NCBI GenBank assembly: GCA_013697635.1
Contig: JACCWM010000037.1
Coordinates: 1-64,000, forward strand
Length of the DNA stretch: 64,000 bases
Origin: Lujinxingiaceae bacterium
GTDB lineage: Bacteria > Myxococcota_A > Bradymonadia > Bradymonadales > Bradymonadaceae
Direction: 5' to 3'
The translations under genes and the position numbers were made by a program. Positions 1-64,000 of this stretch are shown here, piece by piece (positions within the stretch are counted from its first letter, which is position 1; each line of letters starts with the position of its first letter). The notes below the pieces were generated by a model. That model was given only the letters and a program-made list of their open reading frames with translations. It did no database searches and had not been told where the DNA came from.

Positions 1-195
1 GAAAAGCCTAAGATTACCGGCATCCGCTTATTTTAAGCGGTCCATCGTGGATCCGTATCCAGTGGGCTTCAGCGCTTCAGCGTTCAAAACGCGCGACCTG
101 CGCGCCGCCTAGTATCTCTGGCGCCGCGTGCCCAAACCCGCTAGGCTCAAACCCACGGGCACTCCCCTCTTCCCAAGCAGCAACGGGTCAAACTC
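1..195. other. Upstream non-coding stretch, possibly tail of a preceding gene
   Basis: No gene can be supported here. One plus-strand frame is open from the window edge to a TAG at 110-112, but its first codons (CTA, AGA, TTA) are unlike the high-GC codon use of the neighbours. It could still be the tail of a gene starting outside the window. No clear promoter or hairpin was seen. Confidence 0.3.
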
Positions 196-663
196 ATGGG
201 CAAAATCAAGCTCAGCGACACCTTGAAGTTCATCACCGACAAGCTCAACCGCGTCGCTGGCAGCAACTTCGAACTCGAGTTGATCCTCGCCCAGGAGTCC
301 GTCATGGCCGGCCGCCCGATCCGCGGCCAGGCGCGCCTTCGCTGCCCCAACGACAAGAAGCGCACGCTGGATTTCATGACGATCAGCGTCTCTGGTCAGG
401 TGCAACAAGACGGCCGCTGGGTCGAGTACACCCAGAGCGCCCAGATCGCCCACGACACCGAGCTGCCCATCGATAAAGAGTTCGTCGTACCGATCCTGAT
501 CAACGTCCCGCTCGATGCTGTACTGAGCGAGGACGGCGCCGTCTGGCGCCTGCGCGTGCAGGCCGATATCGACCGCACGATCGACCCGCGCGCCGAGGTG
601 CACTTTCAGGTGTTGAGTACGGGGACAGGCCAGCTAAAGCGAGAGCAGCCGGAAGAGGTGTGA
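196..663 (+). CDS. Spo0M/arrestin-like domain protein (probable)
   Basis: A 155-residue soluble protein without signal peptide or membrane segment. An N-terminal amphipathic stretch (about residues 1-20) precedes a region built of beta-strand-like segments (FELELILAQESVMAGRPIRG, then DFMTISVSGQV). This resembles the start of the arrestin-like fold in Spo0M/SpoOM family proteins, where a strand is followed by a 'GxxIxGxV' turn. The assignment rests on pattern only, and an unrelated beta-sandwich protein is possible. The gene converges on nuoN with 7 bases between the stops and appears monocistronic. The ribosome binding site before the ATG is weak. Confidence 0.5.
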   Translation: MGKIKLSDTLKFITDKLNRVAGSNFELELILAQESVMAGRPIRGQARLRCPNDKKRTLDFMTISVSGQVQQDGRWVEYTQSAQIAHDTELPIDKEFVVPILINVPLDAVLSEDGAVWRLRVQADIDRTIDPRAEVHFQVLSTGTGQLKREQPEEV

Positions 664-670
664 CTGCCTC

Positions 671-2341
671 TTAAAGAACGGGCTCAGCGGCCACGACCGC
701 CGGTTCCACCGCAAAGTCAGGGACGATCGGGTTGGCCTGGTCGATCACGCTTTGCACCGCGGCCGGTGCACCGACGAAGTCGACGATGGCTTCACGGCTG
801 AGCTCGAGGGCGCGGCCGGGAAAGATGCCCAGGTACAGCGTCAAGACTGCGCAGGCGACCACGGCGACCTTTGGGCCGATGTGGTCGAGCGGGCGAAACT
901 CGCGAAGCGCGGGCTTCATGTACATGTAGACCAGCACCTTGAGGTAGTAGTAGACGCCGGCCACGCTGGTGAGCACGCCGAGGATGACCAGGCCGATGAA
1001 GGCGAACTCGCCGGTCTGGATGCTGGCGTCGACGGCCGAGCTGAAGATGTAGAGCTTGGCCAAAAAGCCCGCCGTGGGGGGAATGCCCGCTGCGGAGAAC
1101 ATGCAGATGCCCATGACCAGGCCCATGACCGGGTACTTGAAGCCCAGGTTGCCAAGATCCTCGTAGGTCTCGACGGCTTCGCCGCGGCGACCGAAGTAGG
1201 CGAGCACGCCGAAGGCGCCGATCACGCCGAAGGTGTAGGCCACCAGGTAGAACAAGATCGCGTCGTTGTGCAAAAAGAAGGAGGGGTGCGAGTTGGCGGC
1301 CACAAAGCCGACCAGGATATAGCCTGCGTGGGCAACGCTCGAGTAGGCGAGCATGCGCTTGACGTTGTTCTGGGTAATCGCCACGAGGTTGCCGAGCACC
1401 ATGCTGGCGCCGGCCAGGACAAAGAGCACATCGATCCAGCCGTAGCCGAAGAAGCCGCCGCGAAGGCTCTCAAAGGAGAAGGCCACCACCATCACGCGCA
1501 GCATGGCGGCAAAGGCTATCGCCTTGACGGCCGAGGCCATGAAGCCAACGATCGGCGTCGGGCTGCCGGTGTAGACGTCCGGCGCCCAGATGTGAAACGG
1601 CACGGCGGCGATCTTGAAGGCAAAGCCGGACAGAATCAGCACAACGCCAACGAGCGCCATCCAATAGCCCGCGTGCACACCCTCGGCGACCTGCAGATAG
1701 GCCAGGTTATGACCGATGAACTCGAGGTTGGTCGTGCCGGTGGCGCCGTAAATCAGGGCGATGCCGTAGAGCATGATCGTGGCCGAGAAGGCCCCGAGCA
1801 CGAAGTACTTCATCGCCGCCTCGGCGCTGCGCCCGTCATCGCGCAGAAATCCGGCGAGCACGTAGATCGGGATCGACATGACCTCGAAGGCGACAAAGAG
1901 CGTGAGCAGATCGGCGGCGGCGACCATGAAAATCATGCCCACCACGCTCAATAGCACGAGCAGATAGTACTCGCCGCGGTCCATGCGGTGGCTTCGCAAA
2001 AACGCCGGGCTGCACAAGATCGCAAGCCCACCGGCCACCGAGGCCAGGGCCGCAAAGAAGAGCGCGAAGCGGTCGAAGTAGAGCATGCCGAAGAACACCG
2101 GGCGCGCGAGCACGTCGTCCCACAAAAAGTAGGTGCTCGCTGCGGCGACGCCGAGGCCGACCACGCTAAAGTAGGCCAGGTAGTCGCGCGGCGTGCCCTT
2201 GCGGTGAAAGACATCGATCAGGATGAACAAGATCGCCACCAGCGTGACGATCGCGCCGGGAATGAGCGCGTTGAGCTCAATGGCCGAGGGCGGCGTCAGC
2301 ATGGCGAGGTTGTTCATTTGGCTTAACTGCATATTCAGCAT
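671..2341 (-). CDS. nuoN: NADH-quinone oxidoreductase subunit N
   Basis: An antiporter-like membrane subunit of respiratory complex I that helps couple NADH oxidation to proton pumping across the inner membrane. The 556 residues form about 14 hydrophobic segments. The Mrp-antiporter/NuoN core is visible as 'LLTLFVAFEVMSIPIYVLAGF' and 'KRMLAYSSVAHAGYILVG', with the conserved glutamate and lysines of the proton path. It is longer than E. coli NuoN (about 485 residues), with N- and C-terminal extensions, the latter rich in Ala/Val/Pro. It is the last gene of the nuoJKLMN run. The start is uncertain because in-frame ATGs follow at codons 4 and 9. Confidence 0.95.
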   Translation of the reverse strand: MLNMQLSQMNNLAMLTPPSAIELNALIPGAIVTLVAILFILIDVFHRKGTPRDYLAYFSVVGLGVAAASTYFLWDDVLARPVFFGMLYFDRFALFFAALASVAGGLAILCSPAFLRSHRMDRGEYYLLVLLSVVGMIFMVAAADLLTLFVAFEVMSIPIYVLAGFLRDDGRSAEAAMKYFVLGAFSATIMLYGIALIYGATGTTNLEFIGHNLAYLQVAEGVHAGYWMALVGVVLILSGFAFKIAAVPFHIWAPDVYTGSPTPIVGFMASAVKAIAFAAMLRVMVVAFSFESLRGGFFGYGWIDVLFVLAGASMVLGNLVAITQNNVKRMLAYSSVAHAGYILVGFVAANSHPSFFLHNDAILFYLVAYTFGVIGAFGVLAYFGRRGEAVETYEDLGNLGFKYPVMGLVMGICMFSAAGIPPTAGFLAKLYIFSSAVDASIQTGEFAFIGLVILGVLTSVAGVYYYLKVLVYMYMKPALREFRPLDHIGPKVAVVACAVLTLYLGIFPGRALELSREAIVDFVGAPAAVQSVIDQANPIVPDFAVEPAVVAAEPVL

Positions 2342-2386
2342 GTCGGTCTCAGCTTGTCGACGTTCTGGGGTCGCTTGGTCAGTTGC

Positions 2387-4198
2387 TCAGCGTGCGCGTT
2401 TTGCGCGGGCCACGTCCACCATCGATCCCTCGGGGACCCAACCGGGCGCAGGCGGCTCAACGACGACCGTGCCCTGTGAAGTGACGTTGTTGTCCATGTA
2501 AGTCAGGAACTGGTGAATCGAGGGGTCCATGCGGCTCAAGAAGAACTTGGGAAACACGCCCATGAAGATCGCCATCAACACGATCGGCACCAGGTAGGTG
2601 ATCTCGCGGGCGTTGAGCCGGGCCAGCTTGAGGTTCTTCTCGTTGGTCACCGGGCCGAACATCACGCGCTTGAACATCCACAGCAAGTAGCCGGCGGCCA
2701 AAATAACGCCGGTGGTCGCAATAATCGTAAAAACGAAGGCCGTGATCTCGGGTCCAGCCTGCATACCTTCGGGCATCGGCCAAAACGGTGCCGGACCGAA
2801 CTCGTAGAGCCCGTAGCTGGCCGTGGCATCAAGCGGTTGAGCAAAGACCAGCGGCGCATCAAACCACAGAAACTGGCTTTTGGCCGTTCCAACCAGCGCC
2901 AAGAACTCGCCGACGAAGCCGTTGAGTCCGGGCAGGCCGGCCGAGGCAAAGACGATCACCAAAAACATCGTGGCGAACACGGGCATGACCTTGGAGATGC
3001 CGCCGAACTCGGAGATCATGCGCGTATGGCGGCGCTCATAGAGGATGCCCACGCACAAGAAGAGTCCGCCCGTGGCGATACCGTGGGCGAGCATGATGTA
3101 CATGCTGCCGGCGATACCCTGGGGCGTCATGGCGACCAGACCAAGCACGCAGAAGCCAAGATGGCTCACGGAGCTGTAGGCGACGAGCTTCTTGATGTCG
3201 TCTTGGACCAGCGCCACGATCGCGCCGTAGACGATGCCCACGACCGCCAGAATCGCGATATAGGGCGCAAAGAGCTTGAGCGCGTCGGGAAAGAGCGGGA
3301 AGGCATAGCGGATCATGCCGTAGATGCCCATCTTGAGCATGACGGCGGCCAGGATCACCGAGCCGGCCGTCGGGGCCTCGACGTGAGCGAGCGGCAACCA
3401 GGTGTGAAACGGAAACAGCGGCACCTTGATCGCAAAGGCCAAAAAGAAGGCCGCGAATAACCAGAACTGCTCCTGGAAGGTGAGGTTGACCGTCAGCAGG
3501 TCGGTGTACAAAAAGCTGTAGACGCCGCTTTGCTCGCCGACCTTGAAGTAGACATACAAGATCGCCACGAGCATCAGAATCGAGCCGACCATCGTGTAGA
3601 TGAAGAACTTGACCGCCGCCTGCACCCGGTTGGTGCCGCCCCATACGCCGATGATGATGTACATCGGGATGAGCATCACCTCCCAGAACACGTAGAACAA
3701 GAACACATCGAGGGCGACCAGCGCGCCGACCATGCCCATCTGCAAGAACAGCAGGCTGATCATGTACTCTTTGACGTTCTTGGTGACGGCCGAATAGGTC
3801 GACAAAATAGCGATCGGCATCAAGAAGGTGGTCAACAACACCAGCCAGATGCTGAAGCCATCGACGCCCAGATAGAAGTGCACGCCCAGCGTGGGAATCC
3901 ACTCAAAGGGGCCTTCGGTCAACTGGAAGGTAAAGGCCTGGCCCTCGGCAAAAGGAAGCGCCGGGTTGAAGTAGGCCATGATCCCAAGGCTGATCGCAAA
4001 GACCAACAGCGAGGTGAGCAGCGCCACGTTGCGAAGCGCCTGCACCTGCTCGCGCGGGATGAGCATGAGCACCAGCACGCCCAGAAGGGGTGCAAAGGTG
4101 GTCAACGTCAGCCAGGGAAATTGGCCCTGACCGTCGCCCAGCGCCGCGAGCATCGGATTTGCTGTCAGCGCACTGAAGAGGTGCGTCAGTTGTAACAT
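2387..4198 (-). CDS. nuoM: NADH-quinone oxidoreductase subunit M
   Basis: The second antiporter-like subunit of complex I in the inner membrane. The 603-residue polytopic protein contains the family signature 'FYVFWEVMLIPMYIIIGVWGG', 'HTWLPLAHVEAPTAGSVILA' and 'KKLVAYSSVSHLGFCVLG', which include the glutamate and lysines of the proton channel. It is about 90 residues longer than typical NuoM. Part of the excess is an insertion around residues 440-480 (ATASYGLYEFGPAPFWPMPE), the rest a Pro-rich C-terminal tail. It lies between nuoL and nuoN on the minus strand, with short gaps suggesting one transcript. Confidence 0.96.
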   Translation of the reverse strand: MLQLTHLFSALTANPMLAALGDGQGQFPWLTLTTFAPLLGVLVLMLIPREQVQALRNVALLTSLLVFAISLGIMAYFNPALPFAEGQAFTFQLTEGPFEWIPTLGVHFYLGVDGFSIWLVLLTTFLMPIAILSTYSAVTKNVKEYMISLLFLQMGMVGALVALDVFLFYVFWEVMLIPMYIIIGVWGGTNRVQAAVKFFIYTMVGSILMLVAILYVYFKVGEQSGVYSFLYTDLLTVNLTFQEQFWLFAAFFLAFAIKVPLFPFHTWLPLAHVEAPTAGSVILAAVMLKMGIYGMIRYAFPLFPDALKLFAPYIAILAVVGIVYGAIVALVQDDIKKLVAYSSVSHLGFCVLGLVAMTPQGIAGSMYIMLAHGIATGGLFLCVGILYERRHTRMISEFGGISKVMPVFATMFLVIVFASAGLPGLNGFVGEFLALVGTAKSQFLWFDAPLVFAQPLDATASYGLYEFGPAPFWPMPEGMQAGPEITAFVFTIIATTGVILAAGYLLWMFKRVMFGPVTNEKNLKLARLNAREITYLVPIVLMAIFMGVFPKFFLSRMDPSIHQFLTYMDNNVTSQGTVVVEPPAPGWVPEGSMVDVARAKRAR

Positions 4199-4269
4199 CG
4201 CGTTCTTACCTTTGAAGTGAGCCTTTAGCCGTTGGCTAGCAGCCTTTGGTTCCTAACGAGTGCTGTCGC

Positions 4270-6399
<2,130 letters not shown>

Positions 6400-6492
6400 C
6401 TTCGCCTGTTCTTACAAAAGTATCCGAAACGGCCAGGCCCCGAAAGTGAGCCCGAAAGAGGCTTGGCCTGGCGCGAGCTCGTGATTTTTGGG

Positions 6493-6804
6493 TCAGTACC
6501 GCAGTTGCTGGGCCTCATCGACATTGACGCTGCGCTTGTGGCGAAACACATGGAGCACGATCGCCAGGGCCACGGCGGCCTCGGCGGCGGCCACAGCCAT
6601 CACGAAGAAGGCGAAGATGTGGCCATCCATGTCAAAGCGGTACTTGCTAAAGGCAATGAACGTCAGGTTGACCGAGTTGAGCATGAGCTCAATGCTCATG
6701 AACAAGATGATCGCGTTGCGTCGAACGAGCACGCCCACCAGGCCGATGCTGAAGATCGCGGCCGAGAGCAGCAAGTAATGAATTAGGGTCGGTTCCCAGG
6801 ACAT
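6493..6804 (-). CDS. nuoK: NADH-quinone oxidoreductase subunit K
   Basis: A small complex I membrane subunit of 103 residues, the normal family length. Three transmembrane segments are visible. The conserved acidic residues of the E-channel lie in '[20 protein letters not shown]', where the Glu of 'SIELMLN' is the key proton-path residue. The second conserved glutamate sits in '[13 protein letters not shown]'. It lies 20 bases downstream of nuoJ. Confidence 0.97.
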
Positions 6805-6824
6805 GGTGCGAACTCCAGAGGTGC

Positions 6825-7601
6825 TTAAGCGACGCGGCGCTTGGCGATGATCATGGCGCCGATGATTGCCGCAAGCAGCAAAATCGCCGTGAGCTCGAAT
6901 GGGATGACAAAGCGATTGACGAGCAGCACGCTGATCGGTTGGGTCGTGCCGTAAAGACCGGTGCGGCCAGGAACCGTGCCGATTCGGTCCTCTTGGTGGC
7001 GCAGCGAGGGCGGCACCTCAAAGGGTTGGTTCGGGTCGAAAGGACGGTATTTGCCGTCGGCCGGCGTGGCCGTGCCCTCCTCGAAGCTGCGCAAGCGGGC
7101 TTTGAAGCCGGCCTCGAGCGCATCTTCGTTGAGATCGGCGTAGAGACCGGGCACACGGCTGGGCGTCTGGATGAGCACCGCCTGGGTGCCCTCCTCGTCG
7201 GCCTGCGCCACGATCGCGGCCTGCGTACGGCCCTCGGCCACGGCCCCCTTGTCGACGACGAGGCTAATCGCCGTTCCGATAAAGAAGAACATGGCCAGCC
7301 CGCCAAGCACCGCGACTGCGTGGTGCAGGCTAAAGCGCGTCTCGCCCAGATCCTCGTCGCGAAGATTGAGCAACATGATGATGAAGAGAAACAACACCAT
7401 GATTGCGCCGCCGTAGACCAGCACTTGCACGATCGCCATAAAGTGCGCAGAGAGCAGCACGTAGAGACCGGCAAAGAAGAAAAAGTCGACGATCAGGGCC
7501 ATCGCGCAGTAGAGCGGGTTTCGCAATACGATGACGGCGCTACTCGTAATGAGTGCGCCGGCCGCGAAAATCCAGAACAACAGGGGTTCCCAAATACCCA
7601 T
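6825..7601 (-). CDS. nuoJ: NADH-quinone oxidoreductase subunit J with enlarged periplasmic/loop insertion
   Basis: A complex I membrane subunit. Four transmembrane helices occupy about residues 7-113, including the NuoJ signature '[22 protein letters not shown]'. The final helix is at about 228-250. At 258 residues it is much longer than usual (165-200). The excess is a hydrophilic segment of roughly 105 residues (about 117-222) between the fourth and fifth helices, containing '[20 protein letters not shown]' and '[20 protein letters not shown]'. The reading frame is intact and no frameshift is suggested. This gene opens the nuoJKLMN run after a 188-base gap from nuoF. Confidence 0.94.
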
Positions 7602-7789
7602 TTTGCTACTCCATTTGGGGCCGCGCCGAGCCGGAGAAATTCAGGGCTCGGGGCGCTCGAAACCATCCTGGCGACAGGCCCTCTTTGAAGTGGGCGCCAT
7701 GCACCAAGCGGGTGTCTGATAGCGCACTTTACCAAGAAGGTCAAAGGGTGAAACACTCTGTTGCGATTGGCGCCCGGGCGCCATGGAAC
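7602..7789. other. nuoF-nuoJ intergenic gap with 16-bp palindrome
   Basis: This gap stands where nuoG, nuoH and nuoI lie in the canonical order. No coding remnant of those genes is visible. A perfect palindrome TGGCGCCCGGGCGCCA at 7768-7783 begins 7 bases beyond the nuoF stop. It could fold into a hairpin at the nuoEF transcript end, but no T-run follows on the minus strand, so it is not a classical intrinsic terminator. Confidence 0.6.
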
Positions 7790-9091
7790 TCAGGCCGCGA
7801 CGCTCGATCGAAGGCGCTTCTTGGTCCACGCCGGATAGGGGCAGCAGCCTTGCTTGATGTGCGCGTCGAACTCGGAGCGAAAGACCTGGATGTAGCTTCG
7901 CACCGGGATCGCGATCGAGTCGCCCAAAGCGCAGATCGTGTTGCCCTCGATGTTGCTGCACATGTCGAGCAGCAGATCGAGATCTTCTGGGCGGCCGCGA
8001 CCGGCCTCGATCGCGTCGAGCACCTTGGTGGCCCAGCCCGTACCTTCACGGCACGGCGTACACTGGCCACAGGACTCGTGGTGGTAGAAGGCCGCCAGGC
8101 GCGCGGCCACGCGCACCATGCAGGTGTTGGTGTCCATGAAGGTCACACACCCCGTGCCCAGGCTGCTGCCGGCCTCGCGCATGGTCTCAAAGCCCATCAC
8201 AGCGTCGAGCTTGTCGGGCGTGAGCACGGCGCAAGACGAGCCGCCCGGGATGAAGGCCTTGAGCTCGTGGCCGTCGAGCATGCCGCCGCCGTACTCCTCG
8301 AGCAGCTCGCGCACGGTGATGCCGCTTCGGGCCTCGTAGACGCCGGGGCGCTTGATCGGACCGGAGACGCCGTAGAGCTTGGGGCCGCCGTTTTTCTCCA
8401 CACCCATGGCGGCGAACCACTCGCCGCCATGCTCGATGATAAATGGGATCGCCGAGATCGTCTCGACGTTGTTGACGATCGTCGGCGCCTGAAACAGACC
8501 GACGACGGCCGGAAACGGAGGTTTCATGCGCGGCTGGCCGCTCTTGCCCTCGAGGCCCTCGATCAAGCCGGTCTCCTCGCCGCAGATATAGGCGCCGCCG
8601 CCGGGGTGCACGTAGAGATCGAAGTCAAAGCCCTTGCCCAGGATGTTCTTTCCCAGATAACCCTTGGCGTAGGCCTCCTTGACGGCGGCCTCGAGGCGGC
8701 GGATCGCGTGTTGCATCTCACCGCGAACGAAGATGTAGCCATAGCGAATCCCCAGCGCCCAGGCGGCGATGATGCAGCCCTCGATGTGGCGATGCGGGTC
8801 GAGCTCCATCAGGTAGCGGTCCTTGAAGGTGCCCGGCTCGCCCTCGTCGGCGTTGATCACGAGGTACTTGGGTACGTCGCTCTCCTTGGGCAAGAAGCTC
8901 CACTTGATTCCACAAGGAAAACCCGCGCCGCCACGGCCGCGCAGGTTGGACTTCTTGACCTCGTTGATGATCGAGTCGCCATCCATCGTCACGGCTCTTT
9001 TGAGCGCCTGGTAGCCGCCATGTTTTTCGAACACCGCGAGGGTGTGCGCGTTGGGGATGTCGAAGTTTCGGCTCAGAAATCTCTCTTCCAT
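7790..9091 (-). CDS. nuoF: NADH-quinone oxidoreductase subunit F (NADH/FMN-binding)
   Basis: The complex I subunit that binds NADH and FMN and carries the N3 [4Fe-4S] cluster. The 433 residues show the FMN/NADH glycine-rich loop 'LRGRGGAGFPCGIKW' (about 50-65) and 'GAYICGEETGLIEGLEGK'. Three cluster ligands lie in 'ESCGQCTPCREGT' (about 345-357) and the fourth cysteine in 'NTICALGD' (about 395). Normal length. It follows nuoE after 58 bases. The usual next gene, nuoG, is absent. Confidence 0.97.
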   Translation of the reverse strand: MEERFLSRNFDIPNAHTLAVFEKHGGYQALKRAVTMDGDSIINEVKKSNLRGRGGAGFPCGIKWSFLPKESDVPKYLVINADEGEPGTFKDRYLMELDPHRHIEGCIIAAWALGIRYGYIFVRGEMQHAIRRLEAAVKEAYAKGYLGKNILGKGFDFDLYVHPGGGAYICGEETGLIEGLEGKSGQPRMKPPFPAVVGLFQAPTIVNNVETISAIPFIIEHGGEWFAAMGVEKNGGPKLYGVSGPIKRPGVYEARSGITVRELLEEYGGGMLDGHELKAFIPGGSSCAVLTPDKLDAVMGFETMREAGSSLGTGCVTFMDTNTCMVRVAARLAAFYHHESCGQCTPCREGTGWATKVLDAIEAGRGRPEDLDLLLDMCSNIEGNTICALGDSIAIPVRSYIQVFRSEFDAHIKQGCCPYPAWTKKRLRSSVAA

Positions 9092-9149
9092 GACAAACCT
9101 ACTCGTGTTTCGTCTCGTATTGCGTCGCTGAGGTGCGCAGACGGCGCGC

Positions 9150-9677
9150 TCAGTGCATTTCGGCGGGATTGGGCAGCGTGGCGATGCGCTTGTTGAGATC
9201 GGCTAAGATCGTATCGACGCGCTCCGCCGAGAGGTTCTCGAAGTACTCGATCTCCCCATCGGAGAAGGTCGCCTGGAACATGGGAGCGGTGCCACAGGAG
9301 GCCAAACACTCCACCTCGCTCAGCGTGTAGTTGCCATCGGCGCTGGTCTCGCCGACGCGAACGCCGAGCACCTCCTCGAGGTGCTCGAGGATCTCGTAGC
9401 CGCCGCGCAGCGCGCAGGTCAACGTCGTGCATACCTGCACGTGACACTTACCGACGGGCTGCATGTTGTACATGCTGTAAAAGGTCGCCACGGTGAGCAC
9501 CTTGGTCGGATGCAATTCGAGGCGGCGGGCCACGTAATCCATGACCTCGACCGAGATCCAACCGAACTCGCTCTGGGCAAGATGCAGGGCCGGCAACAGC
9601 GCAGCAAGCGTGTTGGGGTAGCGCGAGACGAGGTCCTTAAAGTGGACTTCGGCCTTCTCTGAGAACGCGAGTGCCAT
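9150..9677 (-). CDS. nuoE: NADH-quinone oxidoreductase subunit E ([2Fe-2S] protein)
   Basis: The thioredoxin-fold complex I subunit that carries the N1a [2Fe-2S] cluster and partners NuoF. The 175 residues contain 'VQVCTTLTCALRGG' (CX4C) and 'ECLASCGTAPM' (CX3C), the four cluster ligands. An AAGGAAGG ribosome binding site sits 7 bases before the ATG. It is the first gene of this locus. A TTGACA -35-like hexamer lies upstream, but the matching -10 is poor. Confidence 0.97.
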   Translation of the reverse strand: MALAFSEKAEVHFKDLVSRYPNTLAALLPALHLAQSEFGWISVEVMDYVARRLELHPTKVLTVATFYSMYNMQPVGKCHVQVCTTLTCALRGGYEILEHLEEVLGVRVGETSADGNYTLSEVECLASCGTAPMFQATFSDGEIEYFENLSAERVDTILADLNKRIATLPNPAEMH

Positions 9678-9748
9678 ACGACGGCCTTCCTTGAAATGGT
9701 GGTACGCTCGGACAGTGCTAAGAATAGGTCCGGCGAAAAATCACCAGA

Positions 9749-9777
9749 AGCTAAATCCCAACCGCTGCTACTGTCAA
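9749..9777 (-). promoter_or_regulatory. Candidate sigma-70-type promoter for nuoEF
   Basis: On the minus strand a perfect -35 hexamer TTGACA (9777-9772) is followed after 17 bases by TTAGCT (9754-9749), a poor -10 match. It lies about 72 bases ahead of the nuoE start codon. The position is right, but the -10 is weak. Confidence 0.3.
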
Positions 9778-9842
9778 GAATGGACGGCGCTTGAAGCGAG
9801 AAACCCGCTGGCAACGGCCACAATTCGTCAAACACTGCAGGC

Positions 9843-10337
9843 TCAAAGATATTCTCGAGGCCCCATGCGATAATAAAATCGCTCACGACCCAACCGATGA
9901 AAACCCAGGGAGCGATAGAGGATCGAAGCCGGCGTATTGCCCTGGTAGGCCTCCAGATCAATGCCCTTGATGCCGTTCTCGTCGGCATAATTCAAGAGTT
10001 CCTCGACGAGCATGCGTCCGATTGAGTGACGCCGCGCCTCGTGGGTGACAAAGAGCTCCTCAATCCACAGCGAGCGTCCGGCAAACTTGAGCGACCAGTT
10101 GAAATTGGCGAGGATCACGCCCACGGCATCGGCGCCGGGCTCGAGGCGCGCCACGATGCAAAGGCACTCGCGCGGCTCGCGATGGGTCGAGGCGATGACG
10201 TCGCGGGCGACCTGCTCGAGCTCGTCGAGTTTGGCGTCGACGCCCAGATCACGCATGTCCTCGTAGAACAAGCGCCCGACTGCCTCAACATCGCTCAAAA
10301 CTGCAGTTTCGATGAGAACTGCACTCTCTGCGTCCAT
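9843..10337 (-). CDS. GNAT-family N-acetyltransferase
   Basis: A predicted acetyl-CoA-dependent acetyltransferase of 164 residues; the substrate is unknown. The GNAT core is visible as 'LWIEELFVTHEARRHSIGRM', where R-R-H-S-I-G is the acetyl-CoA phosphate-binding (Q/R-x-x-G-x-G/A-like) loop. It continues as 'GIDLEAYQGNTPASILYRSL' and 'YRSLGFHRLGRERFYYRM', the C-terminal strand typical of the fold. The start at 10337 is chosen because GGGAGG precedes it by 6 bases. An upstream TTG start at 10367 lacks such a site. It follows the hemerythrin gene closely and is probably co-transcribed. Confidence 0.85.
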   Translation of the reverse strand: MDAESAVLIETAVLSDVEAVGRLFYEDMRDLGVDAKLDELEQVARDVIASTHREPRECLCIVARLEPGADAVGVILANFNWSLKFAGRSLWIEELFVTHEARRHSIGRMLVEELLNYADENGIKGIDLEAYQGNTPASILYRSLGFHRLGRERFYYRMGPREYL

Positions 10338-10370
10338 CCCAGCCTCCCTAAACAAACGTGTGTCCAACGC

Positions 10371-10877
10371 CTAGATGCTCTGCATCTCGCGAAGCAGGAT
10401 AATGCGCTCTGCGGGCGGAATCCTCGAGAGCACCACGTCGAAGAGCTTTTGCTCCTCGACGGTGTGCTGGCGAACGAGCTCTTTCATGCCGCGCAAGACC
10501 TCGAGAATCGGCTCGACGTTGACCGCCAGCGTGGCCGCATTCTTCTTGAACTGCTGCTGCAACCAGCGGGTGCGCTCGCACATGGTTTCGTGGGCCTCGA
10601 CGAGGCGAGCGACCTCAGCGCCAAGCTCGGGGAAACGGGTCTCAATGTCGACAAAGAAGATCTCTTCCTCTTGATTGAAATGATGCAGCATCTCGTCGAG
10701 CGCGACGGCCAGATCCTCGGCGGCCATCTCGACGATCTCGTCGCGCGACTGGTCTTCAAATTCGCCGGCGGCAATCTTCTCGAAGCGCTCGTGAAGATCA
10801 TCAAAGAGGCGGCAGAGGTGCTCGTGCTCGTGGTGTACACGATCGATGAGATCGGATCGGGTCTGATTATCACTCAT
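10371..10877 (-). CDS. Hemerythrin HHE cation-binding domain protein
   Basis: A 168-residue cytoplasmic four-helix-bundle protein expected to bind a di-iron centre and sense or carry O2 or NO. Ligand-type residues are visible in order: 'HHEHEHLCRLFDDL' (about 14-27), 'HHFNQEEEIFF' (HxxxE), 'EAHETMCERT' and 'RQHTVEEQKLF' (HTxxEE). The ATG at 10877 gives a conventional start. An upstream in-frame extension to 10994 is low-quality sequence. It lies just upstream of the GNAT gene and beside the complex I locus, which fits a redox role, but the exact function is unknown. Confidence 0.85.
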   Translation of the reverse strand: MSDNQTRSDLIDRVHHEHEHLCRLFDDLHERFEKIAAGEFEDQSRDEIVEMAAEDLAVALDEMLHHFNQEEEIFFVDIETRFPELGAEVARLVEAHETMCERTRWLQQQFKKNAATLAVNVEPILEVLRGMKELVRQHTVEEQKLFDVVLSRIPPAERIILLREMQSI

Positions 10878-11083
10878 GAATCTACGACCACCTCTAGAAA
10901 ACTTCGGCAAAAGCGAGGCCCCATGAGGCCCTGGCAAATCCGATAGTTCGACTCTGACGCGCGTTGTCCAACGCAGGCCCAACACTATAGCCACATTTCA
11001 AGTTTCGCAAGCCTGCTCAACGCCTTGGACCAAGCGGCGGTGACGGTGTGGGCGCGAGGTCAACGCGCAGGGCTTGGAGCTTT

Positions 11084-11102
11084 ATTGCAATACCATTGCA
11101 AT
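11084..11102. promoter_or_regulatory. Palindromic operator overlapping a promoter
   Basis: ATTGCAATACCATTGCAAT consists of two ATTGCAAT palindromes centred 11 bp apart, one helical turn. Hexamer TTGCAA at 11085-11090 and TATAGC at 11108-11113 have a 17-base spacer and make a plausible sigma-70 promoter. The operator thus covers the -35. This geometry suits a repressor, possibly a Fur/Zur-family metal regulator given the downstream His/Cys-rich lipoprotein. The identity of the regulator is inference. Confidence 0.55.
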
Positions 11103-11160
11103 TAAACTATAGCGGTGGGAAGGCTGATGGAAGCCTCGAACCGCGCCACATAAAGGTCTT

Positions 11161-12495
11161 ATGGCAGTGCTCGACCGAATCTCGACAAGTATCCGTGCGT
11201 GGGCAGTCGCTGCGGCCTTGCTCGCTGTGCCCGCCTCACAGGCTCTGGCCGAAGAGATCATGGCCGAAGAGGTCGTGGCCGAAGAGGTCTTGGAGTCCAG
11301 CGAGGAGCAGCCCCCGGAGCTCGAGCAAGGCGATGCCATCGAGGATGAGCTGCGCGCGCTCGAGGAAGAGGTCATTGGAGCCCCTGCCTGGCCAGAAGCC
11401 AGCGATGCTTCGGTTGCGCCAACGGGCGATGCGCCTCGCCCAACTGGCCCACAAGCCAGCCAATCGATGAACCCGGACATATCGCTCATCGCCGACTTTG
11501 CGCTGGCCGGCTTCGTGGGCGATCCGGCGCTGGTTGGCGGCCACGACCCGTCCGCCGTGGGCTTTAACTTGCAGGGCCTCGAGCTGGCGATAAGCGCGAG
11601 CATCGATCCCTACTTTCGCTTCGACAGCGCGATCGTGCTCGGTCTGTTCGGCCTGGAGATCGAAGAGGCATTCGGCACGACCTTGGGCCTGGGTTGGGGA
11701 TTTCAAGCCCGCGCCGGCCAGTTTCTAACGGCCTTTGGCCGCGCCAACCCCACGCATCTGCACCAGTGGAATTTCGTGACCCAGCCGCTGGTCGTGGGCA
11801 AGTTCTTTGGCGGCGAGGGCATGCGCGGTTTAGGCAGCGAGCTCAGCCAGCTCTTACCGCTTCCCTGGTATGCGACCTGGCGAGTGAGCGTGCAAAACAT
11901 CGCCGGCGGCGCGACCGGGCGCTCTTTTCTGGGCGCTGACGCCGACATCGAGACGCTGCTTGACCTCACGGTGGCCGGGCGCCTGGAACAATTCTTCGAG
12001 CTTGGCTCGCACATCGATCTGCTCTGGGGTTTGAGCGCTGCCAACGGCGCCAACAGCTCCGGTCGTGCCAACCGCACGGACATCTTTGGCACGGACCTGC
12101 TGCTCAAGTGGCATCTCGAGGGCGGCGGCGGCCACCGCGAGATCGGCTGGCAAAGCGAGCTGCTCGTTCGCCGCCGCCAGGTGCCCGCCGACGTGCTCCA
12201 GGATTTTGGCGGCTACAGCGAGCTGTACTGGCACTGGTCACCCGAGTGGCAGATCGCCACCCGATACGAGTTTGTCAGCGGCGTGGCCAACGACTATCTC
12301 GACCCGGACTGGGACGCCGCTCGCCACCGAGGTACAGCGAGCCTGAGCTACTATCCATCGCATTTCTCGCGTCTGCGCCTCGAATACGGCGCCGACTTTT
12401 TAGGCTACCGCGAAGCACCCGCCGATCGCCTCGTGCACATGGTCTTCTTGCAACTCGAGCTCGTCGCCGGCGCCCACGGCGCCCACACCTACTGA
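11161..12495 (+). CDS. Exported outer-membrane beta-barrel-like protein
   Basis: A 444-residue protein with a signal peptide (about 1-30, ending PASQALA). An acidic spacer with near repeats follows (AEEIMAEEVVAEEVLESSEE; about 31-75). The rest is a porin-like body of alternating polar/hydrophobic strands rich in Trp, Tyr and Gly, such as 'LGWGFQARAGQFLTAFGRAN' and 'YSELYWHWSPEWQIATRYEF'. The C-terminal segment 'LVHMVFLQLELVAGAHGAHTY' includes an outer-membrane-type strand. Function is unknown; a role in metal uptake is suggested only by the operator upstream and the partner lipoprotein 20 bases downstream. Confidence 0.7.
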   Translation: MAVLDRISTSIRAWAVAAALLAVPASQALAEEIMAEEVVAEEVLESSEEQPPELEQGDAIEDELRALEEEVIGAPAWPEASDASVAPTGDAPRPTGPQASQSMNPDISLIADFALAGFVGDPALVGGHDPSAVGFNLQGLELAISASIDPYFRFDSAIVLGLFGLEIEEAFGTTLGLGWGFQARAGQFLTAFGRANPTHLHQWNFVTQPLVVGKFFGGEGMRGLGSELSQLLPLPWYATWRVSVQNIAGGATGRSFLGADADIETLLDLTVAGRLEQFFELGSHIDLLWGLSAANGANSSGRANRTDIFGTDLLLKWHLEGGGGHREIGWQSELLVRRRQVPADVLQDFGGYSELYWHWSPEWQIATRYEFVSGVANDYLDPDWDAARHRGTASLSYYPSHFSRLRLEYGADFLGYREAPADRLVHMVFLQLELVAGAHGAHTY

Positions 12496-12515
12496 CCGAC
12501 CAAAGAGAGAGCGCG

Positions 12516-13286
12516 ATGAACACCGCCCACCAGCGCCGCTTTTTGATACGCGCCGCGCACCTGGCACTGCTCGCATCCCTGGCAGGCGCCTGCGCCTTCG
12601 AGCCCGGCGAGCCCTGGGGCTACGTCGAGACAACCATCACGCTCTCCGAGATCGACGAGCCGGCGGCGATCACGATCAGCTCGGTCGAGCTCGGCCTTCG
12701 CACCCTGCGCCTCTACAGCACCGGCAGCGCCAGCGGCCCGGCCGCAGACTTTGATCCCGCCAATCCGCCGCCAGGCTTTTCGCTGTGCCACAACGGCCAC
12801 TGCCACGCTGACGACGGCAGCCTGCCAAGCTATGCCGAGGTGGCCGCTGCAGGCCAGGGAAGCGCCGGACCAATCCTGAGCGCAACCAAAGACTTGCACA
12901 CGTTCCTGGCACCGAACAAGGCCATTTCTGCCACCGTCGAAATCACCGATCGCGCCCCCCTCTCCCAGGCCGATGTCGAGCTCAGCCGCCTGGTCATCCA
13001 CGGCACCGCCCAGCGAGCGGACGCCGATCGGCCGATCGTCATCTCGGTGCCGGTCAACGGCGCGCGCCTTGCGGCCGCAGTGAGCATTTCGATTGGTCGC
13101 GGCCACGACCACCACCAGGATCTCGGCCTCAGCATCGCGTTGCCCGCCGATTTGCTCGCGGGGCTCGACGTAGAGAGCCTCGAGGTCGGCCCAGACGGCA
13201 CGCTCACTGTCAGCGCGACGAGCCATCGCGCGCTCGCTGAGGCGTTGGCAGCGCGCTTTGGCGAAGAGGCCGCCCTGCTCCACTGA
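12516..13286 (+). CDS. Lipoprotein with His/Cys putative metal-binding motif
   Basis: A 256-residue predicted lipoprotein. The signal peptide ends in a lipobox LAGAC (Cys about 27). Near residue 90 lies 'SLCHNGHCHADDGSLPSY', a CHxxHCH-type cluster well suited to bind Zn or Cu. A second His-rich stretch 'GRGHDHHQDLG' occurs near residue 200. The remainder is beta-rich and unrecognised. It is cotranscribed with the preceding barrel protein (20-base gap). The pair may form a metal-responsive envelope system, but that is inference from motif and operator. Confidence 0.7.
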   Translation: MNTAHQRRFLIRAAHLALLASLAGACAFEPGEPWGYVETTITLSEIDEPAAITISSVELGLRTLRLYSTGSASGPAADFDPANPPPGFSLCHNGHCHADDGSLPSYAEVAAAGQGSAGPILSATKDLHTFLAPNKAISATVEITDRAPLSQADVELSRLVIHGTAQRADADRPIVISVPVNGARLAAAVSISIGRGHDHHQDLGLSIALPADLLAGLDVESLEVGPDGTLTVSATSHRALAEALAARFGEEAALLH

Positions 13287-13410
13287 CGGGCGCCGGCTTG
13301 GTGCGAGAGGCGATGTGCTTACCGTGATAGGTAGCATTTGTTTACCCTGCTTGGCGCTTTTCTGGCGAGCCCGGGCACTCAAATGGTTGTCTGCAGTCGT
13401 CGAGGCTTCT

Positions 13411-13818
13411 ATGAGATCCATAAGTTCCGTGTTGCGCCGGACCCCTCGAAAGTGGTGGTGGTTTGCCGCCTATTGCTTTGCCAACGCAGGCCTGTTCTTG
13501 GCCCTGGTGGTCTACGCGATTTACTTCATGTTCAACCCCGCTCTGCAGCTTCGAATTGGCACCGAGATGGTGTTCATGGGGCCGGCCGAGATCATCGCGC
13601 TCAGCCTGCCGCTGGCCATCGCATTTGGAGTTGGTCCGCTCTTGGCCCGAAAGGACTGGGCCTGGCGCTATAACGTGGGCCTGCTCTGCTTTGGAATCGC
13701 GAGCTTCTACGCCCTGCCCTTCGCGATCGCAGTCTTGGCCATGTGGGTTGGCAACGATATGAAGCGCCTCTATCACCATGAGGCCGCCGATCCCACGCCG
13801 CTGCCTCAGGCCCTTTGA
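13411..13818 (+). CDS. Small membrane protein of unknown function
   Basis: A 135-residue protein with three predicted transmembrane segments at about 15-41, 53-75 and 85-110. A basic N-terminus precedes them and a short cytoplasmic-looking tail follows. No family was recognised. The start at 13411 is chosen because the sequence before it in this frame is an implausible extension into the previous gene. It converges on the glutamate dehydrogenase gene with 4 bases between stops. Confidence 0.6.
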   Translation: MRSISSVLRRTPRKWWWFAAYCFANAGLFLALVVYAIYFMFNPALQLRIGTEMVFMGPAEIIALSLPLAIAFGVGPLLARKDWAWRYNVGLLCFGIASFYALPFAIAVLAMWVGNDMKRLYHHEAADPTPLPQAL

Positions 13819-13822
13819 AGGC

Positions 13823-15103
13823 TTAGCCACCCTCAAAAAACGTGTGCGTGCCATGGGCGCTGATCGCGGCCTCGAGGCGCTCCAGGGCGAGCACGTAGGC
13901 GGCCGTGCGAAGCGAGATGCCCTTGTCTTTGGCGCAGGCGGTGACCAGGTCGCTGGCTTCGACCATCTGGCGCTCGAGCTTTTTTGCGACCTTCTGCTCT
14001 GACCAACACTGGCCGGTGCGGTTTTGCACCCACTCGAAGTGGCTGACCACGACGCCACCGGCGTTGACGAGCAGATCGGGCACGACGCGAACGCCCGCAT
14101 CCACGAGGCGCGCGTTGACGCTCTGTGAGATCGGACCGTTGGCGACCTCGAAGATGTACTTTGCGCGTACGTCGTCGACGTTTTGCTCAGTGATCTGATC
14201 CTCGAGGGCTGCCGGAATCAGCACGTCGACCTCGAGGGCCAACAATTCCTCGTTGGTGATCGTTCGCACTTTGGCGCCCTTCTCGCTTCGCGATGCCGCC
14301 TCGATCACAGCCACGCCCTCTTCCTTGAGCTTTCGCAGGCTCGGCACGTCCAGACCGTGCGCCGCGTAGACGCCCCCTTTGGAGTCGCCCAACGCGACGA
14401 CACAGTAGCCTGACTGGAAGAGACGCTGGGCGAGCGGGCGCGCGGCATGGCCAAAGCCCTGGATGGCGACGGTGGTCTTCTCGCGCTTTTTCTTGCGGCC
14501 CTTGAGCACGCGCTCAACGACATGAAAGGCCCCGTTGGCCGTGGCATCGACGCGTCCGTGGGAGCCGCCCATCGCCAGCGGCTTGCCCGTGATCACGGCC
14601 GGGGTGAACTGGCGATGGATGATGCCGTATTGATCGGCCATCCAGCCCATGATCCGCGCATCGGTATAGACATCGGGCGCGGGGATATCGAGGTTTGGAC
14701 CGATAAAGTCGGCGATCGCGTCGACATAGCGCCGGCTCAGCCGTTCGAGCTCCATCGGTGAGAGCTTGCTCGCATCGACGCAGATGCCGCCCTTGCCGCC
14801 GCCAAAGGGCAGATCGAGCAGCGCACACTTGAAGGTCATCCAAAAGGCCAGCGCCTGAACATCGTCGAGTGAGACGTCGGGATGAAAGCGGATGCCGCCC
14901 TTGGAGGGCCCGCGCGCCGTGTTGTAGCGCACCCGGTAAGCCGCAAAAATGCTCAGGCTTCCATCGTCCATGCGCACCGGCAGCGATACCGTCAGGCTCG
15001 CCGCCGCGTGCGCTAGTCGCTCGCGGGTCTCTTTGGAGTGTTCGAGGTATGGCCAGGCTTCTTCGACGACCAGGGCTGCGCGCTCCAACAAGGTTTGGCT
15101 CAT
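13823..15103 (-). CDS. Glu/Leu/Phe/Val dehydrogenase (glutamate dehydrogenase)
   Basis: Catalyses reversible oxidative deamination, most likely glutamate to 2-oxoglutarate plus ammonia. The 426 residues show the substrate-site signature 'YNTARGPSKGGIRFHPDV' and the catalytic-lysine region 'LPFGGGKGGICVDASKLS'. The dinucleotide loop is 'VAIQGFGHAARPLAQRL', in which the third glycine is Ala, a change often linked to NADP preference. The start at 15103 is preferred because GGAAGTGAG precedes it. An ATG 6 codons earlier lacks a binding site. It sits beside PII and glutamine synthetase genes, consistent with nitrogen assimilation. Confidence 0.93.
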   Translation of the reverse strand: MSQTLLERAALVVEEAWPYLEHSKETRERLAHAAASLTVSLPVRMDDGSLSIFAAYRVRYNTARGPSKGGIRFHPDVSLDDVQALAFWMTFKCALLDLPFGGGKGGICVDASKLSPMELERLSRRYVDAIADFIGPNLDIPAPDVYTDARIMGWMADQYGIIHRQFTPAVITGKPLAMGGSHGRVDATANGAFHVVERVLKGRKKKREKTTVAIQGFGHAARPLAQRLFQSGYCVVALGDSKGGVYAAHGLDVPSLRKLKEEGVAVIEAASRSEKGAKVRTITNEELLALEVDVLIPAALEDQITEQNVDDVRAKYIFEVANGPISQSVNARLVDAGVRVVPDLLVNAGGVVVSHFEWVQNRTGQCWSEQKVAKKLERQMVEASDLVTACAKDKGISLRTAAYVLALERLEAAISAHGTHTFFEGG

Positions 15104-15321
15104 CGTGATACTCACTTCCATAGAGTTGACTCAAACAAACAAAGACTAAGGAGCGCGGAATCTCGACACAATGCGCGTGGTTGCAATGCAAACCTGCGGG
15201 CAGCCAGGCGATGGCTCATCCTTGCATTCTCAACGCCAGCCCCTAGTATTGCCCCGCTCGAGATTTCTGGCATCCGACGCCGAGCGTTCGATCGGCCCCC
15301 TTTGCTCAAGGCCTTATCACC

Positions 15322-16494
15322 ATGCAATTGTTGTTCATCGGTTATCGCTCCGGCGCCCACGAGGCCGCAACGCGGCGCGGGGCCAAGGCCAAGTGGATCT
15401 TGGACGCTACCACCCGGGTACCGCGTGGCATGTCGTCCGACGATTACGTCCTGGCTGATCTACGCGCCGATGGCGCCAAGCTCATGAAGATTGCTCGCCG
15501 GCTGTATCCGCGAAAGCGACCCGATCACGTGATCGCTTTGACCGAGCGCGCCGTGGTCGCCGCCGCCCGGCTGCGCGAGCTCTACGCCATGGCCGGCCTG
15601 AGCGTCGAGGTCGCCCAGGACTGCCACGACAAAGTGCTCATGAAGCAGGCCCTCGAAGGCGCCTCAATCGCCGTCGCCGATTTTGAGCCGGTTGAGGCCG
15701 ATACCCGCGCCGAGGAGCTCGTCAAGACACTGGGCCTGCCGATGGTGCTAAAACAGCGTGACAGCTCGGGCAGCCGCGGCACGATCATCGCGCGCACCCT
15801 CGAGCAGGTGCGCGAGAACCTCGTCGAGGGCTGGATGGCCGAGTCGTTCATCGACGGCATCGAGTTGAGCGTCGAGTCCTTTGTCAAAGGCGGCGAGCCG
15901 ATCTTCACCAATCTGACAGAGTACCTCGCTCCCGGTTGGGCGAACATCATGCCGGCCCGACACGTCGACGCGCACCGCGAGGAGATCTTGGAGCTCAACC
16001 GGCGCGTGATCGCCGCACTCGGCGTCGAGCGCGGCGTCACCCACCTCGAGCTGTTCATCACGGCCACGGACCTGGTCGTCGGTGAGCTGGCCGCGCGACC
16101 GCCGGGCGGCCACCTGATGAACCTGTTAAGCGATACCTACGGCTTTGATGCCTGGGAGGCCTTTCTCAGCGTGGAATGTGGCGAGCAGCCCAGAGTCTCG
16201 AGTACTGTCGAGGCCATCCACGGCGTCTACTTGCTCCACCCCGGCGAGGGGGTGCTCAGCGGCGTCGAGGGCATCGCCGAGGCGCGCAAGATCGAGGGCA
16301 TCACCAAAGTGCATTGCCCGCTGAGGCGAGGTGTCCACATTGGGGCCCGCGATGGAGTTGGCCAATCGGTGGGGCACATCTCCGCCAGCGGCGCCACGCG
16401 CCAGCACGTGGTCGACGCTCTGATGCAAGCGCACGCCATGATCACTTTTCATCTCAAATCGGCAGCGATCCCGCTTGGCGAGGGCAGCGCTTGA
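15322..16494 (+). CDS. ATP-grasp family carboxylate-amine ligase
   Basis: A 390-residue predicted ATP-dependent ligase forming an amide or peptide bond through an acyl-phosphate; substrates are unknown. Order: N-terminal Rossmann-like preATP-grasp region (about 1-110), then ATP-grasp domain. The latter shows 'LGLPMVLKQRDSSGSRGTII' (ATP-binding lysine), 'WMAESFIDGIELSVESFVKG' (hinge acidic residues) and 'TDLVVGELAARPPGGHLMNL' (metal-binding E and N/R residues). The C-terminal region resembles the sub-domain of biotin-carboxylase-like ligases. It precedes glnB by 104 bases, so a nitrogen-linked ligase is plausible. Confidence 0.82.
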   Translation: MQLLFIGYRSGAHEAATRRGAKAKWILDATTRVPRGMSSDDYVLADLRADGAKLMKIARRLYPRKRPDHVIALTERAVVAAARLRELYAMAGLSVEVAQDCHDKVLMKQALEGASIAVADFEPVEADTRAEELVKTLGLPMVLKQRDSSGSRGTIIARTLEQVRENLVEGWMAESFIDGIELSVESFVKGGEPIFTNLTEYLAPGWANIMPARHVDAHREEILELNRRVIAALGVERGVTHLELFITATDLVVGELAARPPGGHLMNLLSDTYGFDAWEAFLSVECGEQPRVSSTVEAIHGVYLLHPGEGVLSGVEGIAEARKIEGITKVHCPLRRGVHIGARDGVGQSVGHISASGATRQHVVDALMQAHAMITFHLKSAAIPLGEGSA

Positions 16495-16598
16495 AGCAGA
16501 GCATTTTGACAGCGCTATGGAGTTTCCAAAAACGATCGGCTATACAACCAGCCGTCACCACGGCGCGTTTTTACCCACCGCTTTGCCCGAGATCGTAG

Positions 16599-16940
<342 letters not shown>

Positions 16941-17007
16941 CTCGGTTTGCCGCAGCTGCGATTTACCTATTTTACTGGCAACAACTTACCAACCTGAGGA
17001 TGGCAAC

Positions 17008-18438
17008 ATGAGCAAGCACGACATCAGTTCGATCAAGGACGCGATCAAATACGCCAAGGAAAAAGACGCCCAGATGGTGGACCTGAAGTTCATGGACTTT
17101 TTGGGCACCTGGCAACATACGACGATCCCCGTGCATCGTCTCGACGAGGACCTCTTTGAGGAGGGCCTGGGCTTTGACGGCAGCTCGCTTCGCGGCTGGC
17201 AGCCGATTCACGCCTCCGACATGCAGGTGCGCCCCGACCCGAGCACGGCGATCATGGATCCGTTCATGAGCGTGCCCACGGTGAGCTTCGTGTGCAACAT
17301 CTTCGATCCGATCACCGGCCAGCCCTACAGCCGTGACCCGCGCCACATCACGCAAAAGGCCGAGGCCTTCCTCAAGTCGACGGGCATCGCCGACACGGCC
17401 TACTTCGGCCCCGAGGCTGAGTTCTTCATTTTTGACGACGTGCGCTACCAGCTCAGCTCCAACGCCGCCTCCTACTCGCTCGACTCGGTCGAGGGCGCCT
17501 GGAACACCGGCCGCGACGAGGGCCCAAACCTGGGCTACAAGCACGCGCACAAGGCCGGTTACTTCCCGGTTCGCCCCCATGACAGCCACCACGACCTGCG
17601 CACCGAGATGGCGCTTGAGCTCGAGGCTGCCGGCATCATCGTCGACGTGCACCATCACGAGGTCGCCAGCGGCGGCCAGTGCGAGATCGGCATCAAGTTC
17701 GACACCATGTTGGCCATGGCCGACAAGCTGCAGTGGTTCAAGTACATCGTCAAGAACGTGGCGCGCCGCCACAACAAGACGGTGACCTTCATGCCCAAGC
17801 CGCTCTACGCCGACAACGGCTCGGGCATGCACACGCACATGAGCCTTTGGAAGGAGGGCCGTCCGCTCTTTGCCGGCGAGAGTTATGCCGGCCTCAGCGA
17901 GATGGCGATCCACTTCATCGGCGGCCTGCTCCACCACGCGCCGGCCTTGGTCGCTTTGACCAACCCGACGACTAACAGCTACAAGCGCCTGGTGCCCGGC
18001 TACGAGGCTCCCAACAAGCTCGCCTACTCGAGCCGCAACCGCTCGGCGGCTGTGCGCATCCCGATGTACGCCTCGAGCCCCAAGTCGCGCCGCCTGGAGT
18101 TTCGCACGCCCGACCCGTCCTGCAACGGCTACATCGCCTTTGCCGCCATGCTCATGGCCGGTCTCGACGGCATTGAGCGCCAGCTCGATCCCGGCGCTCC
18201 GATGGACAAGAACATCTACAACCTGCCGCCCGAGCAGCTCGCCCTGATCCCCAGCGCACCGGGAAGCCTCGAGGAGGCCCTGGTCGCCCTGGCCGACGAC
18301 CACGAGTTCTTGATGCGCGGCAACGTCTTCACCGAGGACGTCATCGAGACCTGGATCGAGTACAAGATGGAGAACGAGGTCGCGCCCACGCGCCTTCGCC
18401 CCACCCCGCTCGAGTTCCAGCTCTACTTCGACATCTAA
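17008..18438 (+). CDS. glnA: Glutamine synthetase type I
   Basis: Forms glutamine from glutamate, ammonia and ATP as a cytoplasmic dodecamer. The 476 residues include '[11 protein letters not shown]' (beta-grasp region, latch), '[12 protein letters not shown]' (metal ligands), the ATP-binding segment '[19 protein letters not shown]', '[17 protein letters not shown]' and '[12 protein letters not shown]'. Tyr404 within '[12 protein letters not shown]' matches the adenylylation site of GSI-beta enzymes. TGAGGAT precedes the ATG as ribosome binding site. The glnB-glnA order and the following terminator indicate a two-gene unit. Confidence 0.97.
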
Positions 18439-18467
18439 CGTCGACCAAACTGGCCTGAACGACGCAA

Positions 18468-18513
18468 GCGTCCTCCCCGCGAGTGATTCATCGCTCGCGG
18501 GGAGACGCGTTTT
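18468..18513 (+). terminator. Rho-independent terminator after glnA
   Basis: A perfect 11-bp stem, CTCCCCGCGAG (18473-18483) with CTCGCGGGGAG (18494-18504), encloses a 10-base loop. Four further base pairs with one bulge extend the stem, and TTTT follows at 18510-18513. It lies 30 bases beyond the glnA stop. Confidence 0.85.
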
Positions 18514-18536
18514 GGCCACCGTTTAATCGAGTTCGT

Positions 18537-19268
18537 ATGTTCCGTAACCAACGCACGCACACCGCGCTTTTGCTTCTGGCTACCCTGCTCGGCGCGGGCT
18601 GCAACCGCAGCCCTGCGCCCGAGCTCACGGTCGAGCCCTGGGCGCACACCGGCGCGCAAGCCCCTTATGCGCTGACGGTTCCCGGCTACTGGAAGAGCGA
18701 AGACCCCAAGGCGTTGAACACCTACGCCGACTTCGCTGCGAGCCTCGACGAGACGCTCTACCTGATCGCGATTCCCCAAAAACTGCCCACCTTTCCCATC
18801 CCGGACGCACGCGCCGTCAAAAGCGCCAGCATGGAGATGATGCAGGAGGCCGTCGCCGAGATCAGCATCGAGCGCCAGGGTGACGTCATGCTCGACGACG
18901 TCTTGGGCGTCACCGTCTTCTTCAAGGGCACGGTGGCCGGCGAGCGCATTCAATACATCACGACCTACATCACCCAGGCCGGCTGGGGCTATCAGATCAT
19001 CGCCTGGGGCCCGGCCGAGCTGGAGCGCCGCCTGATCGAGCAGATCGACGCCGTGCTCAACGGCTGGAAGTTTTCAACCCGCGATCCGGTGGCCAGCCCG
19101 CCGATCAAGGTGCCAGATGAGATAACAGAAGAGATTTCAGCCGAGCAGCAAGCGCTCGATGCCTTGCAACTCGAGGGCTTCCCGACCCTGCCCGAGGAGA
19201 CAGACCAGCTCGACAGTGACGAGCAAGTCGACGAAGAAAATGTTGGCCAGGAGGAGTCGCTTAATTGA
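18537..19268 (+). CDS. Lipoprotein of unknown function
   Basis: A 243-residue predicted lipoprotein with signal peptide and lipobox LLGAGC (Cys about 22). The mature part has an alpha/beta pattern ('APYALTVPGYWKSEDPKALN', 'TTYITQAGWGYQIIAWGPAE') resembling small PsbP/DUF1795-type lipoproteins. The match is too weak for a name. The C-terminal about 50 residues are acidic and probably disordered (EEISAEQQALDAL to the end). It stands between glnA and trxB and may be co-transcribed with trxB (76-base gap). Confidence 0.7.
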   Translation: MFRNQRTHTALLLLATLLGAGCNRSPAPELTVEPWAHTGAQAPYALTVPGYWKSEDPKALNTYADFAASLDETLYLIAIPQKLPTFPIPDARAVKSASMEMMQEAVAEISIERQGDVMLDDVLGVTVFFKGTVAGERIQYITTYITQAGWGYQIIAWGPAELERRLIEQIDAVLNGWKFSTRDPVASPPIKVPDEITEEISAEQQALDALQLEGFPTLPEETDQLDSDEQVDEENVGQEESLN

Positions 19269-19344
19269 ATCGCCGGTGCTTCCCGTTGCATCGCAACGGG
19301 GACATTTTTACCGATTGAAATAACCAAGCAGTGGAGACAGTGGC

Positions 19345-20328
19345 ATGCCAGAATTGAAGAAAGAGACCTACGACGTCACGATCATGGGCAGCGGCCCGGC
19401 CGGCCTCACCGCCGCCATCTATGCCGCCCGCGCCAACCTCGAGCCCGTGCTCTTCGAGGGCCCCCAGCCCGGCGGCCAGCTCACGATCACCACCGATGTC
19501 GAGAACTACCCGGGCTTTCCCGACGGCATCATGGGCCCCGAGCTCATGGAGCACATGCGCACCCAGGCGCTTCGCTTTGGCCTCGAGGCGCACATCGCCT
19601 ACATCGCCGACGTCGACACGACCACCAAGCCGATGACCGTCACCCTCGACGACGGCACGAAGTTTCAGACCCGCACCCTGATCGTCGCCTCCGGCGCCTC
19701 CGCGCGCCTGCTCGGCCTCGAGAGCGAGAGCCACCTGATGGGCTACGGCGTCTCGACCTGCGCGACCTGCGACGGCTACTTCTTTCGCGGCAAAGAGATC
19801 GTGATCATCGGCGGCGGCGACTCCGCCATGGAGGAGGCCACGTTTTTGACCAAGTTCGCCTCCAAGGTCACCGTGATCCACCGCCGCGCAGAGCTGCGCG
19901 CCTCCAAGATCATGCAGGACCGCGCCTTCGCCAACCCCAAGATCGAGTTCATCTGGAACACAGAGATCGTCGAAGTTTTGGGCTCGCGCGAAGAGGGCGT
20001 CAACGCCCTGCGCATCCACAACACCGAGACCGGTGAGACCAGCGACTACCCCTGCCAGGGCGTCTTCGTCGCGATCGGCCACATCCCCAACACCAAAGTC
20101 TTCACGGGCAAGCTCAAGACCAACGACGACGGCTACATCATCACTGAGGGCGGCTCCACGCGCACCACCGTGCCCGGCATCTTCGCCGTCGGCGACGTCC
20201 AGGACTTCACCTACCGCCAGGCGATCACCGCCGCCGGCTCCGGTTGCATGGGTGCCATAGACGCCGAGCGCTACCTCGAGAGCGAGCACGTGATCGAGGA
20301 GCACCGCACCGAGAACTGGGGTACCTGA
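19345..20328 (+). CDS. trxB: Thioredoxin-disulfide reductase
   Basis: NADPH-dependent flavoenzyme that reduces thioredoxin. The 327 residues show the FAD GxGxxG loop 'IMGSGPAGLTAAIYAARANL' and the redox-active pair in 'VSTCATCDGYFFRGK' (CATC). The NADPH loop is 'IVIIGGGDSAMEEATFLTKF', and the C-terminal FAD motif 'GIFAVGDVQDFTYRQAITAA' is present. Length is normal. GGAG precedes the ATG. It follows a lipoprotein gene and is followed by a gene-poor repeat region. Confidence 0.97.
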   Translation: MPELKKETYDVTIMGSGPAGLTAAIYAARANLEPVLFEGPQPGGQLTITTDVENYPGFPDGIMGPELMEHMRTQALRFGLEAHIAYIADVDTTTKPMTVTLDDGTKFQTRTLIVASGASARLLGLESESHLMGYGVSTCATCDGYFFRGKEIVIIGGGDSAMEEATFLTKFASKVTVIHRRAELRASKIMQDRAFANPKIEFIWNTEIVEVLGSREEGVNALRIHNTETGETSDYPCQGVFVAIGHIPNTKVFTGKLKTNDDGYIITEGGSTRTTVPGIFAVGDVQDFTYRQAITAAGSGCMGAIDAERYLESEHVIEEHRTENWGT

Positions 20329-20439
20329 AGCCCGCCGTGCGCACAGGTTGACCGCGAGCTTCGCGATCAGCGCATGTCGGCGGCCACCTGGGCGGCGGCG
20401 TGCTCAACGAGCGCCCCGGCACGGCCCGCTTCACCGTGC

Positions 20440-20484
20440 ATCGGCGTGATCTTGCTCATCGGCATCGTCGTCAACAACGCCTTC
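20440..20484 (+). pseudogene. Possible fragment of an RND efflux transporter gene
   Basis: Fifteen codons read IGVILLIGIVVNNAF, which matches the conserved helix motif of RND-family efflux permeases (typically IMLIGIVVNNAI). Nothing else of such a roughly 3-kb gene is visible. The remainder may have been lost when the repeat that starts 13 bases downstream arrived. The call depends on one short motif and is uncertain. Confidence 0.3.
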
Positions 20485-20496
20485 CACCACGGCACC

Positions 20497-20597
20497 GGCC
20501 GCGGGGCCTTGCGCCCCGCGGCCTCCTGCGCCGCGAGGCGCACCTGGCCAGCCGCGGGGCTTGCCCCCGTCGGTCGCCGCACGGCACCGGCCAACCG
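20497..20597 (-). repeat. Dispersed GC-rich repeat, copy A (inverted)
   Basis: Read on the minus strand, this closely matches copy B at 22970-23074: the shared core runs from CGGTTGGCCGGTGCCGTGCG through TGGCCAGGTGCGCCTCGCGG. Sub-hairpins with loops around GCAA are present. It follows trxB and interrupts the possible RND remnant. Confidence 0.75.
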
Positions 20598-20758
20598 TTC
20601 GTCTCCCCCGTCCGATTCACGCTAGGACCGTGCCAGGGCACCACGTCGATCGACCACGGATTGCAGTTTGCCGAGTACTTGAATGGTTGTTTACGTCGAC
20701 ATGAGCGTGTGGACGACGACTCAAATACTCGCGTTTGCGCTGTCGGGGGCTGGGCATC

Positions 20759-21030
20759 TATTCGTATGATTAGGTGGGGGCTGTCGAGCACCTGGGCGTC
20801 TATTCGAATGATCAGGTGGGGGCTGCCATGCGCTTGTTCGTCCATTCGTATGCTCAGGTGGGGGCTGCCATGCGCTTGTTCGTCTATTCGATAGAGCAGG
20901 TCGGCGCTCCTGGTGCGCCTGGACGAGTATTCAATTGGTCGAGTAAGTGCTGCTATAGCGCTTGTTCATCTATTCGAATGCTCATATCCGAGCTCTGATG
21001 CACTTTTTCGGGTATTCGAATGGACGCCAA
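20759..21030. repeat. Tandem array of about seven degenerate 42-43-bp units
   Basis: Units begin with a TATTCGAATG-type motif at 20759, 20801, 20843, 20885, 20928, 20971 and 21013, spaced 42, 42, 42, 43, 43 and 42 bases. Adjacent units 2 and 3 share nearly the whole unit (CAGGTGGGGGCTGCCATGCG, then CTTGTTCGTC). Outer units are more diverged. The ATTCGAAT core is itself palindromic. There are no unique spacers, so it is a minisatellite rather than CRISPR. Confidence 0.8.
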
Positions 21031-21048
21031 GGCGCTATAGCAGCACTT
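20945..21048. repeat. 17-bp perfect inverted repeat
   Basis: AAGTGCTGCTATAGCGC at 20945-20961 is the exact reverse complement of GCGCTATAGCAGCACTT at 21032-21048, with 70 bases between. It brackets the last two to three units of the 42-bp array. It could be the ends of a small mobile or excised element, or form a cruciform. Confidence 0.75.
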
Positions 21049-21199
21049 CATCGGCCATTTGACACTGAGAATGCAGTCAGGCCTCAGCGAGTTCGGCCGG
21101 TTTGAGTGCGTCGTTGGACTCGAGCGGCCTGGCATCAACGGCCAACTTCGTCGAAGCGTGGCTGTTGCTGGCTACAGGCTTGATAATCCAGGAGCAAGC

Positions 21200-22966
21200 A
21201 TGGACACCTCGATCTCTGGCAACGCCCCAACCACCAAGTTGTGCGTGCTCATCACGCTGCTGGTGCTCGGCCCGGCGTGTACTCACCCGAGGCCGACCGC
21301 TTTGCAGGCGCCAGACCTGGCACCAGCGCGTGCAGCCGCCGAGCAGCCCACACCACCTGTTCAGGCGCAAGAGCCTGCCAGCGCGCCAGGACGCTGCTTC
21401 GGGCTCGAGCCGATCTGGCGAAACGATCTTGCGCTCGATCCCGATGGGCGCGAAGTCTTCTTTCTCGAGCACCGAGAGGACAAAGGCGAGGGCGCGGTCA
21501 AGCACCTCGTCGCCTTCGATCTCGCAGCCGGTGCATCGCGTCATCTGTTGCGCCACGTGATCACGCAGGACTTCGTGCGCCCGCTGCCTCAATACAAGGT
21601 GACCCACGACGCGATCTACCTGTTGCGCCCCCCGCTGAGCGAATTCACCGACGCAGATGGTGTCTCGTTGGACGGCGACATGCAACAAAGCGGGGCCCCC
21701 TGGAGGCTCGAGCGCAGCTCGGGCGAGGCCACGATGATCCAGGACGCAGGAGACCTTTCACAGCTGGCGTTTATCGACACGCCGGCCCCTGATCTTGGAC
21801 CTGATGTAAAGGAACACGAGATCGTCGCCGCGCTCGACGGGCACTCGGCGATCGTCTCGAGCTCCTATGGCAGTGAACTGCAACGCGTCTGGGCCGGCGG
21901 CGAGCAGATCGAAGTCATCGATTCTTACGTTGACTCTCCGCTCGTCGCCGGCGGCTGGCTCGTCTGGAAAAAGCGCGACGCCTTGCACGCAATGCACCTC
22001 GAGAGCGGCGTACGCCATACCCTCGAGGCCGCCGCCGGCGAGCAGCTCGCCATGCATGCGGGCCGCTTCGAGGTGCTCGTCAGCCGCATTCAAGATGCGC
22101 ACACCACGCTCGAGCGTTTCACCGAGCACGGCCCACAACGCCTGGCTGTAGTCGTCGGCGCCGACGTGCTCGATGCCCAGCGCCTGCCCGATGCCCGCCT
22201 CGTCGTGCTCGCCCATATTCGCGACCCCAAGGGCCGCGGCTTATCCGAGGTCGATCTCTGCCACCTTGTGCCCGGAAGCGAATCGCTCACCGTCGCTCCC
22301 CGGCGCCGCGCCGCGCGATTTCTCCAGATCGAGGAGCAATTCGAAGCCCGCATCGACGCGCTCGGCCTCAGCCCGGCCACCGTCGACATGGTGGGCAGCA
22401 CGACCGTCAACATCACCACCGCCCAGGCCGGGCCCGACGACCCGAGCGCCCGAGTCGCCCAGGTCGACGCGCTCCACCACATGCTCTTCGAAGCCTTTGG
22501 AGCCCTCGACTTCAGCGTCGCCATCTACTACGAGCCAACCCGGCGCACCGTCACCCGCTTCTGGGGCGGCGACTACGAGGGCCGCTACTTCTCACTCGAC
22601 GGCGCCGATGGCTACGGGGTCCATATGGACGGGCTGCCCGAGCACGACGACCAGGATCCCGACGATCAGCGCCACTGGATCGAGCTGATCACCACCCTCC
22701 ACACCCAGACGACGATCTTCGAGCGCCCCAGATTCACCCTCGACGGCTTGCACTGGCTCAGCCCCAACTTTTACGCATCCTCGGCCTGGACCCAGGCACC
22801 TCCCGCCGAGCGCCTCCGCCAGGCCAACCTCGCCTGGCAACTCCTCGCAACCCACTTTCGTGAACATCACCCCGACGAAACCTTCGAGTCGCTGAGCATC
22901 GTCGACGGTGACCTAACCCATCACGTCTACGAGGACGGATTCCGAGTGCGTGAATTGAACGAATAG
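21200..22966 (+). CDS. Large lipoprotein, beta-propeller-like N-terminal part
   Basis: A 588-residue predicted lipoprotein. The start at 21200 has GGAG 6 bases upstream and gives a signal peptide with lipobox LGPAC (Cys about 27). A Pro/Ala-rich linker follows. Residues about 75-370 consist of repeated strand pairs ('DLALDPDGREVFFLEHRED', 'VVAGGWLVWKKRDALHAMHL'-like) compatible with a TolB/WD40-type propeller. The C-terminal part (about 400-588) has a different alpha/beta composition and no recognised family. Function is unknown. It stands alone between two repeat-containing intergenic regions. Confidence 0.65.
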   Translation: MDTSISGNAPTTKLCVLITLLVLGPACTHPRPTALQAPDLAPARAAAEQPTPPVQAQEPASAPGRCFGLEPIWRNDLALDPDGREVFFLEHREDKGEGAVKHLVAFDLAAGASRHLLRHVITQDFVRPLPQYKVTHDAIYLLRPPLSEFTDADGVSLDGDMQQSGAPWRLERSSGEATMIQDAGDLSQLAFIDTPAPDLGPDVKEHEIVAALDGHSAIVSSSYGSELQRVWAGGEQIEVIDSYVDSPLVAGGWLVWKKRDALHAMHLESGVRHTLEAAAGEQLAMHAGRFEVLVSRIQDAHTTLERFTEHGPQRLAVVVGADVLDAQRLPDARLVVLAHIRDPKGRGLSEVDLCHLVPGSESLTVAPRRRAARFLQIEEQFEARIDALGLSPATVDMVGSTTVNITTAQAGPDDPSARVAQVDALHHMLFEAFGALDFSVAIYYEPTRRTVTRFWGGDYEGRYFSLDGADGYGVHMDGLPEHDDQDPDDQRHWIELITTLHTQTTIFERPRFTLDGLHWLSPNFYASSAWTQAPPAERLRQANLAWQLLATHFREHHPDETFESLSIVDGDLTHHVYEDGFRVRELNE

Positions 22967-22969
22967 GAT

Positions 22970-23074
22970 CGGTTGGCCGGTGCCGTGCGGCGACCGACGG
23001 GCGCAAGGCCCGCGGCTGGCCAGGTGCGCCTCGCGGCGCAGAAGGCCGTCCGGGGCGCAAGGCCCCTGCGCCCC
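22970..23074 (+). repeat. Dispersed GC-rich repeat, copy B
   Basis: About 105 bases between two convergent genes. They match copy A (20497-20597) over most of their length and copy C (26545-26580) over about 35 bases. Internal hairpins CGGGC-GCAAG-GCCCG and GGGGC-GCAAG-GCCCC share the same loop, like a REP-type element. Confidence 0.75.
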
Positions 23075-23086
23075 ATTGAATCCTCA

Positions 23087-24526
23087 CTAGGTCAGGTTGA
23101 GGGGCACGGGCGACATGTTGTTCGCGGGCAAGCCGAAGCCGTTCTCGAAAGGGACGCCGGCGAGGCGGCCTAATGCAGCGAGCACGTCGGCGGTGTGGTA
23201 GATGCTGAGGTGATCGCCGTAGTTGAGGCCGCTTGAGGCCATGGAGCCGTCGCGGGTCTGGCCGCCGATAAAGACGCCGTTGCGATTTCTGGGGTCCACC
23301 AGGGGCGCTTTGATCCAGCGGCCTCGGCGCAGGCGCTGGCCGCCGCCGATCAGGATATGGAGCTTGTTGCGGGTATCGTGGTTGCCGGTTCCGACCTCGC
23401 CGGTGAGCATGATGATCGTGTTGTCGAGCAAGGTGGTGCCGCCGATGTCGGGGATCGTGTCCAGGCGCTGGGTGAAGGCGACCATCTTCTCGACGTACCA
23501 GCGCACCCAGCCCTCATACGAGAGACGCGCTCGCTCAGGATCTTCGTGGGACGAGCCATGGTGGGCCACGTAATGGTGGAAATCGTTCTCCCAGGGATTG
23601 CCGGTCTGGATAATTCCGTTCTTGTCGCGCCACTGCCAGTCGTCGATTCCCTCACCAAATCCCATGACGGCGACGCGGTGGGTGTCGGCCTGGAAGACCA
23701 GTCGAACCATATCGAGGTACTGATCGACCTGGGCGCTGAAGTTCGGGCTCTGCACCGGTCGGTCTGGAATCTCATCGAGGGAGAGCACGATCTCCGAGCG
23801 CGCTCGCAGGCGGTCTCCGAGCTGCGTGAAGGCATCGACGTAGCCTTCGAGTTTGGAGCGCTCCGAGCCGCGGACGTTGCGCAACATCCGGTCGGTGTCG
23901 CGCTTCATGAACTCAAAGATCCGATCGCGCACGGCGTCGCGCCCGGGCATCGGGGGAGCCAGGCCGTCGCGAATTGGACCGATGATGCCGTCGTAGGCGT
24001 CTTCTGGCTTGAAGTAGAAGTCTTGCACGCGCAGGGCGTCGTCAAAACAGCTCGGATTCGAGCGCCGTCCCCAGGAGGCGTAATTCGCCGTCACGCGCAA
24101 GACCTGAGAGCCCCAGTGGCGGGCAATCACGTGGTCGATCGAGGGGCCCATGGGCTCGGGGAAATGTGTCCCGAGCTGATCGGATCCGTGCTCATCGAAG
24201 CAGACCGCCGCGGTGAACATATCGGAATACGAGACGTCATGGGCGTTGCCCCAGAGCGTGCCGCGAGCGCCGTCGATGAACACACACTGATCTTTGATCG
24301 CCTCGAGGCCTTCGAGCGGTGCGGGGATGGTGAAGTCAAATTCCGAGCCGGTGAACGCGCGGCCCAATTCGAGATCGCGGCCCCAACCATGAGTAAGCGG
24401 CACCAAGAGCACACGAAGCGGCGCTTCGGGTTCATTGCCAAGCGCCACACGCGAGCCCATCAACGATGCGGCCAGGCCCGTTGCGCCCATTCCCTTCAAA
24501 AATGTTCTGCGATCAAACTTGGTCAT
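23087..24526 (-). CDS. DUF1552 family Tat-exported protein
   Basis: A 479-residue DUF1552 protein, a family common in Myxococcota and Planctomycetota and distantly related to the DUF1501/sulfatase-type fold; its reaction is unknown. A twin-arginine signal peptide is visible (DRRTFLKGMGATGLAASLMG). Conserved DUF1552 blocks include 'AHDVSYSDMFTAAVCFDEHG', 'GPSIDHVIARHWG', 'DEIPDRPVQSPNFSAQVDQY' and 'TTLLDNTIIMLTGEVGTGNH'. The start at 24526 has GGAGACC upstream and overlaps the DUF1592 stop by 4 bases (ATGA), so the two are translationally coupled. Confidence 0.9.
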   Translation of the reverse strand: MTKFDRRTFLKGMGATGLAASLMGSRVALGNEPEAPLRVLLVPLTHGWGRDLELGRAFTGSEFDFTIPAPLEGLEAIKDQCVFIDGARGTLWGNAHDVSYSDMFTAAVCFDEHGSDQLGTHFPEPMGPSIDHVIARHWGSQVLRVTANYASWGRRSNPSCFDDALRVQDFYFKPEDAYDGIIGPIRDGLAPPMPGRDAVRDRIFEFMKRDTDRMLRNVRGSERSKLEGYVDAFTQLGDRLRARSEIVLSLDEIPDRPVQSPNFSAQVDQYLDMVRLVFQADTHRVAVMGFGEGIDDWQWRDKNGIIQTGNPWENDFHHYVAHHGSSHEDPERARLSYEGWVRWYVEKMVAFTQRLDTIPDIGGTTLLDNTIIMLTGEVGTGNHDTRNKLHILIGGGQRLRRGRWIKAPLVDPRNRNGVFIGGQTRDGSMASSGLNYGDHLSIYHTADVLAALGRLAGVPFENGFGLPANNMSPVPLNLT

Positions 24527-26232
24527 GGGGTCTCCTTCACCTGGCGAGCCGTGAAACTCGGGGTCGTCACGATGGCTTCGACCAGCTCGTCGATCGCTCC
24601 GTTGCTCTTGTTGAACTTGGTGTAGATCGCTTCGCGCTCTTCGCGCCGGGGCGCATCTCCGAGCACGTAGGTGAAGAACTGGTCCGAGAGACACGAGCGC
24701 AGCGCCTCCGAGTTCGCTAGAGCGGCGATGTACTCGACGCTGTTATTGAACGCGAGCAGCTCCTGCCCCAGGACGAGCTCACCCGATGCGTCGATCTGCA
24801 CGTTCTCTTTTTCGACAAGACGGTAGCGACCGACGGCGTCGTAATTTTCATATCCAAAGCCTGCCGGGTCGATCATGCGATGACAGGCGATGCAGGTGGC
24901 CTGTGAGCTATGGCGAACGGAGAGCACCTCGCGGCTTGTCTCCTGAGCATCGTTGAACTCGGCCGGGACGTCGTTACGCGCCGAGATATCCGGAGGCGGA
25001 GCGCCCAGAGGAACGCAGAGCAGTTGCTCGAGGGTGAACACCCCGCGCTTGACGATGCCGCTGTCGAACGCGCCAGCATGGACGCTTAGAAAGGCCGGGT
25101 GGGAAAGCACACCCAGGCGCTGTGCCGGGTCCATCGCGATCACCTCGAAGCTGCCGCTTGCCACGACAGGCACACCAAAGAATGAGGCGCTCTGACTATC
25201 GACGTGAAAATTCGTGGCCTTGAAGGGGTCGAGCAGGCTGGCGCCTGGCATCGAGAAGATCTGCACGAGGTCACTTCTCACACCTTCGAACAAGGACGCG
25301 CGGGTCTCTTCGGTGAGGCCGTAGGCCGCCGCCTTGGTCTGAGCAAAGACCGCTTCGAGCTTTAGATAATCGATGAAAAAGGCAGCCAGTGCCTCGGCGA
25401 CTCGCTGATCGGCGGCCATACGATTGGCCTGAGCGATCAGAGTTTCACGATCGCTCAGCGCGCCCTGGGCGGCTAACGCATAAAGCTCGTCGTCGGGCGG
25501 TGCGTTCCACAGGGTATAGGCGAGCGCGCTGGCGAGCTCATAATCGGTCAGCGCCACGACTTTGCCTTCGCCCTGTCCAAGCTCGGTGCGATACATCGTG
25601 TGAGGGGAGACCAGCAGGGCCTGTACCAGAAACTCCGCCTGTTCCGCACGCGTTGCCGGCGCTTGAGCAATCTGCGCGCGGGTATTTAGGAGGTCGTTAC
25701 GCTCTTCGGTGGCCACCGGGCGCCGCCAGAGCTGATGGCCAATCTCATCGACGAACTGCCCAAAGCAGGTGTCGGTGCTCGCTGCCACACAATCGCGCAC
25801 GCTCGGCATGTTGATCACGGCGGCCCGTGCGATCCCCTGTGTGGACGCGTAGATGCTCTCGACGTTGATGTCATTGACACGCAGATTTGAGGGGCTGTTG
25901 TTCATGCCGATCGTCGGGGAATCGTCTCCAAATCGCGGCAAATCCCCGCGTTCAAAGACATCGCCCAGGGCCTGGCGCAGCGTATTCTCATACTGCTTCG
26001 AGGTCAGGCGACGAAGATGCGCCGTCGTCACCTCCACCGCCCCCGGCTCCCCCGGTTTTGGTTGAGGCGACGTGTTATTGCTTGCAGGATTTGTCGCCGG
26101 AGGCCCCACCTGATCCTGCAACTCTTTGTCAAACAAGAGCTTTCCCTCACAGCCCACGATTCCAAGAGCTATCACCGCACTGATCGCTAAAATAGCGTAC
26201 CGGTGAGAGTTTGGTGTGCATTCAATGCTCAT
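24523..26232 (-). CDS. DUF1592/DUF1588/DUF1585 domain lipoprotein
   Basis: A 569-residue predicted lipoprotein (lipobox ALGIVGC, Cys about 28). The usual domain order of this family is visible: DUF1587 ('HLRRLTSKQYENTLRQALGD'), DUF1595 ('GHQLWRRPVATEERNDLL'), DUF1592 ('YELASALAYTLWNAPPDDEL'), DUF1588 ('VKRGVFTLEQLLCVPLGAPP', then 'ATCIACHRMIDPAGFGYENY') and DUF1585 ('SCLSDQFFTYVLGD' to the end). The CIACH is a possible haem-c site. Function is unknown but these proteins nearly always pair with DUF1552, as here (4-base overlap). Confidence 0.9.
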   Translation of the reverse strand: MSIECTPNSHRYAILAISAVIALGIVGCEGKLLFDKELQDQVGPPATNPASNNTSPQPKPGEPGAVEVTTAHLRRLTSKQYENTLRQALGDVFERGDLPRFGDDSPTIGMNNSPSNLRVNDINVESIYASTQGIARAAVINMPSVRDCVAASTDTCFGQFVDEIGHQLWRRPVATEERNDLLNTRAQIAQAPATRAEQAEFLVQALLVSPHTMYRTELGQGEGKVVALTDYELASALAYTLWNAPPDDELYALAAQGALSDRETLIAQANRMAADQRVAEALAAFFIDYLKLEAVFAQTKAAAYGLTEETRASLFEGVRSDLVQIFSMPGASLLDPFKATNFHVDSQSASFFGVPVVASGSFEVIAMDPAQRLGVLSHPAFLSVHAGAFDSGIVKRGVFTLEQLLCVPLGAPPPDISARNDVPAEFNDAQETSREVLSVRHSSQATCIACHRMIDPAGFGYENYDAVGRYRLVEKENVQIDASGELVLGQELLAFNNSVEYIAALANSEALRSCLSDQFFTYVLGDAPRREEREAIYTKFNKSNGAIDELVEAIVTTPSFTARQVKETP

Positions 26233-26624
26233 GGCCTTACCCTGGTCGATTTTTCCCACTCTCTTGATTGCGAACGGCTGGGCGTCTGTATCCAACATAC
26301 GGTTTGGCCAATGCACCTGTCAATTTAGGGCCTCACGAGAGGCCGAGTTGCCGCCATCGACGAAGTGGTGATGAGCCCCCCTCCCCACCCGAAGAGTTAA
26401 TCCATGGCCAGACTATCCGCACAACCATTCTTTGGCGTCAACGCCCGCGTCCTCGGCGAGCCGATCTGGCTACGGGGTGAGGAGCATGTCGGCTCTTTCG
26501 TCATGCAATTCGACGAGGGCTTCTCGACCTCGGCGACAGCGGGTGGTGTGCGACGACCGACGGGCGCAAGGCCCGCGGCCGCCTACCAGAAGTTAAGCCT
26601 CCATTTTGGGCAGAGTGATTGAGA
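26233..26624. other. Intergenic gap carrying a repeat fragment
   Basis: This 392-base gap separates the lysyl-oxidase-like gene from the DUF1592 gene, both on the minus strand. It contains copy C of the dispersed repeat. A 72-codon plus-strand frame from 26404 to 26622 reads through the repeat and has no recognised domain; I regard it as doubtful. No clear promoter was identified for the DUF1592-DUF1552 pair. Confidence 0.5.
26545..26580 (+). repeat. Dispersed GC-rich repeat, partial copy C
   Basis: About 35 bases ending in CGACGGGCGCAAGGCCCGCGG match copies A and B nearly perfectly. The flanks do not match, so this is a truncated copy. Confidence 0.65.
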
Positions 26625-28172
26625 TCAGGGATTGTCCTCCCCGTAGCGCAGATAGCCGCGGCACTGCCAGCGCTGCTCGTCGCTGGTGTACTGCTCGCGG
26701 GGCATGGTGCAGTCGAGGGTGGTAGCCGCTGAGGCGCAGATCTCGGCGGAGGACGGTGGGGCCTCGATGAGCGTGCGTACAAAATTGTTGTGGGGGTTGG
26801 CCTCGAGCAGGAGGTGGTCTGGGTCGACGCGCACCTCGAGCCAGTGGGGTCCGGCCGCATCGGACTCCTCGGGGGTGCCGAGGATCAAGAGTTGGCCGGG
26901 CAGGTGCTTGCCGTAGGCGTCCTTCCAGCCCTGGGTGATGCCCTGGCGCAGACTATTGCAGGTGGGAGGATCGAGGTAGGCGCGGCGGCCGTCGAAGATC
27001 ACCTGGATCTCCTCGTCGAAGGGCGACAGATCCATCAGGCAGAAGGAGATTTTCTTGGCCGTCTGGCGATAGCAGGAGGCCTCGCGGGGCGTGCCGTATT
27101 GGCACTCGGCGCGTGGCTCGACCAGGGCCATGTCCAGCCAGCCCAGGAAGTGGAAGTGCTCGTGGGGGATGTGGTACTCGAAGCCGCCGTCGCTCAAAGT
27201 GCGCTCGTCGAGGCGGCCATCGGACCAGTCGATGGTCTGCAGCACCTGCTCCTCGCCATTGACCTCGGCGGCGCGCAGGTGCAGGCCGCCGGTGCCGACG
27301 TTGGCCGCGCCGACGGTGACGCGCAGGCCGATCAGGCGCTCGTGGCGGTGGCCGGCCGGCAGCAGCGTGCACTGCCAGGCGCGGTCGTCGAGGTCGCGGG
27401 GATCGATGATCAGGTCCGGCAAGCGGGGATGTGCGACGTCTTTTTTGGCCAGCGCGAAGTCCATCTGGGCGCAACGCTCGGCGCGGGAGCGATCGGCCTC
27501 GCAGTGAGACGGGGCGCAGTCGGCGAGGTAGCCGGCGTGGTAGCGGTAGAAGATCCCGGGGTAGTAGCCGGGCTTGTCGATGCGGATGCGGTACCAGCGA
27601 TCGGGATCGAGGCTTGTCCTGGAGGTGGCGTCGGGACAGCCGTCAGCCTCGGGAAAGAGGGCGTAGTTGGAGGCGCCAAAGGGCACAGCCGCGGTGAGCA
27701 CGGCGTGATCAGGGCTGTCTGCGCGAAAGTTCAGGGCCCACTTCGTCGTCCAATGCGCAAGCTCAGAAGGCGGCCAGGCGTAGAAGCGCAGGGTGGCGTC
27801 CTCAATCCATTCGTGATCAGCGAGAGCAGTGACGCCGCCGCGGGTGATCTCGAGGACAATGCTGGGATCAGGATCGGGATCGGGATCGGGATCAGGATCA
27901 GGATCAGGATCAGGATCAGGATCAGGATCAGGATCAGGATCAGGATCAGGATCAGGATCAGGATCAGGGTCGGGGGCGGTGCAGGAGCCGCAATTTACGG
28001 CGCGACTCACCTGGCAGCTGTCGCGAGTTGCGAGCAAGCCACACGCCTGGTTTCTGTCGGCGCAGAGCTCGGCGGCCGTCTCGGGGACGCACTCGCAGCC
28101 GGCGGCGAAGAAGGTGATGCTCAGCAAGAGGAGCAGGGCCAGGGTACAGGACATCCGTGTCTCGATTTTCAT
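26625..28172 (-). CDS. Lysyl-oxidase-like secreted lipoprotein with (Asp-Pro)n linker
   Basis: A 515-residue exported protein. Signal peptide with lipobox FAAGC (Cys about 26), then a Cys-rich segment (about 26-67). An Asp-Pro repeat of about 17 units (68-102) leads into the main domain. Near residue 335, 'EYHIPHEHFHFLGWLDMALV' has the H-x-H-x-H copper-ligand pattern of bacterial lysyl oxidases, and surrounding cysteines (AECQYG, ASCYRQ, SFCLMD) fit the family. Such enzymes oxidise protein lysine side chains, but activity here is unproven. It lies 19 bases behind the haem lipoprotein gene and is probably the last operon gene. Confidence 0.8.
   Translation of the reverse strand: MKIETRMSCTLALLLLLSITFFAAGCECVPETAAELCADRNQACGLLATRDSCQVSRAVNCGSCTAPDPDPDPDPDPDPDPDPDPDPDPDPDPDPDPDPDPDPSIVLEITRGGVTALADHEWIEDATLRFYAWPPSELAHWTTKWALNFRADSPDHAVLTAAVPFGASNYALFPEADGCPDATSRTSLDPDRWYRIRIDKPGYYPGIFYRYHAGYLADCAPSHCEADRSRAERCAQMDFALAKKDVAHPRLPDLIIDPRDLDDRAWQCTLLPAGHRHERLIGLRVTVGAANVGTGGLHLRAAEVNGEEQVLQTIDWSDGRLDERTLSDGGFEYHIPHEHFHFLGWLDMALVEPRAECQYGTPREASCYRQTAKKISFCLMDLSPFDEEIQVIFDGRRAYLDPPTCNSLRQGITQGWKDAYGKHLPGQLLILGTPEESDAAGPHWLEVRVDPDHLLLEANPHNNFVRTLIEAPPSSAEICASAATTLDCTMPREQYTSDEQRWQCRGYLRYGEDNP
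27865..27966 (-). repeat. Hexanucleotide microsatellite inside the lysyl-oxidase-like gene
   Basis: Seventeen tandem GGATCA/GGATCG units on the plus strand occupy 102 bases (14 GGATCA and 3 GGATCG). On the coding minus strand they specify alternating Asp and Pro. As units are 6 bases, copy changes keep the frame and only alter linker length. Confidence 0.95.
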
Positions 28173-28191
28173 GGCAGTGTTCTCGTCAGGG

Positions 28192-30831
28192 TCAAAGGGA
28201 GTTCAGGAACTGAATCAGGTCGTCGAGCTCTGCGGGGGAGAGGTGGCTGGTGCCACCGTGGGAGTCGCTTACGCCATCGGCTTCGTTGTAGCCGTTTTCG
28301 CCCGCCGCCAGGGCTGGATGGTGGGGGGTGGCGAGGACTTCGCGCAGGCTGCGAGCGCGGCCGTCGTGCAAAAACATGGGGGCGCGGTCCCAGAGGCCGA
28401 CGAGCGCGGGTGACTTCAAGCGCAGGTCGCTTTGATCCTGTTTTACGCCGGGGAAGCGGGCCAGAAACGCGGCGGTGACAAGATCGAGGTTGAGGCCGCT
28501 GCTGTCGCGGTTGGGCGTGATCACCGGCCCGAAGAGCAGCGGCATGGCAAGCGGATTGTTCGAGGCCGTGAGGCCAAAGCTCGGCCCCGGATGACAGGCG
28601 GCGCAGCCCTGGCTTGGCGAGTGGAATAGGCGCCGGCCCCGCTCGACGCTGGCCGTCGTCGCCGGGTTGGGGTTAGGCAGCAGCGCCGGCTCCTGGATCA
28701 AGAAAAGCCCGACGAGACGGGTCATGCCGGCAAAATCGAGGGGCGTATCGATCGCTCGCCCAAAGCTGTGGCGGCGGCCGATGAGCCCCTCGGCCGTATC
28801 CTGAAAAGAGGCGTCGCGGCTGGCCAGCGAGGCGAAGTTCTCCCGGTGGGCGAACTCCTCGAGCACGGCCACCGTCGTGTCCACGTCCATGGCGCCCTCG
28901 AGAAACCAGGGCAGGCGATCGAGCAGGCCGCGGTTGTCCATGGTGATGCGCGAGCCGCGGGTATCGGCCAGCAGCGGCATGCTGAAGGCCTTGGCGATGC
29001 TGCCGCGATCGAGGTGGCAGTGGTTGCAGGTTTGGTCGCCGTCGGTCGAGAACTGAGCACCCGAGAAGTAGAGCAGCTCGCCCAACTCGGCGTCGGTGGC
29101 CGGAAAGGCGGCCGGGGGATCGTCGTCGAGCGCGATCGTGTGCACGACTTGAAAGCGCTCCAAGTCCACGACGCTGACGGACTCGCCGAGCCGGTTGGCG
29201 ACATAGGCCTCGGCATGTGTGGGGTGCAGGGCGATCGCTCGCGGATCAAAGCCCGTGGAGACGATTGGGCCAGCGAGCAGGCCGCCGCCCTGCTCGACCG
29301 AGAAGCGCTGCAGCTCGGAGGAGCCGGCGTAGGCGACGAGCAAGCTCACGGTGGTGTCCGATGATCTGGCCAGCGCCATGGCCATGGGCAGCGCTCCGCC
29401 GACGATCCACAGCGCGGGATCGGGCACCAGGTGGCCCAGGCGCGCGTCGTCAGGGCCGACGTCGCGAAAATCGCGACAACAGTAGCTGTCCGAGGTGTAG
29501 CGCACCGTCGGGTAGAGCGTGGCATCCCTGACGATCCGAAAGACGGCGAGCTCGTTTTGCAGGGCCTGAAAGCCCTGGTTCGGCGAACCGGTGGTGGGCG
29601 TGGTGTAGCGATGGGCGTCGGGCTCGGTGCCGGGCGGGTGGTGCGTGCTCTGGGAGAGCGTGCTCACAAAGAGCTGGCCGCCGACCGTGGCGAGCCCGAG
29701 CGCCGGAGCACCGAGCTTGAGGCGACTGATGCCCGCCGGGGCGCCAAAGTCCGTGGTCGCAGGGTCGTCGTCGAGATCAACCTCGAAAAGCGTCTGCGTG
29801 TCGATTACGGCGACCGTCAGGGCCGCTGGCGAGGCGACAAAGAGCAGCCTGGCGTCATCGGAGAGGCTCAGGGCCGCTGGGTTTGTGCCCGCGGGGATCG
29901 TCTTGATCGCCATCAAGCGCAAGCCTTTGGTCGCAGCCTCGACCTCGAAGACCTGCACGGCGTCGCGCCAGCGATTGGTCACGTAGAGGCGAGCGCCGTC
30001 GGGGGAGAAGAGCGGCGTCGTCATATAAAAGTCCGACGCGAGGCGGCTCACCTGCGCAGTCTTCAAATCGAGCACGCTCAGGTAGTTGGAGAAGCGATTG
30101 GCCACGACCAGAAAGCGCCCACCCGGGTGCACGGCCACACCCGTTGGGCCGCTGCCCACCTTGTGACGGCGCACCAGCGTGCGTGTGGCGAGGTCGATCT
30201 CGGCGAGCTCTCGGGCCGGCCGGTCCACCGAGCCTTGAAGGGCGACGAAGAGTCGCGAGCCCTGCGTGTCGACGGCCAGCGCGACCGGTTTGTCGCGCCG
30301 AGGTTGGGGCTCAAAGCGTGGATCGTGTGGCCCAAAAGGATTGGACCCGGCTTGAAGGTCGCGAAACGGCCCGCCCTCCTCTCTCAATGGTTCTTCCCCC
30401 ACCCAGTCAGCGAGCGCGCGGTATTCGGGATCGCCGCGCGTGAGAAAGATGTCGCCTCCGGCGCGGTGGCGCACGCCGGAGATCTGCTCGGCCAGCGGCT
30501 TTTGCAGCAGCAGCGGCCCGCGGCCCTCATCGCGCGCAAAGGAGCGGGCGCGGTCGTAGTTGCCCTGCACCTCGGCGGGCGTCAAGTCGTGGTCGAGGAA
30601 GACGTCGGCGGCCTGCAGGCGGTGTGCACCCTGCGCAAAGAGCGCGAAGGGCCGGTCGGCGCGGCCGTGGCAGGAGGGGTTCGCGCAGCGATTGAGCAGC
30701 AGGGGCTGCACCTCTTCGACGAAGCGCTCGAATGAAGGGCTTGGCCAGGCCGGCGCGGGCGCAGGCGCCTCGGCCGGGGCGCAGCCCGTGGTCAGCAAAA
30801 AGAGCGCGATCATTGCCCGGATTGCAGTCAT
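28192..30831 (-). CDS. Multihaem lipoprotein: beta-propeller plus cytochrome-c-peroxidase-like domain
   Basis: An 879-residue predicted lipoprotein (lipobox LLTTGC, Cys17). A CX4CH site, C49-H55 (CANPSCH), lies near the N-terminus. Residues about 130-550 form a YVTN/lactonase-like beta-propeller ('GVAVHPGGRFLVVANRFSNY', 'LVAYAGSSELQRFSVEQ'). The C-terminal part resembles di-haem MauG/cytochrome c peroxidase proteins, with CNHCH ('DGDQTCNHCHLDRGS') and CAACH ('PSQGCAACHPGPSFG') sites. It should act in the periplasm or outer surface in electron transfer. Its start overlaps the stop of the upstream 951-residue gene by 4 bases. Confidence 0.85.
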   Translation of the reverse strand: MTAIRAMIALFLLTTGCAPAEAPAPAPAWPSPSFERFVEEVQPLLLNRCANPSCHGRADRPFALFAQGAHRLQAADVFLDHDLTPAEVQGNYDRARSFARDEGRGPLLLQKPLAEQISGVRHRAGGDIFLTRGDPEYRALADWVGEEPLREEGGPFRDLQAGSNPFGPHDPRFEPQPRRDKPVALAVDTQGSRLFVALQGSVDRPARELAEIDLATRTLVRRHKVGSGPTGVAVHPGGRFLVVANRFSNYLSVLDLKTAQVSRLASDFYMTTPLFSPDGARLYVTNRWRDAVQVFEVEAATKGLRLMAIKTIPAGTNPAALSLSDDARLLFVASPAALTVAVIDTQTLFEVDLDDDPATTDFGAPAGISRLKLGAPALGLATVGGQLFVSTLSQSTHHPPGTEPDAHRYTTPTTGSPNQGFQALQNELAVFRIVRDATLYPTVRYTSDSYCCRDFRDVGPDDARLGHLVPDPALWIVGGALPMAMALARSSDTTVSLLVAYAGSSELQRFSVEQGGGLLAGPIVSTGFDPRAIALHPTHAEAYVANRLGESVSVVDLERFQVVHTIALDDDPPAAFPATDAELGELLYFSGAQFSTDGDQTCNHCHLDRGSIAKAFSMPLLADTRGSRITMDNRGLLDRLPWFLEGAMDVDTTVAVLEEFAHRENFASLASRDASFQDTAEGLIGRRHSFGRAIDTPLDFAGMTRLVGLFLIQEPALLPNPNPATTASVERGRRLFHSPSQGCAACHPGPSFGLTASNNPLAMPLLFGPVITPNRDSSGLNLDLVTAAFLARFPGVKQDQSDLRLKSPALVGLWDRAPMFLHDGRARSLREVLATPHHPALAAGENGYNEADGVSDSHGGTSHLSPAELDDLIQFLNSL

Positions 30832-33683
30832 TGATGTTCCTCGAGCAGGTAGTGGGCGCCGGTCTCGATCCAGCGCACCAGAACGAGCCGCTCCTCGTCG
30901 CTGAGGCCGAGCGCGGGGTGGGCGATGAGCGCACGCGGGGCGTCGAGCTCGCGCTCGTAGACCAGCTCGATCAGATAGCTCGAGCGGGCTTGAGTGTGCG
31001 TCACGTCGACGTACTTTCGAGCGCCACCGGAGCCGTAGCCCTCGACGAGCAGCGCGCCGTAGGCCGCTTGCACGGGCTCGAGGACGAGGCCCGTGCCGGT
31101 CGCGCCGTGACAGCCGGCATTGGCGCAGCGCTGCTCGATGATCGGCCAGACGGCGCGCGCAAAGTCGATCTCCTGGCGCGTCGCGTCTGTGAGCACTACA
31201 GGCGGCCGGGGCAGGCGCGGATTGCGGTCGACGTAGCGGGCCAGTGTGACCGTCGCCCCGGTGAGCGTATCGGTTGGACCGAAGAGATCGGCCCCCTTGC
31301 CAGACGCCGCGCCGTGACATCCGCCGCAGCGCGCATCGTAGAGATGGCGGCCCACCGACTCCTTGAAGTGCTGGCCCGGCCAGTTGAAGAGCCAGCGGTT
31401 GTGCTGAACGCCCAAGGCCATGCGATCGGCGTCCAAGAGCTGGGTTCGAAACGCCACGCCCGCTGGCACGACCACGTGCACCGAGTGATCGTCGTAGAGC
31501 GCGACCTCGCCCAGGATGCGCGCGCCGGTGGCCTGGCCCGCGTGCCTGGGAGCATGAGGCAGCGCCTCGACAAAGCGCATGTAGCGCGCGTCTGTGCGAA
31601 AGCGCTTGGGCCCGGTCGGGAACAGGCTCTCCAAGATGCCCTGGTTGACCGGCGCGTCGTCAATGCTCACGAGCGAGGCAGCCAGCGGGTCGAGCACCAC
31701 GGCGCTCGGGCCGCCGAGCGCGCGCACGATCACCGGGCGCGCCGAGTGTACGGAGAGCCCGCCCGCGCGGTCCTCGACCCAGACGTCTCGCGCGATCAAG
31801 TTGGGCAAACACGCGCTGGTCACGCAGCCCGACGTGGCCTCCTCAAAGCGCAGATGAACGATGCGAAAGCGCGGGCGCGCCTCGGGATCGCCCAGATCGA
31901 TCGGGCCCGGCGCCCAGGCCGCGAGGATCGAGCCGTCCGCGAGCGCCGCCGGATCGCGGTAGATGCCGCCGACCGAGCGCCCGCGGGCCGAGACCGAAGG
32001 ATCGAGCACGCGAAAGTTGCGCACCGCCGGCGCGACGGCGGCCTTGTCCACAGGCGTTGCGGCCTGTAGCTGCGGCCCCAGATTGCGATCGATTAGGCCG
32101 AGGCGACCTCCCGCCCAGACGTTGTCCGGGTCGCCGGCGATCGTGAGCGCGCGCCCGTCGGGAAGCTCGACGAACTCGAAGAAGAGGCGCTCCTCGGGCG
32201 TGATGCCGAAATAGATGTGGTAGTCGACGTGCAGATCGAGCGGAAAGGAGAAGCCCACCGTCTCGTCCGCGTCGCCGAAGATGCGCCGATGGGCGAAGAC
32301 CAGGTAGCCCTGCATCGCCCCGACGTTGAAGCGGCGAGGATTGAGCTCGGGTCCCGGCCCAAAGGTGAGGCGCTCGGGCGGCTGGCCCGGGCCCGCCAGC
32401 CGGTAGATCGACATGTCCCGCGTCTGCAGCCCGTCGGCCAGCGTGTCGTGGCGGTTGGAGACAAAGTAGATCTCGTGCGCGCTGGCGTAGACGGGCATGA
32501 CGTTGGCCAGCACCGCCCCCGAAGCGAGCCGGGCCGGATCGGCGGTGAGCGCGCGCGCCTCGCCGGTGGCCAGGGTCAGCTCAAAGAGCTGCAAGCCCTC
32601 GGCCTCGGAGCGGCGCATCGCAAAGGCCACGCGCAGGCCATCGGGCGAGACGGCCGGATGACGGATATCGGCCGCGCCGGCGTGCAGGTGGGCCGTGAGG
32701 TTCTGGTCGACGCCGTCGGGCCCGGCAGGCGTGCGCAAGATGATGTCGCTGCCCGGCACAAAGCTGGACTGGTCGAAGCCCAGGCCCGCTTGTACCGGGC
32801 CTCGCACGTAGATCAAGGCTTCGACGCCGCGCCCTGCCCGCTCGCCCAGGGCCGCGCGCTGCTCGAGCGTCGCCCAGGCCAGGATGTCGTCGGTGGCCGG
32901 GTCATCCCAGCCCGTGAAGAAGGTGCGGTTTCCTCCACGGTGGGTGATGCCGCCGGCCTCCAGCGGCAGCCCTTTTTTGAGCAGGCGGCTCTGAGCGGCG
33001 TCGCCGTCGAGCGAGAGAAAGGGCAGCGAGGCCTCGTAGTTGTGGCGGGTCATGGCCCTACTCAACGCGATCTGGCCTTCGGCGGTAACCACGCCGGGAT
33101 CGAGGCGGTAAGGGACAAAGGATTCGGGGCCGTGACAGGCCGCGACCGCGCAGCCACGACTGAGCAGGTGCGGCTGGACGCGCTCGGCGAAGAAGCGCTC
33201 AGCGGGCCCGGCGCGCTCGCCAGCCCGATCCTGGCCAGCCAGATCCTCGCCGCCCCCCTGCTCGAGCGCAATCCAGGCTCTGACGGCCTCCAACCCGGGG
33301 TCCGACGGCGAGAGAAAGTTTGTGCCGCCGCCGTGCGGCAGGCCGCCGTAGACCTCGGCCATGGGCTTTCGCACGAGCGAGGAGAAGCGTGGATTGTCCG
33401 CCGTGTTGATGAAGCGCTGGCTCGCAGCGCGGGCCGCCTGCCAGTCCAAGATCCGCCCGGAGAGGTCGGTGCGAAGGTAGAAGCCGCCCTCTTCGAGCGA
33501 CTCGCCACGCGCTAATCCCGCGTTTGTGTAGCCGTGGCAGACCGCGGCAGCGCAGCGGGCCTCGAGCACAGGGAGCACATCCTCTCGAAAGCGCTCGCCA
33601 GCCGGGTCTGAAGCCGTCGTCTGGCACCCCACGAGCGCCAAGAGTGTCAGGATCGCGAGGACAGCGGCCGCGCGCGGGGTCAT
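30828..33683 (-). CDS. Tetrahaem-motif beta-propeller lipoprotein with flavinylation motif
   Basis: A 951-residue predicted lipoprotein (lipobox ALVGC, Cys20). Four haem-c-type motifs are visible: CAAAVCH (44-50), CAVAACH (about 180), CGGCH (786-790) and CANAGCH (853-859); three are CX4CH. The centre (about 290-720) has TolB/PD40-like propeller strands ('HPAVSPDGLRVAFAMRRSEA') and may resemble the middle part of HzsA-like proteins. Residues 805-811 read DTLTGAT, fitting the ApbE target consensus Dxx(S/T)GAT, so Thr811 could carry covalent FMN. Start and stop overlap both neighbouring genes by 4 bases. Confidence 0.85.
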   Translation of the reverse strand: MTPRAAAVLAILTLLALVGCQTTASDPAGERFREDVLPVLEARCAAAVCHGYTNAGLARGESLEEGGFYLRTDLSGRILDWQAARAASQRFINTADNPRFSSLVRKPMAEVYGGLPHGGGTNFLSPSDPGLEAVRAWIALEQGGGEDLAGQDRAGERAGPAERFFAERVQPHLLSRGCAVAACHGPESFVPYRLDPGVVTAEGQIALSRAMTRHNYEASLPFLSLDGDAAQSRLLKKGLPLEAGGITHRGGNRTFFTGWDDPATDDILAWATLEQRAALGERAGRGVEALIYVRGPVQAGLGFDQSSFVPGSDIILRTPAGPDGVDQNLTAHLHAGAADIRHPAVSPDGLRVAFAMRRSEAEGLQLFELTLATGEARALTADPARLASGAVLANVMPVYASAHEIYFVSNRHDTLADGLQTRDMSIYRLAGPGQPPERLTFGPGPELNPRRFNVGAMQGYLVFAHRRIFGDADETVGFSFPLDLHVDYHIYFGITPEERLFFEFVELPDGRALTIAGDPDNVWAGGRLGLIDRNLGPQLQAATPVDKAAVAPAVRNFRVLDPSVSARGRSVGGIYRDPAALADGSILAAWAPGPIDLGDPEARPRFRIVHLRFEEATSGCVTSACLPNLIARDVWVEDRAGGLSVHSARPVIVRALGGPSAVVLDPLAASLVSIDDAPVNQGILESLFPTGPKRFRTDARYMRFVEALPHAPRHAGQATGARILGEVALYDDHSVHVVVPAGVAFRTQLLDADRMALGVQHNRWLFNWPGQHFKESVGRHLYDARCGGCHGAASGKGADLFGPTDTLTGATVTLARYVDRNPRLPRPPVVLTDATRQEIDFARAVWPIIEQRCANAGCHGATGTGLVLEPVQAAYGALLVEGYGSGGARKYVDVTHTQARSSYLIELVYERELDAPRALIAHPALGLSDEERLVLVRWIETGAHYLLEEHQ

Positions 33684-34192
33684 GGCGCGACCTCCTCGTC
33701 GAGGAGCTCGCGGATCTGGGCCTCGATCAGGGCCTTGTCGGCCTCGCGAAAGCCAACATGGCGGTAGCGCACCTTGCCTGTGCGATCGATTAAGTACGAG
33801 GTCGGCATCGTCGGCGGGCCAAAGCGCGTCGCGGCCTTGTGCCCGGAGTCGAGCAGCACCGGGAAGGTAAGGCCGGCCGCCGCGACAAAGCGCTCCACGG
33901 CCTTGCGGTCCTCGTCCACGCTCACGGCAAGCACCGTGAAACCGCGGGCCTGGTGTTGGGCATAGAGCGCGGCGAAGAAAGGTAGAGACGTGCGACACGG
34001 CGCGCACCAGCTCGCCCAGAAGTCCACGAGGACCACCGTGCCCCGATAACTGGCCAGCGCCACGGTCGTGGCGTCGAGCGCTTCGAGCTCGAGCACGGGG
34101 CGATCGCCGGGCGCCACCTGTGCCTGCGCCCAGCGCGCCGACACCAATACGAGCAGCGAGGAGATGAGGATGATCAGGATGCGCGTCTTCAT
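33680..34192 (-). CDS. TlpA-like periplasmic thioredoxin-fold protein
   Basis: A 170-residue exported thiol-disulfide protein. The signal peptide (about 1-24, ending WAQA) is followed by an AhpC/TSA-TlpA fold with 'VVLVDFWASWCAPCRTSLPF' (redox pair WCAPC), the cis-Pro region 'GPPTMPTSYLIDRTGKVRYR' and 'VGFREADK'. Such proteins commonly reduce cysteines of apocytochromes or metal-site proteins in the periplasm. Within this operon the likely clients are the haem-motif lipoproteins or the CGC-tailed DUF4266 protein. It overlaps both neighbours by 4 bases. Confidence 0.92.
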   Translation of the reverse strand: MKTRILIILISSLLVLVSARWAQAQVAPGDRPVLELEALDATTVALASYRGTVVLVDFWASWCAPCRTSLPFFAALYAQHQARGFTVLAVSVDEDRKAVERFVAAAGLTFPVLLDSGHKAATRFGPPTMPTSYLIDRTGKVRYRHVGFREADKALIEAQIRELLDEEVAP

Positions 34193-35277
34193 GGCACAAA
34201 CTCCATGGACAAGGTGAGGATGAACAGGTGACCGAGCATTCGGTCTCGAACCGCGTACTCCGCGAAGCGGTAGAGCGTGGCGTCGTAGCTCGTGCTCAGC
34301 ACGAAGCCTTTGGGCCGAAAATCCAGGCGCAGACCGGCGCCAAACGAGTTCATCGTCGAGAGCCGGTGGTCGCCGCTGCGCAAGCCCACCGGGTCGACAT
34401 AGTGTTGCTGATAGAAGTGGGCTCCCTGCTGCGTGTAGCCGCGCAGGCGCAGGCGCAGGCGCACCAGGTCCTCCCAAAGCGTTTGCCAGGCCTCGAGCCG
34501 GGCGGTGTGACTGCGCATGCGCCAGTCGTCCAGGTACAGCCGGTAGGCCGCGCGCAGGGCCAGGCTCGGCGTCGCCGACCAGATCCCGAGCAGCTCGCTT
34601 GCGTGGCGCGTGCGTTGTGCGGGCACGGCCTCGCTCATGACCAGCGAGGGCCGCTCGAGATCGCGCTCGTAGATGGGCACCAGCCGGTAGGGATTGGCCT
34701 GATAGCCTTTGCGATGCTCCACGCTGTAGACGATGTGGCCCACGAGGCGCGGGCTCAATATCTGGGTCCAGGCCAGCTCGCCAGCGACGATCGTCAGCTG
34801 CTCGTCAAAAGCGCTGACGTCGGCGCGCAGGACGCGATCCAGCCCCAGGCGAGCACCGACGCCCAGCGTCGCGTGGCGATCAAAGAGCTCGCGCGAGGCC
34901 GAGAGCGCGCCGGTGTGGCTTTGATAATCCGGCTCCAGACTCAGGATGTAGCGGCTACCCAGCTCGGTGCGAGGCAGCGGCCGCCAGCGCACGGCCGCCC
35001 CACCCTCGTGGCGCGTCTCTTGATACTGCGTGGCGCGGGTGATCGTATCGGGCGCCGACATCAGCGGCGTCGCCGCGGTGATCACGTCCGTCGCCCAGTG
35101 TGTGGAGACATCGAGCGACTCGCCAAGCGGCGCGCTGGCCACGAGCTGCGGCGAGCTCACCTCGACGCTGGCATCGCTAAAGCCCTGGTAGGTCGCGGCC
35201 ACCCGCGCGCGCTCGCTCGTCGCGCAGCCGCTGGCGACGAGCAGCAAGCACACGCCGATGCCAGCGCTCAGTTGCAT
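34189..35277 (-). CDS. DUF3570 family outer-membrane-type lipoprotein
   Basis: A 362-residue protein with a lipobox (LVASGC, Cys about 18) and a body of alternating beta-strands that look like an outer-membrane barrel. DUF3570 features are seen at 'SVEHRKGYQANPYRLVPIYE', 'RTRHASELLGIWSATPSLAL' and 'AAYRLYLDDWRMRSHTARLE'. Function is not established for the family. DUF3570 genes often stand beside DUF4266, thioredoxin-fold and apbE genes (family knowledge from memory), the very arrangement here. The start overlaps the DUF4266 stop by 10 bases. Confidence 0.85.
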   Translation of the reverse strand: MQLSAGIGVCLLLVASGCATSERARVAATYQGFSDASVEVSSPQLVASAPLGESLDVSTHWATDVITAATPLMSAPDTITRATQYQETRHEGGAAVRWRPLPRTELGSRYILSLEPDYQSHTGALSASRELFDRHATLGVGARLGLDRVLRADVSAFDEQLTIVAGELAWTQILSPRLVGHIVYSVEHRKGYQANPYRLVPIYERDLERPSLVMSEAVPAQRTRHASELLGIWSATPSLALRAAYRLYLDDWRMRSHTARLEAWQTLWEDLVRLRLRLRGYTQQGAHFYQQHYVDPVGLRSGDHRLSTMNSFGAGLRLDFRPKGFVLSTSYDATLYRFAEYAVRDRMLGHLFILTLSMEFVP

Positions 35278-35477
35278 CCGCACCCTCCCCCACCGCCCGA
35301 GAGGCCGCCGGAAGCGCCCTCGCGTGTCGCCTCGAGCTTGCCCAGCGCGCCGGCCTCGTCCGCGTCGACGACGATCTGCATGCAGTCGTGGGCCAGCCGG
35401 CCGCGCTCCCAGGGTTTGACACCCGCACAGCCCCAGGCCAGCGCCCAGACGAGCAATATCGGGATCCATCGCGCCAT
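35268..35477 (-). CDS. DUF4266 small lipoprotein with Gly-rich CGC tail
   Basis: A 69-residue protein. The signal peptide ends in lipobox ALAWGC (Cys about 17). The mature peptide has the DUF4266 signature VKPWERGRLAHDCM and ends in REGASGG...GGGGCGCN, a glycine-rich tail with two cysteines. The tail may bind a metal or act as a redox or modification site; this is inference. It is placed between apbE (10-base gap) and the DUF3570 gene (10-base overlap), so it is certainly part of that unit. Confidence 0.88.
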   Translation of the reverse strand: MARWIPILLVWALAWGCAGVKPWERGRLAHDCMQIVVDADEAGALGKLEATREGASGGLSGGGGGCGCN

Positions 35478-35487
35478 GATCTCCCCC

Positions 35488-36540
35488 TCAATCGCGGTTG
35501 GGCTCGAAGAACTGACCGAAGCCGCTCGATGTGTGCACGCGCATATCGGGGCCGATCACCAGCGCCTCGACCCCGGCCAAGCGCTCGACGAGCTTCAGCG
35601 CCTCAGCCGGCCCCAGCACAAAGAGGCCCGTGGCCAACCCGTCGGCCAACATGGCGTCGGGCGCGATCACGGTCACGGCCACCGAGGCTCGCGCGACCTG
35701 GCCCGTGGTCGGATCGATGATGTGGTGGTAGCGCTCGCCATCGAGCTCGAAGTAGCGCTCGTAATCACCCGAGGTGACCACAGCCCCCGCGCTCAGATGC
35801 AGCCGCCCGAGCAGCGCCCCTTGCTGGCGCGGATGGGCAACCCCAACCGACCAGGGCCGGTCGATGCGCTGGCCTTTGAGCCGGATGTCCCCCCCACCGT
35901 CGACGACGTAGTCGGTGATGCCATGGGCCTCCAGCACGGAGGCTGCCCGGTCCACACCGTAGCCCTTGCCGATGCCGCCCACCCCGATGCGCGTCTGCTT
36001 CGCCCTCAAGAAGATTGTGCGCGCCTCATTGAGCTCGATGCGGCGATAATCGATATGCGCCCGGCACTCGCCCACCTCCTCCATCGAGGGAATGCGCCGC
36101 TTGCCCACCGACCACAAATGCCCGCAGCTCGCAAAGGTGATATCGAAGGCGCCCCTTGTCAGCGCCGACAACGCCACGGCCTGCTCGACCACCGCATAGA
36201 GCTCCGGCCCCACAGCCACTGCCTTGAGCCCGGCCTGCCGGTTGACCTCACTGATCTCGCTCGTCGACTGCCACTCGCTGATCAGCGCCTCGACTCGCCC
36301 GATCTCCAGCAACGCCGCCTCCACCGCCCCAGCCGCCACCCGCTCATCGACCGAGACGACCTGGATCTCGAAGCGCGTACCCATCAGCGCCTGCTCGCGA
36401 CGCAGCACCTGGGCCACCGCCGGCCCGCCAGCAGATGAAACCGCGGCGGCTGGCCCACTCGCCAGCTCGCCGCGCACACCGCATCCAGTTAGAAAACACA
36501 CAACAACAAGCGCTACAGAAAATCGACACAATCCATCCAT
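35488..36540 (-). CDS. apbE: FAD:protein FMN transferase
   Basis: Transfers FMN from FAD to a Thr/Ser in client proteins outside the cytoplasm, using Mg2+. The 350-residue lipoprotein (lipobox FLTGC, Cys about 20) shows the ApbE landmarks MGTRFEI (about 53), 'VGGIGKGYGVDRAASVLEAH' (FAD/Mg site), 'VVDGGGDIRLKG', 'SGDYERYFELDGERYHHIID' and 'DAMLADGLATGLFVLG' (295-310). It is the first gene of the operon. Its probable client is the 951-residue lipoprotein five genes into the operon, which carries a matching motif. Confidence 0.95.
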   Translation of the reverse strand: MDGLCRFSVALVVVCFLTGCGVRGELASGPAAAVSSAGGPAVAQVLRREQALMGTRFEIQVVSVDERVAAGAVEAALLEIGRVEALISEWQSTSEISEVNRQAGLKAVAVGPELYAVVEQAVALSALTRGAFDITFASCGHLWSVGKRRIPSMEEVGECRAHIDYRRIELNEARTIFLRAKQTRIGVGGIGKGYGVDRAASVLEAHGITDYVVDGGGDIRLKGQRIDRPWSVGVAHPRQQGALLGRLHLSAGAVVTSGDYERYFELDGERYHHIIDPTTGQVARASVAVTVIAPDAMLADGLATGLFVLGPAEALKLVERLAGVEALVIGPDMRVHTSSGFGQFFEPNRD

Positions 36541-36786
36541 GGCCTCGCTCCAATCCCGTATGATTTAAGCTACATACCGGAATGTGCGTGCCCTCGAGGC
36601 CGACGATATGATCGAGATCATATCCGGACTTTTCTCCTGTGGACGCGACTTGCCCGGGTAACGGGGTGCCGCTCCGGGCATGCATGCCCGAGCTACGTGT
36701 GCCCTGTTGTAATCGCACCGATGCGTGTACCGTCACACCACGGCCCGTTTGTGATACTCAGGAGCGCTCATCCAAGGAGAACAGCT
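36541..36786. promoter_or_regulatory. Divergent promoter region with Crp/Fnr-like palindrome
   Basis: This gap separates apbE (minus) from a secreted protein gene (plus). GATATGATCGAGATCATATC at 36605-36624 is a perfect 9-2-9 inverted repeat whose core TGAT-N4-ATCA equals the Fnr/Crp half-site core. It is centred 74 bases upstream of the apbE start. A TATGTA hexamer (36576-36571, minus) could be a -10, though spacing to the box is not ideal. A second palindrome, CGGGCATGCATGCCCG, is at 36675-36690. Confidence 0.5.
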
Positions 36787-37398
36787 GTGCGAGCAAAATA
36801 CGCAGCGACAATGTTGTTGGTTTTATTGAGTTTAACCCTTGGCACCACGCTGGCTATGGCCGATGAGGAGCCGGGAGCGGCCAGGTCCGACAAAGCGACG
36901 GCGGTGCTGGAAGCCATGGAGTTGCCGGAGGCTGCCCACAACCTGCGCCAGGCCGGCGTGCCCAACGAAGACGTCAAATTGGCCCTCGAGTCCTTGAAGG
37001 CGAGTAAGAAAGAAGCGTCCGAGGAGCGCGCAGCACGGCGTTCGGCACGTGTACTCAAGGCCGAAGTCGAGACCGCTCGCCAGCTTGGCCCGATGGACGG
37101 CTTCGGAGTCTTTGTCCGTGAGCAGGTCAAAGACGGCGTGCGCGGCCAAGAACTCGCCCAGGCCATTCGCGACCACCGGGAGGGACGTCGACCCGACACG
37201 GCCGGCGAGGCTGGAAAAGCGGGCGAGGCTGGAAAAGCGGGAGTGGCTGGAAAAGCTGGAGTGGCTGGGAAAGCTGGAAAGTCTGGAGAAGCGGCCGAGA
37301 CTGAAAAAGAAAAAGACGGCGTGGATGGCGTGACTGGAAAAGGCGGCGGGGCTGGAAAAGCTGGACAGGCTGGAAAAGCCGCGCCAGCCCGTCCCTAA
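36787..37398 (+). CDS. Secreted protein with collagen-like Gly-Xaa-Ala tail
   Basis: A 203-residue exported protein. The GTG start at 36787 has AAGGAG 8 bases upstream and gives a clean signal peptide (about 1-25, ending TLAMA). An earlier ATG would bury the signal. Residues about 30-135 are charged and probably helical ('NLRQAGVPNEDVKLALESLK'). From about 137 the chain is a run of Gly-X-Ala triplets (GEAGKAGEAGKAGVAGKAGV), resembling collagen-like repeats without proline. Function is unknown. A lipoprotein gene follows after 51 bases. Confidence 0.7.
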   Translation: MRAKYAATMLLVLLSLTLGTTLAMADEEPGAARSDKATAVLEAMELPEAAHNLRQAGVPNEDVKLALESLKASKKEASEERAARRSARVLKAEVETARQLGPMDGFGVFVREQVKDGVRGQELAQAIRDHREGRRPDTAGEAGKAGEAGKAGVAGKAGVAGKAGKSGEAAETEKEKDGVDGVTGKGGGAGKAGQAGKAAPARP

Positions 37399-37449
37399 CA
37401 CGTCTGCCCGTCATTTCATCCACGAACCACTCAAACCAAGGATAGTCCC

Positions 37450-37767
37450 ATGAAGAAATTTTCGTTTTATATAATCGCCGGCCTCCTTACATTCGCTGTC
37501 GGCGTAGGCTGCACGAAGACCACCGACGAGCCGGCTGCCGCGACACCGGCCGTAGAAAATAGCGCGGCCATTGAGACCGAGGCCGACAGCTCCCTCGTCA
37601 CCCGGGCCCACGCGCTGGCGAAGCTGCGCGACGCCATTAAAGCAAACCCGGAGAACGTCGACGCTCTCCTCACCGAAGCCAACTTCACCGACGAGGACTT
37701 GGACGAGCTGCTCTTCGCGATCGCCCAGGACCCCGACGCCAGCGCCGCCTACGCCGCAGCGCACTGA
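37450..37767 (+). CDS. Small lipoprotein of unknown function
   Basis: A 105-residue predicted lipoprotein with lipobox AVGVGC (Cys about 21) and a Thr/Ala/Pro-rich linker. The C-terminal half is helical ('LVTRAHALAKLRDAIKANPE', 'NVDALLTEANFTDEDLDELL'). Its helical region resembles the middle of the preceding secreted protein in style, and the two are probably co-transcribed. No family recognised. Confidence 0.7.
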   Translation: MKKFSFYIIAGLLTFAVGVGCTKTTDEPAAATPAVENSAAIETEADSSLVTRAHALAKLRDAIKANPENVDALLTEANFTDEDLDELLFAIAQDPDASAAYAAAH

Positions 37768-37775
37768 GCCCCTGA

Positions 37776-37826
37776 CACCCCGACCTTCGGGGTGCCTTCC
37801 GTAGCGCGGGCCATCCCTGGCCCGCG
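37776..37826 (+). terminator. Two adjacent hairpins after the small lipoprotein gene
   Basis: CACCCCGA (37776-37783) pairs with TCGGGGTG (37787-37794) around a 3-base loop. CGCGGGCC (37805-37812) pairs with GGCCCGCG (37819-37826) around ATCCCT. Neither is followed by a T-run. They may stop transcription or mark a small palindromic insertion ahead of the degraded gene that follows. Confidence 0.45.
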
Positions 37827-37829
37827 GTT

Positions 37830-38270
37830 GCATGTCAGTCGGCGCCGGCGTCGGCGCCCGCGCCGCTCACACAACCCCTCGTCCAACCCCAGCTGGAACC
37901 CGAACCCGCGGTCGAACCCGAACCCACGGTCGAGCCCGAACCCGCGGTCGAGCCCGAACCCACGGTCGAGCCTGAACCCGCAGTCGAGCCCGAACCCGCG
38001 GTCGAGCCCGAACCCCTCGTCGAAGCCCAGCCGATTGCAGAGCCCATAGTCGAGCCCGAAGGGCCCCAAGTAGACGAGCGCCCTGCCCCATTCCAACAAT
38101 ACCGACCCTCGCCCGAAGAGCAAAAGGCCGCAGCCCATTGCATCGAATTCAACAGTTCTGGCTCCTGCGACCGCGAAGCAAGCTGCCAGTGGCGACTCGT
38201 TCCATCTTGTCGCGAGTGCAAAGGTGGCACCGAGAGGTGCGTGCCCGGACCCGCCCGCAGGCCCCGTTGA
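37830..38270 (+). pseudogene. Degraded lipoprotein gene with EPEPAV repeats
   Basis: A plus-strand frame, open from 37776 to TGA at 38268-38270, encodes a convincing mature lipoprotein but has no ATG, GTG or TTG start. It reads ...AVAC-QSAPASAPAPLTQ, then seven 6-residue EPEPAV/EPEPTV/EPEPLV units (37896-38021). A Cys-rich end follows (HCIEFNSSGSCDREASCQW, then CRECKGGTERC). AVAC resembles a lipobox, but the signal peptide start is missing. It appears replaced by the hairpin at 37805-37826. A 5'-truncated pseudogene is the simplest reading. Confidence 0.55.
37896..38021 (+). repeat. Seven tandem 18-bp EPEPAV-coding units
   Basis: Units of the form GAACCCGAACCCGCGGTC occur seven times in phase within the degraded lipoprotein frame. 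The last unit encodes EPEPLV, and a diverged unit follows. This is a Pro/Glu-rich linker typical of lipoproteins that span the peptidoglycan. Confidence 0.8.
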
Positions 38271-38290
38271 TCACCATCACGGCGTCGGAA

Positions 38291-38545
38291 TCGATGCTCT
38301 ATGACTTTTTGTCTTACTCAGTGGAGTTTGAAGGGATGGGGCATCGACTTTGTTCTTGGCAAGTAGAGCTCAAGGTCGATGCTCTGTGACTTTTTGTCTC
38401 GGCCAGTGAAGTTTGGGAGGATGGGGCATCGACTTTTTCCTTGGTGAGTAGAGCTCAAGGTCGATGCTCTGTGACTTTTTGTCTCGGTCAGTGAAGTTTG
38501 AGGGGATAGGGCATCGACTTTTTCCTTGGTGAGAAGCGCTAGCTT
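38291..38545. repeat. 85-bp minisatellite, about three copies
   Basis: Copies start with TCGATGCTCT(A/G)TGACTTTTTG at 38291, 38376 and 38461, exactly 85 bases apart, and are about 90% alike by eye. Within each unit TCGATGC and GCATCGA form an inverted pair, and GACTTTTT recurs. No coding potential was found. It fills the gap ahead of the convergent ATPase gene. Confidence 0.85.
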
Positions 38546-38552
38546 CCCAGGC

Positions 38553-39293
38553 TCACTCTTCCTCCGTCGCCCCCAGCAGGTGCCTCAAATACCGCCCGCG
38601 GTGATTCAAGAAGTCGCGGGTGAGCTGGAAGTGTTCGGTGTCTTCGTAGGCGACCTGCGCGATGCCGTCGTCGCTGAACTCGTAGATCAGGGCGTCCGGG
38701 TAGGCCATCACGATCGGGGAGTGGGTGGCGATGATCAATTGGCAGTTGTCCTCGACGAGCTGGTCAATGCGGGCGAGCAGGGAGAGCTGGCGTTGGGGAG
38801 ATAGCGCGGCCTCGGGCTCGTCGAGGATGTAGAGGCCGTCGGGGCCGAAGCGCTCGGTGACCAGGGCGAGGAAAGACTCGCCGTGGGATTGTTCGTGCAG
38901 GGAGATGCCGCCGTAGGCGCCGGTGCCTGCCACCTCATCGACGGCGCTCGCCAGGTTGTAGAAGCTCTCGGCGCGTAGAAAGAACGAGCTGCGCTCGCGT
39001 TTGTGGCCGCGCACGAGCTTGAGATGCTTGTGCAGCTCGCTCTCGGTGCGGCGAGTGGCAAAACGTAGATCCTTGCTGCCGCCCTCGGGGTTGAGGCCGG
39101 CGGCTATCGCGATCGCCTCGATCAACGTCGACTTGCCGCTGCCGTTCTCGCCGATGAAGAAGGTCACCTTGGGGTGAAGCTCGAGCTTTTGGAGGTGGCG
39201 AACGCTCGGGATCGAAAAGGGGTAGCGCTCAAAATCCTCGATGTGGGTGTCGACGCGCTCAACGTGTCGCAAAAATGCCGTGGTGATTTTCAT
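38553..39293 (-). CDS. AAA/ABC-type predicted ATPase (COG3910-like)
   Basis: A 246-residue cytoplasmic ATPase. Walker A is GENGSGKST (48-56). The signature-like 'SLHEQSHGESFLALV', Walker B 'GLYILDEPEAALSPQRQLSL' and the H-loop 'IIATHSPIVM' follow in the ABC order. There is no membrane or coiled-coil insertion, so it belongs to the compact single-domain predicted ATPases rather than SMC or OLD proteins. Role unknown. Its ATG lies 4 bases beyond the tex stop, suggesting cotranscription with tex. Confidence 0.88.
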   Translation of the reverse strand: MKITTAFLRHVERVDTHIEDFERYPFSIPSVRHLQKLELHPKVTFFIGENGSGKSTLIEAIAIAAGLNPEGGSKDLRFATRRTESELHKHLKLVRGHKRERSSFFLRAESFYNLASAVDEVAGTGAYGGISLHEQSHGESFLALVTERFGPDGLYILDEPEAALSPQRQLSLLARIDQLVEDNCQLIIATHSPIVMAYPDALIYEFSDDGIAQVAYEDTEHFQLTRDFLNHRGRYLRHLLGATEEE

Positions 39294-39297
39294 CGTT

Positions 39298-41412
39298 TCA
39301 GCCCTTCATCGACAGCCCGATGCGGCCGCGCTCGCGGTCGATCGACATGATCACCACGTCGACGCGGTCGCCGACGCTGACCACGCTGTAGGGATCGGTG
39401 ACGCGGCGCTCGGACATCTGACTGATGTGGACGAGGCCAGCGTGCTTGAGGCCGATGTCGACGAAGGCGCCAAAATCGACGACGTTTCGCACGGTGCCGC
39501 TCAGGCGCATGCCCTCCTTGAGGTCTTCCATGGACAGAACCTCGCTTCGGAGCATGGGGGCGTCGAGGGCCTCGCGGGGGTCGCGGCCGGGGCGCACCAG
39601 GGCGTCGAGCACGTCCTTGAGGGTGAGCTCGCCGACCTTGTGGCGCGTGGCGAGCTCGTCGAGGGTGCCGCGGGCCTTGAGCTCGTGGAGCTTGGTGGGC
39701 AAGTCGGCGTCGGCGAGCTTTGCGGGGGCCGCCTTGAGGATGGCGCGGGCCAGGGCGTAGTTCTCGGGGTGGATGCCGGTGGCGTCGAGGGGCTCCTTGC
39801 CGTCGCGGATACGCAAGAAGCCGGCGCATTGCTCGAAGGTCTTGGCGCCGAGGCCCTTGACGGCCTTGATGTCATCGCGCGAGGTGAAGCGCTTGCTGGC
39901 GTTTCGGTGATCGACGATGCGCCGGGCCAGCGTGGGGCCGATGCCGGCCACGCGCGCCAGGAGCGGCTGAGAGGCCGAGTTGAGGTCGACGCCCACGGCG
40001 TTGACGACGTCCTCGACCACAGCGTCGAGCGAGCTCTGAAGCTCGACCTGGTTGACGTCGTGCTGGTACATGCCCACGCCGATGCTTTTGGGGTCGATCT
40101 TGACGAGCTCCGCGAGCGGATCCTGAATGCGGCGCGCGATCGAGACGGCGCCGCGCACGCTGACATCAAGGTCGGGAAACTCCTCGCGGGCGATGTCTGA
40201 GGCGCTGTAGACGCTCGCGCCGGCCTCGTCGACGATCAGGTATTGCACGCCCTTTCGCTCGCGAAGCGCCTCGGCGACGGCCTCCTCGGTCTCGCGGCTG
40301 CCGGTGCCGTTTCCGACCGCAACGACGTCGACCTTGTGCTTCTCGATCAGCGCGGCGATCTGTCTGGGCGCCTGGGCCTTTCGCCCGTCGTGGATGTAGA
40401 TCTGGTCGGTGGCCACGAGCTGGCCGGTGGCGTCGACGACGGCCAGCTTGCAGCCGGTGCGAAAGCCGGGATCGACGCCGAGCACGCGGCGCTCGGTCAA
40501 GGGCGGCTGCAACAGCAGATTCTTGAGGTTGAGCGAGAAGACGCCGATCGCGTGCAGATCGGCGCCGTCCTCGAGCTCACCGCGCACGTCGCGCTCGATC
40601 GCGGGGTGGATCAGGCGCGCGTAGCCGTCCTCGATCGCCTCGTCGAGCAGCTTCTTGGCCGTGCCGTGGCGAAGCGGATTGCGCTGCTTCTTGATCCAGG
40701 CGATCAGCGTATCGGCATCGGCCTCGACGCCGGCGCTCAAGACCTTTTCGCTCTCGCCGCGACGAATGGCGAGCACCTGGTGGGGTTTTGTGCGGCTCAG
40801 CGGCGAGGAAAAACCGTAGTAGAGCGCGTACTTTGGGTCCTCGTCGGCGCCGCGGCGCTTTTTGCTGGCGAGCTGGCCGCTGCTTCGAGTGCGCGAGCGA
40901 ACGTAGTCGCGCACGTAGGCATCGTCGGCCAACTCCTCAGCGATGATGTCCTTGGCGCCGCCGAGCACGGCGGTGACGTCGGGAAAATCCGTGCAGCAAA
41001 GCCTGGCCGCGAGCGCCTGGGGGTCGTCGCCGCGCTTGATCGCGTCAGCGAGCGCCTGCAGGCCGGCGTCGACGGCCTTGGTCGCGCGCGTGCGCCGCTT
41101 CTGGCGATACGGCGCATAGAGATCCTCGAGGCGCGCCATCTCGTCGGCCTCGCGGATGTCCTTCTCGAGTTTGGCGGTGAGCTTTCCCTGCTCGCCAATC
41201 GACTTGAGCACGGCCTCGCGGCGCTCCTCGAGCTGGCGAAGCTGTTGGGCTAGCTTGGCGACGTCGCGGATCTGCACCTCGTCGAGCTCGCCGGTGCGCT
41301 CCTTTCGGTAGCGCGCGATGAAGGGCACGGTGTTGCCCTCGTCGAGCAGGGCAAGCGTGCCCGACACCTGATGGGGCTTGAGTCCGAGCATTGAGGCGAT
41401 GATGCGTTCCAT
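39298..41412 (-). CDS. tex: Tex family transcription accessory / S1 RNA-binding protein
   Basis: A nucleic-acid-binding protein of the Tex family, thought to act in transcription and RNA handling. The 704 residues show the Tex N-terminal helical region ('NTVPFIARYRKERTGELDEV'), the YqgF-like domain ('VLGVDPGFRTGCKLAVVDAT', 'VGNGTGSRETEEAVAEAL'), helix-hairpin-helix repeats ('LARVAGIGPTLARRIVDHRN') and a C-terminal S1 domain ('MRLSGTVRNVVDFGAFVDIG'). It is somewhat shorter than typical Tex (about 770). The start at 41412 precedes the conserved 'MERIIASMLGLKPHQVSGTL'. Confidence 0.95.
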   Translation of the reverse strand: MERIIASMLGLKPHQVSGTLALLDEGNTVPFIARYRKERTGELDEVQIRDVAKLAQQLRQLEERREAVLKSIGEQGKLTAKLEKDIREADEMARLEDLYAPYRQKRRTRATKAVDAGLQALADAIKRGDDPQALAARLCCTDFPDVTAVLGGAKDIIAEELADDAYVRDYVRSRTRSSGQLASKKRRGADEDPKYALYYGFSSPLSRTKPHQVLAIRRGESEKVLSAGVEADADTLIAWIKKQRNPLRHGTAKKLLDEAIEDGYARLIHPAIERDVRGELEDGADLHAIGVFSLNLKNLLLQPPLTERRVLGVDPGFRTGCKLAVVDATGQLVATDQIYIHDGRKAQAPRQIAALIEKHKVDVVAVGNGTGSRETEEAVAEALRERKGVQYLIVDEAGASVYSASDIAREEFPDLDVSVRGAVSIARRIQDPLAELVKIDPKSIGVGMYQHDVNQVELQSSLDAVVEDVVNAVGVDLNSASQPLLARVAGIGPTLARRIVDHRNASKRFTSRDDIKAVKGLGAKTFEQCAGFLRIRDGKEPLDATGIHPENYALARAILKAAPAKLADADLPTKLHELKARGTLDELATRHKVGELTLKDVLDALVRPGRDPREALDAPMLRSEVLSMEDLKEGMRLSGTVRNVVDFGAFVDIGLKHAGLVHISQMSERRVTDPYSVVSVGDRVDVVIMSIDRERGRIGLSMKG

Positions 41413-41440
41413 GGGTCGCGCTCCTTCGATATTGAAGTGT

Positions 41441-42520
41441 TCAGCGTTCAGCCGGTAGGACGATCTGAAGGCCGACGGCCTCCAAGAAGCTCTCGGCATC
41501 GAACAAGGCGGCGGCCGAGGTGAAGCCCACTTTTTTGGGCTCGCGCTGGGTCAGCCGCGTGGCCGCCTCGACGGCGATGCGCGCCGTGGTGCGGTAGGCG
41601 TCGACGCCGGCAAGCGTTGCAAAGGCGCGGCCCGTCTTGGGGTCAAAAGCGATCACCAGAAAATCGGGAACGCCCTCGACGCCCTTGTGGGGATCGGCGT
41701 TGCTCATCTCGACGACGCGGTCCGCCACCGGCTTGACCAGCTTCATGACGGCCGGGATCAGCCCGGAAAAGGTCGCCAGCAAGTGGGCCGTGGCCTCGCC
41801 GGTGACGATACAGCTCTCGACCCAGGTGACGCCGCCGCGGCGTGGGACCTGCAAGGGCTCACCACCTGGAAACCAGGGTGCCTTCTTGGTCGAGCCATTG
41901 GGAAACGGCACATCGAAGATCCGGTAGGCCGGCGATCGCTCGACGAGGTGGCCGTCGACAAAGGTTACACCCTTGTCGGCCAGCGAGCGCACCACCGACT
42001 TCTTGGTGCCGTGGGTCATGCCCATGTTGCGCACCGCATAGCAGACGACGATATGCACCGCACCCTGGCGCAGCGCCAACTCGGCGGCAAAGTCGCCCGT
42101 GGCGTACTCAAAGGCGCAGGCCGAGAGCAGCGCGATCTTTTGCTCAGCCGCCGGGCCGTCGCAGTGCGCTAGCAGCCAGCGCATGTAGCCCTGCTCGCCG
42201 GTTGTGTCGAGATAATGCACGCGGTTTCGGATCGCGGCCTCGGCCACCGGCGCTCCGAGCTCGGAGAATGGACCGGCGCAGTTGATCAGGACGTGGACGC
42301 CAAAGAGCATCGCATCGAGAGCGGTCACGTCGTCGTGCTCGGCCACGCGCACCTGCGGCTCAAGGCCGAATTGCTCTTTGAGCAGCTCGGCCTGATCGCC
42401 CAGCGCCGCGCGATTGCGACCGGCCATGACGAATTCAAGGCCGCGCCGGGCAAGCTCGGCGCAGACCAGCCGCCCGGTGAAGCCGGTCGCACCGTAAACG
42501 GCGATAATTTGAGCTGTCAT
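41441..42520 (-). CDS. Saccharopine-dehydrogenase-like / trans-acting enoyl reductase family protein
   Basis: A 359-residue NAD(P)-binding oxidoreductase. The N-terminal Rossmann fold shows 'IIAVYGATGFTGRLVCAELA' (GxTGxxG) and 'VMAGRNRAALGDQ'. 'GVHVLINCAGPFSELGAPVA' and 'HYLDTTGEQGYMRWLLAH' are family marks of saccharopine-dehydrogenase-like proteins, including the enoyl reductases acting on polyketide lipids. The actual substrate is unknown. Its start overlaps the truB stop by 4 bases, so it is translated with the rimP-truB operon. Confidence 0.85.
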   Translation of the reverse strand: MTAQIIAVYGATGFTGRLVCAELARRGLEFVMAGRNRAALGDQAELLKEQFGLEPQVRVAEHDDVTALDAMLFGVHVLINCAGPFSELGAPVAEAAIRNRVHYLDTTGEQGYMRWLLAHCDGPAAEQKIALLSACAFEYATGDFAAELALRQGAVHIVVCYAVRNMGMTHGTKKSVVRSLADKGVTFVDGHLVERSPAYRIFDVPFPNGSTKKAPWFPGGEPLQVPRRGGVTWVESCIVTGEATAHLLATFSGLIPAVMKLVKPVADRVVEMSNADPHKGVEGVPDFLVIAFDPKTGRAFATLAGVDAYRTTARIAVEAATRLTQREPKKVGFTSAAALFDAESFLEAVGLQIVLPAER

Positions 42521-43413
42521 GGTGTACCGCTGGGATCAAAGACGCGCTTGGGTTTGAGGCGAAGCCGCCCCGGCTCGACGATCTCCTCAACGATGGCCAC
42601 CGCGATCAGCCGGGCGTCCTGGCTTCGCACGATCACGGCGCTGTCGAGCGCGAAGTCGGCGTCGATTGTGATGCGCTGGCCGTAACCAAGCGCGATGCGC
42701 TCGGCCTCGCTGGCCTCGTGGCCCTGCACGGAGGCAAGCATCGTCAAAGGCTCGATCAGATAGGACGAAAAGAGCTCCGGATCCAGCGCATCGAGCGCGT
42801 GGGCCTGGTCGACATGAAAGGCGCCAATGGCCGTTCTGCGAATCGATGTCGTGTGCGCGAGCGAGCCCAGCGCCTCGCCAAGATCGCGCGCCAAGGAGCG
42901 CACGTAGGTGCCCGAGCCGCAGGCGACCCGCAGGCGCGCCGAGGGTGGATCGAAGGCCAAGAGCTCGATCGCGTGAATCGCGATCGGACGGGCGGCCAGG
43001 TGCACCTCCTCGCCCTTTCGGGCGAGCTCATAGGCGCGCTTGCCGTTGACCTTGAGCGCTGAATAAGCTGGCGGCACCTGCATGATCGTGCCCAAAAAAC
43101 CGTTGAGCGCAGCGCACAGCGCCGCCTCGTCGATGTGCTCCCATGGGCCGGTAGCGACCACCTCGCCAGTCGAATCCAAGGTGTCCGTCGTGCTGCCAAA
43201 GCACACGTCAAAGACGTACTCTTTTTGGTCGAGGACCAGAAAGTTCGCCAGCTTGGTGCACTGGCCGATAACGATCGGCAGCAAACCCGTGGCGTCCGGG
43301 TCGAGCGTGCCCGTGTGGCCGACTTTCTTGGTGTTGGCCAGGCGTCGCACGCGTCGCACGACGTCGAAGCTCGTCATGCCCGCGGGCTTGTCGATGAGAA
43401 GAAGTCCATCCAT
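42517..43413 (-). CDS. truB: tRNA pseudouridine(55) synthase
   Basis: Converts U55 in the T-loop of tRNAs to pseudouridine. The 298 residues start with 'MDGLLLIDKPAGMTSFDVVR'. The catalytic aspartate is in 'KKVGHTGTLDPDATGLLPI'. 'IMQVPPAYSALKVNGKRAYE' and 'VACGSGTYVRSLARDLGEAL' are further TruB motifs. The start at 43413 is chosen because the earlier in-frame sequence is unconserved. The gene follows nrnA by 23 bases in the conserved infB-rbfA-nrnA-truB order. Confidence 0.96.
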   Translation of the reverse strand: MDGLLLIDKPAGMTSFDVVRRVRRLANTKKVGHTGTLDPDATGLLPIVIGQCTKLANFLVLDQKEYVFDVCFGSTTDTLDSTGEVVATGPWEHIDEAALCAALNGFLGTIMQVPPAYSALKVNGKRAYELARKGEEVHLAARPIAIHAIELLAFDPPSARLRVACGSGTYVRSLARDLGEALGSLAHTTSIRRTAIGAFHVDQAHALDALDPELFSSYLIEPLTMLASVQGHEASEAERIALGYGQRITIDADFALDSAVIVRSQDARLIAVAIVEEIVEPGRLRLKPKRVFDPSGTP

Positions 43414-43436
43414 GAAAAACGCTCGGTTTGGTGGGT

Positions 43437-44462
43437 TTAGTCGCCCAGCAGCTCGACGAGCGCTTCGCTCAGACGCTGCTGGACCTCGGCCCAAGTGCCG
43501 TGCATCTCACAGCCGGCGGCGTTGTGGTGGCCACCGCCGCCAAACTTTGCCGCGAGGCTCGAGACGTCGACCTTGCCCCGCGAGCGAAAGGAGATGCGCC
43601 AGGTATCGGGGCCGGCCTCACGAAGCTGCGTGGCCACCTCGACGCCGCGAATCGAGCGCGCGTAGTTGATGAAGCCGTCGGTCATCTCCGAGGTGCCGCC
43701 GGCGTCGTCGAACATGCTCTGCTCGACGCGCAAAAACGCCAGCCGGCCGCAGGGCGACATCGCCAGCGTGGCGAGCACGCGGCACAACAAATCGAGGCGG
43801 CTGCGCGGTTGATCCTCGTAGATGTGGCTGGTCATATGCCAGGCATCGGCGCCGGCCTCGACGAGCTCGCCGGCGATCCGAAAGGCCGTGCGGCTGGTGT
43901 TGGAGTAGCGAAAGCTGCCGGTGTCGGTCATCATGCAGCAGTACAGATTCTGAGCGATTTCGGTGCTCAGGCTGCCCATGCAACTCACCAGGCGAAAGAG
44001 CAGCTCGCCGGTGGCGGCGGCATCGACATCGCGCAGATAAGCATCGGCGAAGCTCGGATCCCAGGTCTTGTGGTGATCGATGACCACCACTTTCTTGCCC
44101 CAGCCGTTTTTCGGGAAGCTCGTGCCGATGCGATCGCGCTCGGCGCAATCGAGCATGATCGTCACATCGAAGCTCTCTTCGGCGCCAAGCTCAGTCGTCC
44201 AGCGATCGGCGCCGGGCAAAAACTGAAAATTGTAGGGGACCGGATCCTGGTTGTAGAAGCAGACGTGCTTTCCAAGCTGCTCGAGCAGCAGCCCCATGGC
44301 AAGCGTCGAGCCGACGGCGTCACCGTCGGGGCTTGCGTGGGCGACGACAAGGAAGCTTTTAGCATGATCGATGATCGAGACGACCGCCGAGAGCTGCTCT
44401 TCGAGCTCCCGCGACGTAGGCATGACAGACTCGATACTTTTGAGCGCTTTGGCTGGCCTCAT
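43437..44462 (-). CDS. nrnA: DHH/DHHA1 oligoribonuclease / pAp phosphatase
   Basis: Degrades short RNAs (nanoRNA) and/or dephosphorylates 3'-phosphoadenosine phosphate, with Mn2+. The 341 residues contain 'VVAHASPDGDAVGSTLAMGL' (motif I), 'IMLDCAERDRIG', the DHH motif 'VVVIDHHKTWDPSFADAYL', and 'FGGGGHHNAAGCEMHG' of DHHA1. The start at 44462 or a later ATG at 44423 are both possible because binding sites are weak. It lies 12 bases after rbfA, as in many bacteria. Confidence 0.94.
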   Translation of the reverse strand: MRPAKALKSIESVMPTSRELEEQLSAVVSIIDHAKSFLVVAHASPDGDAVGSTLAMGLLLEQLGKHVCFYNQDPVPYNFQFLPGADRWTTELGAEESFDVTIMLDCAERDRIGTSFPKNGWGKKVVVIDHHKTWDPSFADAYLRDVDAAATGELLFRLVSCMGSLSTEIAQNLYCCMMTDTGSFRYSNTSRTAFRIAGELVEAGADAWHMTSHIYEDQPRSRLDLLCRVLATLAMSPCGRLAFLRVEQSMFDDAGGTSEMTDGFINYARSIRGVEVATQLREAGPDTWRISFRSRGKVDVSSLAAKFGGGGHHNAAGCEMHGTWAEVQQRLSEALVELLGD

Positions 44463-44474
44463 GCGGTGTCCAAG

Positions 44475-44831
44475 CTAATTGTCATCCAATCCAGACAACA
44501 GGTCTTCAATGCGTCGTCCGCGTTCGATGGACTCATCGTACTCGAAAACGATATCGGGCACATACTTCAAGTTGAGCTGGGCACCGACCTCGCGCTTGAG
44601 CACGCCGAGCACGCGCTCGAGCGCGGCCTGAACCTCCTGGTCGAAGCCGCGCCCCTCAAAGAGCACATAGAAGATGCGGGCGTGTCGCAGGTTGGGCGTG
44701 AGGTCGACGTGGGTGATCTGAACATCGGCCACCCGAGGATCGGAGACGTCGGTGAGCAACGTGCGCGCCAGGAGCTCGTGCAACTGCTGGCTGACGCGCT
44801 CGGAGCGCTTGAATCCACGCTTTGGTTTCAT
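44475..44831 (-). CDS. rbfA: 30S ribosome-binding factor A
   Basis: Binds 30S precursors and aids 16S rRNA maturation. The 118-residue protein has the KH-like RbfA fold with 'RSERVSQQLHELLARTLLTD', 'DPRVADVQITHVDLTPNLRH' and 'LNLKYVPDIVFEYDESIERG'. Length is normal. It sits between infB and nrnA with short gaps (25 and 12 bases). Confidence 0.96.
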   Translation of the reverse strand: MKPKRGFKRSERVSQQLHELLARTLLTDVSDPRVADVQITHVDLTPNLRHARIFYVLFEGRGFDQEVQAALERVLGVLKREVGAQLNLKYVPDIVFEYDESIERGRRIEDLLSGLDDN

Positions 44832-44856
44832 CTTAGTTTACCCTGGAAGCCGTGAC

Positions 44857-47646
44857 TCAAAAGGTCGCCGTGACTTCTTCGAATTCGTAGACCTCGATGA
44901 TGTCGCCGATCTTGATGTCGTTGTAGTTGTCCATCGAGGTACCGCACTCAAAGCCGGTCTTGACCTCGCGAACATCCTCTTTGAAGCGACGTAGCGAGCC
45001 CAGCGACGACTCGTAGATGATCCGGCCATCGCGCAGCAGGCGTGCCCGCGCGTTGCGGCGCAAAATCCCGTCGCGCACGTAGCAGCCGGCGATCGTGCCG
45101 ATCTTCGGCGCATGGAAGGTGTCGCGCACCTCGGCATGACCGAGGATGCGCTCCTCGATGATCGGCGAGAGCAGACCTTCGAGAATCGAGCGCACCTGCT
45201 CGATCGCGTCGTAGATGATGTTGTGCGTCAAGATCTGCACGTTGAACTTCTCGGCCGTATCGGCCGCGCGGTTGTCCGGGCGCACGTTGAAGCCCACGAT
45301 GATCGCGCCAGCCTCCGAGGAAGCCGCCAGGTTGACGTCGTTCTCGGTGATACCGCCCACACCGTGGTGGATGGTCCTGACGCGCACTTCGTCGTTGCCA
45401 AGCTTGGCAAAAGCATCCTTGAGCGCTTCGACCGAGCCGTGCACATCGCCCTTGAGGATGAGCTTGAGCTCCTTGAGCTCGCCCTTGAGGATCATGGCCG
45501 AGAGGTCTTCAAGGCTGCCGTGCATCTCACGAGAGCGGCTGGCCATGTTCTCCTTGCGGCGCTGGCCGGCGACATGCTCGGTGATACGCTTGGCGGCCTT
45601 CTCGTCGGTCATCACAAAGAAGGGCTCGCCGGCCTCGGGAATGCCGTTGAGGCCGGTGATCACGACCGGACAGCTTGGGCCGGCCAACGAGACGGGCTTG
45701 GCGCGGTCGTCAATCATGGCACGCACGCGGCCATAAAAGCGCCCGCTCACGATCAGGTCGCCCTGCTTGAGCGTTCCGCGCTGCACGAGCACGGTAGCGA
45801 CCGGGCCGCGACCGATATCGAGCTCGGCCTCGATCACCAGACCCTGGGCCTCGCGGTTGGGGTTGGCCTTGAGCTCCTCGACCTCGGTTTGAAGATGGAT
45901 CGCCTCGAGCAGATCGTCGACGCCCAAATTCGCCTTGGCGCTGACCTCGACAAACAGCGTGCTGCCGCCCCACTCCTCGGGCACGAGGTTGTACTCGCTG
46001 AGCGCCGTCTTGACGCGCTCGGGGTTGGCCGCGGGCACGTCGATCTTGTTGATCGCCACGACGATCGGCACCTTGGCATCGCGGGCATGGTTGATCGCCT
46101 CGACGGTCTGGGGCATGACGCCGTCATCGGCCGCCACGACGAGCACGACGATGTCGGTTGCCTTGGCACCACGCGCACGAAGCGCGGTAAACGCCTCATG
46201 GCCGGGGGTATCGAGAAAGGTGGTCTCACCGCGCTCGGTCTGCACCGTATAGGCGCCGATGTGCTGGGTGATGCCGCCGAACTCACCGCTGGTCACGCTG
46301 GCCTTTCGGATCACGTCGAGCAGCGAGGTCTTGCCGTGGTCGACGTGACCCATGACGGTAACGACGGCCGGGCGCGCCAACAGGGTCTCTTCGGCGTCAG
46401 CCACCGTGTCGTAGAAGTTGCTGATGTCGAAGGCAACGTTCTCCACGGTGTAGCCGAAGTCCTCGGCGATGATCGCGGCGGTGTCGTAATCGAGCGTGGT
46501 GTTGACCGTGGCCATCATGCCCGACTCGATGAGCTTCATGGCCACCTGAGCGGCCTTGATGCCCATCTGGTGAGCGAGATCGCCGACCGAGACGACGTCC
46601 TCGATCCGGATGACCTTTTTGTGCTCGGCGGTCTGCGCGATGTCGAGCATCTGCTGCTTGCCGCGCTTGTCGCCGCGGCCGCTGTCGCGGCTGCCACGGC
46701 GCTTGGTGCGACGCGCCTTGGGATCGTAAAGGTCGCGGCCTTCGACGACGCGCTTGGTGCGGCTTCGCCGCACGCGCTGGGAAGCATCGCCGGCGGTCTC
46801 GGTGGTCGCCTCGCGCTCTCGAGCGCGGGCCGGGCCGGGCGTGAAGTCCTTGCCCTCGGCCGCAAGGCGTTCGAGCAGCACCGTCTCGCTAATCTTTCCA
46901 AGCACCTTGGCACCACCGCGCTTGGGCGCGGCGGGACGCTGGGGGTGACCGGGCGGACGATCGGCTATCGGCGCACCGTCGCCTTCGACTTGCGCAGCAT
47001 CCGCGTCGACGGGTTGTTCACCGGTCGCGACGGCGGCCACATCGGCATCGGCGGCGATCGGCGTCTCGTCGATCACCTTAGGCTCTGCCTTGGCCTCGGA
47101 TTGCACCGGGACAGACTCAACGGGCGCTTCGGTGACGACCTCGGGTTTGACGGCGACCACGGCTGGGGGCTCGGCGACAGGCTTGGCCTCGGGCGCTTGC
47201 ACAACCTTGGCTTCGACTTTGACTTCGACGGGCGCGAGCGCGGGCTCGGCGACGGCTTCGTCCTCGAGTTCGTCGGCCTTGCGACGGCGCACCATCGGCT
47301 TGACGAGCGCAACGCGCTCCTCGGCGTCAGACGCGCTGACATCGGGCTCATCCGCCTTCTTGCGACGGCGCACCGGTGTGGCAACAGCCGGGGGCGCAGC
47401 CGCCGCGGCCTCCTCGGCCTTGGGCTCGACCTTGCGCTTTCGCGCAGGCGCCGCCTTGGTTGCCCCATCTTGGCCCTTCTTGTCGCCCTTGAGCGCACGC
47501 TTGAGCGTGTCGACCTCGATCGGGCTCAAGGCCGTCATATAATTGCCTACAGAAAAGCCGAGACCGAGACTGTTGATCTTGGTCACCAACTCTTGTCTGT
47601 TGAATCCCAGTTCTTCCGCTAGTTCGTAAACGCGTCGTTGTGCCAT
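44857..47646 (-). CDS. infB: Translation initiation factor IF-2
   Basis: GTPase that brings initiator tRNA to the 30S subunit. The 929 residues start with an IF2-N domain ('[20 protein letters not shown]'), then an Ala/Glu/Pro-rich linker (about 60-240) and a basic segment. The second N domain is followed by the G domain: '[20 protein letters not shown]' (G1), '[10 protein letters not shown]' (G3), 'VAINKIDVP' (G4). Domains II-IV run to the end. GGAG precedes the ATG by 5 bases. A long-range hairpin sits just upstream. Confidence 0.97.
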
Positions 47647-47658
47647 GTGCTCTCCACT

Positions 47659-47703
47659 CTGTTCGCAACCAACCTCTTGGGAGATCGGTCTTCAGGCGAA
47701 CAG
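47659..47703 (-). promoter_or_regulatory. Leader hairpin ahead of infB
   Basis: On the minus strand CTGTTCGC and GCGAACAG form a perfect 8-bp stem around 29 bases. The stem ends 12 bases before the infB start codon and next to its GGAG site. It could modulate infB translation. The whole ylxR-infB gap of 181 bases contains no gene. Confidence 0.4.
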
Positions 47704-47827
47704 TTGTTTCTCCAATACCTACATATTCCAAATAACGATGGTGCTTGTTGCGTTGGGACCAAAGCCACTGGCCACATTTTTGGGGTTCGCATTCGCCAAC
47801 AGTGCATACTTCGCTTCCGGCGAAGGT

Positions 47828-48469
47828 TCAACCCTCAAACGCGCCAAGCTCTCTTAGTTTGCCAATATCACGCGCGATACGTTGAGCAAAATCCTGCCCG
47901 GTGATCGCGAGTACGGCGACGAACTCTTTGCCGCTGACGCGCCCGAGAAACTCGCCACCGAGGTGTTCTTCGGTATGGAGTTGCTTGCGCTCCGCGTTGC
48001 TGACGTACTTGTGCCGCGTGCTTTCACCGGCATCACCTGCCACGAGCAGCAAGCGCACGCGGTCTTCGGCTACCGCCTCCGCCGCACGTGATGCGCCCAC
48101 TACCGTTGCCTGAGCCACGACTGCGCTTTGAAGTGACTCGCGCAGGCGGCGCTCGATTCCCTCGCACATTTGCGCGATGATCTTGTCCGACTCGACCCCT
48201 TGAAGGGCGGCTTTGAGGCCACGGGCGAACCCGCCACGGTTGACGGCGCGCTCAATGCAAAGGCGGCGCGCGTGCACGTAAACCCCGCGGCCAGGCGCCT
48301 TTTGACGCAGATCGAAGATAAGACCTTCGCCTTCAAGGTAAACAAAGCGCTCGAACGCGTGTGGCTCGGCCTTGGCCCGGCAACCCACGCACGTGCGCTC
48401 CGATGAGGAACGCTCTGCATCGGTTGCTTCTTCCACCTGGGCTTGCTCTCGCTTGACGAGTTTTTTCAT
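47828..48469 (-). CDS. YlxR (DUF448) fused to an L7Ae-like domain
   Basis: A 213-residue nucleic-acid-binding protein. The N-terminal YlxR/DUF448 domain shows 'RTCVGCRAKAEPHAFERFVY' and 'KAPGRGVYVHARRLCIERAV'. The C-terminal half (about 110-205) resembles an L7Ae/YlxQ-type RNA-binding domain ('QATVVGASRAAEAVAEDRVR', 'RLLLVAGDAGESTRHKYVSN'). In many bacteria ylxR and ylxQ are separate genes between nusA and infB. Here they appear joined in one frame. Role in transcription or ribosome biogenesis is inferred from position. Confidence 0.85.
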   Translation of the reverse strand: MKKLVKREQAQVEEATDAERSSSERTCVGCRAKAEPHAFERFVYLEGEGLIFDLRQKAPGRGVYVHARRLCIERAVNRGGFARGLKAALQGVESDKIIAQMCEGIERRLRESLQSAVVAQATVVGASRAAEAVAEDRVRLLLVAGDAGESTRHKYVSNAERKQLHTEEHLGGEFLGRVSGKEFVAVLAITGQDFAQRIARDIGKLRELGAFEG

Positions 48470-48520
48470 CCACCAACTCCACCTGAGAAACAGACGCGCC
48501 CACGCTCTGGGCGCGCCCGA

Positions 48521-50331
<1,811 letters not shown>

Positions 50332-50335
<4 letters not shown>

Positions 50336-50901
50336 TGGTCCTTCACTCCTGAAAAATCGTACTTCAACTTGGCTTTGGAGACCGCGCTCCAGGGAATCGT
50401 AATAACGGAGTCTTGCTCCGAGGCTTGAATCGTCATGACTTCGTCCTCAAAGGACAAGAGCTTGCCGACCAGCTTGTTGCTTCCATCGATCTGCTCGCGA
50501 ACGACCAACTCGACGAGGCTGCCTACCACTTGAGTGACATGGCGAGCCTTCTTGAGCGCACGCTCCACGCCGGGGCTTGAAACCTCGAGCACGTAGTTCT
50601 CGGGCATGCGCTCGTCGGCATCAAAGTGAGCCTCAACATAGCGACTGACCTCGACGCAATCGTCGACCATCACGCCCTTGCCAGGCTCGGCATCGGGCCG
50701 ATCGACGTAGATGCGGATGATCCAGCGCCCGCTGGCGCGAATATCGACATCGTAGAGCAGCAACCCATGGCTGTGGGCGGCCTCCTCACTCCAGGACTCG
50801 ATGTCGGCCAGCAGCTCGGGTGTGGCCAAAAATCCACCCTGCTCGGGCTTCTCCTGTGCCTCTTCGTGCTCTGTATCGCTCACTTTTCGTTTTCGGCTCA
50901 C
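50332..50901 (-). CDS. rimP: Ribosome maturation factor RimP
   Basis: Required for 30S maturation. The 189-residue protein starts with GTG at 50901 and shows 'LLYDVDIRASGRWIIRIYVD' followed by 'VMVDDCVEVSRYVEAHFDAD'. 'YVLEVSSPGVERALKKARHV' is the RimP signature, and the C-terminal SH3-like part follows. An extra charged N-terminal segment of about 35 residues precedes the usual start region. It is the first gene of the rimP-nusA-ylxR-infB-rbfA-nrnA-truB operon. Confidence 0.95.
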
Positions 50902-50956
50902 AGCTCAACTCTTTGAATTCACGTTGGTTCTTTGCGTTTTCGACTTCGCGCTAAAA

Positions 50957-50985
50957 ACAAAAAAAGCGGGCTTTTGGGCCCACTT
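50957..50985 (-). terminator. Intrinsic terminator ahead of rimP
   Basis: On the minus strand AAGTGGGC (50985-50978), loop CCAAAA, then GCCCGCTT (50971-50964) make an 8-bp stem with one G-T pair, followed by a run of T (to 50959). It lies 56 bases upstream of the rimP start and points toward rimP, so it would cut transcripts before the operon. Confidence 0.85.
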
Positions 50986-51158
50986 TCGCAAGTACAACGC
51001 GAAATGTAGAGTGACATCGCAGCCTCACGATGTCGCCCATTTCGATCGAAGAAGGCCAGCGCTCGAAGCACTCTTCGATCAAAGCAAACAACATGCACAA
51101 CACAACAGTCCAAAAACCAAGGCACCCATTCAAAATTTCCAGGTGCCCGGTCAGCGCA
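50957..51158 (-). ncRNA. Structured leader RNA or small RNA upstream of rimP
   Basis: A transcript starting near 51158 would run about 200 nt to the terminator at 50957-50985. Four hairpins stand in line before it: GGGCACC/GGGTGCC (51148-51121), GATCGAAGA/TCTTCGATC (51080-51044), GACATCG/CGATGTC (51034-51013) and TTTCGC/GCGAAA (51004-50984). The last shares bases with the terminator stem. No open frame of note is present. It could be a free small RNA or an attenuator of the rimP-nusA-infB operon; NusA itself could act on it. Confidence 0.55.
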
Positions 51159-51164
51159 CAACTC

Positions 51165-51192
51165 TGTATAAAAATACCCGGGTGTCTGTCAA
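51165..51192 (-). promoter_or_regulatory. Strong sigma-70-type promoter for the rimP leader
   Basis: On the minus strand TTGACA (51192-51187) and TATACA (51170-51165) are separated by 16 bases, one of the best promoter matches in the window. A start near 51158 is expected. Confidence 0.7.
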
Positions 51193-51362
51193 GGCCAAGG
51201 CGATGAAAGCTTTGCGCCAGGAAGGCAGGTAGGTCTTGACAGCGACGCCTGGTGCCTCAAAATCATGAGGACAACGTGCTCGGGCAAAACCACATTCCCC
51301 ACGGCCTTCGAGCCAAGCCAAGCGATCACATTCCGGCTCGATTTTCCCAAGAGGCCATCGCC

Positions 51363-52175
51363 ATGCGCATCGCCCTGATTCAACTGAGCTCCGCACGCGA
51401 CATCGACAAGAACCTGGCCACCTGCCGCCGGCTGGCCGAGGGAGCCCTCGAGGCCGGCGCGCGCTGGCTGCTCTTTCCTGAAAACGCCCCATTCATGGGC
51501 CACGACGCCGAAAAACTCACGATCGCCGAGGATCTCGACGGCTCGATCGTCGCCGCCTTTCGCGAGATCGCACGCCAGGGCGGCTGCTGGGTGAGCTTGG
51601 GCAGTTTTCCCGAAGCGAGCACCACGCCAGGACATACCTCCAACACCCAGTTGCTCATCGACCCGGCGGGCAACACGGCCGCGCTCTACCGCAAGATCCA
51701 CCTCTTCGACGTCGAGGTCGAAGGCAAGCAAATCTTTCGCGAGTCGGACAGCGTCTTGCCCGGCTCCGAGCTCACCGTCGCCCCGATCGAGCTGGATGCC
51801 CAGCCCAGCCGAAACGTCGGCTTGAGCGTCTGCTACGATCTGCGCTTCCCCGAACTCTACCGCGCCCTGGTGAAAAAGGGCGCCCACATGCTCACCGTGC
51901 CCTCGGCCTTCACGCTTTCCACCGGCCGCGACCACTGGCACGCCCTGTTGCAGGCGCGCGCGATCGAAAACCAATGCTTCGTGCTCGCCCCCAATCAGTG
52001 GGGCCACCACTTCGACAACCGCCACTCCTATGGCCACTCCGCGGTCTACGACCCCTGGGGTCGCATGATCGCCTGCGCCAGTGATCGCGAGAGCTTCGTG
52101 CTGGCCGAGCTCGACTTCGACTACCTCGACGAGGTGCGCGCCAAGATGCCCTGCCTTGGGCACAGACGCCTGTAG
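51363..52175 (+). CDS. Carbon-nitrogen hydrolase (Nit1/deaminated-glutathione-amidase-like)
   Basis: A nitrilase-superfamily amidase of 270 residues. The catalytic triad is visible as E40 ('WLLFPENAPFMG'), K111 ('LYRKIHLFDVE') and C157 ('VGLSVCYDLRFPELYRAL'). 'RAIENQCFVLAPNQWG' and 'YGHSAVYDPWGRMIA' agree with the Nit1/Nit2 branch that hydrolyses deaminated glutathione or related omega-amides. The start at 51363 is used because the upstream extension is not family-like. It lies just upstream of the haem operon (110-base gap) and may be independent. Confidence 0.9.
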   Translation: MRIALIQLSSARDIDKNLATCRRLAEGALEAGARWLLFPENAPFMGHDAEKLTIAEDLDGSIVAAFREIARQGGCWVSLGSFPEASTTPGHTSNTQLLIDPAGNTAALYRKIHLFDVEVEGKQIFRESDSVLPGSELTVAPIELDAQPSRNVGLSVCYDLRFPELYRALVKKGAHMLTVPSAFTLSTGRDHWHALLQARAIENQCFVLAPNQWGHHFDNRHSYGHSAVYDPWGRMIACASDRESFVLAELDFDYLDEVRAKMPCLGHRRL

Positions 52176-52285
52176 AGGCCGCGGAATCAAAGCCGAGCCC
52201 CAGGCTGTTGAGCTGTTGAGCACAAGGCTGGACATCGGCCCAAAAATATACGATGTCAGCCAGTGACACCTGTGTCGGAGCCGTC

Positions 52286-53113
52286 ATGCTACACGTGATT
52301 CACATTTTGGAGGTGATGCTGCCGCTCCTTTATCTGGGAGTATTTGGCCTCTATTTGCGCCATTTCCTACAGAGCAAAGATCACGGCACGCCTTTTCGAG
52401 GCACGCATTTTCTCTACGCCGCGCTGGTCTTGCACGTCAGCTACCTGACGCTTCGGGGCATCACTTTTCACCACTTTCCGGTCTCCTCGCGCGCGGAATT
52501 TCTCTCGCTGGTGGCGCTTTGTGTGGGCCTGGTCTACGCCTTTGCCGAGACCCGGCACAAAGAATCCGACACGGGCGCCTTCTTCATCGCGATCGTGGCC
52601 ATCCTCCAGGTCATGGCCTCGCTGATGGTTGAGGACTCGACCACGCACCTGATCTTGCACGAAAACCCGGTCTACGGCGTGCACGTGATCTTTACGATGT
52701 TTGGCTTTGCCGCGCTCGCCGTCAGCGCGCTTTATGCGCTGATGTACGTGCTACTCTCGCGCCAGCTCAAGTCGCGCGAGCTGGGCGTGATCTTTCGCCG
52801 GCTTCCGCCACTCTCGGCGCTCGAGAACATGAGCCGGCTCGCCGCCACTTCGGGCATCGCCCTGCTGGGGTTGGGCCTTGCGCTGGGCCACTTCGTGGGC
52901 CTGTACATCATGGACGACTTCAACTTTACCGATCCGAAGATCCTGATCACCGACATCGCATGGCTGGCCTACGCGCTGGGTCTGCTCGTCGTCAAAGTGC
53001 GCGGCCTCTCGGGCCTTCGCATGGCCTACTTCTCGCTCTTTGGCTACATGACCTTCATTCTTGCGATGGTCGCCGTCAACACGTTCTCCAGTACGTTTCA
53101 CTCGTTTCAATGA
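52286..53113 (+). CDS. hemX: HemX/CcsA-like cytochrome c assembly membrane protein
   Basis: A 275-residue inner-membrane protein with about eight transmembrane segments. The cytochrome c assembly (CcsA/HemX) pattern is seen in 'FYAALVLHVSYLTLRGITFH'-like and 'YGVHVIFTMFGFAALAVSAL' segments with histidines that could bind haem, plus 'LDITDIAWLAYALGLLV'-like end helices. GGAG precedes the ATG. In many bacteria hemX stands directly before hemA and modulates haem synthesis, as here (23-base gap). It could alternatively be a system II cytochrome c maturation protein. Confidence 0.82.
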   Translation: MLHVIHILEVMLPLLYLGVFGLYLRHFLQSKDHGTPFRGTHFLYAALVLHVSYLTLRGITFHHFPVSSRAEFLSLVALCVGLVYAFAETRHKESDTGAFFIAIVAILQVMASLMVEDSTTHLILHENPVYGVHVIFTMFGFAALAVSALYALMYVLLSRQLKSRELGVIFRRLPPLSALENMSRLAATSGIALLGLGLALGHFVGLYIMDDFNFTDPKILITDIAWLAYALGLLVVKVRGLSGLRMAYFSLFGYMTFILAMVAVNTFSSTFHSFQ

Positions 53114-53136
53114 CGCCCAGCAACCACCTGTCGTAA

Positions 53137-54423
53137 ATGGCCGCAAACCTCGAACTCAATTGCTTCTCGTTTAGCCACCAGAACACGGATCTGGCTCAGC
53201 GCGATGCTCTGTCCTTTACCAAGGAACAGATCGAGCTGTTCGTGGCGGCCAGTCGCATGCACTGGGCGCTCGAGGCTGCGGTGCTCTCGACGTGCAACCG
53301 CACGGAGTTCTACCTCTTTGGCCCGGCGCGCCCGGCGCTTTGGGAGGACGTGCGCGCCCTGATCGCGACGATTCGTGCCTTGGAACCGTCCGCGATCCCC
53401 AGACCGGCCGCGCGCTCGGCCGAGCAGGCCGCGCGCCATATTTTTCGCGTCTCGGCCTCGCTCGAGTCACTGGCCCTTGGCGAGAACCAGATTTTGAGCC
53501 AGATCAAAGATGTCCACGAGCAGATCTTGCTCAGCCCGGGCAAATCCCCCGTGCTCGAGCGGCTCTTTCAGTTCGCGATTCGCGCCGGCAAACAGGTGCG
53601 AACCCAGACCGATCTGTGCACCGGCTCGCTGTCGATAGGCTCGGCCGCCGTCGATCTGGCCTTGAAGATCTTCGAGAATTTTCAGCGCCGCCAGGTGCTC
53701 ATCGTTGGCGCCGGCGAGACGGCCGAGACCACCGCCGCGCACTTTACGACCCACGGCGCCGAGAGCTTCGTCGTGACCAATCGCGGCCAAGAGCGCGGAC
53801 GTGCCCTGGCCACGACTTTGCGCGCGCCCTTTCGCCCGCTCGACGAGCTCCCCGCAGCCCTGGAGAGCGCCGATGTCGCGGTTTTTGCCACCGGGTCGAC
53901 GGACTTTCTGATCAACCGCGTCCAGATGAAGAAGGTGATGAAGGCGCGCAAACATCGCGCGATCTTCGTGATCGACATCAGCAACCCGCGAAACGTCGAG
54001 CCGGACGTGGGCAAGCTCGACGGCGTATTTCTGTACAACATCGACGATCTCGAACACGTCGTCGCCGCCAACCTCGCCAGCCGACAGGGCGAGATCCCGG
54101 CCGCCGAGGCCGTCGTCCAGCACATGGTCAACGAATGGCAGGCCTGGCACCAGGCCATGGAGATCACGCCGACCATCGCTTCGCTCGCGCGCTTCTTTGA
54201 GCAGGTGCGCGAGCAAGAACTCAGCCGCCACAACAGCCGCCTCACCGACCAGGAGCGCGTGATGCTCGAGGAGTTCTCACGCGGCCTGATCAAGAAGCTT
54301 TTGCACAATCCGATCACCTATTTGAAGAGCTCGGTCGAGAACAAGACCCTGCGCAAAGAGGACCTCAACCTGGTTTGGGCGCTCTACAACCTCCAACGCG
54401 AAGAACAAACCGATGAAACTTAG
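53137..54423 (+). CDS. hemA: Glutamyl-tRNA reductase
   Basis: Reduces glutamyl-tRNA(Glu) to glutamate-1-semialdehyde with NADPH, the first committed step of C5-pathway haem synthesis. The 428 residues include the catalytic cysteine in 'LEAAVLSTCNRTEFYLFG', 'SLESLALGENQILSQIKDVH', the NADPH loop 'QVLIVGAGETAETTAAHFTT' and the C-terminal dimerisation helices. Length is normal. The stop overlaps the hemC start by 11 bases. Confidence 0.96.
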   Translation: MAANLELNCFSFSHQNTDLAQRDALSFTKEQIELFVAASRMHWALEAAVLSTCNRTEFYLFGPARPALWEDVRALIATIRALEPSAIPRPAARSAEQAARHIFRVSASLESLALGENQILSQIKDVHEQILLSPGKSPVLERLFQFAIRAGKQVRTQTDLCTGSLSIGSAAVDLALKIFENFQRRQVLIVGAGETAETTAAHFTTHGAESFVVTNRGQERGRALATTLRAPFRPLDELPAALESADVAVFATGSTDFLINRVQMKKVMKARKHRAIFVIDISNPRNVEPDVGKLDGVFLYNIDDLEHVVAANLASRQGEIPAAEAVVQHMVNEWQAWHQAMEITPTIASLARFFEQVREQELSRHNSRLTDQERVMLEEFSRGLIKKLLHNPITYLKSSVENKTLRKEDLNLVWALYNLQREEQTDET

Positions 54424-55315
54424 AATTGGCTCGCGAAAATCTCGGCTCGCCCTGTGGCAGACCCGCCACGTGGCCGCGCTGCTCAAGCAACATCATGGCG
54501 GCCTCGAGATCGAGATCGTGACGATGGACACGATGGGCGACAAGATAAGCGACGTTCCCCTGCCGCAAATAGGCGTCAAGGGCCTCTTCACCCAGGAGCT
54601 CGAAGATCAGCTCCTGGCCAAGACCATCGATTTGGCCGTGCACTCGCTCAAGGATCTGCCGAGCACCTTTGCCGACGGCCTCAAGTTTGCCGGTGCGCCG
54701 CTTCGCGCCAATCCCACCGACGCCTTTATCTCCACGCGCTGGAGCTCGCTTGCGATGCTGCCCCAACACGCCGTGCTCGCCACGGGCAGCCAGCGGCGAA
54801 AATCCCAACTCCTGAGCCAGCTGCCCGGCCTTCGCTTCGAGAGTCTGCGCGGCAACATCGATACCCGTCTTCGAAAGCTCGATGAGCACGGCTGGGACGG
54901 CATCATCATGGCCACGGCCGCCCTCGAGCGCCTGGGTCGCATGCATCTGGTCAGCGAGGAGCTCGATGCGAGCATCTATGTGCCGGCCGTGGCCCAGGGC
55001 GCGATCGGCGTCGAGATCTGCGAGGGCCGCGCCGACATCGAGGCGCTGCTCGCACCGATCTTCGATCCGACCACCAACAGGGCCGTCGAGGCCGAGCGTA
55101 CTTTCTTGCGAAAGCTCGAAGGTGGTTGTTCGGTCGCGCTGGGTGCTTATTGCCATGAGGCCGACGGCCTTTGGACCTTTCATGGGTGGATCGGCTCGCG
55201 CGACGGCAGCCAGGTCAAGAAAGAGCGCGCCCAGGGCACGGATCCCGGCGCGCTGGCCGCAGCCATGGCCGACGCATTCATCGCAAACGGAGCGCGCACC
55301 ATCCTCGAGTCATGA
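54413..55315 (+). CDS. hemC: Hydroxymethylbilane synthase
   Basis: Joins four porphobilinogen units to hydroxymethylbilane. The 300 residues start 'MKLRIGSRKSRLALWQTRHV'. 'LAVHSLKDLPSTFADGLKFA' and 'VLATGSQRRKSQLLSQLPGL' are family motifs, and Cys239 in 'LEGGCSVALGAYC' is the dipyrromethane-cofactor attachment site. It overlaps hemA by 11 bases and hemD by 4, indicating translational coupling. Confidence 0.96.
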   Translation: MKLRIGSRKSRLALWQTRHVAALLKQHHGGLEIEIVTMDTMGDKISDVPLPQIGVKGLFTQELEDQLLAKTIDLAVHSLKDLPSTFADGLKFAGAPLRANPTDAFISTRWSSLAMLPQHAVLATGSQRRKSQLLSQLPGLRFESLRGNIDTRLRKLDEHGWDGIIMATAALERLGRMHLVSEELDASIYVPAVAQGAIGVEICEGRADIEALLAPIFDPTTNRAVEAERTFLRKLEGGCSVALGAYCHEADGLWTFHGWIGSRDGSQVKKERAQGTDPGALAAAMADAFIANGARTILES

Positions 55316-56040
55316 GCCGTCCTCGCCAGATCTCCATCGTCTACACGGGCATCCGTGCGCCCGACACCTGCTCGCCAGAGGTCGCGCTCACCCACGTCGC
55401 GCTGCTCGACGCCCAGCCCATCGCCTTTGACCGCGCGCGCATCGCCGAGCTGCTCACAGGGCCTGCGGCCGTGGTGTTTTACAGCCAGAACGCCGCGCGC
55501 TTTGTGATCGAATCGGGCGTGCTCGACGGGCTCGAGCTTGGCGACAAACGCTTCTGGGCCGTCGGTCAACAGACTGCCTCGTTACTCGCTGGCAAGCTCG
55601 GCGTCGATGTGTGCGTACCCGACAAGCAGACCTTCGAGGGGCTCAAAGAAGCCTTCGAGCTGGCCGCGCTTCCCCCGAACATCGTGGCCTTCTCGCTGCG
55701 CGGCAGCTGGCGCGATCTGAGCGCGCTGTGTCAGCGTCGGGCCATTGCGCTCACCGACATTCCGGTCTATGAAACGAGCGCGTCCGGATCCAACGACCTG
55801 CTCACGATTTTGGAGCAGGCTTCGCCCGAATGGATTGTCTTCACCAGCCCGCGCGGCGTCCAAAGCTTTGCCGAGCGCGTCGAGCATATCGCTGCCACCT
55901 GGCGCTTTGCCGCGATCGGGCCCTCGACAGCCCGCGCGCTGGCCGAGGTCGGCATCCTCGCTGACCACATCATGGATGTGCCCAATCGCAACCGCATCAT
56001 CGACGAGATCGTCGCCCTTGAGCAAAAGAGAACCCCATGA
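55312..56040 (+). CDS. hemD: Uroporphyrinogen-III synthase
   Basis: Cyclises hydroxymethylbilane with inversion of ring D. The family is poorly conserved. This 242-residue protein has the typical bilobal pattern: 'GPAAVVFYSQNAARFVIESG' in the first half and 'PEWIVFTSPRGVQSFAERVE' with 'RFAAIGPSTARALAEVGI' in the second. The ATG at 55312 overlaps the hemC stop (ATGA). Position between hemC and hemE supports the call. Confidence 0.9.
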   Translation: MSRPRQISIVYTGIRAPDTCSPEVALTHVALLDAQPIAFDRARIAELLTGPAAVVFYSQNAARFVIESGVLDGLELGDKRFWAVGQQTASLLAGKLGVDVCVPDKQTFEGLKEAFELAALPPNIVAFSLRGSWRDLSALCQRRAIALTDIPVYETSASGSNDLLTILEQASPEWIVFTSPRGVQSFAERVEHIAATWRFAAIGPSTARALAEVGILADHIMDVPNRNRIIDEIVALEQKRTP

Positions 56041-57074
56041 ATCAGCGTGAACGCTTCCTGCGAGCCTGCCGCAAACAAAAGGTCGACCGACCGCCCCTGT
56101 GGGTCATGCGCCAGGCCGGCCGCCACCTGCCCGAGTACCGCGAGCTCAAGCTCAAGCACAGCTTTCACGAGATCGTGCAGACCCCCGAGCTCGCCCTCGA
56201 GGTCACCATGCAGCCGCTTCGTCGCTACGACATGGACGCCGCGATCCTCTTTAGCGACATCCTCGTGATCCCCGAGGCGCTTGGCCAGCCCTACCACTTT
56301 CAGGAAGCCGGCGGCATCAAGATGGAGTTCGCGCTCAAGAGCGCGGCCGACATCGAAAAGCTCAGCGCCGAGGGCGTCGAAGAGCGCCTCGACTATGTGC
56401 CGCGCGCCATCCGCCTGATCCGCGACGAGATCGGCCCCGAGCGTGCCCTGATTGGCTTTGGCGGCTCGCCATGGACGCTGGCCACGTATATGGTCGAGGG
56501 TGGAAGCTCCAAGGATTATCAGCGCTGCAAGGAGCTCTTCTACACCGACCGCGCGCTCTTTGACGCCCTGATGGAGAAGATCACCGTCGGCCTGATCCGC
56601 TACTTTCGCATGCAGATCGACGCTGGCGTCGACGCCATCCAGATCTTCGACAGCTGGGGCGGCGTGCTCACGCCCGACGCCTTTGAAGAGGCTTCTGTCT
56701 CCTGGATGCGCCGCATCGTCGCCGAGATCGCCGGCGAGGTACCCGTGATCGTCTTCTCCAAGGGCATGCACCACAATCTCGACGCGCTGGTTTCCACCGG
56801 CGCCAATTGCTTGGGCGTGGATTGGACCGTGCGCCTTGGCGACATCAGCCGCCAGCTCCCGGCCAACGTCGGCGTTCAGGGCAACCTCGATCCGGTGATC
56901 CTCAACACCTCCCCAGAGGTGGTCGATCGCGAGGCCCGCAAGATCCTCGACGACATGCACGGCCAAGACGGCCACATCTTCAACCTTGGCCACGGCATCA
57001 CCCCTCAGGCCAAAATCGAGAACATGCTCCAGCTTGTCGAGACCGTGACCACCTACCGTGGGCCGCAATCATGA
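56037..57074 (+). CDS. hemE: Uroporphyrinogen decarboxylase
   Basis: Removes four acetate carboxyls from uroporphyrinogen III to give coproporphyrinogen III. The 345 residues show the signature 'RPPLWVMRQAGRHLPEYREL', 'YDMDAAILFSDILVIPEALG' and 'IQIFDSWGGVLTPDAFEEAS', with the catalytic Asp and Tyr region. Length is normal. Start and stop overlap hemD and hemG by 4 bases each. Confidence 0.97.
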   Translation: MNQRERFLRACRKQKVDRPPLWVMRQAGRHLPEYRELKLKHSFHEIVQTPELALEVTMQPLRRYDMDAAILFSDILVIPEALGQPYHFQEAGGIKMEFALKSAADIEKLSAEGVEERLDYVPRAIRLIRDEIGPERALIGFGGSPWTLATYMVEGGSSKDYQRCKELFYTDRALFDALMEKITVGLIRYFRMQIDAGVDAIQIFDSWGGVLTPDAFEEASVSWMRRIVAEIAGEVPVIVFSKGMHHNLDALVSTGANCLGVDWTVRLGDISRQLPANVGVQGNLDPVILNTSPEVVDREARKILDDMHGQDGHIFNLGHGITPQAKIENMLQLVETVTTYRGPQS

Positions 57075-58492
57075 CAGGCGAGCCGGCCACAAGTGCGCAG
57101 GCCGCGACCTCGATCGCGATCATCGGCGCCGGCATCAGCGGCCTGACGCTGGCGCTGCGCCTCAAGGAGCTTGGCCACTCGGTGTGCGTCTACGAGGCAA
57201 GCGAGCGCGTCGGCGGCCCAATCCACACCGTCGACTTCGACGGCTTTGTCGTCGAGCACGGCCCGCACACGCTGCTCGAAAAGAGCCGCAGCCTTCAGCG
57301 CTTTATCGACCACCTGGGCCTTGGGCCCAAGCGTCTGGAAGCCAGCCCGCTGGCCAAGAAGCGCTACGTCGTTCGCCACGGCCAACCGGTCGCCCTGCCG
57401 GGCGGCCCCGGCGCCTTTGCCTCCACGCCGCTGTTCTCTGCTCGCGCCAAGCTGCGCCTCCTGGCCGAGCCCTTTGTTGGCAAGACTCACGACGCCGACG
57501 AGAGCCTGGCGAGCTTTGTGAGCCGGCGCCTGGGCCAGGAAGTGCTCGACTACGCCGTCGATCCCTTTGTCGCCGGCACCTATGCCGGCGACCCGAAAAA
57601 GCTCAGCGTGCGCCACGCCTTTCCTATGCTCGACGACTTGCAGGCGCAACACGGTTCCTTGTTTCGCGGGCTCGCTGCACGCGCGCTTGGCCCCAAGAAC
57701 CCCGAGCGCGCCCCCCACAAGGTCGTCTCTTTTGAGGGCGGTTTGAGCACGCTCATCAACACCCTGGAAGCGAAGCTTGGCGAGGATGTGATCTTGCGTG
57801 CTGCTGCCACGGCCATCGCGTTTGAAGAGAACCAGTGGCAGCTCAGCTACCAGAAGAAAAACCGCACCTCGACCCACGCCCACGACGCGATCGTCTTTTG
57901 CATGCCAGCCCACAAGCTCGCCGGCCTCGACGTGCGCGGCCGAAACGCCCAACCCATCGAGCTTGGCCGCCTCGACGCGATCACCTACTCGCCAATCGCG
58001 CTGGTCGCGCTGGGTTTTGAGCGCGCCAGGGTCGATCACCCCCTTGACGGGCTGGGCATGCTGGTGCCGGGCGTCGAGAATTTCCGCATTTTGGGCACGC
58101 TCTTCACCTCTTCGATGTTTGCCAGGCGCGCACCTCTTGGCCACGTCAACCTGACGACCTTCGTCGGCGGCGCGCGCCAGCCTCATCTGGTCGACGAGGA
58201 CGAGGCCACGATCGTCGAGATGGTGCGCGTCGATCTGCACCGACTGCTCGGCGCCAACGGCACGCCGAGCTTTGTACATGTCTCGCGCTATGCGCGCGCC
58301 ATCCCCCAATACGAGGTTGGCTACGCCGGCGTGCTCGCTCACATCGACACACTCGAGGCAGAGAACGACGGCTTGTTTTTTGGCGGCAATTATCGCGACG
58401 GCATTGCTGTGCCCGCCCTGATCGACGCCGCCAACGCGCGCGCGCTTCGCATCGACGAACACCTGGCCAACCACAAGAGGAGCTCACTTTGA
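57071..58492 (+). CDS. hemG: Protoporphyrinogen/coproporphyrinogen oxidase (HemY/PpoX type)
   Basis: A 473-residue FAD-dependent oxidase of the HemG/HemY superfamily (not the small flavodoxin-like HemG). The FAD loop is 'IAIIGAGISGLTLALRLKEL', then 'VYEASERVGGPIHTVDFDGF', 'VSFEGGLSTLINTLEAKLGE' and the C-terminal 'LFFGGNYRDGIAVPALIDAA'. It oxidises protoporphyrinogen IX (or coproporphyrinogen III) with O2. The ATG at 57071 overlaps hemE; the stop overlaps the TTG start of hemB. With a classic ferrochelatase beside it and no hemQ visible, the protoporphyrin branch is likelier. Confidence 0.92.
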   Translation: MTGEPATSAQAATSIAIIGAGISGLTLALRLKELGHSVCVYEASERVGGPIHTVDFDGFVVEHGPHTLLEKSRSLQRFIDHLGLGPKRLEASPLAKKRYVVRHGQPVALPGGPGAFASTPLFSARAKLRLLAEPFVGKTHDADESLASFVSRRLGQEVLDYAVDPFVAGTYAGDPKKLSVRHAFPMLDDLQAQHGSLFRGLAARALGPKNPERAPHKVVSFEGGLSTLINTLEAKLGEDVILRAAATAIAFEENQWQLSYQKKNRTSTHAHDAIVFCMPAHKLAGLDVRGRNAQPIELGRLDAITYSPIALVALGFERARVDHPLDGLGMLVPGVENFRILGTLFTSSMFARRAPLGHVNLTTFVGGARQPHLVDEDEATIVEMVRVDLHRLLGANGTPSFVHVSRYARAIPQYEVGYAGVLAHIDTLEAENDGLFFGGNYRDGIAVPALIDAANARALRIDEHLANHKRSSL

Positions 58493-59472
58493 CCACCACT
58501 TTTGAGCTGACGCGCCGACCGCGCCGTCTGCGCCACAGCGCGCTGTTGCGCGACATGGTGCGCGAGACGCGGGTTACGCGCGACGACTTGATCATGCCGC
58601 TGTTCATCGCCCACGGCACCAACATCAAGCGCGCGATCGCCTCGATGCCGGGCATCTACCAGCACTCGCTCGATACCCTGGGTGAAGAGCTCGATACCCT
58701 GGCCGAGCGCGGCATCACGCGCGTGATCTTGTTTGGCATCCCGGCCGCCAAGGACGCGGTGGGCTCGGACGCCTTTGACGACGAGCATGGCATCATCCAG
58801 CGCGCGATCCGCAGCATTCGTAAAAGCCACCCGAACTTTTTTATCATCTCCGACGTCTGCTTTTGCGAGTACACCTCGCATGGCCACTGCGGCGTGCTCG
58901 ATGCGAACGGCACGCTCAACAACGACGCCACCTTGCACAACCTGCAACACCAGGCGCTCAGCCACGCGCGTGCCGGCGCCGACATGCTCGCCCCCTCGGG
59001 CATGATCGACGGCATGGTGCTCGCCATGCGCCAGGCGCTCGACGACAACGGCTTTTTGCACATGCCGATCATGAGCTACGCGGTCAAATACGCCTCGGCC
59101 TTCTATGGCCCGTTTCGTGACGCCGTCGACTCAAGCCCACAGTCTGGCGACCGGCGCGCCTACCAGATGGACCCGGCCAACGCGCGCGAGGCCATGATCG
59201 AGGCCGCCCTCGACGTCGAAGAGGGCGCCGACATCCTGATGGTCAAGCCCGCGCTGGCCTATCTCGACATCATCCACCGCGTCAAAGAGCGCTTTGAGCT
59301 GCCACTTGCCTGCTACAATGTCTCCGGCGAATACGCGATGATCAAGGCCGCCGCCGCCAACGGCTGGGTCGACGAGCACGCCCTGGCCCTGGAATCCTTG
59401 ACCTCGATGAAGCGTGCCGGCGCCGACATCATCATCACCTACTTCGCCCGCGATATTGCCCCGCGGCTCTAA
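58489..59472 (+). CDS. hemB: Delta-aminolevulinic acid dehydratase (porphobilinogen synthase)
   Basis: Condenses two 5-aminolevulinate molecules to porphobilinogen. It starts with TTG at 58489 (preceded by GAGGAG), whose TTGA overlaps the hemG stop. The 327 residues contain the zinc-type cysteine site 'SDVCFCEYTSHGHCG', and the two Schiff-base lysines in 'MSYAVKYASAFYGPFRDAV' and 'ADILMVKPALAYLDII'. Its zinc ligands mark it as the Zn-dependent class rather than the Mg-only form. Confidence 0.97.
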   Translation: MTTTFELTRRPRRLRHSALLRDMVRETRVTRDDLIMPLFIAHGTNIKRAIASMPGIYQHSLDTLGEELDTLAERGITRVILFGIPAAKDAVGSDAFDDEHGIIQRAIRSIRKSHPNFFIISDVCFCEYTSHGHCGVLDANGTLNNDATLHNLQHQALSHARAGADMLAPSGMIDGMVLAMRQALDDNGFLHMPIMSYAVKYASAFYGPFRDAVDSSPQSGDRRAYQMDPANAREAMIEAALDVEEGADILMVKPALAYLDIIHRVKERFELPLACYNVSGEYAMIKAAAANGWVDEHALALESLTSMKRAGADIIITYFARDIAPRL

Positions 59473-59489
59473 AACTGTAGTCTAAAGCC

Positions 59490-60542
59490 ATGACCAAGAA
59501 CAAAGGCGTCCTCCTCGTCAACCTCGGCTCCCCGGACTCTCCCTCGGTGCCCGATGTGCGCGCGTATTTGCGCGAATTTCTCTCCGATCCGCGCGTGCTC
59601 GACATCCCGACGATCAAGCGCCAAACGATCCTCAACCTGTTCATCTTGCCCTTTCGCCCCAAAGAGTCCGCTCACGCCTACGAGCAGGTCTGGACCGAAA
59701 ACGGCTCTCCGCTGATCCACACGACCATGCAGCTTCGCGACCTCTTGCGCGAGCGCAGCAGCCTGCCGATCGAGGTCGGCATGCGCTACGGCAACCCCTC
59801 GACCGAGAGCGCCGTGCGTGCCCTGGTCGCACAAGGCGTCGACCAGATCTTTGTCGTCCCGCTCTATCCGCACTACGCCATGTCGAGCTACGAGACGGCC
59901 GTGGCCAAGGTGCAGACCGCGATCGCCGCCGTCGCCCCTGGCGTCGAGCTGCGCGTTCAGCCGCCCTTTTACAACGACCCGGATTATATCGAGGCGCTCG
60001 TCGAAGCCTCGGCCGAGCACCTGGCGATGGACTGGGATCACATCCTGTTCACCTACCACGGCATCCCTGAGCGCCACTTGCGAAAGGCCGACTCCTCGGG
60101 CTGCTTTTGTCTCAAACTCGACAGCTGCTGCGACAACCCCAACCCGGCCCATGGCTATTGCTACCGCGCCCAGGTGCTCGCCACCACGCGCGCCTTCGTC
60201 GCCAAGGCCGGCATCGCTGCCGACAAGTACTCGCTGACCTTCCAGTCGCGTCTTGGGCGCGATCCCTGGCTCAAGCCCTACACTGACGTTGAGCTCGAGC
60301 GCTTTCCGGCCAAGAACATCAAGAAACTGCTCGTCATCTCGCCGGCCTTTGTCGCCGACTGTCTGGAGACGATCGAGGAGCTCGGCATGCGCGGAAAGGA
60401 GTCGTTTATCCAGGCCGGCGGCACCGACTACCACCTGATTCCCTGTTTAAACACCCATCCACGCTGGGTGCAAACCGTCGAAAAATTCATCCAACGCTTT
60501 GAAGCTACGAGCGACCAACCCCAAGGATTTCCCAATGCTTAA
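59490..60542 (+). CDS. hemH: Ferrochelatase with internal cysteine cluster
   Basis: Inserts Fe2+ into protoporphyrin IX. The 350 residues start 'KNKGVLLVNLGSPDSPSVPD' and contain 'HILFTYHGIPERHLRKADSS' (active-site His) and 'LLVISPAFVADCLETIEELG'. Between them lies 'CFCLKLDSCCDNPNPAHGYC', five cysteines in 20 residues, where an internal [2Fe-2S] cluster is known in some deltaproteobacterial ferrochelatases. The stop overlaps the hemL start by 8 bases. Confidence 0.95.
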   Translation: MTKNKGVLLVNLGSPDSPSVPDVRAYLREFLSDPRVLDIPTIKRQTILNLFILPFRPKESAHAYEQVWTENGSPLIHTTMQLRDLLRERSSLPIEVGMRYGNPSTESAVRALVAQGVDQIFVVPLYPHYAMSSYETAVAKVQTAIAAVAPGVELRVQPPFYNDPDYIEALVEASAEHLAMDWDHILFTYHGIPERHLRKADSSGCFCLKLDSCCDNPNPAHGYCYRAQVLATTRAFVAKAGIAADKYSLTFQSRLGRDPWLKPYTDVELERFPAKNIKKLLVISPAFVADCLETIEELGMRGKESFIQAGGTDYHLIPCLNTHPRWVQTVEKFIQRFEATSDQPQGFPNA

Positions 60543-61821
60543 TAACAGCCGCGATCTGCTCAAGCGCGCCGAGAAGCTCATCCCTGGCGGCGTCAACTCG
60601 CCGGTTCGCGCCTTCAAGTCCGTGGGCGGAACGCCGCCCTTTATCGCCCGCGCCGAAGGCGCCTACTTGCACGACGCCGACAACAACCGCTACATCGACT
60701 TCATGCTGAGCTGGGGCCCGGCAATCCTTGGCCACGCCCACCCCGAGGTGATCAAGCGTGCCCAGGAAGCGCTCGCGCGTGGCTCCTCATTTGGCGCGCC
60801 CACCGAGCTCGAGGTCGAGCTCGCCGAAGAGATGGTCGCCCGCGTGCCCGGCCTGGAGATGGTCCGCCTGGTCTGTAGCGGAACCGAAGCCTGTATGTCG
60901 GCCATCCGTGTGGCTCGCGGCGCCACCGGCCGCGACAAGTTCATCAAGTTCGACGGCTGCTACCACGGCCACGCCGACTCCTTTTTGATCGCGGCCGGCT
61001 CCGGGGCCCTGACCCTGGGCCTGCCGAACTCGCCGGGCGTCACCAAGGGCTGCGCCAAGGATACCCTGCTTGCGCCCTTCAACGACATCAAGGCCGTGCA
61101 GGCGCTCGTCGACGCCAACACCGACCAGATCGCAGCGATCATCCTCGAGCCGATCTGTGGCAACACGGGGCTGATCGCGCCGGGCGACACCTTCCTCCAG
61201 GATCTGCGCACCATCTGCACGCGCCACGGCATCGTCTTGATCTTTGACGAGGTCATGACCGGCTTTCGCGTCGCCCGCGGCGGCGCCGCCGAGCTCTACA
61301 AGGTCACCCCCGATCTCTACACCTTCGGCAAGGTCGTCGGCGGCGGCTTCCCCCTGGCAGCCTATGGCGGCCGCGCCGATCTCATGAGCCAAATCGCGCC
61401 GAGCGGCCCGATCTACCAGGCCGGCACCCTCTCTGGAAACCCGGTCGCCGTCACGGCCGGCCTCACCACCCTTCGCAACCTGCCCCAGGCCGCCTACGAT
61501 CAGCTCGAAGCCACCGGCCAACGCCTCGAAGACGGCTTGCAAAACGTCATCGACTACAACGCATACCCCCTGACCCAGCAACGTGTCGGCTCGATGTTCT
61601 GCCTCTACTTCTCCCCCGAAGAGATCCGCAACCACACCGACGTCAAGACCTGCGATATCCCCAAGTTTAACGCGTTCTTCCACCACATGCTCGACGCCGG
61701 CGTCTATTTGGCCCCCAGCCAATACGAGGCCGGCTTCCTCAGCACCGCCCACACCGACGATATCATCGACGAGGTCGTCGACAAGGCCACCGAAGCCCTC
61801 GAGAAGGTTTTCCAACGCTAA
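60535..61821 (+). CDS. hemL: Glutamate-1-semialdehyde 2,1-aminomutase
   Basis: Converts glutamate-1-semialdehyde to 5-aminolevulinate with PLP. The 428 residues start at 60535 with AAGGA upstream, giving the conserved 'LLKRAEKLIPGGVNSPVRAF'. 'VCSGTEACMSAIRVARGATG' and 'IVLIFDEVMTGFRVARGGAA' are typical, and the PLP lysine is in 'LYTFGKVVGGGFPLAAYGG'. It closes the haem operon, which thus encodes every step from glutamyl-tRNA to haem except coproporphyrinogen oxidase. Confidence 0.97.
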   Translation: MLNNSRDLLKRAEKLIPGGVNSPVRAFKSVGGTPPFIARAEGAYLHDADNNRYIDFMLSWGPAILGHAHPEVIKRAQEALARGSSFGAPTELEVELAEEMVARVPGLEMVRLVCSGTEACMSAIRVARGATGRDKFIKFDGCYHGHADSFLIAAGSGALTLGLPNSPGVTKGCAKDTLLAPFNDIKAVQALVDANTDQIAAIILEPICGNTGLIAPGDTFLQDLRTICTRHGIVLIFDEVMTGFRVARGGAAELYKVTPDLYTFGKVVGGGFPLAAYGGRADLMSQIAPSGPIYQAGTLSGNPVAVTAGLTTLRNLPQAAYDQLEATGQRLEDGLQNVIDYNAYPLTQQRVGSMFCLYFSPEEIRNHTDVKTCDIPKFNAFFHHMLDAGVYLAPSQYEAGFLSTAHTDDIIDEVVDKATEALEKVFQR

Positions 61822-61918
61822 AGCTCCCACCTTAAAATCTCCGTACTGGACCCCGTTTCGATCGGATCTACATTGAGCTCTCACCGAGTCAACCGGGTCT
61901 ATTCAACGGAAGCCAGAC

Positions 61919-62827
61919 ATGGCCGAGAGCACCGACTTTCATTCATCGTCGTCGCCATGCAGTGAAAGTGACGAGCAAATCGCCCATCGCACCAGGCGAT
62001 CATCGGGTGCTAGACGCGCGCTGGTGCAAACGCCGTTTATCAGCCCGCAGCCATGCCTGCTCGAGGCGGAGCGCCCGATCATGGCCTGTGCGCCGGGTGG
62101 TGTGATGGCCAGCTATGATCCGAACTGGGCGAGTATCAGCCTGTATTCATCGCCCGGCGCGGTGCCGCGCCTGGTGCGCATGCCCGCTCAACTGGCTGCG
62201 ACGACGGCGATGACGATCATCAGCCGCTGTCTGCTCATCGGCCACGAGGACGGAGCGATCTCTTTGACCGACGTCTTCTCGCGCAGTGCCAAGGTGCTGG
62301 TGCGCGACCCTAACAAGGCGGCAATTACTACAATCGCCGCCACGCCGATGGGCGAGCTGATCGCAGCCGGCTCAGCCTCGGGTAGACTCTTCTTGTGGAG
62401 CCACTCGCGACTGCTCACCACCTTCATGAAGGCCTGGTCGGGGCCGCTGATCGAGGCCATTGCGATGAGCACGGGCGACGACACGTTGATCGGCATCGCC
62501 TTTGCGGGAAACTTCGTGCACATCGTGCACCCGGCTAATCCACGCACACCGCTGGCAAGTTTTGGCGTGAAGTCGTCGGTGCGCTTTCTGGCGATCTCGC
62601 CGGATAACCGGCTGGCCGCCGTCGTTTTGGCCGACGGCGACGTGATCATCCACGACCTGCGCTTCAACCGCCCGGCGCTCTTCGCCTCGACCGCCCAGAT
62701 GAGCGTTATGGGCATCTATTTTGATGAGGCCTGCCTGCCAGTACTGCTGCTCGAGCTCGACGGGCAGACCGTCGCCCACAAGCTCGAATGCGCCTTACCC
62801 ATCGCGGTGAGCCCAAAGCGGGCCTAA
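61919..62827 (+). CDS. WD40-like beta-propeller protein, paralog 1
   Basis: A 302-residue protein without signal peptide. The N-terminal about 40 residues are Ser-rich and probably disordered. The rest repeats a strand pattern with 'LLIGHEDGAISLTDVFSRSA', 'AAGSASGRLFLWSHSRLLTT' and 'AVVLADGDVIIHDLRFNRPA', which are WD40-type blades ending in W/H-D or similar. Function unknown; probably a protein-interaction platform. It is a close paralog of the next gene, and both follow the haem operon. Confidence 0.65.
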   Translation: MAESTDFHSSSSPCSESDEQIAHRTRRSSGARRALVQTPFISPQPCLLEAERPIMACAPGGVMASYDPNWASISLYSSPGAVPRLVRMPAQLAATTAMTIISRCLLIGHEDGAISLTDVFSRSAKVLVRDPNKAAITTIAATPMGELIAAGSASGRLFLWSHSRLLTTFMKAWSGPLIEAIAMSTGDDTLIGIAFAGNFVHIVHPANPRTPLASFGVKSSVRFLAISPDNRLAAVVLADGDVIIHDLRFNRPALFASTAQMSVMGIYFDEACLPVLLLELDGQTVAHKLECALPIAVSPKRA

Positions 62828-62953
62828 CAACACTTGTTGCCGGCGCTGCCTGGAATTCGCGTGCAATGTCGCTAACTTGAGTTCATCGACAATCATCCAT
62901 CAGGATCGCCCCCGGCTAGTAAAGCCGTGCGCTCCCTTGCACGGAGGCCGACC

Positions 62954-63868
62954 ATGGCCGAACGTACCGACCTTCACATGCCGTCGCATCCTGCGGTGAA
63001 GTACGCCAATCCAAGCACGCCGACGCCACTCCCCGCTCCGGGCAAAGCCCCGCTGCGACAGGCCGATCGCAAAACGATGCCCACGCCTGTTGTCAGCCCA
63101 ACGGCGCGTCTGCTGGAAGTATTAAGCCCGATCGTGGCCTGCTCGCCCTGCGGCGAGCTCGCCAGCTACGATCGCGATTGCAATGCCGTCAGCCTTTATT
63201 CGCAGCCGGGCGTGCTGGCACGCTACCGGTGCATGCCCGCCCAGTTGGCGCCCACGACGGCCTTGGCCATGCTGAGTCGTTGCTTGATCGTTGGCCACGA
63301 GGACGGGGCAATCAGTCTGGTCGATGTGATCGCACGCTGTGCCAAGGTGCTCGTTCGCGACCCGAAAAAAAGGGCGATTACCGCAATCGCCGCCACCCCA
63401 AGAGGTGAGATGATTGTGGCCGCAGCGAGCTGTGGCCGCTTGTTTCTGTGGCACGGATCGCATCTGTTGACCCGCTTTAACAAGCAATGGTCCGGCACCC
63501 GAGTTTGCGCCCTGGCCATGAGCACCAACAGCAACACCATGATTGCGATCGCCTGCGGCGCAAACGCCGTGCACATCCTGCGCCCTGCCAATGCCTGCAC
63601 CACCGTGGCAAGCTTCTATGTCAAGGCGCGGGTTCGACACATCGCGATCTCGTCGGACAACCGACTGGCGGCAGTCGTGCTCGTCGATGGCACCATCGTC
63701 GTTCAGGATTTGCGCCTTAACCGGCCTGCGCTGTTTGCCTCAGCCGCTCAATTGAACGTCTTGGGCGTCTACTTCTCAGCACAGTGCGTGCCGACGTTGC
63801 TGATCGAGCTCGACGCAGAAGCCGTCTCTCTGGAGCTCAACTGCGCTTTTCCAATCTCGGACGTCTAA
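62954..63868 (+). CDS. WD40-like beta-propeller protein, paralog 2
   Basis: A 304-residue paralog of the preceding protein. Matching blocks include 'CLIVGHEDGAISLVDVIARC', 'AKVLVRDPKKRAITAIAATP' and 'DNRLAAVVLVDGTIVVQDLR', so a tandem duplication is clear. The N-terminal 50 residues differ and are Pro-rich. The ATG at 62954 has GGAGG upstream. It is richer in Cys than its partner. No enzymatic motif was seen. Confidence 0.65.
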   Translation: MAERTDLHMPSHPAVKYANPSTPTPLPAPGKAPLRQADRKTMPTPVVSPTARLLEVLSPIVACSPCGELASYDRDCNAVSLYSQPGVLARYRCMPAQLAPTTALAMLSRCLIVGHEDGAISLVDVIARCAKVLVRDPKKRAITAIAATPRGEMIVAAASCGRLFLWHGSHLLTRFNKQWSGTRVCALAMSTNSNTMIAIACGANAVHILRPANACTTVASFYVKARVRHIAISSDNRLAAVVLVDGTIVVQDLRLNRPALFASAAQLNVLGVYFSAQCVPTLLIELDAEAVSLELNCAFPISDV

Positions 63869-63872
63869 TGGC

Positions 63873-64000
63873 TCATTGCGGCTGAGCAATGGCGGCGAAG
63901 CCGCGCTGGGTCGTGCCGCCGATCGCGCTGAACTCACCGCCAAGATAGATCATGCCGCCGGCGATGACCATCGCGTCGACCGTCCAGGTGGCGTCTGGGT
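63873..64000 (-). CDS. 3' end of a beta-propeller (delta-60 repeat-like) protein gene
   Basis: Only the last 42 codons are in the window; the gene enters from beyond 64000. The visible end reads 'AMVIAGGMIYLGGEFSAIGG' followed by TTQRGFAAIAQPQ, matching the 'LGGxFxxIGGxxRxxIA' blade of delta-60/DUF5122-type propellers often found in secreted myxobacterial proteins. It converges on paralog 2 with 4 bases between stops. Confidence 0.6.
   Translation of the reverse strand, partial: PDATWTVDAMVIAGGMIYLGGEFSAIGGTTQRGFAAIAQPQ

Follow-up and report, generated by a model that had tools for sequence, protein, structure and literature searches.

Seven genes lying side by side in the window, the whole stretch of 64,000 nucleotides from a bacterium of the Myxococcota analysed here, are supported by their sequences as a conserved cluster of exported proteins that joins ApbE flavinylation with c-type haem proteins. 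We propose, with a probability of about 0.5, that this cluster specifies an envelope electron-transfer chain in which covalently bound FMN is paired with a haem complex resembling hydrazine synthase (HZS).

The gene cluster and its flavin half

Reading of the ORFs places all seven genes head to tail on the minus strand, from 36540 to 26625. Together with Pfam matches, it bears out the gene order given by the earlier, sequence-only reading and exactly the junctions that it described: of the six, four are overlaps (10, 4, 4 and 4 bases) and two are gaps of 10 and 19 bases, which by ORF coordinates fall between apbE and DUF4266 (10) and between the gene of the 879-residue protein and the lysyl-oxidase-like (LOX-like) gene (19). 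The genes and the sites within them are the following.

35488..36540, minus strand: apbE, FAD:protein FMN transferase (Pfam ApbE, E = 3.5e-83, model positions 1-265 of 266); by lipobox pattern, its product has a lipoprotein signal (LTGC, Cys20)
35268..35477, minus strand: DUF4266 small lipoprotein (Pfam DUF4266, E = 2.1e-15), with a C-terminal CGCN (CxC)
34189..35277, minus strand: DUF3570, predicted flavinylated 16-strand outer-membrane beta-barrel (Pfam, E = 5.1e-34; AlphaFold; Foldseek)
35068..35088, minus strand: first predicted FMN-attachment motif, DVITAAT, DUF3570 residues 64-70
35029..35049, minus strand: second predicted FMN-attachment motif, DTITRAT, DUF3570 residues 77-83
33680..34192, minus strand: TlpA/ResA-type periplasmic thioredoxin, WCAPC (AhpC-TSA, 1.4e-26; Redoxin, 2.2e-26)
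30828..33683, minus strand: HzsA-like lipoprotein, 951 residues (5c2v_A profile, NF052339, PF18582)
31314..31328, minus strand: CxxCH site (CGGCHGAASG), equivalent of haem alpha-I, without the Tyr591 ligand (alignment with ten anammox HzsA)
31107..31127, minus strand: CX4CH site (CANAGCH, C853), equivalent of haem alpha-II (alignment)
28192..30831, minus strand: HzsBC-like lipoprotein, 879 residues (phmmer matches to 5c2v_B and 5c2v_C, NF052340, NF052341)
26625..28172, minus strand: LOX-like lipoprotein, 515 residues, with a (DP)n linker (alignment and paralogues)

By pattern, a lipobox is present in six of the seven proteins, the thioredoxin having a plain hydrophobic signal instead. Beyond the start of apbE, an ORF occupies the opposite strand at about 36697-37398. 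At the other end, the LOX-like gene is followed after about 390 bases by the next gene on the same strand. An extension of the cluster into the downstream DUF1592/DUF1552 pair was rejected, given this interval, the same-strand promoter-like hits (near the number expected by chance), and the fact that in relatives the pair does not adjoin the LOX-like gene.

The apbE/DUF3570/DUF4266/thioredoxin half is an already known flavinylation module. Clusters of these four genes, with or without DsbD, have been described (PMC8238504), and all four are found here. The sequence-only reading had stated that DUF3570 and DUF4266 genes tend to lie beside apbE and thioredoxin genes; what it missed is the prior description of this half, and the homology of the haem proteins to HZS alpha and beta-gamma. 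In the published work, DUF3570 of Chlorobium luteolum was flavinylated at two sites by its ApbE, the CxC of DUF4266 was proposed as a possible redox pair, 316 DUF3570-type clusters had no linked DsbD, and the role of DUF3570-based transfer was called uncertain (PMC8238504). A genome-wide search returned a single ApbE and a single DUF3570, with no match to FMN_bind, DUF2271 or RnfD/NqrB in the window's genome, which leaves DUF3570 as the sole recognised candidate substrate family for ApbE there, FMN_bind and DUF2271 being discarded as other substrates. Both predicted attachment motifs of DUF3570 keep D-x-x-[S/T]-x-A-[S/T], the glycine of [S/T]GA[S/T] being alanine in the first and arginine in the second; the first aligns with DVVTGAT, DVISGAT and DAVSGAT of relatives, and the second with DVYTRAT, DAYSRAS and DAVSAAT. 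The thioredoxin matched the ResA subfamily model PRK03147 at 2.6e-31, under that model's cut-off, and gave AhpC-TSA, Redoxin and ResA matches instead of one to the PF13899 type, which occurs in 183 of 285 DsbD clusters and is thus not universal (PMC8238504). No DsbD gene lies within the seven-gene cluster; three DsbD-family (DsbD_TM) matches are found elsewhere in the genome, which also has three cytochrome-c-assembly matches.

DUF3570 is confidently predicted to adopt a closed outer-membrane beta-barrel fold. Its AlphaFold model (pLDDT 88.9, pTM 0.83) has 16 strands by our count, and the best Foldseek matches are outer-membrane barrels (FepA, OmpG and the OprD family, E down to 3.6e-9), with modest TM-scores of about 0.4-0.6. 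In the model, the flavinylation motifs (residues 64-83) are found where strand 3 ends and in the disordered hairpin that leads from it to strand 4, and every long connection is on the hairpin's side. The termini of such barrels are usually periplasmic; if this holds for DUF3570, the side that bears the motifs would be extracellular, which would imply that FMN is attached before insertion into the membrane. Such an order of events fits the reported modification, in which the flavinylated DUF3570 came from the cell pellet (PMC8238504).

Haem proteins related to hydrazine synthase

As the sequence-only reading had noted, the 951- and 879-residue lipoproteins carry four and three haem motifs, respectively: C44AAAVCH, C178AVAACH, C786GGCH and C853ANAGCH in the former, and C49ANPSCH, C602NHCH and C743AACH in the latter, four of the seven being CX4CH rather than CxxCH. 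Sequence comparison firmly identifies the first protein as a homologue of HZS alpha and the second as a homologue of a fused HZS beta-gamma. For the 951-residue protein, a profile built from eleven relatives and searched against the PDB matched HZS alpha (5c2v_A) at E = 2.1e-35 in three segments, the propeller, the middle haem domain and the C-terminal haem domain; NCBIfam NF052339 (4e-8) and PF18582 (8.1e-6) matched as well. Its architecture comprises two N-terminal CX4CH domains, a TolB/PD40-type propeller and the HZS-alpha middle and C-terminal haem domains. The 879-residue protein, used as a single sequence in phmmer, matched 5c2v_B (beta, 7.4e-12) and 5c2v_C (gamma, 1.8e-5), with family matches to NF052340 (beta, 3.1e-15), NF052341 (gamma, 4.7e-7) and the MbnH type (4.2e-7). 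It consists of a CX4CH cytochrome domain, a YVTN/lactonase beta-propeller and a MauG/CCP-type di-haem domain, the C-terminal half matching Pfam CCP_MauG at 1.5e-4. Both proteins have extra CX4CH domains at their N-termini, and in most relatives the one seen in the 879-residue protein has a gene of its own (134-157 residues). In control loci from anammox bacteria, sequences of the window's family recovered HzsA, plus HzsB and HzsC where the contig holds them.

The column of C853 holds CxxCH in most relatives and in all anammox HzsA (haem alpha-II), which supports haem binding at this CX4CH and makes it a credible variant haem site. The three other CX4CH sites are putative haem sites, proposed from their conservation.

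Conservation of the linkage and competing explanations

Gene maps of the loci, made with a simple gene caller and cross-checked by ORF-level searches, indicate that the linkage of the haem pair with the flavin module is conserved across a class. The sequence-only reading had considered that the homologues might prove unlinked in close relatives. The linkage held: G019 has the complete seven-gene order, its apbE truncated where the contig stops; in G018 the first five genes are present before the contig ends; and G015 and G020 show the last three, again in runs that reach contig ends (G018, G019 and G015 are among the closest whole-genome relatives of the window). Since the gene order is kept in relatives, the arrangement is not due to chance. 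Most other members of the window's family lack both the HzsA-like protein and DUF3570, and among 57 genomes of the class, DUF3570 is present in six of the eight that encode an HzsA-like protein (Fisher P = 2e-5). A scan of public genomes turned up 29 HzsA-like loci, spread over Myxococcota, Gammaproteobacteria, Planctomycetota, Acidobacteria and other groups. Many of the homologous loci are cut by contig ends. Of 32 distinct ones, 13 contain apbE, against an expectation of 0.2 based on copy number and genome size (Poisson P = 1e-19, a value that overstates independence because the 32 loci share ancestry). Outside the window's family, most DUF3570/HzsA clusters lack the thioredoxin, so a thiol relay is not an invariant component.

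With the anammox sequences and one distant Planctomycetes row set aside, the tree of HzsA-like proteins resolves into two supported sister clades. The first comprises bins labelled Myxococcota or Deltaproteobacteria and one Pseudomonadota, and its linked flavoprotein is DUF3570, with DUF4266. The second comprises Gammaproteobacteria, Planctomycetota, Acidobacteria, Myxococcota and one bin labelled Deltaproteobacteria; no DUF3570 was found in it, and its neighbouring genes are either RnfC-like, FMN_bind (with an SGAT motif), RnfD and small multihaem genes, or RnfD (with a TGAS motif) and NuoF/NuoG-like genes. That each clade has a different flavoprotein, the link to flavin being kept, is the strongest argument that the flavin and haem parts work together. 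Within the open-access literature, we found no description of a flavoprotein exchange around an HZS-like pair and no paper joining 'hydrazine synthase' and 'ApbE'.

In the electron-transfer chain that we propose, ApbE would attach two FMN groups to the DUF3570 hairpin prior to insertion of the barrel in the outer membrane. A thiol relay made of an inner-membrane DsbD-family protein, the TlpA-type thioredoxin and the CxC of DUF4266, or else another donor, may take part, and reducing equivalents would pass among this relay or donor, the barrel-bound FMN and the haems carried by the two HZS-like lipoproteins. Catalysis would probably take place at the MauG/peroxidase-type di-haem site in the HzsBC-like protein and at the alpha-I-type haem in the HzsA-like one. 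Other phyla would have this haem pair wired to an RNF-type flavoprotein instead. Several observations speak against the chain: DVITAAT and DTITRAT deviate from the strict [S/T]GA[S/T], the thioredoxin is inconstant as described above, several DUF3570/DUF4266/ApbE clusters of the class have no HZS-like genes (L054, L057 and L058), and some HzsA-like loci lack both ApbE and a flavoprotein in their vicinity (L067, L070, L077 and L092).

The clusters lacking HZS-like genes suit an alternative in which one unit serves two independent functions: ApbE would flavinylate DUF3570 for a purpose of its own, for example metal or iron handling at the outer membrane, and the thioredoxin would do no more than keep the apocytochrome cysteines of the two haem proteins reduced for haem attachment. 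The thioredoxin also agrees with it, being of the ResA/TlpA kind rather than the PF13899 type described for DsbD/DUF3570 clusters, and being encoded immediately ahead of the first haem gene by a gene that overlaps each neighbour by 4 bases. However, ApbE linkage is found in RNF-type clusters without DUF3570 too, so that coincidence would be needed twice, and we consider this alternative unlikely.

In another alternative, the HzsBC-like protein is an oxidative modifier of the MauG/MbnH type acting on a protein partner, perhaps the LOX-like or the HzsA-like protein, with the flavin module supplying or removing electrons. The CCP_MauG match of its C-terminal half and its MbnH-family match are consistent with this idea, as are the position of the LOX-like gene directly after it and the invariance in the alignment of LOX-like Lys374 and Tyr420, whose positions match those of the residues that form the quinone in lysyl oxidase. 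The lysyl-oxidase resemblance reported in the sequence-only reading is real through two paralogues in the genome (E = 1.5e-160 and 3.1e-125), which pass the Pfam Lysyl_oxidase cut-off, but distant, the 515-residue protein itself having no direct match to that Pfam family and none in a PDB profile search. The window's copy has HEHFH, a copper-type HxHxH, and a paralogue also has HxHxH, yet the motif is missing from three orthologues of linked loci, and the LOX-like gene is absent from other cluster types. These absences, together with the fact that the two paralogues are unlinked, make a role as modifier of a protein partner quite improbable. They also led us to reject copper as a conserved element of the cluster: of the envelope electron-transfer system with flavin, haem and perhaps copper first suggested for these genes, the pairing of flavin and haem is supported and a conserved copper centre is not. 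Within the window's family, the LOX-like protein counts as an accessory rather than a defining component. Its gene contains a tandem repeat (27865-27968), and the AlphaFold model of its domain, with a pLDDT of 36, was set aside.

In HZS, the alpha-I haem has Tyr591 as its ligand, four residues after the CxxCH His, which itself binds zinc (PMC12607021; PMC12758564). All ten anammox HzsA have this tyrosine, within CHxGSY, whereas the window and every other homologue aligned have a gap next to the CxxCH and no Tyr. In the window, gamma-Cys165, the third haem gamma-I thioether, likewise falls in a gap, and gamma-His144 is Leu. With these residues not kept, hydrazine synthase activity was rejected, in agreement with the same conclusion from non-conserved catalytic residues in homologues of Planctomycetota and Desulfobacterota (PMC12758564). 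Although both proteins are homologous to HZS subunits and their genes are adjacent, it is thus extremely improbable that the pair is a genuine hydrazine synthase in an organism with anammox-like chemistry, all the more so as a long, fully supported branch separates the HzsA-like proteins from anammox HzsA in the tree and apbE is missing from the neighbourhood of all ten anammox hzs loci (about 8 kb to either side, as far as the contigs reach).

Comparison with known systems

The roles of the non-anammox HZS homologues (PMC12758564) and of DUF3570 flavin transfer (PMC8238504) are both open questions, and the DUF3570 wiring, together with the RNF-wired sister clade, ties them to each other in a form that is testable in one cluster. 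Should the barrel of the proposed chain indeed take FMN across the outer membrane, electrons would have a flavin-based route through that membrane. More tentatively, part of the non-anammox HZS superfamily might be a flavin-wired respiratory complex, its alpha/beta-gamma haem pair being joined either to an RNF-type inner-membrane complex or, in Myxococcota, to a flavinylated barrel that moves electrons across the outer membrane on covalent FMN and not on haem; this generalisation is possible, though doubtful. Were it true, the flavinylated barrel would be the flavin counterpart of porin-cytochrome conduits.

The cluster shares ApbE, DUF3570, DUF4266 and a thioredoxin with the 'DsbD systems' (Meheust et al. 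2021, PMC8238504), but has a ResA/TlpA-type thioredoxin and continues into HZS-like and LOX-like proteins; hydrazine synthase is absent from the text of that paper. With anammox HzsABC it has in common an alpha protein (propeller, middle and C-terminal haem domains) and a beta-gamma protein (propeller, MauG-type di-haem), encoded by adjacent genes, and it differs by the extra N-terminal CX4CH domains, the position of the alpha gene before beta-gamma, and the nearby ApbE. The homologues of Hagglund et al. 2025 (PMC12758564) also have adjacent alpha and fused beta-gamma genes and catalytic residues that are not conserved, with the alpha gene first in clades I-III. They were reported from Planctomycetota, Desulfobacterota and a few other groups, close to FG-GAP or ABC-transporter genes, in a text that mentions neither Myxococcota nor flavin; hzs-like genes of Phycisphaerae have also been described (PMC10732223). 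A last comparison is with RNF/NQR-type complexes that have ApbE-flavinylated subunits: in the sister clade the haem pair adjoins RnfC-like, FMN_bind, RnfD and apbE genes, whereas in the window's genome, which has neither RnfD/NqrB nor FMN_bind, DUF3570 stands in that place.

Linker and paralogues of the lysyl-oxidase-like protein

The (Asp-Pro)n linker of the lysyl-oxidase-like lipoprotein, the product of the last operon gene, is encoded by a tandem repeat within that gene (window 27865-27968), comprising 17 copies of a 6-base unit with 97% matches. In orthologues, Cys-rich repeats fill this linker stretch. The genome from which the window derives encodes two unlinked paralogues, located on contigs C127 and C8 (loci L134 and L135), and both exceed the Pfam Lysyl_oxidase cut-off.

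Neighbouring genes in the window

In addition to the haem-protein operon, three further features were observed in the window:
23087-26232 (-), PSCyt3/DUF1592 cytochrome-type lipoprotein and DUF1552 protein with a Tat signal
36697-37398 (+), ORF divergent from the adjoining apbE
52493-53101 (+), cytochrome-c-assembly family protein (PF01578)

The PSCyt3/DUF1592 and DUF1552 pair comes after the operon, with the same orientation, and does not appear to belong to it. The product of the divergent ORF bears GKAG-type repeats at its C-terminal end, which are underlain by 18-base DNA repeats.

Related clusters in other genomes

In clusters from Myxococcota that do not belong to the window's family, DUF3570 is adjoined by a lipoprotein-like family of 160-190 aa with a GFQGF motif, for one member of which a Pfam search returned no confident match. 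Members were located in five comparison loci:
L048, 13377-13895
L050, 10120-10698
L072, 18629-19171
L078, 14220-14705
L079, 14670-15221

More divergent HzsA-like/HzsBC-like pairs, homologous to hydrazine synthase alpha and beta-gamma, occur in Planctomycetota (L092 and L093), and no ApbE was found near them. In another planctomycete locus (L086, 17293-19170), ApbE is fused to a formylglycine-generating-enzyme (FGE-sulfatase) domain and adjoins the hydrazine synthase-like pair. At L088 (16994-18616), the FGE part is kept beside such a pair, the ApbE part falling below Pfam detection.

Follow-up and report, generated by a model that had tools for sequence, protein, structure and literature searches.

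A conserved, predicted flavinylation motif beside a haem site in a hydrazine synthase alpha-like lipoprotein encoded with ApbE

An operon of a Lujinxingiaceae bacterium encodes both ApbE and a 951-residue lipoprotein in which a likely ApbE target site follows a haem motif, raising the question of whether this haem protein is itself flavinylated. We name the protein HzsL, and by the window we mean the whole stretch of DNA analysed, 64,000 nucleotides in length (Table 1). Translation of the minus strand confirmed the sequence DTLTGATVT that the original prediction had singled out, and DTLTGAT (residues 805-811) matches the published ApbE consensus D-x-x-[S/T]-G-A-[S/T] exactly, as had been claimed. 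The haem motif said to precede it was also found, with the site starting 15 residues past CGGCH. ApbE requires only the heptapeptide and moves FMN from FAD to its last Ser/Thr (PMC12052999), which in HzsL would be Thr811. Our computational analysis finds this motif deeply conserved, in an operon with apbE, in a protein of hydrazine synthase alpha fold, and linked across homologues to flavinylation genes.

Table 1. Features of the operon and of HzsL, with positions in the 64,000-nucleotide window
Feature	Position	Strand	Description and support
apbE	35488..36540	-	FAD:protein FMN transferase, lipoprotein; PF02424, E 3.5e-83
DUF4266 gene	35268..35477	-	Small secreted protein, C-terminal CGCN; PF14086, E 2.1e-15
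DUF3570 gene	34189..35277	-	Known ApbE substrate class; PF12094, E 5.1e-34
DVITAAT	35068..35088	-	DUF3570 residues 64-70, first predicted flavinylation site
DTITRAT	35029..35049	-	DUF3570 residues 77-83, second predicted flavinylation site
tlpA	33680..34192	-	TlpA/ResA-like thiol-disulfide oxidoreductase; profile matches
hzsL (name used here)	30828..33683	-	951-aa lipoprotein, hydrazine synthase alpha subunit homologue; translation, profile, fold
CAAAVCH	33534..33554	-	HzsL residues 44-50, haem-type motif; invariant in alignment
CAVAACH	33132..33152	-	HzsL residues 178-184, haem-type motif; invariant in alignment
CGGCH	31314..31328	-	HzsL residues 786-790, haem alpha-I equivalent; aligns with 5c2v_A
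DTLTGATVT	31245..31271	-	HzsL residues 805-813, predicted ApbE motif D-x-x-[S/T]-x-A-[S/T]-x-[S/T]
Thr811	31251..31253	-	Predicted FMN acceptor of HzsL; Ser/Thr in 44/44 informative homologues
CANAGCH	31107..31127	-	HzsL residues 853-859, haem alpha-II equivalent
propC	28192..30831	-	879-aa lipoprotein; N-terminal CX4CH domain, 7-bladed propeller, CCP/MauG-like dihaem domain
Lysyl-oxidase-like gene	26625..28172	-	19 bases downstream of propC

The operon runs apbE-DUF4266-DUF3570-tlpA-hzsL-propC on the minus strand, followed by a lysyl-oxidase-like gene. Its junctions from apbE to that last gene are four overlaps of 4-10 bases and two gaps of 10 and 19 bases, which bears out the earlier placement of apbE in the same operon as hzsL. 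The lysyl-oxidase-like gene, whose product bears a lengthy Asp-Pro repeat close to the N-terminus, is conserved beside propC in two family members. Just upstream of apbE lies a divergent ORF with collagen-like GKAGxAG repeats (36697-37398, plus strand), and downstream of the operon are a PSCyt3/PSD-domain protein of the DUF1588/DUF1592 type and a further gene (23087-26241, minus strand). ApbE and HzsL both carry a lipobox (Cys20 in HzsL) and, as lipoproteins, share the extracytoplasmic side. The same four kinds of gene, ApbE-DUF4266-DUF3570-thioredoxin, form clusters described by Meheust et al. 2021 (PMC8238504), where co-expression and mutation showed DUF3570 to be flavinylated on two sites; here they are joined to HzsA-like and HzsBC-like cytochromes. 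Because a protein of this proven substrate class is encoded alongside, the presence of apbE in the operon is not enough to identify HzsL as a target. The two proteins share the operon and the relaxed site chemistry D-x-x-[S/T]-x-A-[S/T], but DUF3570 (PF12094) belongs to another family, has two sites where HzsL has one and, in the window, contains no haem motif.

HzsL is a homologue of the hydrazine synthase alpha subunit and not the enzyme itself. A profile built from 45 HzsL homologues matches hydrazine synthase alpha over three stretches (E 8.8e-44), and the best PDB match of the AlphaFold model, by a wide margin, is 5c2v_A (Z 34.1, 573 aligned residues). The HZS_alpha middle domain (PF18582, residues 721-778) scores only marginally, at 26.7 bits against a gathering cut-off of 26.6, and is backed by the fold match. 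The propeller, middle domain and two C-terminal haem sites of HzsA from Kuenenia stuttgartiensis (PDB 5c2v chain A) all align with HzsL. CGGCH is invariant in all 45 aligned rows, and many homologues have CxxCH in place of CANAGCH. Three motifs of HzsL besides CGGCH are of the CX4CH type (at 44, 178 and 853), two of them in an extra N-terminal region that sets HzsL apart from HzsA. That HzsL is not the synthase follows from its equivalog score, 31.6 against a cut-off of 800 bits, and from the missing Ser590-Tyr591 pair (CHGAASG versus CHYGSYRG in 5c2v_A), Tyr591 being the axial ligand of haem alpha-I in HzsA. The same two-residue gap at Tyr591 characterizes the non-anammox HZS homologues of clades I-III (PMC12758564), in which alpha and beta-gamma homologues are encoded together, like hzsL and propC. 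A planctomycete homologue, L146, keeps the GSYRG stretch of HzsA and lacks the ApbE motif. The original prediction had also likened the site to the FMN site of NqrC/RnfG; this holds for the heptapeptide consensus and not for the protein, since a Pfam profile search of HzsL gave no FMN_bind (PF04205) match at a threshold as loose as E 0.1, and we reject an NqrC/RnfG-type domain.

The neighbouring PropC resembles a hydrazine synthase beta-gamma fusion. It matches the NCBIfam models hydrazine_beta and hydrazine_BC below their cut-offs, its CCP_MauG score is 22.9 bits against a cut-off of 25.6, and its propeller aligns with 5c2v_B at Z 31.9. Other YVTN propellers score as high, so we do not claim HzsB as the unique match. 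Given this likeness to the beta-gamma partner, HzsL and PropC look like a hydrazine-synthase-like complex in which the two would presumably pair physically. We rejected PropC as a further flavinylation substrate, since no motif column is conserved in 52 rows.

Taken by itself, the motif match in HzsL is weak, because the strict form D..[ST]GA[ST] arose in 1 of 150 shuffles of HzsL (0.67%) and the relaxed form, which leaves the Gly position free, in 6.7%. Homologues were gathered through whole-genome searches of the window's phylum and by scanning named genomes for a haem-motif pattern that abuts the flavinylation site without containing it. Residues were counted over 45 aligned sequences, 44 of them informative (one has no letters in the loop) and 28-50% identical to HzsL of the window. 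Asp805 is invariant (44/44) and position 811 is always Ser or Thr (41 Ser, 3 Thr); Ala810 is present in 43 of the 44, Ser/Thr in 42 at position 808 and in 39 at position 813, while positions 806, 807, 809 and 812 vary. The invariance proposed for Asp805 and Thr811 therefore stands for the Asp and for the hydroxyl residue, with the qualifications that the acceptor is usually Ser and that Gly809 is not conserved, occurring in only 10/44 (Gln in 12, Thr in 7, Ser in 5 and Met in 4 of the others). Homologues with another residue there include L096 (DFVTQAS) and the distant L119 (DIVTEAS). Among 77 HzsL rows, 62 have the relaxed motif at a single shared alignment column and no other column has it more than once; the motif was found in Myxococcota, Gammaproteobacteria, Planctomycetota, Acidobacteria and Maribacter. 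A second locus set, made up of phylum matches from protein searches chosen without a haem-motif scan and sharing a few genomes with the first, carries it in 34 of the 37 rows that bear the late CxxCHG. Judged from these alignments, conservation puts the motif far beyond chance.

The relaxation at Gly809 is, on the same alignments, the main weakness of the predicted flavinylation, being looser than in known ApbE targets. It is softened by the operon-mate DUF3570, whose sites are relaxed as well: in the window both depart from the consensus that HzsL matches canonically, and DUF3570 sites have mostly Ala, Gly or Ser, with some Arg and Thr, at the Gly position. In an ApbE model substrate, changing Gly to Ala left about 50% flavinylation and changing Asp to Ala had a minor effect (PMC12052999). 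The AlphaFold model of HzsL has a mean pLDDT of 89.9, and residues 805-809 are its only segment below 50. They lie in a loop after the haem helix, outside the propeller (whose matches span approximately 286-654), so the burial in a propeller strand that had been named as counterevidence is not seen. A nearly invariant yet poorly modelled loop is suggestive, as it is what would be expected of a covalent cofactor missing from the model.

We think it probable, from the computational evidence, that ApbE attaches FMN to Thr811 of HzsL, a periplasmic or outer-membrane-anchored haem protein, and that the flavin relays electrons with the haems. The most serious alternative, which we regard as unlikely, is that DUF3570 is the operon's only ApbE substrate and that in HzsL the motif is an ancestral structural feature of the HZS-alpha-like haem domain, capping the loop or contacting a haem propionate, and ApbE-like by coincidence. 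The demonstrated flavinylation of DUF3570 in the clusters of PMC8238504 and the poor conservation of Gly809 would suit such a reading, but the residues that are conserved are those that ApbE recognizes while their neighbours are not, and the loop is the one segment predicted poorly, which would be unexpected of a structural element.

The gene neighbourhoods of homologues bear on the same choice. Counting ApbE, DUF3570, DUF4266, NqrB-like and FMN_bind as flavinylation genes and accepting three close variants (DVTARAS, DIATASS) as the motif, all 51 informative homologues with such a gene in the locus carry it; the only seeming exception is L084, which is truncated by a contig end. A motif-less homologue beside flavinylation genes, the other counterevidence that had been named, was not found among the informative rows. 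Conversely, five homologues that have lost the loop and kept the rest of the fold (L077, L128, L135, L137, L139) have no flavinylation gene in the locus, which speaks against DUF3570 as sole substrate. L146, which is HzsA-like, and a group of approximately 800-aa tandem paralogues likewise lack both. On the tree this co-loss amounts to 2-3 concordant independent contrasts and no discordant one (p 0.25-0.5), too few independent events to establish it statistically. In L135, L137 and L139 the haem alpha-I CxxCH has become CxxCM, lost together with the flavinylation-like motif. The closely related G015 (L038/L077) lacks the motif, but we do not count it as a motif-less homologue beside apbE: its apbE lies on another contig, no DUF3570 was detected in its genome, and the approximately 430 bases upstream of hzsL hold no recognisable TlpA or DUF3570 gene.

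Loci of the Myxococcota repeatedly combine varying subsets of tlpA, hzsL, a small cytochrome, DUF4266, DUF3570, propC and apbE. Against flavinylation of HzsL, a large clade of this phylum retains the motif where the stretch examined shows no flavinylation gene, as a structural element would predict, and no ApbE was seen in the motif-bearing MAG L131/G391. Many Myxococcota (L161, L163, L167, L170 and many of L154-L193) carry tandem HzsA-like genes of approximately 1040 and 800 aa, the longer copy with the flavinylation-like motif and the shorter without, and no ApbE in the stretch examined. In a distant clade, mostly of other phyla, hzsL and propC are accompanied by NqrB/RnfD-like or FMN_bind genes and often by apbE. 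There the motif is kept and ApbE is present with no DUF3570 in the clusters, which argues against DUF3570 as the explanation. Known substrates encoded in clusters with hzsL (DUF3570, FMN_bind, NqrB-like) could alone account for apbE. We dropped the idea that HzsL is the sole possible substrate in three-gene clusters, since NqrB-like or FMN_bind genes occur there. Clusters in several phyla (L118, L119, L122, L124, L125, L134 and others) combine HzsA-like and HzsBC-like cytochromes with ApbE and an NqrB/RnfD-like membrane protein, an arrangement that is apparently undescribed; in L124 the NqrB/RnfD-like protein is followed by ferredoxin domains, and FMN_bind proteins sometimes occur in such clusters.

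Within the window's genome (99.45% complete) there is one ApbE, in the hzsL operon, and a single DUF3570, and searches for FMN_bind, NQR2/RnfD and DUF2271 found none. HzsL and DUF3570 are therefore the only candidate substrates among the families searched (FMN_bind, NQR2/RnfD, DUF2271 and DUF3570). Genomes with HzsL nearly always have ApbE, which also counts against DUF3570 as the only substrate: in the window's family it is present in 5/5 genomes with HzsL, one entry being a fragment, and in 1/16 others (p 2.9e-4, relatedness ignored), and among good genomes of the phylum in 65/66 versus 132/169 (relatedness again ignored). Phylum-wide, this co-occurrence alone is modest, as ApbE is found in 316 of 377 genomes.

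Much less probable is that the site binds a metal ion or a non-covalent flavin through its conserved Asp, Ser and Thr; such residues could ligate a metal, and zinc lies near haem alpha-I in hydrazine synthase alpha (PMC12758564), but the loop has no conserved His or Cys and the link with apbE would be left unexplained. An accidental heptapeptide without function, conceivable at the strict shuffle rate in a genome of thousands of proteins, is already contradicted by the single shared column and by the invariance of Asp805 and Ser/Thr811 at this level of divergence, and we give it practically no weight.

The predicted flavinylation of HzsL suggests a mechanism wherein the exported protein, periplasmic or anchored in the outer membrane, would receive FMN from FAD on the Thr811 hydroxyl through the ApbE of its own operon. 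Thr811 would sit in a flexible loop, 21 residues past the last residue of CGGCH, and the tethered flavin could pass electrons between the haems of HzsL and PropC on one side and the remaining carriers of the operon on the other, a path and direction that we infer. Those carriers would be flavinylated DUF3570 and the TlpA/DUF4266 thiol proteins in the window; in distant relatives the role would fall to NqrB/RnfD-like and FMN-binding proteins.

Across the literature covered, the classes of ApbE substrate that are named comprise FMN_bind, NqrB/RnfD, DUF2271, DUF3570, Flavodoxin_4 and FMN_red, with no c-type haem protein of the HzsL fold among them. Among the papers on flavinylation and ApbE that a literature search listed, none mentions hydrazine synthase; the eLife and mSystems flavinylation papers, in the passages covered, describe no HzsL-type substrate, and that of PMC8238504 mentions neither hydrazine nor PF18582. 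PMC12758564 names Planctomycetota and Desulfobacterota for the non-anammox HZS homologues, and its main text mentions neither flavin nor Myxococcota. We lean towards a broader picture in which widespread HzsA-like and HzsBC-like haem complexes, whose alpha subunit would hold covalent FMN next to haem alpha-I, form a flavo-cytochrome module fed by DUF3570/thiol or NqrB/RnfD-like proteins in at least five phyla. If true, HzsL would add a new class to the substrates of ApbE and establish a flavin connection among the evolutionary neighbours of the anammox enzyme; confirmation would tie protein flavinylation to hydrazine synthase relatives outside anammox.
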